NCBI GenBank assembly: GCA_002691645.1
Contig: NZIP01000061.1
Span: 36,112 to 73,822 of the forward strand
Source of the DNA: Flavobacteriaceae bacterium
Lineage (GTDB): Bacteria; Bacteroidota; Bacteroidia; Flavobacteriales; Flavobacteriaceae
Direction of reading: 5' to 3'
Length of the DNA: 37,711 nucleotides
In this document: one piece after another, positions 1 to 37,711 of the stretch
Layout of the letters: every line of letters begins with the position of its first letter
Position numbering within the stretch: the stretch's first letter is position 1
Notes under the pieces: model-generated
Seen by the model: the letters and a program-made list of their open reading frames with translations, nothing else
What the model was told of the DNA's origin: nothing
The model's database searches: none
Program-made: the position numbers and the translations under genes

Positions 1-1
1 T

Positions 2-265
2 CGCGGAAGTGACGGCCTGAGAGTTTTCGAATTTACCAATACAGGAGATGCGCCTTTAGTAATCACAAATGTTCGTTCAAGTTGTGGATGTACTATTCCT
101 AAAAAACCTGAAGAACCTATTTTGCCTGGTCAACAGGGAAAAATTGAAGTTCAATACGACACTAATCGTGCGGCTGGCCCATTTAGGAAAGCGATTACAG
201 TAAGCTCTAATGCAAGTAATCCGACTAAAATATTGAAAATCAAAGGTGAACTCATCGAAAAATAG
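2..265 (+). CDS. DUF1573 domain protein, C-terminal fragment
   Basis: This is the last 87 codons of a gene that enters from the left edge; the frame is open from base 2 to the TAG at 263-265. The translation runs through FEFTNTGDAPLVI, SSCGCT and IKGEL, the typical pattern of DUF1573, an immunoglobulin-like beta-sandwich common in exported Bacteroidota proteins, with the CGC signature. The N-terminus, probably with a signal peptide, lies outside the window. It ends 3 bp before the aminotransferase start and may share its transcript. The precise function of DUF1573 proteins is unknown. Confidence 0.85.
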   Translation, partial: RGSDGLRVFEFTNTGDAPLVITNVRSSCGCTIPKKPEEPILPGQQGKIEVQYDTNRAAGPFRKAITVSSNASNPTKILKIKGELIEK

Positions 266-268
266 TTT

Positions 269-1474
269 ATGACTAGACCTTTTTTATCTAATCGGGTCAA
301 ACAAATGCCCGCATCCCCTATTCGTAAACTAGTTCCCTATGCGGATTATGCGAAATCAAAGGGTATTGAAGTAATACACCTCAACATAGGTCAACCCGAT
401 ATCGAAACCCCTCAGCAAGTTCTCGACGAGATTCAGCACTACGCAGATAAAGTTTTAGCTTATGGCCCATCCCAAGGACTGCTCGAATTACGAACAAAGC
501 TCAGTTCTTATTACGCACAATTCGGAATTGAGGTAACTGCTGAAGACATTGCAATTACCACAGGAGGATCTGAAGCGCTATCAATTCTAATGGGTAGTTT
601 ATGTGATTCTGGGGATAACGTCATTATACCTGAACCCTTTTATGCCAATTACAATGGTTTTGCCTCTTCCTATGCGATTGAAGTTCGCTCGATTGCTTCT
701 ACTATTGAAAATAATTTCGCGCTTCCGGATGTAGCATTGATAGAATCCCAAATCAATGAGAAAACTAAGGCCATATTAATTTGTAATCCAGGAAATCCTA
801 CGGGTTATCTCTATACAGATCAAGAATTAAATGCATTAAAAGCACTCGCTCTGAAGTATAATTTATTTTTAATAGCTGACGAAGTGTATCGAGAATTTGT
901 ATATGAAAATCAAGAGCACACTTCAGTTCTCAATCTAGAAGGATGTGAAGAGCACGTTATTGTGGTAGATTCATTTTCCAAACGTTATAGTATGTGTGGA
1001 GCGCGTGTTGGTTGCATAGTATCAAAGAATAAAGAACTCAACGAAGCGGTTTTAAAGTTTGCCCAAGCGAGACTTTGTCCTCCAACTTTGGCTCAATTAG
1101 CATGTATAGCTGCATTGGATACCGCTCCTTCCTATTTTGGAGCTGTAAATGCAGAGTACGACAAAAGACGTCAACTCCTTATTAGTTCACTTTCAAGTAT
1201 TCCAAAACTAAAAGTTGCATTTCCAAAAGGAGCTTTTTACTGTATGATAGAAATTGAAGATATAGACAGTGCAGATGAATTTGCACAATGGCTATTAGAA
1301 TCTTTCAGCCTAAATGGTCAAACTGTAATGCTCGCTCCAGCCTCTGGATTTTACAGTCATCCCGAATTAGGTAAACGTCAACTTCGAATTGCATACGTAT
1401 TAGAATCATCGCGTTTAGAACAAGCTGTTAATATCCTACACAAAGGTTTAGAACAATACCGCAACCAGAATTAA
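269..1474 (+). CDS. PLP-dependent class I aminotransferase (aspartate aminotransferase-like)
   Basis: A 401-residue fold-type I aminotransferase, cytoplasmic. The visible signature parts are IGQPDIETP near residue 40, the cofactor-contacting NPGNPTG at 173-179, the ADEVYREF motif near 210, and SFSKRY with Lys238 as the likely Schiff-base lysine. A C-terminal RIAY arginine would bind the substrate carboxylate. Length and motifs fit the AspC/AspB subgroup that moves amino groups between aspartate or similar acids and 2-oxoglutarate. The exact substrate cannot be read from sequence. The ATG at 269 is 3 bp after the previous stop, and murB starts 2 bp after the stop, so the three genes look co-transcribed. 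Confidence 0.9.
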   Translation: MTRPFLSNRVKQMPASPIRKLVPYADYAKSKGIEVIHLNIGQPDIETPQQVLDEIQHYADKVLAYGPSQGLLELRTKLSSYYAQFGIEVTAEDIAITTGGSEALSILMGSLCDSGDNVIIPEPFYANYNGFASSYAIEVRSIASTIENNFALPDVALIESQINEKTKAILICNPGNPTGYLYTDQELNALKALALKYNLFLIADEVYREFVYENQEHTSVLNLEGCEEHVIVVDSFSKRYSMCGARVGCIVSKNKELNEAVLKFAQARLCPPTLAQLACIAALDTAPSYFGAVNAEYDKRRQLLISSLSSIPKLKVAFPKGAFYCMIEIEDIDSADEFAQWLLESFSLNGQTVMLAPASGFYSHPELGKRQLRIAYVLESSRLEQAVNILHKGLEQYRNQN

Positions 1475-1476
1475 AC

Positions 1477-2520
1477 TTGAAAATAAATCAATTCATATCG
1501 CTCAAGAATTACAACAGCTTTCAATTAAATGCCCAAAGCCACCATTTCGTCGAACTCCACGAAAGAAGTGATTTTAAAAAACTTTTAGACAAGCACGGAG
1601 GTCAATCGATTTTTACTCTTGGCGGAGGCAGTAATATCTTATTAGTCGAAAAAGAAATTAGTGTTTTAATTGCCCATATCAATACAAAAGGAATACAAAC
1701 AGTCAATGAATCAGATCGAAATGTACAGGTAAAGATTGAGGCAGGTGAAATTTGGGATGATGTTGTTCAATGGACTGTCGAAAGAGGGTACGGAGGAATT
1801 GAAAACCTCACCCTTATTCCTGGCAAGATTGGTGCTGCACCTATTCAAAACATTGGTGCTTACGGAGTTGAACTAAAAGATACTCTTATAGCTTGTGAAT
1901 TTATTGATAAAAGTACCGGTGAGTTAAGAGAGGTTGACAATGCCTTTTGTCAATTTGGATATCGCGATTCAATTTTTAAAAATGAATTGAGGAATAAAGT
2001 AATCATTACCGCAATAACGCTAAACTTGAGTAAAGACGGTTTTCACCAGTATAACACCTCATATGGGGCTATCTCAAATCATCTTCTTGAAAATTTTAGC
2101 AATGAAATAAACCTCACTACCATTCGTGAAACGGTGCGACAAATACGAACATCAAAGCTTCCAGATCCCAAAATCATTGGTAATAGCGGAAGTTTTTTCA
2201 AAAACCCTATTGTAAGTCAACAGCAATTAAAGCACATTCAAGAGCAGTTTCCAGATGTAGTGCATTTTCCCGTGGATAAAGACAAGGTTAAAATAGCCGC
2301 AGGATGGATGATTGAAAAACTCGACGGAAAAAAATGGACAGTTGGTGGAGCTGGAGTTCATCACAAACAGGCTTTGGTTTTAATCAATAAAAAGAATGCC
2401 ACTGGAATGGATCTATTAGAACTTTCAAAGCGTATTCAATCTAATGTTTTTGAACACTTTGGTGTCCACCTAGAAACTGAGGTCAATATAATTGATCATA
2501 AATACACCTGTCAACTTTGA
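1477..2520 (+). CDS. murB: UDP-N-acetylenolpyruvoylglucosamine reductase MurB (TTG start)
   Basis: MurB reduces UDP-GlcNAc-enolpyruvate to UDP-MurNAc with NADPH and FAD, the second step of peptidoglycan precursor synthesis in the cytoplasm. The 347 residues match the longer E. coli-type (type I) MurB. FAD-binding parts are LGGGSNIL near 48-55 and the IPGKIGAAPIQNIGAYG stretch near 114-130. Catalytic positions appear as the arginine of GYRDSIFK (Arg163), the serine of GNSGSFFKNP (Ser239) and a glutamate in HLETEV near 333-335. The start is a TTG at 1477, 2 bp after the previous stop; no ATG lies near and the protein N-terminus fits the family. The stop overlaps the next gene's start. Confidence 0.95.
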   Translation: MKINQFISLKNYNSFQLNAQSHHFVELHERSDFKKLLDKHGGQSIFTLGGGSNILLVEKEISVLIAHINTKGIQTVNESDRNVQVKIEAGEIWDDVVQWTVERGYGGIENLTLIPGKIGAAPIQNIGAYGVELKDTLIACEFIDKSTGELREVDNAFCQFGYRDSIFKNELRNKVIITAITLNLSKDGFHQYNTSYGAISNHLLENFSNEINLTTIRETVRQIRTSKLPDPKIIGNSGSFFKNPIVSQQQLKHIQEQFPDVVHFPVDKDKVKIAAGWMIEKLDGKKWTVGGAGVHHKQALVLINKKNATGMDLLELSKRIQSNVFEHFGVHLETEVNIIDHKYTCQL

Positions 2521-3065
2521 GTCGCACCTATTCTATTGATGAACAAATTATACATCTTCTAAAAGGTAGAGATGAAGACGCTTTGAGGTTAATTTACTAT
2601 CATTATTCGAGTCATCTCAAAGGAATTGCATTTCAAATTGTTCAACAGGATTCCCTTGCTGATGACATTGTACAAGAAAGTATGGTAAAGATTTGGAATA
2701 AATCGGATTCATACGACCCTAAAAAAGCGAAGTTCTTTACTTGGATTTATCAAATTACCAGAAATACGGCTTTAGATAAACTGCGACAAAGAGAAAATAA
2801 TTTCTCACAAAAAATCCAAATGGAGAAATCAAACGTATCAGTTGTAGAGGAATCTTTTTCAGGAGAGCATATAGATATTCAAAAACACATCTCCCAATTA
2901 GGTCAAAAGTATCAAGAGGTTATCGAGCTGTTGTACTTCAAAGGTTTTACCCAAAGTCAAGCAAGTGAACTATTGAACATTCCTCTGGGTACTGTTAAAT
3001 CAAGATTGAAAATTGGTTTAAGAGAACTAAAGAAAATTTACGATTACAAAAGAAAATTAAACTAA
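2517..3065 (+). CDS. ECF RNA polymerase sigma factor (sigma-70 family, RskA-partnered)
   Basis: A 182-residue ECF-type sigma factor. Region 2 spans about residues 20-95, with DIVQESMVKIW and FFTWIYQITRNTALDKLRQRE; region 4 spans about 120-175, with the helix-turn-helix FTQSQASELLNIPLGTVKSRL. There is no region 3 or 1.1, as expected for ECF factors. The start is a TTG at 2517 that overlaps murB's TGA in a TTGA junction. The next gene, starting directly after its TAA, encodes a membrane-bound RskA-like anti-sigma factor, so this sigma is probably held at the membrane and released by an unknown signal. This pair resembles the SigK/RskA arrangement, but the target genes cannot be inferred. Confidence 0.92.
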   Translation: MSRTYSIDEQIIHLLKGRDEDALRLIYYHYSSHLKGIAFQIVQQDSLADDIVQESMVKIWNKSDSYDPKKAKFFTWIYQITRNTALDKLRQRENNFSQKIQMEKSNVSVVEESFSGEHIDIQKHISQLGQKYQEVIELLYFKGFTQSQASELLNIPLGTVKSRLKIGLRELKKIYDYKRKLN

Positions 3066-3863
3066 ATGAGTGCATTAGACCCCAAACTTGATAAAACTCA
3101 GCAAGATGAATTTCACAAGGCATTGTTTGATTGTAATCGAGATGAATTGAATTCCTCTAAGATAGACGAATTGGTTTCAAGCCATCCGGAATTGCAAAAA
3201 AATTATGACGACTATCAAGAGGCCCTTAAACTTCTGGTAAGCTCTAAAGCTATACCTTGTGACCCACGACTATTAGAGGGTACACTTAGTGCCATAAAAT
3301 CCAAGCAAGCTTTCAATTTCGAAAAATTTATGCAGTACGCAGCTGCTTCAATATCAGTGTTTTTGGGAGTTTTATGTTTTCGATTATACCAGAATAATTT
3401 GGAATTAAAAGCAGAACAAGCTCTTGTTCAGTCTCAAATAGTGAATTTAGAAGAAGACGTTAATGTACAACTGGAAGATTTAAGAAATGAATATATCGTG
3501 CTGAACAGTCCTTATACGATAAAAAAAATGATCACAGGAAATTCAAGGGCAAAGCAGTTCAAAGCGGTTGCGTATATTAATCCTATTAAAAAATTGTCAT
3601 ATATCAATGTTCAAAATCTTCCTCAACTTACTGCAGACAAATGCTATCAAATTTGGACGGAAGTAAACGGTGGATTGGTTAGTCTCGGAGTGTTAAAAAA
3701 CCTTGAGGATCCCAAAAAAATGTTGAGAATGCCCTATGCTGAAAATGCACTAAGTTTTATCACTATTGAAGATGAAGGTGGTAATTTCACACCCAACCTA
3801 ATCGATCAAGTCGCCAAAATTTCCTATCAAAATATAATTGCGTCTGATAAAGTATCTTTGTAA
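3066..3863 (+). CDS. RskA-like anti-sigma factor, single-span membrane protein
   Basis: A 265-residue protein with a cytoplasmic N-terminal part (1-85), one hydrophobic span at about 88-106, a short coiled coil at 109-142 and a periplasmic C-terminal domain at about 150-260. The C-terminal domain has the anti-sigma-K (RskA) layout, with VAYINPIKKLSYINVQNLP followed by CYQIWTEVNGG and LGVL. The N-terminal part should bind the sigma factor encoded just upstream; the ATG directly follows that gene's stop. It has Cys23 and Cys65 but no CHCC zinc motif of the ZAS type. Regulated proteolysis is known for RskA but not shown here. Confidence 0.82.
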   Translation: MSALDPKLDKTQQDEFHKALFDCNRDELNSSKIDELVSSHPELQKNYDDYQEALKLLVSSKAIPCDPRLLEGTLSAIKSKQAFNFEKFMQYAAASISVFLGVLCFRLYQNNLELKAEQALVQSQIVNLEEDVNVQLEDLRNEYIVLNSPYTIKKMITGNSRAKQFKAVAYINPIKKLSYINVQNLPQLTADKCYQIWTEVNGGLVSLGVLKNLEDPKKMLRMPYAENALSFITIEDEGGNFTPNLIDQVAKISYQNIIASDKVSL

Positions 3864-3871
3864 AAAAAAGA

Positions 3872-4075
3872 ATGGAAATTATTCTTCTAACCATCGGGCT
3901 ACTCTTACTTGGTTTTGCAGGCATTTCTATAAAACTCTGGGCAAATAAAGATGGCGAGTTTGCCGGTACTTGTGCCTCGCAAAGTCCTTTTTTAAATACT
4001 GAAGGTGAAACCTGTAGTCTTTGTGGAAAAGTACCTTCGAAAGACTGTCAAAATCAGACAATAGACCCGGCTTGA
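3872..4075 (+). CDS. Small single-span four-cysteine membrane protein, candidate NqrM-like factor
   Basis: A 67-residue protein with one strongly hydrophobic N-terminal helix (about 2-22) and a short hydrophilic tail that holds exactly four cysteines: Cys34 in GTCAS, Cys48 and Cys51 in CSLCG, and Cys59. Flavobacterial relatives are often annotated only as membrane or secreted protein. The layout matches NqrM (DUF539), the Na+-NQR maturation factor, which has one helix, four cysteines and an essential Cys33 in Vibrio harveyi. A full nqr-apbE operon lies at 29-37 kb of this window without an nqrM after apbE. The NqrM assignment is an inference from layout; the motifs between cysteines differ from the proteobacterial form. 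It lies between anti-sigma and second sigma genes. Confidence 0.8.
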   Translation: MEIILLTIGLLLLGFAGISIKLWANKDGEFAGTCASQSPFLNTEGETCSLCGKVPSKDCQNQTIDPA

Positions 4076-4611
4076 ATTACCAAGACATTATACCTCTAGC
4101 CCAACAAGGCGATCAAACCGCTTTTCAACATTTATTTGATGAGCATTGGAATTACCTGCACAATTTTCATGCGCAGAAAGAAATGTCTGATGACGAAATT
4201 GAAGACCTGTGTATAGAAACTTTTTCTAAAGCCTTTGAAAAAATAGACAGTTTTAATTTGGATTACAATTTTAAAACTTGGTTGGTTTCCATTTCGAAAA
4301 ACTTGTACATAGATCAAAAAAGAAAAAAGTCAATTGACCAAAGTACATCTCAGTTTAATGCGTCTGTGGAATATCCTGATGAGACACCCTCAATAGAAGA
4401 TCAGCTCATTGAAAAACAACGTCTTAAAGATTTGAGACAAATGATAAAAGAACTTAAACCACAATACAAAAATATTCTTATTCTTAGGTATTTTGAAGAA
4501 TTGACTTATGCTGAAATTGCACAACGCACAAATATTTCTCTGAGCAATGCTAAAGTTTTGGTGATGAGAGCACGAAAAAAGTTGTCTGAAAAAATTGAGA
4601 ATAAGCCGTAA
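4072..4611 (+). CDS. Second ECF RNA polymerase sigma factor
   Basis: A sigma-70 family ECF factor of 179 residues when started at the TTG at 4072, which overlaps the previous stop as TTGA, like the first sigma gene here. A TTG at 4021 would add 17 residues but would overlap the small cysteine protein by 55 bp, so 4072 is preferred. Region 2 includes EIEDLCIETFSKAFEKI and FKTWLVSISKNLYIDQKRKK; region 4 includes ILRYFEELTYAEIAQRTNISLSNAKVLVMRARKKL with a clear helix-turn-helix. No anti-sigma gene follows, since lipA comes next. It may act without a partner or share the upstream anti-sigma. Its regulon is unknown. Confidence 0.88.
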   Translation: MNYQDIIPLAQQGDQTAFQHLFDEHWNYLHNFHAQKEMSDDEIEDLCIETFSKAFEKIDSFNLDYNFKTWLVSISKNLYIDQKRKKSIDQSTSQFNASVEYPDETPSIEDQLIEKQRLKDLRQMIKELKPQYKNILILRYFEELTYAEIAQRTNISLSNAKVLVMRARKKLSEKIENKP

Positions 4612-4616
4612 ATTTG
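4582..4616 (+). promoter_or_regulatory. Candidate promoter for lipA (TTG / TAAATTTG)
   Basis: The -7 box TAAATTTG at 4609-4616 matches the Bacteroidota consensus TAnnTTTG exactly. A TTG at 4582-4584 lies 24 bp upstream, slightly longer than the usual 17-23 bp. The box overlaps the stop of the second sigma gene and lies about 20 bp before the lipA ATG. Judged by eye only. Confidence 0.4.
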
Positions 4617-4637
4617 TGAATAAGAAAACACGAGATC

Positions 4638-5519
4638 ATGGAAGATGTAAAAACAGCTCCAACGGTTAAAACCCCTGTTCAAAAAAAACCCAAATGGTTA
4701 AGGGTTACCTTACCAACAGGTAAAAAGTATACTGAACTTAGAGGTTTAGTGGATAAGTACAAACTCAACACAATATGTACCTCTGGTAGCTGCCCTAATA
4801 TGGGTGAGTGTTGGGGAGAAGGAACGGCCACTTTTATGATTCTAGGTAATATTTGTACTCGATCTTGCGGGTTTTGCGGGGTACAAACTGGAAGACCAAA
4901 TGCAGTGGATTGGGCCGAGCCAGAAAAAGTTGCTCGTTCGATAAAAATAATGGGGATTAAACACGCCGTGATTACCTCTGTGGATAGAGACGATTTAAAA
5001 GATATGGGGTCTGTGATTTGGGCTGAGACTATTTTGGCCATCAAAAGAATGAATCCAAATACCACACTAGAAACATTACTTCCTGATTTCCAAGGAATAA
5101 GTGAGCATCTTGACCGAATTTTAAAAGTAAAACCCGAGGTCATTTCGCACAACATGGAAACCGTAAAAAGACTCACCAGATCAGTGCGTATTCAAGCTAA
5201 ATACGATCGCTCACTAGAAGTTCTGAAGTATTTAAAAGAAAATGGTGCACATCGCACAAAATCAGGTATAATGCTGGGTTTAGGCGAAGAGAAAGAAGAA
5301 GTTTTTGAGTGCCTAGAACACTTGAGGGATGCAAAAGTCGATGTAGTAACACTCGGGCAGTATTTACAACCCAGTAAAAAACACTTATCCGTTCAACGCT
5401 TTGTGTCTCCTGAAGAATTCAAAGAATTTGAAGAATACGGAAAGGCTCTAGGATTTAGACATGTAGAATCAGGACCTCTAGTGCGATCTTCGTACAAAGC
5501 ACATAAACATATTGAGTAG
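4638..5519 (+). CDS. lipA: Lipoyl synthase LipA (radical SAM)
   Basis: LipA inserts two sulfurs into protein-bound octanoyl groups to make the lipoyl cofactor of pyruvate and 2-oxoglutarate dehydrogenases and the glycine cleavage system. The 293 residues carry both iron-sulfur cluster sites: the auxiliary cluster cysteines Cys47, Cys52 and Cys58 in CTSGSCPNMGEC, and the radical-SAM CxxxCxxC Cys73, Cys77 and Cys80 in CTRSCGFC. The conserved C-terminal RSSY serine, which ligates the auxiliary cluster, is present near residue 283. The length is normal. The ATG at 4638 has its own candidate promoter. The last 8 bp overlap the TTG start of gap. Confidence 0.97.
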   Translation: MEDVKTAPTVKTPVQKKPKWLRVTLPTGKKYTELRGLVDKYKLNTICTSGSCPNMGECWGEGTATFMILGNICTRSCGFCGVQTGRPNAVDWAEPEKVARSIKIMGIKHAVITSVDRDDLKDMGSVIWAETILAIKRMNPNTTLETLLPDFQGISEHLDRILKVKPEVISHNMETVKRLTRSVRIQAKYDRSLEVLKYLKENGAHRTKSGIMLGLGEEKEEVFECLEHLRDAKVDVVTLGQYLQPSKKHLSVQRFVSPEEFKEFEEYGKALGFRHVESGPLVRSSYKAHKHIE

Positions 5520-6519
5520 AATACGCGTAGGGATAAACGGTTTTGGTCGAATTGGTAGAACCTTTTTTAGATTGGCATTCGACAGGGCTCCTCATTTGGA
5601 ATTGGTTGTCATAAATGATCTAGGACCTGCAAAGACTCTCGCACATTTACTTAAATACGACAGTATTCATGGAACATGGGATAAAAACATTTCAGTTGAG
5701 AAAAATAGCATTTTAGTAAATCAATCTCCTGTTGATGTACTAAACAAAAAAACAATAGAAGAAATACCCTGGGATGAACACGAGATAGATGTTGTAATTG
5801 AATGCACGGGAAAATTTAAAACCCATAAGGAATTAAGTGCTCACATTAAGGGAGCAGTACAAAAAGTAATTCTTTCAGCACCCAGTTCAGATGACAGTAT
5901 AAAAACCGTGGTTTTAGGTGTTAATGAAAGAGAATTAAACTCCTCCGATGTAATCATTTCTAACGCTTCTTGCACCACCAATAATGCCGCACCAATGGTT
6001 AAGATTATTGACCAGCTCTGTGACATCAATCAACTTTACATTACAACGGTTCACTCCTTTACCTCTGATCAGTCTCTTCACGATCAAATTCATCACGATT
6101 TAAGGAGGGCTAGAGCTGCAACCCAATCAATCATTCCTACAACTACAGGAGCAGCAAAAGCCTTGACTAAAATTTTTCCTCATCTCGCACAATCCATGGG
6201 TGGATGTGGCATAAGAGTACCTGTTTCAAACGGATCCTTGACAGATATAACATTTGTTGTTGATCAAAAAATGGACGTACAAACCATCAATAATGCATTT
6301 AGGATGGCTGCAGGAAATCAAAATTACGATATCATTAATTACACAGAAGACCCGATAGTTTCTTCAGATGTAAACAATAGTTTGTACTCTTGTACGTTTG
6401 ATTCTATGATGACATCAGTAATTGGTAATATGATTAAAATAATTGGCTGGTACGACAATGAAACAGGTTACAGCAGCAGATTAATTGATTTGATAGACCA
6501 CGTTGCTGTGAACAAGTAA
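5512..6519 (+). CDS. gap: Glyceraldehyde-3-phosphate dehydrogenase (TTG start)
   Basis: A 335-residue GAPDH that interconverts glyceraldehyde-3-phosphate and 1,3-bisphosphoglycerate. The N-terminal Rossmann motif GINGFGRIGR and the following INDLGPAKTLAHLLKYDS fit NAD binding. The catalytic cysteine is Cys154 in SNASCTTNN, with His181 in the VHSFTSDQ stretch. The phosphate-binding RRARAATQSIIPTTTGAAKA and the C-terminal WYDNETGYS are present. It is somewhat divergent: SCTTNN replaces SCTTNC, and SDQSLHDQ replaces the usual DQKTLD. It may therefore be a second GAPDH rather than the main glycolytic one. It starts with TTG inside the end of lipA; the kinase gene follows 3 bp after its stop. Confidence 0.95.
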   Translation: MSRIRVGINGFGRIGRTFFRLAFDRAPHLELVVINDLGPAKTLAHLLKYDSIHGTWDKNISVEKNSILVNQSPVDVLNKKTIEEIPWDEHEIDVVIECTGKFKTHKELSAHIKGAVQKVILSAPSSDDSIKTVVLGVNERELNSSDVIISNASCTTNNAAPMVKIIDQLCDINQLYITTVHSFTSDQSLHDQIHHDLRRARAATQSIIPTTTGAAKALTKIFPHLAQSMGGCGIRVPVSNGSLTDITFVVDQKMDVQTINNAFRMAAGNQNYDIINYTEDPIVSSDVNNSLYSCTFDSMMTSVIGNMIKIIGWYDNETGYSSRLIDLIDHVAVNK

Positions 6520-6522
6520 AAC

Positions 6523-8712
6523 ATGCTTATTCAACGGTACTTAAAGCTTTTCCTTTTTTTGTTTGGGACCTATTGGTCAAATGCTCAAAATGAATTTGAT
6601 CAATACCAAGAAGCTTTTGATCAAGTTGAGTTGTACTCCATCGAAAATGAGGTTGATTTAGGCATTTTGGAGTTGGAGGCTGTTTTGCAAAATGCAGAAA
6701 AAAATGGAAACAGTAAACTACTTATCGCTGTATACCATAAAATTGCAGAACTCTATTTAGAAAATAAAAATCTAGATTCGGCAACTTTCTATTTGAGCAG
6801 AACCAGACTAATGCTCAGTCAAAACTTATATCCATTTGCAAATTCATATCAAAAATATTTAGAAGGACTCAGGGAATATAGGGTGCAAGAAAAAAATTTA
6901 ATTGCCCAAAGATCCATAGCTAAGGCAGAGGTTCTAATCGACGAGTCACAAATGGCGAGCAATGATATCAAATTGTTGGAAAAACGCCAATATCTAAAAG
7001 CAAAACTACACATACTTCAAGACGATAATGATGAGTCTGAAAAACTACTAAATGCACTAGTAGTTAAAAGTGATGATTTGATCAAATTAAAAGCTTCTCG
7101 TGATTTGGCCCAGTGGTATTTAGCCCAAGCTAGACCTAAGGATGCGATCTATTTCGCCAATCTCGCTTTAGATCTCTCACTAAAATACAATTTGAAAAAG
7201 CTAGGTTTAGCCTTAAAAAAAGTTTTAATTCAAGCCTATTACGACACTAAAAATTACGAAGAAGCTTTAGGTCTAACTCTGGAACTTATTGAACATTCGG
7301 ATTTAGCTGTGAGCTCTTCAGCGCAAACATCGGATAGTACTATTACCAAAACCGTACAACTTCAACAAGGGTATATTGAAAACCTACAGGACAAAATTTC
7401 TGAATTGAATCGATCCAATTCTAGATCAGAATTGACTGCCATTTTGAGTTCAGCAATTCTAACGATAATCACAATTGTCACTTTCACATTGTACAGAAAT
7501 AATCAAATTAAACTAAAGACTAATGATCTTCTAGCAAATAAGAATAGAGAACTCATAAAGGCGAGAGATAACGCTCTGATTGCAATGAAGACAAAGATGG
7601 ACTTTTTGTCCACCGTGACCCATGAATTGCGCACACCACTTTATGCCATAACAGGTCTTACTCATTTGCTTATAGAAGAAGAACCAAATAAATCACAGAT
7701 GGAGCATTTGAAGTCATTGAAATATTCGGGAGATTATTTAATGAATTTCATCAATGACATTCTTCAAATTAACAAAATTGAAGCAGACGAGGTTGAACCA
7801 CTAAAGATTGAATTTCAATTAGAAAAATTATTAAAGGAAGCCCTTGAAGGCATTCGTGTTAACGCCAAGAAAAAAGGGGTTAATCTTCAGCTTCACTACG
7901 ACCGAGCTATCCCTGATAAATTATTAGGTGATCCGGCAAAGATGACTCAGATTTTTATGAATCTGCTTATGAATGCCGACAAATTCACCAAAGAAGGTCA
8001 AATAGAAATTGTGGCTAAAATCAAAAAACAAGATGAAAAATTTGTCACCGTTTACTTTGAGGTTTCTGATACAGGTATAGGGATTTCAGAAGAACAGCAA
8101 CAATACATATTTGAGAGTTTTAAGCAGGGATCTGTTCAAATCAATCGAAAGTATGGCGGAACAGGTCTAGGACTCACTATAGTAAAATCTTTACTAGGTC
8201 TTTTCAATAGCCATATTCATATTGATAGCGAATTAAATGTGGGAACAACTTTCTTTTTTGACTTAATCTTTGAATATGAGTTCAAAACAGAAGAGGAACA
8301 AGAAAACATAGTGGGCAATGACTATGAAATTTTAAAGGGTAAGCATTTGTTATTGGTGGAAGACAACAAAATCAATCAGGTTATAACCAAGAAAATGCTC
8401 ACCAAAAAAGGAATGAGTTGCGATATCGTGGCCACTGGGAATGATGCTATTGATCATGCGAAAAACACGAAATATGACGCCATATTAATGGACATACACA
8501 TGCCCGGCATAAGCGGTGAAGAGGCTACAATTCAAATTCGCAAATTCGACAAAAAAACACCAATTATTGCTCTCACAGCTATTTCGCAGGAAGACAGTCA
8601 AGATAACTTTTTCAAGGCCGGTTGTAATGACGTAGTAACTAAACCCTTTAAACCTAATGTTTTTTATGACACCATTAAGGAATTTATTGAGTTAAATTCA
8701 CGTTTAGTTTAG
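6523..8712 (+). CDS. Hybrid sensor histidine kinase with periplasmic TPR-like sensor and receiver domain
   Basis: A 729-residue two-component hybrid kinase. It begins with a signal peptide (about 1-21, ending SNA). A helical, TPR-like sensor region (about 25-290) should lie in the periplasm, followed by one membrane span at about 305-326. The HisKA domain has the phospho-acceptor His367 in THELRTPLYAI. The ATPase domain shows the N box (NLLMNADKFTKEG), DTGIGI and GTGLGLTIV. The receiver domain at about 605-720 has the acidic pair near VEDN, phospho-acceptor Asp657 in LMDIHMPG and the late lysine in KPFKP. No DNA-binding output domain is attached, so a separate partner is needed. It lies 3 bp after gap and ends 29 bp inside lpxK. 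Confidence 0.92.
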   Translation: MLIQRYLKLFLFLFGTYWSNAQNEFDQYQEAFDQVELYSIENEVDLGILELEAVLQNAEKNGNSKLLIAVYHKIAELYLENKNLDSATFYLSRTRLMLSQNLYPFANSYQKYLEGLREYRVQEKNLIAQRSIAKAEVLIDESQMASNDIKLLEKRQYLKAKLHILQDDNDESEKLLNALVVKSDDLIKLKASRDLAQWYLAQARPKDAIYFANLALDLSLKYNLKKLGLALKKVLIQAYYDTKNYEEALGLTLELIEHSDLAVSSSAQTSDSTITKTVQLQQGYIENLQDKISELNRSNSRSELTAILSSAILTIITIVTFTLYRNNQIKLKTNDLLANKNRELIKARDNALIAMKTKMDFLSTVTHELRTPLYAITGLTHLLIEEEPNKSQMEHLKSLKYSGDYLMNFINDILQINKIEADEVEPLKIEFQLEKLLKEALEGIRVNAKKKGVNLQLHYDRAIPDKLLGDPAKMTQIFMNLLMNADKFTKEGQIEIVAKIKKQDEKFVTVYFEVSDTGIGISEEQQQYIFESFKQGSVQINRKYGGTGLGLTIVKSLLGLFNSHIHIDSELNVGTTFFFDLIFEYEFKTEEEQENIVGNDYEILKGKHLLLVEDNKINQVITKKMLTKKGMSCDIVATGNDAIDHAKNTKYDAILMDIHMPGISGEEATIQIRKFDKKTPIIALTAISQEDSQDNFFKAGCNDVVTKPFKPNVFYDTIKEFIELNSRLV

Positions 8713-9685
8713 CACTTATTTTCTCGAAAAATTCACTTTCCTGATTAAATAGAAAATGATGTGCTACTTTAATTACTTGCATTTTTGTTTTTAGATTTGA
8801 CAATTTTACTTCATCCTTTTCCGTAGTCAAAACACATTTGAACGTATTCAAGGTCTCTAAATCTTTTACCGTGTAATTGTGATGGTCTGGAAACTTCAAC
8901 AAGGTATAGTTCAAATTCATCCCATTCAAGTAAGCCTCAAGCTCTTCAGTACTAGCTAATCCAGTCGCTAGAGCCAATTCATTTTTTTGATATGAACAAA
9001 GCTCTTCAAGATTTTCTGGTCTTATTTCTTCATATTGTAGAGAACAAAAATAAACCTGATCAAACGGAGTTTTTAATTCAGATTTAAATCGCTCAGCATC
9101 AATTAAGGTCAAGCTTTGAGGGCATTTTGTAATAAGAAGAAAATCTGCTCGCGCTGTTTGATTTTTGTGATCGCGCAAACTACCTTTAGGTAGATAATCG
9201 TCTTTAAAAAAAGGATTGCCAAAGGTGGTTAGTAAAAGATTTACAGTGGCTCTTATTTTACGATGTTGAAAAGCATCATCGAATAATATCAAACAATTAG
9301 GGTGCTTTTGATATATGTAATTTACCGCTCTAGTTCTATTGGCATCAATGATAAGTGCGATATCTGACTGGAATTTTTTCCAAATCTGAAAAGGTTCATC
9401 CCCCAAGTCTTTTACACCATGTTTTTTATCAGCTATAATCATTCCAGTAGATTCTCGTTTGTAGCCTCGAGTTACAACTGCAATTGAACATTGAGCTTTA
9501 AACATTGTAATGAGTTTTTCAACCATTGGTGTTTTTCCTGTTCCTCCAATCGATAAATTTCCAACACAAATTGAAGGCTGATTTACTTGAACTGAAGCCA
9601 AAAGGCCAATGTCATAGAAATAATTTCTTATAAAGACAACTGATTGATAGGCTTTAGCCAATAAATAAAAAACCATAGATTTCAT
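8684..9685 (-). CDS. lpxK: Tetraacyldisaccharide 4'-kinase LpxK
   Basis: LpxK phosphorylates the 4' position of the lipid A disaccharide at the inner face of the cytoplasmic membrane. The 333-residue protein has the hydrophobic N-terminal helix typical of the family (about 3-30), the P-loop-like GNLSIGGTGKTP at 42-53, a VTRGYKR stretch, and the FDDAFQHRK motif with conserved DDxxQHR residues. The late VLTTEKD stretch is also typical. It shows that the organism makes lipid A. The start is taken at 9685; MVFYLL at 9676 is an alternative. The gene is convergent to the kinase gene and overlaps it by 29 bp. Confidence 0.94.
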   Translation of the reverse strand: MKSMVFYLLAKAYQSVVFIRNYFYDIGLLASVQVNQPSICVGNLSIGGTGKTPMVEKLITMFKAQCSIAVVTRGYKRESTGMIIADKKHGVKDLGDEPFQIWKKFQSDIALIIDANRTRAVNYIYQKHPNCLILFDDAFQHRKIRATVNLLLTTFGNPFFKDDYLPKGSLRDHKNQTARADFLLITKCPQSLTLIDAERFKSELKTPFDQVYFCSLQYEEIRPENLEELCSYQKNELALATGLASTEELEAYLNGMNLNYTLLKFPDHHNYTVKDLETLNTFKCVLTTEKDEVKLSNLKTKMQVIKVAHHFLFNQESEFFEKISAKLNVNLTQ

Positions 9686-9852
9686 AGTTAAGGTTAAAAG
9701 TATATAATCTAAATTGTTCGATCTCTTAAGTTTTTGTGAATTTCAATAAAGTTATGATCGGCGAGACGGAAGTATATTTCTAAAAGACAAACTATATGTT
9801 GTTCAAAAACTTATGCGATATTTGAATTATCTTGACACTTACCTTAAAGCGT

Positions 9853-10635
9853 ATGACCATGAAAATATCTCTTTTGTTGGAAGAACTCAATAAGTGGGCG
9901 CCATTTAAAAATGCAGAAGATTACGATAATATTGGATTGTTAACTGGACAATTAGATACAACTGTAACGGGAGTTCTAGTAGCCTTAGACAGCACTGAAG
10001 AAGTAGTTCAAGAGGCTATAGATAAAAACTGTAATACGATAGTTGCATTTCACCCTATTGTATTTAAAGGACTGAAACAACTAAATGGGCAGACATATGT
10101 CGAAAGAGCTGTGGTCAAAGCAATACAAAATGACATTAATATTATCGCCTTACATACAGCATTGGATAATGTCGCACATGGAGTGAGTGGTCGAATGCTG
10201 AAGGAATTGAATGCAGAACCACTTTATATTTTGAATGCTAAATCTGAAAATCATGGCCTTGGTATGGTTGGTCAATTGCAAACTCCACATTCAGAAGAGA
10301 ATTTTCTCGAATTATTGAAAAATATTTTTCACCTAAAAACCTTAAGGCATTCTAAACTCTTGGCTAAACCGATCGAAAAAATTGCAGTTTTAGGAGGAAG
10401 CGGTTCTTTCGCTATAGAACTTGCAAAGAGATGTCAAGTAGACGCATACATAAGTGCAGATTTTAAGTATCACGACTTTTTTGCAGCAGACGACGAGTTG
10501 CTGTTAATCGATATAGGCCATTACGAATCTGAGCAATTCACAAAAAATTTAATTGTCGAATTCCTTACGCAAAAATTTACTAATTTTGTGGTCATTTTAT
10601 CACAAACAAAAACTAATCCCGTCAATTATTTTTAG
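9853..10635 (+). CDS. Nif3-like dinuclear metal center protein (YbgI/DUF34 family)
   Basis: A Nif3/YbgI-type protein of about 260 residues whose biochemical role is not settled, although it is often called GTP cyclohydrolase I type 2-like. Metal-ligand motifs are FHPIVFKGL, HTALDNV and DIGHYESEQ with its His and Glu. The first of the usual two histidines in HHP is Phe here. The protein lacks the roughly 100-residue PII-like insert of the longer family members and resembles the short E. coli form. ATG 9853 is used; ATG 9859 (MKISLL) is equally possible, and a TTG at 9832 would extend it without family support. The next gene starts 2 bp after its stop. Confidence 0.88.
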   Translation: MTMKISLLLEELNKWAPFKNAEDYDNIGLLTGQLDTTVTGVLVALDSTEEVVQEAIDKNCNTIVAFHPIVFKGLKQLNGQTYVERAVVKAIQNDINIIALHTALDNVAHGVSGRMLKELNAEPLYILNAKSENHGLGMVGQLQTPHSEENFLELLKNIFHLKTLRHSKLLAKPIEKIAVLGGSGSFAIELAKRCQVDAYISADFKYHDFFAADDELLLIDIGHYESEQFTKNLIVEFLTQKFTNFVVILSQTKTNPVNYF

Positions 10636-10637
10636 GT

Positions 10638-11420
10638 ATGGCAGCAAAGAAAGAACTCACCGTAGAAGATAAACTGAGAGCGCTTTACGATCTTCAACTC
10701 ATAGATTCGAGAATCGATAAAATCAGAAGTTTACGAGGAGAATTACCAATGGAGGTCCAAGATCTAGAAGACGAGGTTGCCGGCTTGAAAACTAGGGTAG
10801 ACAAGCTCAAATCTGAAATCGAAACACTCAATTTTGAAATTGGTGCTAAAAAGAATCTAATCGAAGAGTCTAAAGCACTCATTAAAAAATATTCGGAGCA
10901 ACAAAAAAATGTCCGTAACAATCGAGAGTTCAACTCAATTTCAAAAGAAATTGAATACCAAGAGCTAGAAATTGAATTGGCTGAAAAACACATCAAAGGT
11001 TTTAAAGTTCAAATAGACGAAAAGAAAGAGGTTATCAAAGAGACCAAAGACAAATTGTCTGCTAGAGACGAACATTTAAAACATAAAAAGGAAGAACTAG
11101 ATTCAATTTTAGCTGAAACTGAAAAAGAAGAAGGAGAACTTTTGAAAAAAAGTGAAGAGTACAAAACAAAAATCGAAGATCGATTAATCAGTGCATATAC
11201 AAGAATTCGCGAGAATGTGAAAAATGGATTGGCTGTGGTTTCCATAGAAAGAGGGGCCTCTGGAGGTTCGTTTTTTACGCTTCCTCCACAAGTACAAGTG
11301 GAAATTGCAACACGTAAAAAAGTAATCACTGATGAACACAGTGGAAGAATTTTAGTTGATCCTGATTTAGCTCAAGAAGAAGAAACCAAAATGTCAGGCA
11401 TCTTTTCTAAAATTGCTTAG
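10638..11420 (+). CDS. Coiled-coil protein of the C4 zinc-ribbon (CT398-like) family without zinc ligands
   Basis: A 260-residue soluble protein, dominated by a long antiparallel coiled coil (about 10-190) and a small C-terminal domain. The arrangement is that of bacterial zinc-ribbon proteins found next to nif3, and the FxxxPPQ and HSGRILVDPDL stretches match that domain. The four ligand positions, usually CGGC and CxxCGR, read SGGS and DEHSGR here, and the protein contains no cysteine at all. The ribbon therefore cannot bind zinc in the normal way. It is placed 2 bp after the Nif3-like gene, a pairing common in bacteria. The molecular function is unknown; family relatives have been linked to flagellar or secretion-chaperone-like roles. 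Confidence 0.82.
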   Translation: MAAKKELTVEDKLRALYDLQLIDSRIDKIRSLRGELPMEVQDLEDEVAGLKTRVDKLKSEIETLNFEIGAKKNLIEESKALIKKYSEQQKNVRNNREFNSISKEIEYQELEIELAEKHIKGFKVQIDEKKEVIKETKDKLSARDEHLKHKKEELDSILAETEKEEGELLKKSEEYKTKIEDRLISAYTRIRENVKNGLAVVSIERGASGGSFFTLPPQVQVEIATRKKVITDEHSGRILVDPDLAQEEETKMSGIFSKIA

Positions 11421-11462
11421 TATGAGAGTTTTGCCGCTAGATTTCTCCCATTTTATTTTGTA

Positions 11463-11479
11463 GGTCAATCTTATTGACC
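11463..11479. repeat. Short inverted repeat (hairpin) after the zinc-ribbon-like gene
   Basis: A perfect 6-bp stem, GGTCAA and TTGACC, with a 5-base loop lies 43 bp after the stop of the upstream gene. No strong T tract follows, so it is either a weak terminator or an operator in the leader of the photolyase operon. Confidence 0.4.
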
Positions 11480-11489
11480 AAAACTTTTA

Positions 11490-11500
11490 GTGTAATACAC
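11490..11500. promoter_or_regulatory. Palindrome GTGTAATACAC, candidate operator
   Basis: A perfect palindrome of two 5-bp arms around one base, about 60 bp upstream of the flavin reductase start. Its position suits a regulator site for the light-related operon. The binding protein is unknown, and AT-rich DNA gives short palindromes by chance. Confidence 0.3.
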
Positions 11501-11527
11501 CGATTGCTTAGTGCATCTTTTTCTTAT

Positions 11528-11561
11528 TTTGTTTAATAATTTTGTATTTTTGTTAAACAAA
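11528..11561. promoter_or_regulatory. Inverted repeat TTTGTTTAA-N16-TTAAACAAA with -7 boxes between the arms
   Basis: Two perfect 9-bp arms at 11528-11536 and 11553-11561 enclose 16 bp that hold two matches to the Bacteroidota -7 consensus TAnnTTTG (TAATTTTG at 11537-11544 and TATTTTTG at 11545-11552). The right arm reaches the A of the start codon at 11561. No TTG lies at the normal spacing, so the promoter may depend on an activator, or a dimeric regulator may cover it. The regulator is not encoded in the window. Confidence 0.5.
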
Positions 11562-12214
11562 TGATATTTACCGAAGAAAATTTACAAAGCCTCCCTTCAC
11601 GACACAGGGCTAATTTAATCAATAACTGCTGTGGCATCAGAACGGCTAACCTCATTGGAAGTGTTGATGAAGACTTAAGAGAAAACCTCTCTATTTTTAA
11701 CTCAGTTATGCACCTAGGCAGTGATCCGGTCCTAATTGGATTTATTTTGCGACCACTCACAGTGGAACGTCACACTTATGACAACATACAGCAAACCAAG
11801 TTTTTTAGTATAAATCAAATTCCAAAAGACTTGTATACAGAAGCACATCAAACTTCAGCGAAATACAAAAAAAACGAATCCGAATTTGAAACCTGCGCTA
11901 TTGAGCCAGAGTATTTTGATGACTATACAATACCATTTGTCAAAAAATCTAATATAAAAATAGCCTGCCGATATGAGAGTGAATACAACATTAAAGAGAA
12001 TGGCTGTGTGATGATTATCGGAAAAATTGAGATGATTGCAGTGGACGATTCGGGCGTCGGCCAAGACCTATGGATTAATCACGAAAAATTAAATTCAATA
12101 GGTATAGGAGGACTTGATACTTATTACAGCGTAAAATGCATGGATAGGCTTACTTATGCGCAAACTCACCAAGATTCAAAATCGATTTATGGCCCACAAA
12201 AAACTTCATCTTGA
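11561..12214 (+). CDS. Flavin reductase-like (FMN-binding split barrel) protein
   Basis: A 217-residue protein similar to the flavin reductase-like domain family (split beta-barrel, FMN binding). Supporting stretches are [36 protein letters not shown] near residues 30-65, typical of FMN contact, and [11 protein letters not shown] near 148-158. It starts the operon with DUF2256, DASH cryptochrome and iron-sulfur photolyase genes; the next gene overlaps its end by 26 bp. Such proteins recur beside flavobacterial cryptochrome genes. A role in supplying or reducing flavin for the photolyases is plausible, but that is an inference from context. Its leader holds several inverted repeats. Confidence 0.75.
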
Positions 12215-12323
12215 ACAAAAGATATGCCCTGGCTGTCAGCGTCCTTTCGAATGGCGTAAAAAATGGGAAAAAAATTGGGAAGATGTAAAATATTGTTCTA
12301 AAAAATGCAGGAAAAACAAATGA
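12189..12323 (+). CDS. DUF2256 zinc-finger-like mini-protein
   Basis: A 44-residue open frame that starts with an ATG inside the flavin reductase gene and stops at 12321-12323. The translation carries [16 protein letters not shown], then VKYCSKKCR, which is the DUF2256 pattern of two CxxC-like pairs (Cys13, Cys16, Cys36, Cys40) around an FxWRKKW core. It probably binds one zinc ion. DUF2256 genes are found again and again next to cryptochrome or photolyase genes, as here, but their role is unknown. The stop overlaps the best start of the next gene as ATGA, so translation is likely coupled. Confidence 0.88.
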
Positions 12324-13609
12324 AAAGCCTTCTTTGGTTTACCAAGGATTTAAGACCTTATGATCACGAAGGACTACAAATGGCCCTGAAAGAAAGTTCA
12401 GGTGTAATAGGAGTCTATTGTATTGATATAGATCGCTATAGTAATGAAAATGAATTTGGTTTTAGTCAGCGCTCAAAATTTCAATTGTCTTTGATTTTAG
12501 AAGCCTTAGTAGAACTCAAACAAGGATTACAACAACTCAATATTCCGCTGCTTATCGCTGAAAAATCTGCCTCAGACAGTATTCCGCAAATCATCGAGCA
12601 GCACCAAATTGATCAAGTACTATTCCAAGATGAGTGGTGCTCAGAAGAACAAAATGAATTAGAACTTCTGAAGTCTAAATCCAATAAAGCCATTTTCAAA
12701 AGCTATTTGGGCCAGTTCTTATGGCATCCAGAAGATGTTCCTTACAGTTTACAACAAGGAGAACTGCCTGACGTTTTTACCGTGTTTCGAAAAAAATGTG
12801 AAAAACTAGCTCGTGTTCGACCTTTGATTGAAAACTCTGCTATGTCTTCAAATTGCTTCGAATTGACCTCTGACGAAATTCCTTCTTTTAAAAGTTTGGA
12901 CGTAGAAAAACCAACACGTCATTCTCAATCAGCTTTTAAATTTCATGGGGGATATAAACAAGCCCAAAACCGACTGCAGTCTTATTTTTTTGACAATCAT
13001 CATTTATCCCGTTACAAAAAAACCCGTAATGGACTCTTGGGAACGGAATATTCGTCTAAATTTTCTCCTTGGCTTGCCATTGGAGCAATTAGTCCGCGAT
13101 ATATCTATCATAAAATAAAGGTATATGAACGAGAGCACATCAAAAATCAAGACACCTATTGGTTGGCCTTTGAACTCATGTGGCGCGACTATTTCAAATA
13201 TGTTTCACTAGAACATGGAAATGATCTCTTCAAACAAGCTGGAATTAAGAAAAGACACTATTCTTGGAGCAATAACCAGCGTTTATTTTTAAAATGGATT
13301 AACGGCCAGACCGGTGATTCTTTTGTAGATGCCAATATGATAGAATTGAAGCAAACCGGTTTTATGAGTAATCGAGGCAGACAAAACGTCGCGAGTTATC
13401 TCACTAAAGATCTCCAAATAGATTGGAGATGGGGTGCAGCTTATTTTGAAAGTATTTTATTGGATTACGATGTTCACAGCAATTGGGGTAATTGGCAATA
13501 TGTAGGTGGTGTTGGCAATGATCCAAGAGACCGAAAATTCAACACTCGACTTCAAGCAGAGCGATATGATCCAAAACAAGAATTTCAAAAACTATGGCTC
13601 AAACACTAA
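12320..13609 (+). CDS. DASH-family cryptochrome / photolyase
   Basis: A 429-residue flavoprotein of the photolyase superfamily. The N-terminal alpha/beta antenna domain starts [15 protein letters not shown]. The C-terminal FAD domain has [32 protein letters not shown] near residues 346-365 and [27 protein letters not shown], all close to Cry-DASH proteins. Known DASH enzymes repair cyclobutane pyrimidine dimers mainly in single-stranded DNA with blue light. ATG 12320 overlaps the DUF2256 stop as ATGA and gives the usual N-terminus; an in-frame ATG at 12305 would add five residues. The next photolyase gene overlaps its end by 16 bp. Confidence 0.94.
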
Positions 13610-15135
13610 GACTTATTCTTGGAGACCAACTCAATTCAGAACACAGTTGGTTTAAGAAAAAAGAAGAACACGTCTGTTATCTCATGGCAGAGATACGACA
13701 AGAGACGGAGTACGTTAAACATCACATTCAAAAAATCACTGGCTTTTTTGCTGCCATGCGCTCATTCGCCAAAGAACTCGAGCAAAACGGACATCGAGTC
13801 GTGTATATCTCCATCTCTGAAAACAGACATAAATCCTTTGACACACTGATCGCTGAACAGCTTGAATTGCACAATATTAATAGATTTGAATATCTAGAAC
13901 CCGATGAATACCGTTTAGACGCGCAACTCAAAGACCTTTGTGCGCATTTTGAACAAAAAAATATAGCAACTCATATGCAGAGCAGTGAACACTTTCTGAC
14001 TCAAAGAGACACCTTAGCCGTATTTTTTGAAGGTAAAAAACAGGCCCTCATGGAGTCATTTTACAGAACGATGAGAAAGAAATCTGGTTATTTGATGCAT
14101 GGAGATCAGCCAGAAGGAGGTAAATGGAACTATGATGGCGAAAATCGATCCTCCTTTAAAGATCAAGTTCCTATTCCGTCCATTCCTAATCTGAAAAACA
14201 ATATCAAAGACATTCTAAATGAAATTCAATCAGAAAACATCGAATCTATTGGAGAAATTGAAGTCGATAATTTTAATTGGCCCATCAATCGCAAACAAGG
14301 CTTAGCATTACTTCAGCATTTTTGCGAAAACCTTCTTCCTTATTTTGGAAAGTTTCAGGATGCATTATACAGTGAAGACCCCTTTTTATTTCATTCTCGA
14401 TTGAGTTTTGCCCTTAATCTCAAAATGATAAGTCCTAAGGAAGTCATTGAACAAAGTATTGAAGCTTATCACCAAGACAGAGATGCTATCAGCTTGGCCC
14501 AAATTGAAGGTTTTGTGCGTCAAATTTTAGGATGGAGGGAATACATGAGAGGAATGTATTGGAGAGAAATGCCCGAATATGCTGATTTAAATGCTTTGGA
14601 ACACCACAAGCCCTTGCCCTCTTTTTATTGGACAGGAAAAACCAAAATGAAATGTCTTGAAAAGGCCATATCACAAAGTTTAAAATATTCTTATGCTCAT
14701 CATATTCAACGCCTAATGGTAACAGGTAATTTTGCCCTGCTTACCCAAATTGATCCAGATCAGTTAGATGAGTGGTATTTAGGTATTTACATCGATGCCA
14801 TTGAATGGGTAGAGATGCCTAATACGCGAGGGATGAGTCAATATGCAGACTTTGGAAAGATAGCTACCAAACCCTATATCAGTAGTGCCAATTATATCGA
14901 TAAGATGAGTAACTATTGTAAAGGCTGTCATTACAATGCCAAGGCAAAAAAAGGAGAGGACTCCTGTCCATTCAACAGTCTCTATTGGAATTTTTTAGAC
15001 CACCACAGGGCTAAACTGTCTAACAATCCACGTATGGGGATGATGTATCGTTTACTCGATAAAAAAAATCAAGAAGAAATGAAAGAAGTAAGAAATCGCG
15101 CTTCTAAGATTATCGAAAATCCAGACCTGTTCTAA
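13594..15135 (+). CDS. Iron-sulfur bacterial cryptochrome/photolyase (FeS-BCP, PhrB-like (6-4) photolyase)
   Basis: A 513-residue photolyase-related protein of the FeS-BCP group, typified by Agrobacterium PhrB. Four cysteines for a 4Fe-4S cluster are at 354, 442, 445 and 458, with the same spacing as Cys350, 438, 441 and 454 in PhrB. The histidine pair of AHHIQRLMVTGNF is at 369-370, which fits the PhrB active site for (6-4) photoproduct repair. The N-terminal [10 protein letters not shown] is typical of the antenna domain, which binds a lumazine in PhrB. It is the last gene of the light operon, overlaps Cry-DASH by 16 bp, and ends 4 bp inside clpP. Whether it repairs DNA or signals light is not decidable from sequence alone. 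Confidence 0.93.
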   Translation: MAQTLRLILGDQLNSEHSWFKKKEEHVCYLMAEIRQETEYVKHHIQKITGFFAAMRSFAKELEQNGHRVVYISISENRHKSFDTLIAEQLELHNINRFEYLEPDEYRLDAQLKDLCAHFEQKNIATHMQSSEHFLTQRDTLAVFFEGKKQALMESFYRTMRKKSGYLMHGDQPEGGKWNYDGENRSSFKDQVPIPSIPNLKNNIKDILNEIQSENIESIGEIEVDNFNWPINRKQGLALLQHFCENLLPYFGKFQDALYSEDPFLFHSRLSFALNLKMISPKEVIEQSIEAYHQDRDAISLAQIEGFVRQILGWREYMRGMYWREMPEYADLNALEHHKPLPSFYWTGKTKMKCLEKAISQSLKYSYAHHIQRLMVTGNFALLTQIDPDQLDEWYLGIYIDAIEWVEMPNTRGMSQYADFGKIATKPYISSANYIDKMSNYCKGCHYNAKAKKGEDSCPFNSLYWNFLDHHRAKLSNNPRMGMMYRLLDKKNQEEMKEVRNRASKIIENPDLF

Positions 15136-15674
15136 TCTATGATATCATCTGCAATACCGTACGCCAAAGACTCGTCTGCATTCATCCAATAATCTCTATC
15201 GAAATCTTTCATGACCTTATCAAAGTCTTGACCGCAATTATCCGCTAATATTCTGGCCCCAATTTCTTTGGTTTTGATGATTTCTCTCGCTTGAATTTCG
15301 ATATTTGAGGCTTGACCTTGAGCTCCACCACTAGGCTGATGAATCATCACTCTAGCGTGTTTTTGGATGTAACGCTTTCCTTTTTCTCCTGCAGAAAGAA
15401 GAATACTTCCCATTGAGGCTGCAAGACCAGAACAGACCGTTGCTACAGGACTCTCAATTTGCTTAATGGTATCGTATATAGAAAAACCTGAAGTCACGTA
15501 ACCACCAGGGCTATTGATGACTAGTGTAATTTCATCGTGATTTAAATTGTTCAAATACAGAAGACGATCAACTACATGCTTTGCAGATTCATCATTCACC
15601 ATTCCCCAAAGAAAAATTTTGCGCTGCTCAAGTAAGTTTCTGTCAATTAAATCCTGTGTTTTTATATCAGCCAT
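15132..15674 (-). CDS. clpP: ClpP-family serine protease subunit (short paralogue)
   Basis: A 180-residue ClpP-type peptidase subunit that would form the proteolytic chamber with an AAA+ unfoldase. The catalytic triad is intact: Ser88 in GLAASMGS, His112 in MIHQPSGG and Asp161 in DRDYWM. The INSPGG oxyanion-hole region at 54-58 is present. It is shorter than the usual 193-220 residues, with an abbreviated N-terminus and no C-terminal tail. No clpX or tig gene is adjacent, which suggests a second, stand-alone ClpP. ATG 15674 is preceded 20 bp upstream by a TAATTTTG box. The 3' end overlaps the photolyase gene by 4 bp. Confidence 0.9.
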   Translation of the reverse strand: MADIKTQDLIDRNLLEQRKIFLWGMVNDESAKHVVDRLLYLNNLNHDEITLVINSPGGYVTSGFSIYDTIKQIESPVATVCSGLAASMGSILLSAGEKGKRYIQKHARVMIHQPSGGAQGQASNIEIQAREIIKTKEIGARILADNCGQDFDKVMKDFDRDYWMNADESLAYGIADDIID

Positions 15675-15693
15675 ATTTGAAAATTTGTTCTTA

Positions 15694-15701
15694 CAAAATT
15701 A
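15694..15701 (-). promoter_or_regulatory. Candidate -7 box (TAATTTTG) for clpP
   Basis: On the minus strand TAATTTTG matches the TAnnTTTG consensus exactly and lies 20 bp before the clpP ATG. The upstream element is only TTC at about 22 bp, so the match is partial. Confidence 0.35.
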
Positions 15702-15710
15702 GTGTATTGT

Positions 15711-15743
15711 TTGCATTCTATGCGAACATCATTAGTATCTTTA
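15711..15743 (+). promoter_or_regulatory. Candidate promoter for the lipoprotein gene at 15752
   Basis: TTG at 15711-15713, 22 bp, then TATCTTTA at 15736-15743, one mismatch from TAnnTTTG. The spacing is in the normal range. The ATG follows 8 bp later, so the mRNA would have almost no leader. Confidence 0.35.
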
Positions 15744-15751
15744 ACTAAAAA

Positions 15752-16462
15752 ATGAAGAAGCATCTCTACTTTTCTTGTTGCGCAACAATCGTATTCGCAT
15801 TCTCGTCTTGTTCGACTAAATCAAAAAAGCACACTGAGGTTAAAGAAGTTCAAAAATCTATGGTTGAATTATTCACCGATAAGGTCGCAGAAGCACACGG
15901 TTTTAAACATTGGTCAGAAGTAGAAGAAATCAGCTTCAGTTTTAATGTCAGCCGAGCAAACGGAAATACTTTTAGTCGTTTTTGGGTATGGCAACCTAAA
16001 TCAAACACCGTTGGCAGTATTCAAGACAAGGACACTATTTGGTACAAAAGAAATCAAGCGCTGGATAGTTTAGAGAATCGTCTTAATTCAGGGTTCACCA
16101 ATGATAAATTTTGGCTACTCACTCCATTTAATCTCATTTGGGATAGAGGCAATTACAGGGCGACTCTGTCAGAAAACAGCAGTTCTCCCGTTGAAAATAA
16201 AAGCTATACCAAGCTCACCATCGTCTATGGACAAGAAGGAGGATATACTCCAGGAGATGCCTATGATTTTTACATTGACCAAGATTACATTGTCAGAGAA
16301 TGGACTTTTCGCCGAGGTAACCAAGCAGAACCTAATATTAGTTCAGCCTGTAAAGATTATATCGAAATTGGTGGATTGCGACTTGTACAAAATTACGCTC
16401 GCGCTAATAATGAACGTGCCATTTTCTTTAGTGATTTGAAGGTGGAAACTTCGCAAAAATAA
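15752..16462 (+). CDS. Predicted lipoprotein of unknown function
   Basis: A 236-residue protein with a clear lipoprotein signal: basic start MKKHL, hydrophobic core and lipobox FSSC with Cys20 as the likely lipidated residue. After a short charged linker comes a beta-rich domain with VEEISFSFNVSRA, TFSRFWVWQPKSN, FWLLTPFNLIWDRG and AYDFYIDQDYIVREWTFRRG. This looks like a LolA/LppX-like half-barrel, similar to families such as DUF6503, but I do not recognise it with certainty. It probably sits in the periplasm or outer membrane. It is monocistronic by layout and convergent with the MFS gene, overlapping by 35 bp. Confidence 0.78.
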   Translation: MKKHLYFSCCATIVFAFSSCSTKSKKHTEVKEVQKSMVELFTDKVAEAHGFKHWSEVEEISFSFNVSRANGNTFSRFWVWQPKSNTVGSIQDKDTIWYKRNQALDSLENRLNSGFTNDKFWLLTPFNLIWDRGNYRATLSENSSSPVENKSYTKLTIVYGQEGGYTPGDAYDFYIDQDYIVREWTFRRGNQAEPNISSACKDYIEIGGLRLVQNYARANNERAIFFSDLKVETSQK

Positions 16463-17588
16463 TAGCAATAAGCATCGCTATCGCCACGACAAACATTAAA
16501 CTGAAACTTTCGGTCAAAGAGGATTGTTCTGCAATAAATCCTAAAACAACCGGTGTAAAAAGAAACCCTAAATATCCTGATCCCGCAATAAAAGAAACGC
16601 CTGTAGAGGCGGGAACATCTTTCATTTTTCCACCAATTCGAAAGAGTTCAGGAATGATTACAGAAAAACCTAAACCTCCTAATGAAAATCCAATAACACT
16701 GAAAATCTGGTGTTCTTGAAGAATGAAGACGTAGGCTAAAATAGACACTGATGAGCTGATGAGTAAAGTTTTTCTCGAACCAACGCGAGAAGAAATCCCG
16801 TCACCTAAAAAGCGTCCGAGTGTCATACAAACTGAAAACATGATAAAGCCCACACCTATATACTGCTCCGGAGCCCTAACCACCTCTTTCATGAATAAGG
16901 TCGACCAATCTATAATCGCTCCCTCACTTCCCATGGCTACAAAAGAAATCACTGAAAGTAAAATCATAGCTTTAAAAACTTGTATTCCAACTTTTGTCGC
17001 AGTTTTTTCTTTTACTGACCCGCTAATCGAAACGTATTGGTTCTTGAGCAAAAAATTGACGACAACTAAGACCAAAGACAGGGTTGCCACATGAAGCAAT
17101 GGATTATCGATTAAAGGAATAAAAAAAGATCCTAAGCCGGCACAAACGCCCCCCAATGAAAAAAATCCATGTGCCGAAGACATGAATTGAACGTTGTCAA
17201 TTTTTTCAATTTCTGAGACTAATGAATTCATGGCGATATCCAAAAAACCATTACACAATCCAAATACAAAAAGTGCAGCGCAAAGACTGATGTAACTAGG
17301 TGCAGAAAGTGGAAAAATAAAGCAAATAGATCCTGCTAGTATAGCATACCAAGTTGATTTACCAGCACCGAGGCGCTGAATAATGCGCGAAGCAAAGGGC
17401 AGCACGGCAAATACCCCAAAAGCCAAAAAGAAAATGGCAATACCTAATTCATCTTTTGAAATGTCTAAAGTGTCTTTTACGGTGGGGATATAAATCGCCC
17501 AAGTACCAAACCAAAAATTTAAAGTAGCGAAAGCGAAGGATGCTGCAAAGTACTTTTTGTTACTTAAAATAAGTAGAAGTGATTTCAT
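16428..17588 (-). CDS. MFS transporter
   Basis: A 386-residue polytopic membrane protein with about 12 hydrophobic spans and a major facilitator layout. The loop after span 2 (ASRIIQRLGAGKS) and the matching loop in the second half (GDGISSRVGSRKT) are the recognisable MFS-type basic turns. It resembles FucP/YbjJ-like members, but the substrate cannot be named. Its ATG overlaps the kynureninase stop as ATGA, so both are translated from one mRNA. By context it may move tryptophan, kynurenine, anthranilate or a related compound; this is inference only. The 3' end overlaps the lipoprotein gene by 35 bp. Confidence 0.87.
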   Translation of the reverse strand: MKSLLLILSNKKYFAASFAFATLNFWFGTWAIYIPTVKDTLDISKDELGIAIFFLAFGVFAVLPFASRIIQRLGAGKSTWYAILAGSICFIFPLSAPSYISLCAALFVFGLCNGFLDIAMNSLVSEIEKIDNVQFMSSAHGFFSLGGVCAGLGSFFIPLIDNPLLHVATLSLVLVVVNFLLKNQYVSISGSVKEKTATKVGIQVFKAMILLSVISFVAMGSEGAIIDWSTLFMKEVVRAPEQYIGVGFIMFSVCMTLGRFLGDGISSRVGSRKTLLISSSVSILAYVFILQEHQIFSVIGFSLGGLGFSVIIPELFRIGGKMKDVPASTGVSFIAGSGYLGFLFTPVVLGFIAEQSSLTESFSLMFVVAIAMLIAIIFAKFPPSNH

Positions 17589-18847
17589 GAATTATAGACT
17601 ACAGCTTGCTTTAAAAGTTGACCAAAGTTATAAATGTCTTCAAACGAATTATACATGGGTACAGGAGCCATTCGAATAACATTAGGCTCACGCCAGTCTG
17701 GAATACAACCATTCGAGGTGAGGTATTCGAAAATAGATTTATTCTGTCCGTGCAAATAGATAGATAATTGAGCTCCTCTCTGCGGTGGTGTAATTATTTC
17801 AAAATTTAAGTCGAATTCTTTGGCGACATCTTTCAATACGAATTCTAAATATCCAGTTAGTTGGTCTCGCTTTTCAATCAGTGCTGACATACCCACTTTT
17901 TCAAAAAGGGTCAAAGAGGCCAAAAAGGGAGCTAGAGATAGAATGGGTGCATTACTCACCTGCCAGGCATCTGCAGTTGGAATGGGATCAAAACGGTCTG
18001 TCATTTTAAAACGTGTTTCTTTTTTATTTCCCCACCATCCCTCAAATCTACGTATGTCTTTATCATTCAAGTGCCGATTGTGAATGAAAACACCTGAGGC
18101 ATTTCCTGGTCCTGCATTGAGGTATTTGTAACTGCACCAGGCTGCAAAATCGACTCCCCAATTGTGAAGTGCCAATTCTATATTACCTGCCGCATGGGCG
18201 AGGTCCCATCCAACCATTACATCGTGTTTTCGAGCTATCTCTGTGATTTTCTGAATATCAAATACTTGACCGTTATAATAATTCACTCCTCCCAAAAAGA
18301 CAAGTGCCAATTCTGAAGCATTGTGTTCTATGGCTTGAATAAAATCCTCTGTATGATAGAGACCGTCTTCTCTTTTGGGAACCTGTATGAGCTCATCTTC
18401 GGGATTGAGTCCTCTAAATCGCAATTGAGAGTCCATGATATACTTATCTGAAGGAAAGGCTTTTTGCTCACACAAAATTTTTGTTTTTACACCCTCAGGT
18501 CTAAAAAAAGAAACCAAGAGGAAATGCAAATTCACCGATAGCGTGTTCATCACGGTTAATTCTTCTTGATGACATCCCATGATTTTAGAAAGTGTGGGTG
18601 TCAACTTTTCGTGATACTCCCACCAGGGTCGATCCCCATTAAAATGTCCTTCTACAGCAAGCTCACCCCAAGCATTCATTACCTCATCGACATAAGACTG
18701 ACTTACTTTTGGTTGAAGACCTAAGGAATTACCTGTAAAATAGAGCACATCTCTTCCTTTAAATTGAGGAAATATAAATTCCTTTCTCAGGTAATTTAAT
18801 GCATCCTTTTGATCACAGGCTAAGGCAAAATCTCGGGTGTTTTGCAT
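17585..18847 (-). CDS. kynU: Kynureninase
   Basis: Kynureninase cleaves kynurenine to anthranilate and alanine (or 3-hydroxykynurenine to 3-hydroxyanthranilate) with PLP. The 420-residue protein fits the family length. Recognisable parts are YFTGNSLGLQPK at about 36-47, the active-site GDRPWW region near 71-76, WDLAHAAGN at 214-222 with Asp215 and His218 for the cofactor, and WCSYKYLNAGPG with Lys241 as Schiff-base lysine. No other kynurenine-pathway gene (dioxygenase, formamidase, monooxygenase) lies in the window. It is co-translated with the MFS gene and divergent from the O-methyltransferase gene. Confidence 0.94.
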   Translation of the reverse strand: MQNTRDFALACDQKDALNYLRKEFIFPQFKGRDVLYFTGNSLGLQPKVSQSYVDEVMNAWGELAVEGHFNGDRPWWEYHEKLTPTLSKIMGCHQEELTVMNTLSVNLHFLLVSFFRPEGVKTKILCEQKAFPSDKYIMDSQLRFRGLNPEDELIQVPKREDGLYHTEDFIQAIEHNASELALVFLGGVNYYNGQVFDIQKITEIARKHDVMVGWDLAHAAGNIELALHNWGVDFAAWCSYKYLNAGPGNASGVFIHNRHLNDKDIRRFEGWWGNKKETRFKMTDRFDPIPTADAWQVSNAPILSLAPFLASLTLFEKVGMSALIEKRDQLTGYLEFVLKDVAKEFDLNFEIITPPQRGAQLSIYLHGQNKSIFEYLTSNGCIPDWREPNVIRMAPVPMYNSFEDIYNFGQLLKQAVVYNS

Positions 18848-18882
18848 AAAAAGATTTATTTTCGAGTTCTGATTAAAACAGT

Positions 18883-18899
18883 GATGAAATTAGTTCATC
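18883..18899. promoter_or_regulatory. Inverted repeat GATGAA-N5-TTCATC between kynU and the O-methyltransferase gene
   Basis: A perfect 6-bp inverted repeat with a 5-base spacer in the centre of the 76-bp divergent intergenic region. It could be an operator acting on both directions. No regulator gene is next to it, and a chance origin cannot be excluded. Confidence 0.3.
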
Positions 18900-18923
18900 T
18901 CTTTAGAATACAAAACAAGAAAA

Positions 18924-19571
18924 GTGCATTTCTTCTCTGAATCCCTTGAAAATTATATTACACAGCACGCTGAAGAAGAATTTGAATATCTTCAAGCCTT
19001 AAGAGCTGAAACACACAGAAAAGTAATTCAGCCTCGAATGATTAGCGGACATTATCAAGGGCGTCTTTTATCGTTTATTTCAAAACTATCAAGGCCAAAC
19101 AGAATACTTGAAATTGGAACCTATACTGGATATTCTGCTTTGTGCTTAGCTGAGGGGCTTAGGGAGCAAGGTCGATTAGACACAATTGAAATTAACGAAG
19201 AACTGATACATATACATCAGAAATACCTGCATCAATCTCAATACGCAAATCAAATTCAAGTGATTTATGGTGATGCATTAAATGTGCTTCCACAACTAGA
19301 CGAGTCATACGATTTGGTATTTATAGACGCAAAAAAAGCCTTGTATAATAGCTATTTAGATTTGGTACTTCCGATAATGTCCAAAAACAGTCTTTTACTT
19401 GCGGATAATATTCTATGGTCTGGTAAAGTAGTCGAAGAATTGGCGACAAATGATAAAGCTACACAAGAATTATTGGCCTTTAACCGAAGACTTCACGAGG
19501 ATCCAAATTTTGAATCGATTATACTGCCTGTTCGTGATGGTCTGAGTTTACACCGAAAAAGAAACGATTGA
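18924..19571 (+). CDS. Class I SAM-dependent O-methyltransferase (COMT-like; GTG start)
   Basis: A 215-residue methyltransferase of the catechol/caffeoyl-CoA O-methyltransferase family. The SAM-binding motif I is LEIGTYTGYSALCLAEGL near residues 67-84, the acidic loop TIEIN follows, and the metal-binding VFIDAKKALYNSY and LLADNILWSGKV stretches are typical. The substrate is probably a small catechol-like compound, but nothing in the sequence fixes it. It starts with GTG at 18924; no better ATG lies upstream in frame. It is divergent from kynU and overlaps the PAP2 gene by 53 bp at the 3' end. Confidence 0.9.
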   Translation: MHFFSESLENYITQHAEEEFEYLQALRAETHRKVIQPRMISGHYQGRLLSFISKLSRPNRILEIGTYTGYSALCLAEGLREQGRLDTIEINEELIHIHQKYLHQSQYANQIQVIYGDALNVLPQLDESYDLVFIDAKKALYNSYLDLVLPIMSKNSLLLADNILWSGKVVEELATNDKATQELLAFNRRLHEDPNFESIILPVRDGLSLHRKRND

Positions 19572-20100
19572 TTAGGGCTATGTAAAAACAGGCGCTCAGA
19601 ACACCTACAAGAGCTCCCATAAATATATCGGTGGGATAGTGAACCCCTAGATACAAACGGCTGTAAGCAAATAAAGCGGGCCAAACAAAAAAGAGTAGTC
19701 CGTAATTAAAATTTAATTTGTTAAAATAATACCAAGTAAATAAAGCAATGGCTACAGAACTGGCAGCATGACCAGAAAAAAAACTATAATCTATAGGCTT
19801 TATAAGTACTCTTAAAAATTCGTTGAGTTCAGGATCGTTAACTGGTCTTAAACGTTTAAAATAGGGTTTAGACCAAAACATTAAACCTAAAACCGTTGCT
19901 ACATTGAGCAACGAACACAAGAATAAAATGCCAAAGGTTTTTAGTTTCAATCGATAGAAGAAAAAAGCGATGTAAAAAATAAGAAGTGGAATCCAAGTGG
20001 TAAAACGAGTAATGAATAGCCAAAATTGGTCGTATGCTGGGGTACCTAATTGATTTAAAAATATGAGAATCTCGCGATCAAGTGTTTCGATCAAATTCAC
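19519..20100 (-). CDS. PAP2-family phosphatase, integral membrane (GTG start)
   Basis: A 193-residue membrane phosphatase with about five or six spans. The three PAP2 motifs are visible: Lys78-x6-Arg85-Pro86 (KPYFKRLRP), SFFSGHAAS with His111, and SRLYLGVHYPTD with Arg148, His154 and Asp158. Members dephosphorylate undecaprenyl pyrophosphate, phosphatidic acid, PGP or lipid A; this short form resembles undecaprenyl-diphosphatase-like proteins, but the substrate is not certain. Its GTG start overlaps the tatA stop as GTGA, indicating a shared transcript. Confidence 0.9.
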   Translation of the reverse strand: MNLIETLDREILIFLNQLGTPAYDQFWLFITRFTTWIPLLIFYIAFFFYRLKLKTFGILFLCSLLNVATVLGLMFWSKPYFKRLRPVNDPELNEFLRVLIKPIDYSFFSGHAASSVAIALFTWYYFNKLNFNYGLLFFVWPALFAYSRLYLGVHYPTDIFMGALVGVLSACFYIALINRFFFGVNSDHHEQAV

Positions 20101-20375
20101 ATCCCACCTCTTTTGATGCTGCCACCTACATCTTCAACTGATTTTTTAACCTCGTTGAATTCTTTTTTGATTTCTTGACCTAGATCGGTATCTAAACCTT
20201 GGTTATCAGCGGTTTTTTTTATTTCTCTTTTAATGTCTTCGGTGGCGTCTTTGAGTTGTCGCATGCCTTTTGCCAGTCCACGAACAATTTCAGGTAATTT
20301 GTCCGAACCAAATATCAACACTGAAACAAACACGACAAAAAAAATCTCCGCTCCGCTAATAAATAAAAAATTCAT
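20097..20375 (-). CDS. tatA: Sec-independent protein translocase subunit TatA/TatB-like
   Basis: A 92-residue protein with one short N-terminal membrane helix (FLFISGAEIFFVVFVSVLIF), a hinge with FGSDKLPEIVRGLAKGMRQLK, and a charged amphipathic tail. This is the TatA/Hcf106 fold, which forms the pore part of the twin-arginine pathway for folded proteins. The best start is ATG 20375 (MNFLF); an upstream start at 20420 would add 15 residues that run through the preceding terminator. tatC is not in the window. A DD-carboxypeptidase with a Tat-like signal is encoded at 25278. Confidence 0.9.
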   Translation of the reverse strand: MNFLFISGAEIFFVVFVSVLIFGSDKLPEIVRGLAKGMRQLKDATEDIKREIKKTADNQGLDTDLGQEIKKEFNEVKKSVEDVGGSIKRGGM

Positions 20376-20386
20376 AGTACAAAAGT

Positions 20387-20423
20387 AAAAAAACCCATGA
20401 CTGAAATATCCATCAGCCATGGG
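20387..20423 (-). terminator. Rho-independent terminator of the M1 peptidase transcript
   Basis: Read on the minus strand, an imperfect 11-bp stem (CCCATGGCTGA pairing with TCAGTCATGGG, one mismatch) with an 8-base loop is followed at once by seven T. It lies 9 bp after the M1 peptidase stop, the expected place. The T tract merges into a TACTTTTG box directly before tatA. Confidence 0.65.
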
Positions 20424-20431
20424 AATTTAAC

Positions 20432-22738
20432 CTAATCTTTGATTTCTTCTCTTAAACTGTCAAATTCTGACTTAGGCGCTTCTTTGGGCCATGCATTGTT
20501 GGTCGTGTCGATATCTGCAGTCTCAGCTTGTGGATCTACTATAATTCCAGTGAGCTCTTTTTCAGAAGCAATAACTCTTTTCACCTCAGCATCATTCTTT
20601 CTCCAAATCTCTGGTGGATAGGTAATACGTTCTTTTGAGCCGTCAGCATAAGAATATTCGACAATAAGTGGCATTGGAATTCCTCCAGGTTTATCAAAAG
20701 TAACCTCGTAAAAATACTTTGGCTCTTTTACCGCAGAGCGCTCTGCTGCCGTCATATTATCAAGCATGAATTCGTTTAAATTTTTAGAAGACTCAGAAGG
20801 TGATTTACCTTTTAATTCTTCAGAGAAATTTGGAGAATCTTCACTCGCGAGATACACTAGTGGAGGAAGATCTGCCTCTGAAATACCCTGGGCAGCCATA
20901 TAGGCTTTCATTTGCTCGCTTGGTTCTGAAGAAACATAATACTTTTTGACGTCTTTTACGCCTATATCAACGTAGTCTGTAGTGTAGAACCATCCTCTCC
21001 AAAACCAGTCTAAATCAACAGCCGAAGCATCTTCCATCGTTCTAAAAAAGTCCTCTGGAGTAGGGTGTTTAAACATCCATCTTTGGGCATAGGTCTTAAA
21101 TGCATGATCAAAAAGTTCTTCACCCATTACCGTTTCTCTCAAGATATTAAGTGCTGTTGCTGGTTTCCCGTATGCGTTTGGGCCCAAGTTGTATACGTTT
21201 TCAGGATTAGACATAATCGGAGCGATATAATCTTGATCACCTGACATGTAAGGAACAATCTTAGAGGGCTCACCTCTTCGAGAAGGATACTTTTCTAGTT
21301 CGCCAATCGCATCAGGAAATGCCTGACCAAATTCTTGTTCTGCGATATATTGCATAAAAGTATCTAAACCTTCATCCATCCAACCCCATTGTCTTTCATC
21401 AGAATTTACAATCATCGGGAAGAAGTTGTGTCCAACCTCGTGAATAATAACGCTCATCATTCCATATTTTGTACGCTCTGAATATGACCCGTCTTCGTTT
21501 GGACGTCCGTAATTCCAACAAATCATCGGGTACTCCATCCCCTGATTCTTAGCGTGAACAGAAATGGCCTTGTGGTAGGGATAATCAAAAGTGTGTTCAC
21601 TGTAGGTAATAAGTGTTGAAGCCACTGCTTTGGTAGACCATTCTTCCCAAAGCGGGTTTCCTTCTTTTGGATACATTGAAACGGCCATAACGTCTTTATT
21701 ACCGATTTTAACGGCCATCATGTCCCAAATAAATTTACGAGAACTAGCAAATCCAAAATCTCTCACATTTTCAGCGTAAAACTTCCAGGTTTTAGTTTTC
21801 TCAGCGAACCCTTTTTCTGCTGCTTCTGCCTCTTCTTGAGTTACAATCATCACCGGAGTATCGTACGACTTCTTAGCTTGATTGTATCTTTTCATCATAG
21901 TTTTAGAAAAGACGTCTTTCCTGTTTTGTAGAACTCCTGTTGCGTCTAAAACGTGATCTGCTGGAGCGGTAATTTCAACTGTATAATTACCGAAAGGCAG
22001 CGCAAATTCTCCGCTTCCCCAGAACTGATGGTTCTGCCATCCCTCCACGTCATTATATACCGCCATTCTTGGGAAAAACTGAGCTATTACATAAGCTCGG
22101 TTACCATCTTTAGCAAAATACTCATACCCAGATCTAGCGCGATTAACGGTATGATCTGGAATATTATACCACCATTTAATGGAAAATGAAACCTGCCCAC
22201 CACTTTGAAGTGCCGAAGGTAAATTGATTCGCATCATTGTTTGGTTGATGGTATAAGAAAGCGGTTTGCCATTGGCATTTTTGACATAATCGATATTAAA
22301 CCCTCCATCAAAAGCCTCTGTCATGTAGGTTTGTGCAAAATTGCCTGCGGTGTAGGCCATATTGACTCCATTACCATTTCTGAGTGGCGATTTGGAATCT
22401 ACAGCTCTAACATTTTGATCTAATTGTACCCACAAAAATTCTAATGCATCAGGAGAGTTGTTGGTATATGTTATTGTCTCTTCCCCATAGATACGAGCAT
22501 TTTTGTCGTCAAGGGTAATCTTCATATCGTAATCGGCCTGTTGTTGATAGTAATCTGGCCCTGGGGCACCCGAGGCTGACCTGTACGTATTAGGCGAAGA
22601 AAACTCCTCGTATAGTTGTTTGAATTTGCTCTGGTTGTAATGCCCTTGCTTACGCTGCATTTCACCTTCTTCTTGTGCCTGAAGGTTAATATTAAAAAGT
22701 AAACCTAGAGCCGTGAATATTAAAAGACTTTTTTTCAT
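20432..22738 (-). CDS. Secreted M1-family zinc metallopeptidase
   Basis: A 768-residue exported peptidase. The signal peptide ends around LQAQ (1-22). An N-terminal beta-rich domain (about 70-270) precedes the gluzincin catalytic domain with the zinc site HEVGH (His433, Glu434, His437) and the third ligand Glu456 in WMDEG, exactly 18 residues after the motif. The exopeptidase GxMEN loop is altered to QGMEYPM (399-405). The C-terminal part (about 600-768) is of no clear family. It probably degrades peptides in the periplasm or at the cell surface. No type IX secretion C-terminal domain was recognised. It ends the minus-strand run with the DUF6702 gene and has its own terminator. Confidence 0.93.
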   Translation of the reverse strand: MKKSLLIFTALGLLFNINLQAQEEGEMQRKQGHYNQSKFKQLYEEFSSPNTYRSASGAPGPDYYQQQADYDMKITLDDKNARIYGEETITYTNNSPDALEFLWVQLDQNVRAVDSKSPLRNGNGVNMAYTAGNFAQTYMTEAFDGGFNIDYVKNANGKPLSYTINQTMMRINLPSALQSGGQVSFSIKWWYNIPDHTVNRARSGYEYFAKDGNRAYVIAQFFPRMAVYNDVEGWQNHQFWGSGEFALPFGNYTVEITAPADHVLDATGVLQNRKDVFSKTMMKRYNQAKKSYDTPVMIVTQEEAEAAEKGFAEKTKTWKFYAENVRDFGFASSRKFIWDMMAVKIGNKDVMAVSMYPKEGNPLWEEWSTKAVASTLITYSEHTFDYPYHKAISVHAKNQGMEYPMICWNYGRPNEDGSYSERTKYGMMSVIIHEVGHNFFPMIVNSDERQWGWMDEGLDTFMQYIAEQEFGQAFPDAIGELEKYPSRRGEPSKIVPYMSGDQDYIAPIMSNPENVYNLGPNAYGKPATALNILRETVMGEELFDHAFKTYAQRWMFKHPTPEDFFRTMEDASAVDLDWFWRGWFYTTDYVDIGVKDVKKYYVSSEPSEQMKAYMAAQGISEADLPPLVYLASEDSPNFSEELKGKSPSESSKNLNEFMLDNMTAAERSAVKEPKYFYEVTFDKPGGIPMPLIVEYSYADGSKERITYPPEIWRKNDAEVKRVIASEKELTGIIVDPQAETADIDTTNNAWPKEAPKSEFDSLREEIKD

Positions 22739-22794
22739 AATGGGTTTTGTTATTAACTGCTGAAATTATTAAGAATTAGAATGATTTAAAAATT

Positions 22795-23316
22795 TTAAAG
22801 CATTAATTTGAATACGCTATTTCCTGAAATTAATACTGCACTCTTTTTGAGGTTTGACATTCTTAGATGAATAAGGTTTTTTTGTTCTTCAAACAATTCC
22901 ATAAGGACCTTGTTTTCAATTTCAAGTCTTTTGCCTTCTGTATTTTCCACCGTCGTCGATTGCAGTAAAATGATGACCTGATCACCTTTGAATGTTTTTC
23001 CTACATAATTAAGAATTACTTTTTGACCATTGAGACGCAAATCAAATTTCTGAGAAAAATAGCGTTCAAGATAAAAATCAATTTTAGGTGAAAGCTGCTC
23101 GGGATCAAGACTAAGGTTGTTTTCATAACGCATTTGCAAAACTTCTTGCACATCGTCAATAAAATAACGCCCTATGATTTCAAAAGTTGCTTTTTCTTCA
23201 TTGAAATTGACTTCTGAAACACTTAGATAAAATTTGTGCTCGGTAGAAAAACTCGATACTAAAAGTATCATCGCTGTTAGTATTCCGTTCTTGAAGTGTT
23301 TATTCAACTGCATCAT
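22795..23316 (-). CDS. DUF6702-type exported protein of unknown function
   Basis: A 173-residue protein with an N-terminal signal-like segment (basic MMQLNKHFKNG, then a hydrophobic stretch to about residue 24). The mature part alternates short strands: HKFYLSVSEVNFNEEKATFEIIGRYF, LNGQKVILNYVGKTFKGDQVII and LIHLRMSNLKKSAVLI. This is the pattern of DUF6702, a Bacteroidota family. The function is unknown. It overlaps the preceding CarboxypepD_reg-like gene by 17 bp and lies 56 bp before the M1 peptidase, an order that I recall from other Flavobacteria, so it may be a partner of the peptidase. Confidence 0.78.
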   Translation of the reverse strand: MMQLNKHFKNGILTAMILLVSSFSTEHKFYLSVSEVNFNEEKATFEIIGRYFIDDVQEVLQMRYENNLSLDPEQLSPKIDFYLERYFSQKFDLRLNGQKVILNYVGKTFKGDQVIILLQSTTVENTEGKRLEIENKVLMELFEEQKNLIHLRMSNLKKSAVLISGNSVFKLML

Positions 23317-24076
23317 TTTTAAATGCTATAGATTTTTGTGCTACAAATTCTCTAAAGGCCAACCAATCACCTCTTTCCATAAGTGGATTGTACAAAGAAT
23401 CTGCCTGACAAAAATACAAGAATCGATTGCGATCCTTGTACTCGATATTTAATTCTTCCCAAAAAAGCGAATCGTTTAAATGCTCGCGTATACTGTTCAT
23501 ACGATTTCTCGATTTGTCTATACGAATTCGTTCTTTCAACATTTTTGTTCTTCCACTTATTGCATTGAGAATGGGATTTAAGGGGACTATTCCGCCACCT
23601 GTCGTAGCTTCGTGTAACATGCGCTCACTTTGTGTAATGATACGAACATCTGCATTGGGCAAACCCAATTCTTGAGCATCATACATTTTGGTCTTTGCAC
23701 TTTGCTCAGTATCCAAAACAGGGTTTCCAGTCAAATTGTATTGTGAGAGCGTCACTCCTTCTAGTCGATTGATCTGCATCTCAAGAGGTACAAAGATTTT
23801 GGCAGCCTTAAGCATGGCTTCATCCACAACAAGTTCCTTTTGTTTTAACTGAATAGATGAAAAAACAATGGTATCTCCTACAGAGGCTTTAATTTGAAAT
23901 TGTCCCGCAATGTCTGTGATTCCGGCAATTGATTTTTGTAGGTTTTGTACAGCTACTCCGGAGCGATCAATTTCTTGAAATTTCACCTCTCCATTTAAAT
24001 AACCTTCTTGCGCTAGACTCATTTTAGCATGAAAAATAAGCACAAGAACAGCACAAAATCTATAATTCGATTTCAC
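23300..24076 (-). CDS. CarboxypepD_reg-like exported protein, second of a pair
   Basis: A 258-residue protein with a signal peptide ending near SLAQ (about 1-22) and an N-terminal beta-sandwich of the carboxypeptidase regulatory-like kind (about 25-115: SIAGITDIAGQFQIKASVGDTIVFSS, then the LEGVTLSQY stretch). The remaining half is helical and has no known domain, with a basic central segment (RTKMLKERIRIDKSRNRM). Its last 60 residues share a motif with its neighbour: FLYFC, then after about 20 residues FREFVAQKSIAFK. It overlaps both neighbours by 17 bp. The function is unknown. Confidence 0.8.
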   Translation of the reverse strand: MKSNYRFCAVLVLIFHAKMSLAQEGYLNGEVKFQEIDRSGVAVQNLQKSIAGITDIAGQFQIKASVGDTIVFSSIQLKQKELVVDEAMLKAAKIFVPLEMQINRLEGVTLSQYNLTGNPVLDTEQSAKTKMYDAQELGLPNADVRIITQSERMLHEATTGGGIVPLNPILNAISGRTKMLKERIRIDKSRNRMNSIREHLNDSLFWEELNIEYKDRNRFLYFCQADSLYNPLMERGDWLAFREFVAQKSIAFKNDAVE

Positions 24077-24803
24077 TCTTAAATTTTACACTTTGATTGA
24101 CTAGGTATTCAATCAACTCGAATTCGTTTTCTTTTTTGATTAGACTTGGATCCAATTCCTGAGCGTCACAATAACTCAAAAAGGCTTCTACTTCATCAGG
24201 CTTCAGTTTTAAATCTAGTATAAAAAATTCAGGATCGTATACTGTGCGTAGAACTTCACTTAATTTTACAGTCATCACCTCCTCGCTCTCATTTTCTGAG
24301 GTAAGTAATTTTTGCATGGCTCGGTATATAGAAACGAAATTTAGACCGTTTTGCATGCCGCGTACAGATTTTGACATGGCGACGTTTTGAGTCTTACTCC
24401 CTCTGTCTATCTCGTATTCATAGCCTTTAAAGCGTTCATTTTCGACAGATAAAAAAGCCTCTTGATTTTCAGGACGTACAACAACTTCCTCCAGAGTAGT
24501 CACCTTTTCTTCAACGTTAACCACCAACCTTCTATTGGTCAACATTTCTTGGGTCACTTCTACTACTTTAAGCTCGTAATTTACGGCCGTAAAAACAAGA
24601 TCATCACCCAAAGAGACTTCGATAGCAAAGGCCCCATTTTCATCTGTAATGGTCATGGTCTCTTTCGAGGCATTAATCACGTTTTGATTCATCACAAAAC
24701 TATTTTGATACAAAACCTGACCTCTTAAAATTTCACTTTTTTGTGCGAAAAGTGTTGAACTCAAACCAATGAAAAATACAAAAGCGTAATATCCTAATCT
24801 CAT
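24060..24803 (-). CDS. CarboxypepD_reg-like exported protein, first of a pair
   Basis: A 247-residue exported protein. The signal peptide ends near LFAQ (1-21). The beta-sandwich (about 25-110) shows ITDENGAFAIEVSLGDDLVFTAVNY and ends with TLEEVVVRP, a stretch similar to the junction before the TonB box in SusC-like receptors, but no barrel follows. The helical C-terminal half ends FLSYCDAQ, then LIEYLVNQSVKFK, matching the end of the neighbouring protein. The two look like diverged duplicates. It is the first gene of the minus-strand run that reaches the M1 peptidase and is divergent from the GNAT gene. Confidence 0.8.
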   Translation of the reverse strand: MRLGYYAFVFFIGLSSTLFAQKSEILRGQVLYQNSFVMNQNVINASKETMTITDENGAFAIEVSLGDDLVFTAVNYELKVVEVTQEMLTNRRLVVNVEEKVTTLEEVVVRPENQEAFLSVENERFKGYEYEIDRGSKTQNVAMSKSVRGMQNGLNFVSIYRAMQKLLTSENESEEVMTVKLSEVLRTVYDPEFFILDLKLKPDEVEAFLSYCDAQELDPSLIKKENEFELIEYLVNQSVKFKSEIEL

Positions 24804-24832
24804 AGACTTAAAAGTACTAATTTTATTGACAA

Positions 24833-25285
24833 ATGAAGGAACTTATCAAAGAGGTTAGTACAAAGCAATGCTTTCCCGTAAGACATGCCGTCTTAAGAAA
24901 AGGGCGGCCCTTATCTTCTTGTGCTTTTGAAGATGACCAAAATGAACATTGTTTTCATTTAGGACTTTTCCGCAAAAGTGAAATTGTTGCAATTGCGAGC
25001 TTCATACCCAGGGGGTTTCCTGATCAAAAAACGACAAAAACCTCTTTTCAACTCAGAGGAATGGCGGTTTTAGATGCGCATCAAGGAAGAGGTTTTGGCG
25101 GCCAATTATTGAGACACGGCCTAGGTCTATTAAAAGAACGAGGAGTACACATTTTGTGGATGAATGCGCGAATAGGTGCGGTTGCGTTTTACCAAAAACT
25201 TGAATTTTCATCAATTGGGGACTTATTTGATATACCACCTATTGGGATGCACCAAAGGATGTACAAAGTAATACAAAATGAATAG
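24833..25285 (+). CDS. GNAT-family N-acetyltransferase
   Basis: A 150-residue acyl-CoA transferase of the GNAT superfamily. The acetyl-CoA pyrophosphate loop is QGRGFGG at 84-90, after the strand FQLRGMAVL; the C-terminal WMNARIGAVAFYQKLEF shows the usual fourth motif. The substrate is unknown. The first 30 residues (VRHAVLRKGRPLSSC) are typical of small GNAT proteins of the ElaA-like or YjdJ-like kind. It overlaps the following carboxypeptidase gene by 8 bp. Confidence 0.88.
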   Translation: MKELIKEVSTKQCFPVRHAVLRKGRPLSSCAFEDDQNEHCFHLGLFRKSEIVAIASFIPRGFPDQKTTKTSFQLRGMAVLDAHQGRGFGGQLLRHGLGLLKERGVHILWMNARIGAVAFYQKLEFSSIGDLFDIPPIGMHQRMYKVIQNE

Positions 25286-26018
25286 AAGAGATTACCTTAA
25301 AAAACAAAGCTTAGCGAGTATTGGTCTGCTTTTTACATCAAATCTTTGCGCTAATCAAAAAGAAGACTTTTCTTTAGATCAACTTATGGGTATAGCTACT
25401 TTTGACGGAATTTCAACCCCAGAAGTGCAACTCTTGCGCAAGGCATTTGAGGCCTATACACAAATGCAAAAAGCAGCTCTAAAAGAAGGAATCTCTATAG
25501 AGTCCGTTTCGAGTTACCGAAGTTTTGCAAGACAGAAAGCCATATTTGAACGAAAGTATGTGCGATTTACTCAAAACGATGGTTTAAGCCCTCAGGCAGC
25601 TTTTGAAAAAATAATAGAATATTCCACGATACCTGGTACAAGTAGACATCACTGGGGTACTGAAATCGACATTATAGATAGCAGTAAACCTCGGATAGGC
25701 GACGTTCTCGTCGAAGAAAAATTTCACAACAACGGACCCTATGTGAAGCTGAAAAAATGGATGGATGTCAATGCCAAGAACTATGGCTTTTATTTGGTTT
25801 ACACTAATGATATTAATCGCAAAGGATTTAATTACGAACCGTGGCATTACAGCTTCAAAGAATTGTCAAAGCCCATGCTAGACAACTATTTGAGTTACGA
25901 TCTTAAATCTGTTTTGCGCAAGGCTAATTTCAAAGGAGCTGATCTTTTGAGCGAGGACTTAATTGAGCGCTATATACAAGAGCACATCAAGGATATAAAT
26001 CCTGAATTGCGTTCTTAA
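25278..26018 (+). CDS. VanY-like D-alanyl-D-alanine carboxypeptidase (M15B), Tat-like signal
   Basis: A 246-residue periplasmic peptidase that trims D-alanine from peptidoglycan peptides. Zinc ligands follow the M15B pattern SxHxxGxxxD (His124, Asp131 in SRHHWGTEID) and His190 in EPWHY, with Glu187 as the general base. The SYRSFARQKAIF stretch near 79-90 is also typical. The N-terminus MNRRDYLKKQ followed by a moderate hydrophobic stretch resembles a twin-arginine signal, and TatA is encoded at 20097. That route is an inference; Sec export is also possible. It overlaps the GNAT gene and precedes gpmI by 42 bp. Confidence 0.9.
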   Translation: MNRRDYLKKQSLASIGLLFTSNLCANQKEDFSLDQLMGIATFDGISTPEVQLLRKAFEAYTQMQKAALKEGISIESVSSYRSFARQKAIFERKYVRFTQNDGLSPQAAFEKIIEYSTIPGTSRHHWGTEIDIIDSSKPRIGDVLVEEKFHNNGPYVKLKKWMDVNAKNYGFYLVYTNDINRKGFNYEPWHYSFKELSKPMLDNYLSYDLKSVLRKANFKGADLLSEDLIERYIQEHIKDINPELRS

Positions 26019-26043
26019 TTTTATGCTGAATCCAGTACATTTG
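26012..26043 (+). promoter_or_regulatory. Candidate promoter for gpmI-map
   Basis: TACATTTG at 26036-26043 is an exact TAnnTTTG match 17 bp before the gpmI ATG. Upstream lies TTC at 26012-26014 (21 bp spacing) or TTG at 26007-26009 (26 bp). The -7 box is good, the -33 part weak. Confidence 0.4.
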
Positions 26044-26060
26044 CAGCAAATCTAGCACAG

Positions 26061-27584
26061 ATGAACAAGAATGTACTACTAATGATTTTAGATGGTTGGG
26101 GAATTTCTCCTGACCCCAAAGTTTCTGCCGTCGCCCAGGCAAACACTCCATTTTACGACAAGGCTCTAAAAACCTATGCCAACGCTACACTAAAGACTTA
26201 TGGAATGGACGTTGGATTGCCTGAAGGACAAATGGGTAACTCTGAAGTTGGGCACATGAATATTGGTGCAGGAAGAATCGTTTATCAAGATTTTGCAAGA
26301 ATCAATAAGGCTATTGCAGAAAACACCTTCAAAGATGAACAAAAATTAAAATCAGCATTGGTTTACGCAACTGAGCACAACAAGCCTATACATTTGCTCG
26401 GTCTTTTAAGCGATGGTGGTGTGCATTCGCACATCAACCACCTCAAAGCACTTATCGAAATATGTGAAGCAAATGGGCATCCTAAAACTTATATACACGC
26501 TTTTACTGATGGACGAGATGTGGATCCTAAAAGCGGAAAGCAATTTATAGCTGATGTATTGGCCGCCTCTAATTCCTCAAAAACAAATCTGGTTAGTATT
26601 ATTGGCCGCTATTACGCCATGGATAGAGATAAGCGATGGGAACGTGTAAAGCAGGCCTACGACTTATTAGTCAAAGGAGAAGGAGTGTCAACTGAACATC
26701 CCTTAGAAAAAATGGACTCCTTTTACGCCAATGACATTACAGATGAATTTATAACTCCAGTCACTGTAGGTGACCAGCAACTTATTCAATCTTCAAGAAT
26801 AAAGTCAGGAGATGTAGTTATATTCTTCAATTTTAGAACCGACAGAGGTCGAGAACTTACCGAAGTACTCACCCAAATAGAACATACTGATCAGGATTTG
26901 AAGCCTCTTGATTTGCATTTTCTAACCATGACCAACTACGATGAAAACTTCAAAGGTATAGAAGTAATATACAATAAGGACAAACTCAGTAATACTCTAG
27001 GAGAAGTCATTTCAAAGGCTGGATCTTCACAATTGCGAATCGCAGAGACTGAAAAATATCCTCACGTCACCTTCTTTTTTAACGGTGGTAGAGAAGAAGA
27101 ATTTGAAGGCGAAAAACGTATTTTGTGTCCTTCGCCGAAAGTGGCTACCTATGATGAAAAGCCTGAAATGAGCGCTTATGAAATTACCGAGGCCGTCATA
27201 GAAAGTATTGAAAATAACCGCCCTAATTTTATATGCCTGAATTTTGCCAACCCAGATATGGTAGGGCATACAGGGATTATGAGTGCGGCAGTAAAAGCGG
27301 TGGAGACCATAGATGAGTGCACCTCTAGAATTGTCGAGAGTGCTTTGCAACAAGACATGAGTATTATTATCATCGCCGACCACGGAAACTGTGACACCAT
27401 GGTTAATGAAGATCAAAGCCCGAACACGGCACACACCGTTAATCCTGTTCCGATCATTCTCATCGATAAGGAGGGTACAAAAATCAAAGATGGTATTCTT
27501 GGGGATATCGCCCCGACGGTTTTAGATTTAATGGGTATTGATCAACCTGATGAAATGACTCAACACTCCTTAATCACAAATTAA
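26061..27584 (+). CDS. gpmI: 2,3-bisphosphoglycerate-independent phosphoglycerate mutase
   Basis: GpmI interconverts 3- and 2-phosphoglycerate in glycolysis and gluconeogenesis with two manganese ions. The 507 residues are the normal length. LMILDGWG (7-14) gives the first metal aspartate, and Ser61 in MGNSEVGHMNIGAGR is the phospho-serine nucleophile. Later ligands appear in HAFTDGRDVDPKSG, GRYYAMDRDKRWER, NFANPDMVGHTG, IIADHGNCD and NTAHTVNPVP. All catalytic parts look intact. The map gene follows after 6 bp, so both are probably on one transcript from the promoter just upstream. Confidence 0.97.
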   Translation: MNKNVLLMILDGWGISPDPKVSAVAQANTPFYDKALKTYANATLKTYGMDVGLPEGQMGNSEVGHMNIGAGRIVYQDFARINKAIAENTFKDEQKLKSALVYATEHNKPIHLLGLLSDGGVHSHINHLKALIEICEANGHPKTYIHAFTDGRDVDPKSGKQFIADVLAASNSSKTNLVSIIGRYYAMDRDKRWERVKQAYDLLVKGEGVSTEHPLEKMDSFYANDITDEFITPVTVGDQQLIQSSRIKSGDVVIFFNFRTDRGRELTEVLTQIEHTDQDLKPLDLHFLTMTNYDENFKGIEVIYNKDKLSNTLGEVISKAGSSQLRIAETEKYPHVTFFFNGGREEEFEGEKRILCPSPKVATYDEKPEMSAYEITEAVIESIENNRPNFICLNFANPDMVGHTGIMSAAVKAVETIDECTSRIVESALQQDMSIIIIADHGNCDTMVNEDQSPNTAHTVNPVPIILIDKEGTKIKDGILGDIAPTVLDLMGIDQPDEMTQHSLITN

Positions 27585-27590
27585 GATCTG

Positions 27591-28400
27591 ATGGTACTGA
27601 AGTCAAAAGAAGAATTGATACTTATGCGTGAGAGCGCGAGACTCGTTTCTAAAACGTTAGGGATGTTAGCTAGTGAAATAAAGCCGGGAGCTCATCCGCT
27701 AAAGCTTGATCAAATGGCCGAAGAGTTTATAAGAGACCACAAAGGTTCTCCAGGATTCTTGAATATGTACGGATTTCCCAATACCCTAAACTGGAGTCCT
27801 AACGAGCAAGTCGTTCACGGAATTCCAGGAGACACTCCACTTCAAGAAGGAGACGTGATTTCTGTGGATTGTGGCGTACTCATGAATGAATATTACGGAG
27901 ATCACGCATATACCTTTGAAGTGGGTGAAGTCGATGAAAAGGTGAAAAAACTTTTGCAAACCACACGAGAATCTCTTTATGTTGGAATTTCTCATTTTAA
28001 GGTTAACAACCGTGTGGGAGATGTAGGTCATGCCATACAGAAATATTGCGAAGATGCAGGCTATGGGGTTGTTAGAGAACTGGTAGGTCATGGCTTGGGA
28101 AAAAAATTGCACGAGAGTCCAGAAATGCCCAATTACGGTAAACGTGGATGGGGAAAAAAATTTCAAGAAGGCCTTGCTGTGGCGATAGAACCAATGATTA
28201 ATATGGGCACTCATCGCGTTGTGCAACTCAAGGACGGTTGGAGCATTGTCACAGCAGACAAAATGCCTTCTGCTCATTTTGAGCACAATGTGGCGATCGT
28301 AGATGGCGCTCCAAAGCTATTGTCTACGTTTGACTACGTGCACGAGGCTTTAGGCATTTCTAAAGACGAAGAAGACCCCTACAGATGGGAAATAACATAA
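27591..28400 (+). CDS. map: Type I methionine aminopeptidase
   Basis: MetAP removes the initiator methionine from new proteins. All five metal ligands are present at the family spacing: Asp93 (SVDCG), Asp104 (YGDHAYTF), His167 (VGHGLG), Glu200 (AIEPMI) and Glu231 (FEHNVAI), each four residues before the E. coli positions. The substrate-contact histidine in NEQVVHGIPGD is also visible. At 269 residues it is the short bacterial form without an N-terminal zinc-finger extension. It lies 6 bp after gpmI and 3 bp before the methyltransferase. Confidence 0.97.
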   Translation: MVLKSKEELILMRESARLVSKTLGMLASEIKPGAHPLKLDQMAEEFIRDHKGSPGFLNMYGFPNTLNWSPNEQVVHGIPGDTPLQEGDVISVDCGVLMNEYYGDHAYTFEVGEVDEKVKKLLQTTRESLYVGISHFKVNNRVGDVGHAIQKYCEDAGYGVVRELVGHGLGKKLHESPEMPNYGKRGWGKKFQEGLAVAIEPMINMGTHRVVQLKDGWSIVTADKMPSAHFEHNVAIVDGAPKLLSTFDYVHEALGISKDEEDPYRWEIT

Positions 28401-28403
28401 TCG

Positions 28404-29189
28404 ATGTTCGAAAGGTTCGTAAAAAAAATTTTAAACAGCTTACCTAGACCCCTTTTGATTAAAATTAGTTTAGGGTTTAGACCTTTTATTGCCTTATTTT
28501 ACGCAGGATCTGCCTATAAAGACCCCATAGACCAAAGAAGCTATCGCAAGTTCTTACCCTATGGTTATAAAAAAATTCGAGAAGGTGTGCTCGCCCCAGG
28601 AACCTTTTCTCTTGAAAGACATCGCTTTCTGTGGTTGTTTTTAAAGGCGAAGACTTCATTTTTTGATGACTCTAGGCCTATCAAGTTATTGCATATGGCA
28701 CCAGAACAAGCTTTTTACAAACGATTTAAGCGCCTTTCACACATCGACTACACCAGCTGTGATTTGGATTCTCCTATTGCCGAAGTTCATGCGGATATCT
28801 GTGATTTACCTTTTGAAAACAATTACTTTGACGTGATTTTGTGCAATCATGTGCTCGAGCATATTAAAAACGATCAAGACGCGCTTACTGAATTGTACCG
28901 CGTATTAAAACCTGGAGGATGGGGAATATTTCAAGTTCCCATTGACTATAGTCGCAGCAAGACCTTTGAAGATGATTCTATCGTAGATAAAGAAAAAAGA
29001 ACAGCCATTTTTGGACAGTACGATCACCTGCGCATTTATGGAATGGATTTTTTCAATCAGCTTGAAAAACACGATTTTCAAGTTCAAAAAATCACCGTGA
29101 AAGAACTCTACACTAAAGAAGAAATCGAAAGGTATAGACTAGATGAGACTGAAATTCTGCCTTTGGTTCAAAAATCAATCAATCAGTAA
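28404..29189 (+). CDS. Class I SAM-dependent methyltransferase
   Basis: A 261-residue protein with a Methyltransf_11-like domain. An N-terminal helical part (1-90) is followed by LLHMAPEQAF (motif I variant), TSCDLDSP, the acidic ADICDLPFENNYFDVILCNHVLEHI and YRVLKPGGWGIFQVP. Relatives in Flavobacteria often lie in glycan or cell-envelope contexts, but the substrate here is unknown. It starts 3 bp after map and overlaps apbE at the 3' end by 15 bp. Confidence 0.86.
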   Translation: MFERFVKKILNSLPRPLLIKISLGFRPFIALFYAGSAYKDPIDQRSYRKFLPYGYKKIREGVLAPGTFSLERHRFLWLFLKAKTSFFDDSRPIKLLHMAPEQAFYKRFKRLSHIDYTSCDLDSPIAEVHADICDLPFENNYFDVILCNHVLEHIKNDQDALTELYRVLKPGGWGIFQVPIDYSRSKTFEDDSIVDKEKRTAIFGQYDHLRIYGMDFFNQLEKHDFQVQKITVKELYTKEEIERYRLDETEILPLVQKSINQ

Positions 29190-30170
29190 GGCCTCAAATT
29201 CTGGAGAAAACCACTCTTTGATTTCTCCTTGTTCGTCACTGTAAATGATGTAAGCCCATAAATCAGAACGACCTTTTAAAATAGCTAGTGACTTTGGCAA
29301 GTCCATCACCATGAAGGAAGTCGCCCAAGCATCAGCAGTAGCGCAGTCATCCGCTATCACAGAAGTTGCTAAAACATTAGATATTTTGGTCTCACCTTTA
29401 AAAGGGTCTATAGTGTGCACATATTTGTTGCCCTTTTCATCCAATCTAAATTTTCGGTAATTACCTGAGGAAGCCATCGCCTTATCGCTAAACTGAATTT
29501 TTTGTTTGAGCACACGTTCTTCAAAGCGCTGTGGATCGTCAATTCCAACAGTCCAAGCTCGCAACGAATCAAGGTTTTGTCCTTTAGCTACGATTTCACC
29601 GCCTAATTCGATTAAATAATTAGCACCCTCTGTATGAGTTAGATAAGAGGCAATTAAATCTAAGGTGTAACCTTTAGCAATGGCATTAAAATCAAATTGT
29701 GTATTAGAATTCGCTTTTAACAGCATATTTTGTTCCAAGGATAGTTTATCAAATCCAACGAATTGTAAAAGACTATCTCGCAGCTCATCTGTCACCTCTA
29801 CTGCCTCTTCTGCTCCAAATCCGTAAGCATTGACAAGTATACCCACAGTGGGGTCAAAATATCCGTCGGTTTCTTTGTGTATTTGTTCCGCTAGGGTAAA
29901 TACTTTTTTGAATTGATCATCGACAACCACATTTTCTTCACCTCTATTGATTCGACTAATCAAAGAATTAGGCCTGTAGGTCGACATTGAATTATTCGCG
30001 GATTCCACAATGGAATCTACGGCGAATTGCAAAGCAGATGGTTGGATATTACAATCGTAACAAACAATTCCATAGGTAGTTCCTAAGGCGCTGCCTTGTA
30101 TGCGAATCACATCGTTCTTTGGGCTGCAAGAAATCCCGAGAAATAACGCAATTACTATAAGCTTTCTCAT
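29175..30170 (-). CDS. apbE: FAD:protein FMN transferase ApbE
   Basis: ApbE attaches FMN through a phosphodiester bond to threonines of NqrB and NqrC, using FAD. The 331-residue protein has a lipoprotein signal (lipobox GISC, Cys15), so it acts in the periplasm at the membrane. Family motifs are STYRPNSLISRINRGE, FDFNAIAKGYTLDLIASYL, LIELGGEIVAKG with WTVGIDDP, and DCATADAWATSFMVM with the magnesium-binding aspartates. It is the last gene of the nqr operon and overlaps the 122-residue gene by 4 bp as ATGA. The target threonines are present in NqrB and NqrC encoded upstream. No nqrM gene follows it. Confidence 0.95.
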   Translation of the reverse strand: MRKLIVIALFLGISCSPKNDVIRIQGSALGTTYGIVCYDCNIQPSALQFAVDSIVESANNSMSTYRPNSLISRINRGEENVVVDDQFKKVFTLAEQIHKETDGYFDPTVGILVNAYGFGAEEAVEVTDELRDSLLQFVGFDKLSLEQNMLLKANSNTQFDFNAIAKGYTLDLIASYLTHTEGANYLIELGGEIVAKGQNLDSLRAWTVGIDDPQRFEERVLKQKIQFSDKAMASSGNYRKFRLDEKGNKYVHTIDPFKGETKISNVLATSVIADDCATADAWATSFMVMDLPKSLAILKGRSDLWAYIIYSDEQGEIKEWFSPEFEALLID

Positions 30171-30535
30171 AAGAATTCTTGAATGGGAATCATCCCCTTA
30201 AAATTAATTTCATAGGGCTGGTCTAACAAAACTGCCTCCGCCTTGTCTTCAACGTTATAGAGTCCCACTCCGGCATAATAAGACATGGCCTCGAATTTCT
30301 CCGCATGGTCTTTTACTTTGGTGAGGAGCTTGAGATCTGGTGCAAGAGGATCCTCGGGATAGGGAACTGCCCGCACGACGATAAAGTGTGTTTTTTTCTC
30401 TTTAAGACAAACAAACTGTGGGTTTTTCTTGGGTTTAGAATTGACTGCTAAAAACTCAAATCCATTGCGCTCAAGTTCCTTACCCACAATATTCATGGCC
30501 AAGTTGTGTAACTCTTGTTCGGTTAATTTTCGCAC
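30167..30535 (-). CDS. Conserved hypothetical protein between nqrF and apbE
   Basis: A 122-residue soluble protein without signal peptide or membrane span. Stretches such as ELERNGFEFLAVNSK, NPQFVCLKEKKTHFIVVRAV and MSYYAGVGLYN suggest an alternating alpha/beta fold; the first two loosely resemble the strand order of PD-(D/E)xK nuclease-like proteins, but with the catalytic residues missing. I recall similar proteins at this place in other Flavobacteria, sometimes misnamed as an NqrF subunit, but this is not NqrF. It starts 34 bp after nqrF and overlaps apbE by 4 bp as ATGA. A role in Na+-NQR assembly or control is an inference from position. Confidence 0.78.
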   Translation of the reverse strand: MRKLTEQELHNLAMNIVGKELERNGFEFLAVNSKPKKNPQFVCLKEKKTHFIVVRAVPYPEDPLAPDLKLLTKVKDHAEKFEAMSYYAGVGLYNVEDKAEAVLLDQPYEINFKGMIPIQEFL

Positions 30536-30569
30536 TCTTATCTTCTAAAATCCGATTCCTATGACGGGC

Positions 30570-31877
30570 TTATCCCCCGAAATCATCAAATCGAATATGC
30601 TCGTCTGGAATACCGAAATCTTCTCCCATTTTCTGAACAGCCTGGTTCATAAGTGGAGGTCCACAGAAATACAATTCAATATCTTCTGGACTTTCGTGAT
30701 CGTTGAGATAGTTATCGATTACACAGTTGTGAATGAACCCAACGAATCCATCTCCATCTGTATCATTGATGTCTTTTTTCACTTTCCAGTTATCTTCCTC
30801 TTGAGGCTCAGAGAGTGCCAAATAAAATTTGAAATTTGGGAATTCCTTTTCTAAGGCTCTAAAGTGTTCAAGGTAGAACAATTCTCTTTTTGAACGACCT
30901 CCATACCAATAGGTTACTTTTCTGTTGGTTTTCAAGGTTTTGAAAAGATGATATAAGTGAGAGCGCATTGGTGCCATTCCTGCACCACCTCCTACATAAA
31001 GCATTTCAGATTCTGATTCATTGATGAAGAATTCACCAAAAGGACCAGATATCGTTACCCCATCACCTGGTTTGAGTCCAAAAATATACGATGACGCAAC
31101 TCCAGGATTTACATCCATCCAATCGCCTTTAGCACGATCGAAAGGAGGAGTCGCAATTCTCACATTTAACATAATTTCTCTTCCTTCCGCAGGAAAAGAG
31201 GCCATAGAGTATGCACGCTCGACGAGTTCGGTATTTTTCATCACCAAAGGCCAAAGCTTGAACTTATCCCATTCGGCTTTAAATTTCATCGGTGTTTCAT
31301 GCTCCTTTGGATGAGCTGTGATATCCATATCAGCATAGCGCACCTCACAAGGTGGAATTTCGATTTGAATATACCCTCCGGCTTTGTAATTCATTTCCTC
31401 AGGAATCTCAACTACAAATTCTTTGATGAATGAGGCTACATTGTAATTACGCACCACCTTAGCTTGCCATTTTTTGATTCCAAAAACCTCTTCAGGAATG
31501 GTGATTTCCATGTCCTGCTTAACCTTTACTTGACAGGCTAAACGCGCACCGCCTTGTAACTCTTTTTTAGAAAAATGCGGTGTTTCAGTCGGAAGTGCTT
31601 CTCCTCCACCATCTAAAACATGACATTCACATTGAATGCACGATCCACCACCTCCGCAAGCCGAAGGCAAAAAGATTTTTTGATTTCCTAGAGTTGTCAA
31701 AAGTGAATCTCCTGAGGCTACTTCGATTTCTCGCTCACCGTTGAGAAGAATTTTAACCGGCCCTGACGGCGCTAATTTTTCTTTCGTAAATAACAACAAG
31801 GCAACCAACGCTAAAATTAACGTCAAAAATGCTGCCACTGTAATTGCTATTGTACCACCTATTGCTGCTAAAGTCAT
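30570..31877 (-). CDS. nqrF: Na+-translocating NADH:quinone oxidoreductase subunit F
   Basis: NqrF is the NADH-oxidising subunit that passes electrons from FAD to a 2Fe-2S cluster. The 435 residues contain one N-terminal membrane span (about 8-30), the ferredoxin-like domain with Cys74, Cys80, Cys83 and Cys115 in ACGGGGSCIQCEC and ARLACQ, the FAD-binding RAYSMAS near 231-237, and NADH-binding GGGAGMAPMRSHL with a late CGPPLMN. The protein ends with DDFGG. Its spacing to nqrE is 10 bp. It is about 28 residues longer than the Vibrio protein, as is common in Bacteroidota. Confidence 0.97.
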   Translation of the reverse strand: MTLAAIGGTIAITVAAFLTLILALVALLLFTKEKLAPSGPVKILLNGEREIEVASGDSLLTTLGNQKIFLPSACGGGGSCIQCECHVLDGGGEALPTETPHFSKKELQGGARLACQVKVKQDMEITIPEEVFGIKKWQAKVVRNYNVASFIKEFVVEIPEEMNYKAGGYIQIEIPPCEVRYADMDITAHPKEHETPMKFKAEWDKFKLWPLVMKNTELVERAYSMASFPAEGREIMLNVRIATPPFDRAKGDWMDVNPGVASSYIFGLKPGDGVTISGPFGEFFINESESEMLYVGGGAGMAPMRSHLYHLFKTLKTNRKVTYWYGGRSKRELFYLEHFRALEKEFPNFKFYLALSEPQEEDNWKVKKDINDTDGDGFVGFIHNCVIDNYLNDHESPEDIELYFCGPPLMNQAVQKMGEDFGIPDEHIRFDDFGG

Positions 31878-31887
31878 TTGAACGTTA

Positions 31888-32646
31888 TTAAGGATTTAGT
31901 ACTAAGTCTTTGTTTGTTTCTTCAGTCTCTTGGTCTTTTTCGGTCTCAGTTTGATCCTGAGTCAGTTCTTTGAGGTCTACTGGAGCAATTGTCTCAACAA
32001 CCTCTTCAGCTGCTGGTGGTTCATTATCTCCTGTGAGCATTCCTCCAAAACTTTGGAAACCAATTCCCATGAGTCCTGTAATGATAAAAGTGATTCCCAA
32101 ACCTCGTAAGGGCGCAGGAACGGCTGAATATCTAATTTTCTCTCTAATCGCTGCGATTGCTAGGATTGCTAAAAACCATCCAATACCCGAAGAGAAACCG
32201 TAATTTAAGGCCAGTGCAAAGCTTGAAATTTCACGAGCCTGCATAAAAAGTGAACCCCCTAAAATAGCACAGTTCACCGCTATTAATGGTAAAAAGATTC
32301 CCAGTGAGTTATACAGGGCTGGAGAAAATTTTTCTACCACAATTTCTACCAATTGAACCATAGTCGCGATGGTCGCGATAAATAAAATAAAGGACAAAAA
32401 GCTTAGGTCATAATCTGCAAATTCAGGTCCTAACCAAGTCAAAGCCCCTTCTTGAAGAATGTATTGGTCTAAAAGCCAGTTTAAGGGAACCGTCACTGTT
32501 AAGACAAAAATAACAGCTGCTCCTAAACCTACCGCAGTCGCTACTTTTTTAGAAACGGCTAAATAAGAGCACATCCCTAAAAACACAGCGAATACCATGT
32601 TGTCAATAAAGATCGATTTGAAAAATAATTCTAAGTGTTCTAACAT
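31888..32646 (-). CDS. nqrE: Na+-translocating NADH:quinone oxidoreductase subunit E, with acidic tail
   Basis: NqrE is a six-span membrane subunit that, with NqrD, holds an intramembrane iron centre. Cys26 in [12 protein letters not shown] and Cys126 in VNCAILGG match the iron ligands. Spans are seen from about 14 to 200. The protein is 252 residues long, about 50 longer than the usual 198-205. The extra part is a hydrophilic, acidic C-terminal tail (about 208-252: [12 protein letters not shown], then [13 protein letters not shown]), with strong Glu, Thr and Asp bias and no known domain. It probably hangs in the cytoplasm or periplasm and is not part of the core fold. Confidence 0.95.
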
Positions 32647-32658
32647 AACTGCTCTGTT

Positions 32659-33306
32659 TTAGGCCTCTTCAATTAATGATTTGTTCTGTGCGCGTTGAAT
32701 CCATATTAAAACCCCAACGACAATAAGAGCAGCTGGAGGAATAATCATAAAACCATTGTTTTCGTAACCAAAGGCGTATAAACCGGTTTTAGCAATAGGA
32801 TCTCCCAAGACAGGAATACCGAATAAGGTTCCTGAACCCAATAATTCTCTCAAAAACCCAACGATAATTAATATGATTCCGTAACCAAAAGCATTTCCGA
32901 TACCGTCTAAAAAAGAACGCCATGGGCCATTACCTAATGCAAAGGCTTCAAAGCGTCCCATGATGATACAGTTGGTAATTATCAGTCCCACGAAAACCGA
33001 TAAGGTCTTGCTGAGTTCGTAGGCAAATGCTTTTAACACTTGGTCTACAATAATCACCAAAGCAGCAATTACGATAAGTTGTACGATAATTCTAATTTTT
33101 GATGGAATGAGGTTTCTCAGTAAAGAGATGACTACATTACCAAGACCCATTACAAATAAAACCGAAATAGACATAACCACAGAAGCTTTGAGCTCTGCAG
33201 TAATGGCTAGTGCAGAACAGATTCCCAATACCTGAATGGTAATAGGGTTATTGTCCGCGAGAGGGTCTAGTATTAGGTTTGCGTCTTTTTTTGATAGTAG
33301 TGCCAT
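32659..33306 (-). CDS. nqrD: Na+-translocating NADH:quinone oxidoreductase subunit D
   Basis: A 215-residue, six-span integral subunit related to NqrE and arranged in opposite membrane orientation to it. Cys30 in LGICSALAI and Cys113 in TNCIIMGRFEAFALG are the two ligands that, with the pair from NqrE, complete the (Cys)4[Fe] centre between NqrD and NqrE. The stretch GNGPWRSFLDGIGNAFGYG near 124-142 is highly typical. It lies 1 bp after nqrC and 12 bp before nqrE on the minus strand. Length and ligands are standard. Confidence 0.97.
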   Translation of the reverse strand: MALLSKKDANLILDPLADNNPITIQVLGICSALAITAELKASVVMSISVLFVMGLGNVVISLLRNLIPSKIRIIVQLIVIAALVIIVDQVLKAFAYELSKTLSVFVGLIITNCIIMGRFEAFALGNGPWRSFLDGIGNAFGYGIILIIVGFLRELLGSGTLFGIPVLGDPIAKTGLYAFGYENNGFMIIPPAALIVVGVLIWIQRAQNKSLIEEA

Positions 33307-33307
33307 A

Positions 33308-34057
33308 CTAATTGGTCATTATTGATTGTAAAAAAGGTTGATAGAGTTTTACACTTTCTTTGATCATGTCTGATACTCCATTACCTGTTATGGTTGCCCC
33401 TGCTAAAGCATCTACTTCAGCATCGGATTTGTCTTCGTTAAGGGGATCATTATTTCCTTTGACAACACTCACTCCTCCAAACTTTCCATTTGGAGCAATA
33501 GATTCGCCAATAAAATCATCCATGAAATAACGCAATTTGATATTAGCGCCTAGTCCTGGTGTTTCTGCTTTGTGGTCAAAATAAACTCCCTTGATAATCA
33601 TTTGTTCATCAACAGCCATATAACCCCAAATGGCATCCCAAAGCCCCTTTCCATACATCGGTATGATGTAGTATTTCTGATTGTCATTGCTTCCAATAAA
33701 AAGTGGTAGGCTCGACTTATCTCCTTTTTTGATTTTAGTGATTTCTTTTTTCAGATCAATGAGATATGCTTCTTCTTGAGCTTTGATTTCTCCACCTGTA
33801 AGCACGTATTGACCTTCTATGGTGTTTTTAAAAATAGATTCAACTTCTGTGGTAGGGATGAAATTAACTGAGGAATCATCTTGATTGCGATTAACACCCA
33901 TGGCGTAAAGAATATTTTGCTGTTTTTCAAAACGCTCATTCTCTTTGATTTTAGATTTTAAACCCGTGGCCATTAATGCCAAAAGTGATCCTACAACCGC
34001 AACCATGACGACAGCAAAAATGATGGTGTATGAATTCTTTTCAGTATTGATTGACAT
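33308..34057 (-). CDS. nqrC: Na+-translocating NADH:quinone oxidoreductase subunit C
   Basis: NqrC carries covalent FMN in a periplasmic domain held by one N-terminal membrane span (about 11-31). The 249 residues contain the flavinylation motif DALAGATIT near 216-224; Thr222 is the likely FMN attachment site, modified by ApbE from the same operon. The motif has Ala instead of the common Ser before GAT, which other ApbE targets tolerate. ETPGLGANI near 165-173 is the conserved FMN-binding part. It follows nqrB after 2 bp. Confidence 0.96.
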   Translation of the reverse strand: MSINTEKNSYTIIFAVVMVAVVGSLLALMATGLKSKIKENERFEKQQNILYAMGVNRNQDDSSVNFIPTTEVESIFKNTIEGQYVLTGGEIKAQEEAYLIDLKKEITKIKKGDKSSLPLFIGSNDNQKYYIIPMYGKGLWDAIWGYMAVDEQMIIKGVYFDHKAETPGLGANIKLRYFMDDFIGESIAPNGKFGGVSVVKGNNDPLNEDKSDAEVDALAGATITGNGVSDMIKESVKLYQPFLQSIMTN

Positions 34058-34059
34058 GA

Positions 34060-35298
34060 TTAGGCGTTTTGAGTGTTAAAATTTGAGTTGGCTTGTGCAA
34101 GTGAAGCTCTTTTCATTCTTCTCTTTACATTGGCTTGAACTACATAGTGATCGATTGTTGGCGCAAAAACGTTCATCAATAAGATGGCGAGGAATACACC
34201 CTCAGGGTATCCTGGATTGAAAACGCGTATCATTACAGAGATAAATCCAATTAAAAATCCGTAAATCCACTTTCCTCTGTTGGTTTGTGCCGCAGTAACT
34301 GGATCGGTTGCCATAAAGACAATACCAAAGGCCAATCCACCCACGATTAAATGTTTCCAGTAATCAAAGGCCATTAGACTGTAAAATTTACTGTAAGAAC
34401 CTATCCATCCAAAATCGACAACAGCATTAAAAATTAGTCCCATAGCTAAAGCTCCAAGCACGCCACTTAACATAATTCTCCAACTTCCAATTTTTGCGAA
34501 GATTAAAAACAATCCTCCCAATAGGATCAAAAATGTAGAGGTCTCTCCGACAGATCCAGGAATAAATCCATAAAACATATCAGAAAGTGAATAGGCGTAT
34601 TCATCTGTTCTATTTTGAGCGAGATAACCGAGAACAGTTTCTCCTGAGATGGCGTCTGTACTATTTGCTTTGGTGACTCCGTTTACCCCATCGTGCACCC
34701 AAACTTTATCTCCACTCATCCAAGTTGGATAGGCGAAAAACAAAAAGGCTCTAATGGTTAAGGCTGGATTCAAGATATTCATCCCTGTTCCTCCAAAAAC
34801 TTCCTTTCCGATAACCACACCGAAAATAACGGCGATGGCAAGCATCCATAATGGGGTGTCAATTGGCACAATTAAGGGAACTAGCATTCCCGTAACTAAG
34901 TAACCCTCCTCAACTTCATGTCCTTTAATAACGGCGAAAACAAATTCAACTGCTAATCCTACTCCATATGAAACAATTAAAAGCGGGAGTACCGTGGTGA
35001 TTCCCAACATGAAATTTTCCCAGTTGATGAAGTGTTCAAAAAGTGAAAATGATTCTGGAAAACCATTAACAGCGCTGTAATGCTGATATCCTGCGTTAAA
35101 TATTCCAAAAAGTAAACAAGGAACAAGCGATAAAATTACTGTGTTCATCGTTCTTTTCAAATCGTCTACTGCCTTTACATGTGTCCCTTTATGGGTTACC
35201 TCATTCGGCGTGTATAAAAAAGTGTGTATCGCATTAAATGCTGGGGCCCACTTATTGCCCTTAATTTTTTCTTTGTAATTGTGTAATGCCTGTTTCAT
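34060..35298 (-). CDS. nqrB: Na+-translocating NADH:quinone oxidoreductase subunit B
   Basis: NqrB is the largest membrane subunit and forms the Na+ path; it binds covalent FMN and riboflavin. The 412 residues have about ten spans after a cytoplasmic N-terminal part. FIPGSVGETSTFLIL near 245-259 holds the FMN threonine, probably Thr253 in the GETS stretch. GKEVFGGTGMNILNPALTIRAF near 164-185 is another hallmark. The gene lies 3 bp after nqrA and 2 bp before nqrC on the minus strand. Length and motifs are normal. Confidence 0.97.
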   Translation of the reverse strand: MKQALHNYKEKIKGNKWAPAFNAIHTFLYTPNEVTHKGTHVKAVDDLKRTMNTVILSLVPCLLFGIFNAGYQHYSAVNGFPESFSLFEHFINWENFMLGITTVLPLLIVSYGVGLAVEFVFAVIKGHEVEEGYLVTGMLVPLIVPIDTPLWMLAIAVIFGVVIGKEVFGGTGMNILNPALTIRAFLFFAYPTWMSGDKVWVHDGVNGVTKANSTDAISGETVLGYLAQNRTDEYAYSLSDMFYGFIPGSVGETSTFLILLGGLFLIFAKIGSWRIMLSGVLGALAMGLIFNAVVDFGWIGSYSKFYSLMAFDYWKHLIVGGLAFGIVFMATDPVTAAQTNRGKWIYGFLIGFISVMIRVFNPGYPEGVFLAILLMNVFAPTIDHYVVQANVKRRMKRASLAQANSNFNTQNA

Positions 35299-35301
35299 GC
35301 T

Positions 35302-36654
35302 TTATCCAATTTCTTTGAGTAATAGATCTAATCCTTCTCTAATAATTTGTTGATGCGGTTGTTTTGAGATGCAAATAAACTCTGTCAAGGCAAAGTCTTC
35401 GGGAGCAACCTCATACAAACCTAACTGTTCCATTTCGTCTAAATCTTTGACCATACAAGCCTTGAGCAATTGCATTGGATAGATGTCTAGCGGAAAGACT
35501 TTTTCATAACTTCCCGTTACCACAAATGCCCTGTGTTCACCATTTGTATTGGTGGTCAAATCGTATTTTTTCTTAGGGGTCAACCACGAAAAGGTAAATG
35601 CCCTAGTGCTTGAAATTTTATCAAAAACGGGTTTATTCCAACCAAAAAACTCATAGTCGTCACCTTCTGGAATAGCCGTAATCTGAGTGGAGTAGAATCC
35701 AATGGCTCCATCCAATTCTGAGGTGTAACCTGTTAGGACATCACCATTGATTAAACGGTGATTGCCTTCTTTTAATCCACAGCTCTCAATAGCATTTTCT
35801 AAAGAGGCACCATAAGTAGTTCTCACGTACATAGGCTCATTGATTGAAGACCCTGTTACGGCGACAATGCGCTCTGGGTTATATTTTCCGTCAAGAAGTA
35901 ACTCTCCTATAATCAGAAGGTCTTGTGCTCCAATGGTCCACACCACCTCTCCTTTGTTAATAGGATCGATATGTCCGATTTGAGTACCGACGAGTCCTGC
36001 AGGATGAGGACCAGATACCGCGTGTAAATCAATATTTTTAATCGCTTCAAAAACTGAACCTTCTTTATTTGGAACTGAAACATGAACCTTTCCAGGTGTC
36101 AAAATATTAAGCGCATCAATGGCCGCTTGCATTTTTTCTTCATTCCCTTTGAGTATATATTGTAAGTCTGGCTGCAAAGGACCAGAATTGAAAGCTGAAA
36201 TAAATACGGCCTTGGGATTTTGGTCCGGTCTAGCAATTACGTCATACGGTCTTTGTTTGATGTAAGGCCAACATCCAGATTTCAATAAATGTTTTTTTAC
36301 GTCTTCTGTGTTTTTACCAGAAAAGTCAAACGCCTTGTGATCGACACAATTATTTTTACCGTCCGATTTGATCGAGATATTGAGCACTCTTCTGCGCGCT
36401 CCTCTTTCAATTTCAGTGATGGTGCCACTTACCGGTGAAACGAAAAGTATTTCTTCATTGTTTTTGTCGAAAAAAAGAGGTTCACCTTTAGAAACTTGAC
36501 CGTTTTCTTTGTGAATTAATTTTGGAGTTAACCCGTGAAAATCATCTAATCTCACCTTAAAGGTATTACTGTCTTTGGCGTTTTCTGTACGCATTTCAGC
36601 CTCTCCTTTTAATGAAATAGACAATCCTTTCTTGATACGAATGTCTTTAGACAT
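35302..36654 (-). CDS. nqrA: Na+-translocating NADH:quinone oxidoreductase subunit A
   Basis: A 450-residue soluble, cytoplasmic subunit that contributes to ubiquinone or menaquinone binding next to NqrB. Typical parts are IKKGLSISLKGEAE at the N-terminus, FVSPVSGTITEIERGARRRVL near 70-90 (a biotinyl-like domain), HPAGLVGTQIGHIDPINKGEVVWTIGAQDL near 217-246 and VTGSSINEPMYVRTTYGAS. It is the first gene of the operon, with a good promoter 37 bp upstream. The organism therefore probably couples NADH oxidation to a sodium gradient, common in marine Flavobacteria. Confidence 0.97.
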   Translation of the reverse strand: MSKDIRIKKGLSISLKGEAEMRTENAKDSNTFKVRLDDFHGLTPKLIHKENGQVSKGEPLFFDKNNEEILFVSPVSGTITEIERGARRRVLNISIKSDGKNNCVDHKAFDFSGKNTEDVKKHLLKSGCWPYIKQRPYDVIARPDQNPKAVFISAFNSGPLQPDLQYILKGNEEKMQAAIDALNILTPGKVHVSVPNKEGSVFEAIKNIDLHAVSGPHPAGLVGTQIGHIDPINKGEVVWTIGAQDLLIIGELLLDGKYNPERIVAVTGSSINEPMYVRTTYGASLENAIESCGLKEGNHRLINGDVLTGYTSELDGAIGFYSTQITAIPEGDDYEFFGWNKPVFDKISSTRAFTFSWLTPKKKYDLTTNTNGEHRAFVVTGSYEKVFPLDIYPMQLLKACMVKDLDEMEQLGLYEVAPEDFALTEFICISKQPHQQIIREGLDLLLKEIG

Positions 36655-36690
36655 AATTGGTTAGATAGGTTTATATACTATTAAACGCGG

Positions 36691-36722
36691 CAAAAATAAG
36701 ACAGGAAAGTGTACTAACACAA
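36691..36722 (-). promoter_or_regulatory. Promoter of the nqr operon (TTG-N21-TATTTTTG)
   Basis: On the minus strand TTG at 36722-36720 is followed by 21 bp and TATTTTTG at 36698-36691, an exact match to the Bacteroidota TTG / TAnnTTTG promoter at normal spacing. The nqrA ATG is 36 bp downstream. A TTAAACAAA 9-mer, the same word as in the photolyase operator, lies directly upstream of the TTG (36732-36724). Confidence 0.6.
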
Positions 36723-36770
36723 TTTTGTTTAAATAAATTATTGTATCCTTCCTATTTCAAAATGCCCTTT

Positions 36771-36778
36771 TAATTTTG
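36771..36778 (+). promoter_or_regulatory. Candidate -7 box (TAATTTTG) for the T9SS plug gene
   Basis: TAATTTTG matches TAnnTTTG exactly and is 12 bp before the ATG. The closest upstream TTG (36741-36743) is 27 bp away, longer than normal. Confidence 0.3.
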
Positions 36779-36790
36779 TTTTTTTACATC

Positions 36791-37711
36791 ATGCAAAAGC
36801 ATATCCGTATTCTATCCTTGACTTTTTGTCTGATGCACTCTGTGGTTTACAGTCAACAAAAGCAGCTAAATACCATTATTTTTAGAGGAAGTGACCAGAC
36901 TGAAGTACTGCCTGTAGTAGCCCTTGGAGAAGCCCTACACCTTAGTTTTGATGACCTGGAAAACTTAGAGGAAGATTATTACTATTACATTGAACATTAC
37001 AACAAGGATTGGAGCAAATCAAACTTGTTTCAAACTGAATATATTTCTGGTTTTGATGGACAGCGAATTATCAATTATCAAAACAGTTATAACACCTTAA
37101 TCTCCTATTCGAATTACACCTTGACTATCCCCAACAATCAAATTCGAATTACCAAAAGTGGGCATTATAAAATTTTAATTAAAAACAATCAAAACGAGCT
37201 CGTTCTTGAACGAAAATTTCTCGTTTATGAGCCTTTAGCTCAAATCGCTGGAATCGTTAAGCGACCGCGAAAAATAAACCTAGGTAATGAGCAGCAGCGC
37301 ATTGAGGTACGGGTAAACATCAATCGAAATGCACTGATTGACTTCGAACAACGTACTTCTCTATCTATTATTCAAAACTTTCAGTGGAGCACTCAAAAGA
37401 CATTTAAAACTCCTGATTTTCAAAATAGCAATCAGCTCATTTACAACCGTGATGAAATTCAATTTTTTGGTCAAAATGAATTCCTCTTCTTTGACACCAA
37501 AGACATCAGAAGTACCAATAACAGCGTAAGAGAAATTAGTTATGAAACGCCTATTCTCATGAAACTATACACCCAAAGAAACAGACAACTCCTACCCTAT
37601 ACATACAACCCAGATATCAATGGTGATTTTGTGATACAAACCCTACAAGGTACAAACGCATCAATAGAAGCCGACTACGTGAATGTTGATTTTAGTTTAG
37701 AGAATATCGGA
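36791..37711 (+). CDS. Type IX secretion system plug protein (DUF5103), N-terminal part
   Basis: The frame is open from ATG 36791 to the right edge (307 codons, no stop). It begins with a signal peptide (MQKHIRILSLTF, hydrophobic core, VYSQ at about 20-23). The mature part reads NTIIFRGSDQTEVLPVVALGEALHLSFDDLE, then DYYYYIEHYNKDWSKSNLFQTEYISGFDGQRIINYQNSYNT, and VYEPLAQIAGIVKRP, the pattern of DUF5103. This family includes Plug, the periplasmic protein that closes the SprA translocon of the type IX secretion system. Its presence supports assignment to Bacteroidota. The C-terminal part lies outside the window. It is divergent from nqrA. Confidence 0.88.
   Translation, partial: MQKHIRILSLTFCLMHSVVYSQQKQLNTIIFRGSDQTEVLPVVALGEALHLSFDDLENLEEDYYYYIEHYNKDWSKSNLFQTEYISGFDGQRIINYQNSYNTLISYSNYTLTIPNNQIRITKSGHYKILIKNNQNELVLERKFLVYEPLAQIAGIVKRPRKINLGNEQQRIEVRVNINRNALIDFEQRTSLSIIQNFQWSTQKTFKTPDFQNSNQLIYNRDEIQFFGQNEFLFFDTKDIRSTNNSVREISYETPILMKLYTQRNRQLLPYTYNPDINGDFVIQTLQGTNASIEADYVNVDFSLENIG

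Follow-up and report, generated by a model that had tools for sequence, protein, structure and literature searches.

The 67-residue protein encoded at positions 3872 to 4075 (plus strand) of the window, by which is meant the whole 37,711-nucleotide stretch of Flavobacteriaceae DNA analyzed here, is very probably (about 0.92 by our estimate) the Bacteroidota counterpart of NqrM, the maturation factor of the sodium-pumping respiratory enzyme Na+-NQR, and is homologous to, though diverged from, the DUF539 family of proteobacteria. This identification, which the first-pass annotation had put forward as a candidate, is supported by the co-occurrence of the gene with Na+-NQR, its neighborhood beside apbE in relatives, sequence homology detected by HMM searches in both directions, the alignment of its cysteines, and the intact iron ligands of its presumed target. 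To our knowledge, proteobacteria are the only group in which NqrM has been established as the second factor for NQR maturation, and Kostyrko et al. in 2016 are said to have found it to be needed for NQR maturation. The role of NqrM in this process has been summarized (PMC12174285, PMC6209661).

Results

The nqrM-like gene and its product

The translation of the gene, MEIILLTIGLLLLGFAGISIKLWANKDGEFAGTCASQSPFLNTEGETCSLCGKVPSKDCQNQTIDPA*, and an AlphaFold model in which one helix (residues 2 to 27, pLDDT >90) is followed by a disordered tail agree with the first-pass description of a 67-residue protein with a single N-terminal, putatively transmembrane helix, exactly four cysteines (residues 34, 48, 51, and 59), and a GTCAS motif (residues 32 to 36). 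The codon of Cys34, within the motif, is at 3971 to 3973, the Cys48-x-x-Cys51 pair is at 4013 to 4024, and the codon of Cys59 is at 4046 to 4048, all on the plus strand. In a 25-member alignment of the Bacteroidota family to which the protein belongs (the GTCAS family; the alignment and its profile are called A1), the invariant columns include G32-T33-C34-A35, C48, C51, and G52, and C59, the fourth conserved cysteine, is nearly invariant (at least 90% of members). A close relative is 90% identical and more distant members are 38 to 69% identical. Judging from this conservation, the ORF is a real gene and not a chance ORF, because it has a 90%-identical close relative and the family is present in 52 of the 59 genomes of the order sample described below. 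Scans of Pfam and NCBIfam gave no significant match, and the family is unnamed in both.

The gene order in this part of the window is aminotransferase, murB, ECF sigma, RskA-type anti-sigma, the nqrM-like gene, a second ECF sigma, lipA, and gap. The nqrM-like gene is thus flanked by two ECF sigma genes and an RskA-type anti-sigma gene (2517 to 3863 and 4021 to 4611), and the nqrM-like stop codon overlaps what may be the TTG start codon of the second of these sigma genes.

The nqr operon of the window

A complete nqrABCDEF-orf122-apbE operon was found on the minus strand at 29175 to 36654, consisting of nqrA (35302 to 36654), nqrB (34060 to 35298), nqrC (33308 to 34057), nqrD (32659 to 33306), nqrE (31888 to 32646), nqrF (30570 to 31877), orf122, and the flavin transferase gene apbE (29175 to 30170). 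The four NqrD/NqrE iron ligands that the first-pass annotation had reported are intact, in that C30 and C113 of NqrD and C26 and C126 of NqrE align with the ligand cysteines of Yersinia and Klebsiella. The absence of nqrM behind apbE was likewise confirmed: the operon ends at apbE, and the genome contains no PF04400 (NqrM) protein. The gene orf122 (122 aa, 30167 to 30535, minus strand), between nqrF and apbE, has no Pfam or NCBIfam match; a homologue occupies the same position in two other loci (L157 and L158), and it perhaps encodes an NQR-associated protein of Flavobacteriaceae.

Co-occurrence with Na+-NQR

The distribution of the GTCAS family was compared with that of nqrA, called by TIGR01936, in an order sample of 59 genomes, and with that of nqrA matches above the cut-off in a phylum sample of 198 Bacteroidota genomes spread evenly over the phylum. 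In the order sample nqrA was found in 53 genomes, and the family was present in 52 of these 53 and in none of the 6 genomes lacking nqrA. The sole nqrA-positive genome without the gene (G006) is an assembly of 82% completeness in which the nqrA contig stops at 56.6 kb, short of the expected site at about 67 kb. In the phylum sample nqrA was found in 43 genomes, and the family was present in 36 of these and in none of the 155 others, so that all 36 carriers are nqrA-positive (Fisher p 7e-33, relatedness ignored). The family was also absent from genomes having only a sub-cut-off NqrA match, of the kind that the related RNF complex would give. The expectation in the first-pass annotation that the family would not be widespread in genomes without nqr therefore held in both samples. 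The co-occurrence is not wholly explained by relatedness, because in a single genus (g46) both genes occur together in two genomes and are both missing from seven, and neither nqrA nor the GTCAS family is found in four families of the order, f4, f5, f9, and f16.

A search of the 198 phylum-sample genomes for PF04400 yielded no proteins, and so neither the genome of the window nor any of these genomes has a normal DUF539 protein alongside, in line with the first-pass annotation. This search was validated with positive controls: an NqrM-like query written from general knowledge fetched 18 NqrM-type loci, and a PF04400 protein was found in 7 of the 8 genomes that were then scanned. Therefore, the absence of PF04400 from Bacteroidota is meaningful. 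Among 200 Pseudomonadota genomes, PF04400 and nqrA were found in the identical 32 genomes.

Gene neighborhoods in relatives

The first-pass annotation had suggested looking for homologues beside apbE, and such linkage was found in nine family-level lineages, with most Flavobacteriaceae not among them. In these lineages the gene either adjoins apbE, where nqrABCDEF-apbE ends, or is transcribed divergently from nqrA; in the window itself it has neither position. At one locus (L136) the nqrM-like gene follows apbE by 46 bp on the same strand, the classic nqrM position. At others (L029-L031, L033-L035, L037, L134, L135, and L137-L139) it adjoins apbE convergently, with nqrA on another contig in the case of L037, and at L028 it is divergent from nqrA. 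The other neighbor is often murB (L030, L031, L034, and L035), and loci of the Flavobacteriaceae type (L040-L042, L044, L046, and L159) retain the murB side with nqr elsewhere. The description of the gene as far from the nqr operon is therefore correct for this genome, where it is about 25 kb from apbE, but does not apply to the family, which adjoins the nqr operon in many relatives. Because the murB side is kept in Flavobacteriaceae-type genomes with nqr elsewhere, this distance is best read as a local rearrangement that parted apbE from nqrM-murB. Within g46, genome G210 (L137) has a compact nqr-apbE-nqrM cluster and genome G141 (L157, L159) has the split arrangement, which suggests a separate acquisition of the whole cluster.

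Homology with proteobacterial NqrM

PF04400, at its gathering cut-off of 22 bits and with E values up to 1 considered, matched neither the window protein nor any of the 25 A1 members. More sensitive comparisons nonetheless connect the two families. When the A1 profile was run over the 200 Pseudomonadota genomes, the single match (E 9.4e-5) was a PF04400 protein encoded directly after apbE. An HMM built from 25 NqrMs, ranked over a pool of 3,346 ORFs with sets that include the few intermediates, matched all 73 unique GTCAS members at E <5 and 65 of them at E <0.01 (best 6.2e-8), with the window protein at E 0.004 and the first unrelated ORF at 0.44. In the reverse direction, the GTCAS HMM matched 23 NqrMs at E <0.01 (best 3e-7), and no unrelated ORF fell below 0.17. 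An hhalign comparison of A1 with the NqrM alignment (A2) gave a probability of 94 and a score of 33.5, compared to 32.9 for the best of 200 architecture-preserving permutations (which keep the helix and the tail composition), none of which exceeded it. Because permuted profiles score nearly as high, the hhalign E-values were discounted and the homology rests on the HMM ranking; pairwise profile similarity alone would not settle the relationship. With that qualification, the kinship with DUF539 for which the first-pass annotation had recommended profile comparison was recovered.

In the alignment Cys34 corresponds to the first conserved cysteine of NqrM (GSCGG), Cys33 in V. harveyi, and the Cys48-x-x-Cys51 pair corresponds to the CDC or CxxC pair. 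Cys33 is reported to be the essential cysteine of V. harveyi NqrM, its replacement abolishing activity and that of the other cysteines lowering it. Intermediates of the form GSC...CxxC...C are found among Pseudomonas-type and Sphingomonadales NqrMs (L125, L126, and L096).

Two further observations were made on NqrM-like genes outside Bacteroidota. In Sphingomonadales-type NQR loci (L141, L142, and L096), apbE and a CxxC-type NqrM gene lie divergently upstream of nqrA, and the NqrA of two sampled genomes of this type scores 458 to 465 bits, as low as most Bacteroidota. A GSCGG-type NqrM-like protein of 65 to 66 aa that PF04400 misses is encoded right after apbE (L097:8998-9195) in an Acidobacteriota MAG (Ca. 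Sulfomarinibacter).

A CCGGG form in the seven exceptional genomes

The seven nqrA-positive genomes of the phylum sample without the GTCAS family all belong to one family (f29, which appears to be Bacteroidales-like). It was found that their nqr operons encode a protein of 68 to 75 aa in which CCGGG[HN]C...C comes after a helix, the gene lying directly after apbE in six genomes and after nqrF in one (L129-L133, L160, and L161). A profile of five members matched in exactly these 7 genomes, with no match in the remaining 191. The CCGGG form has a modest profile match to NqrM (top HMM E 0.004). Direct homology with the GTCAS family found no support, as there was no convincing profile match and 38 of 200 permutations scored as well.

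All NQR genomes sampled in the two phyla (the 43 nqrA-positive Bacteroidota of the phylum sample and the 32 Pseudomonadota) thus have one NqrM-type protein. It is conceivable, although we hold this only tentatively and at less than even confidence, that Na+-NQR is everywhere accompanied by a dedicated protein of the NqrM type, of which there would be three forms or more: GSCGG with CDC or CxxC in Pseudomonadota, GTCAS with CxxC in most Bacteroidota, and the His/Cys-rich CCGGGxC...C in f29, the last possibly a non-homologous replacement, in which case the iron-loading step would have been reinvented. Comparison of the three forms suggests that the essentials of iron loading are one helix, a cysteine just behind it, and further thiols.

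Discussion

An identity with CcoS/FixS, the maturation proteins of cbb3 cytochrome oxidase, has to be considered because these were the only weak database matches of the window protein (FixS, E=0.096; ccoS, E=0.088), and no ccoS match was found in the genome of the window itself. These matches fall below the respective cut-offs (12.5 vs 28.35 bits for TIGR00847 and 12.9 vs 23.1 bits for PF03597) and are limited to the hydrophobic helix and the next few residues, with the four-cysteine tail outside. The distribution contradicts such an identity: a separate genuine ccoS is present in 137 of the 198 phylum-sample genomes, many of them without nqr or the GTCAS family, as well as in most GTCAS carriers (G070, G086, G110, G141, G145, and others), and the GTCAS family tracks nqrA and not ccoS. 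We therefore regard this explanation as having a negligible chance of being right.

The remaining alternatives accept the link to NQR. Instead of delivering metal, the protein could serve Na+-NQR as an accessory subunit or as a small regulator, or could be a partner of ApbE in flavinylation, since co-occurrence and apbE linkage by themselves are silent on function and the gene can lie beside apbE with nqrA elsewhere (L037). This seems very improbable in view of the homology to a maturation factor and the four conserved cysteines, and we know of no extra subunit of such a kind from the Vibrio NQR structures. Alternatively, the GTCAS family might be unrelated to NqrM by descent, with a membrane helix and four cysteines having converged on the same job. 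The failure of PF04400 to detect the family and a profile-profile score barely above the best permuted null would fit such convergence, but the reciprocal HMM matches, the Pseudomonadota intermediates, and the position after apbE common to both families argue for descent, and we consider convergence improbable.

On the preferred reading, that the protein is an NqrM, its single helix would anchor it in the membrane and, by the positive-inside rule, its four-cysteine tail would face the cytoplasm. By analogy with NqrM, Cys34, Cys48, Cys51, and Cys59 of the tail may bind either iron or an iron-sulfur unit, which the tail would then hand to the intramembrane center formed by two cysteines each from NqrD and NqrE; without the protein, the NqrD/NqrE core should not assemble.

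Bacteroidota, which have been proposed as the origin of NQR (PMC4014512), had appeared to lack NqrM, and the missing factor can now probably be named. No Bacteroidota NqrM was described in the literature searched, which excluded the original reports on NqrM (Kostyrko 2016, Agarwal 2020), and papers on the NQR of Prevotella and Bacteroides do not mention a maturation factor under the terms searched. The GTCAS family would thus be a form of NqrM beyond PF04400 that is new relative to the literature searched. Naming the factor would open flavobacterial and Bacteroides-type NQR to heterologous production and genetic dissection, and annotators could label an unnamed small protein across a large part of the phylum.

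Comparison with known systems

The protein resembles CcoS/FixS in being a small single-helix membrane protein with weak similarity in the helix, whereas its profile match stops before the cysteine tail, and ccoS is a separate gene that most of the same genomes also have and that is distributed differently. The CCGGG form shares with it the single N-terminal helix, a Cys-rich tail, and an nqrA-bound occurrence, but has CCGGGxC...HSC with histidines and no CxxC. The closest likeness is to NqrM, which is also of 64 to 86 aa with a single N-terminal helix and G[ST]C just after it, has four conserved cysteines arranged as C..C-x(1-2)-C..C, is encoded beside apbE, and is present only with nqr. Relative to NqrM, the Bacteroidota form has GTCAS in place of GSCGG, has an extra residue separating the helix from the motif (KDGEF vs KxI), has CxxCG as in Pseudomonas-type NqrM and not CDC, lacks the charged C-terminal extension, and escapes PF04400, and in Flavobacteriaceae its gene has moved away from nqr.
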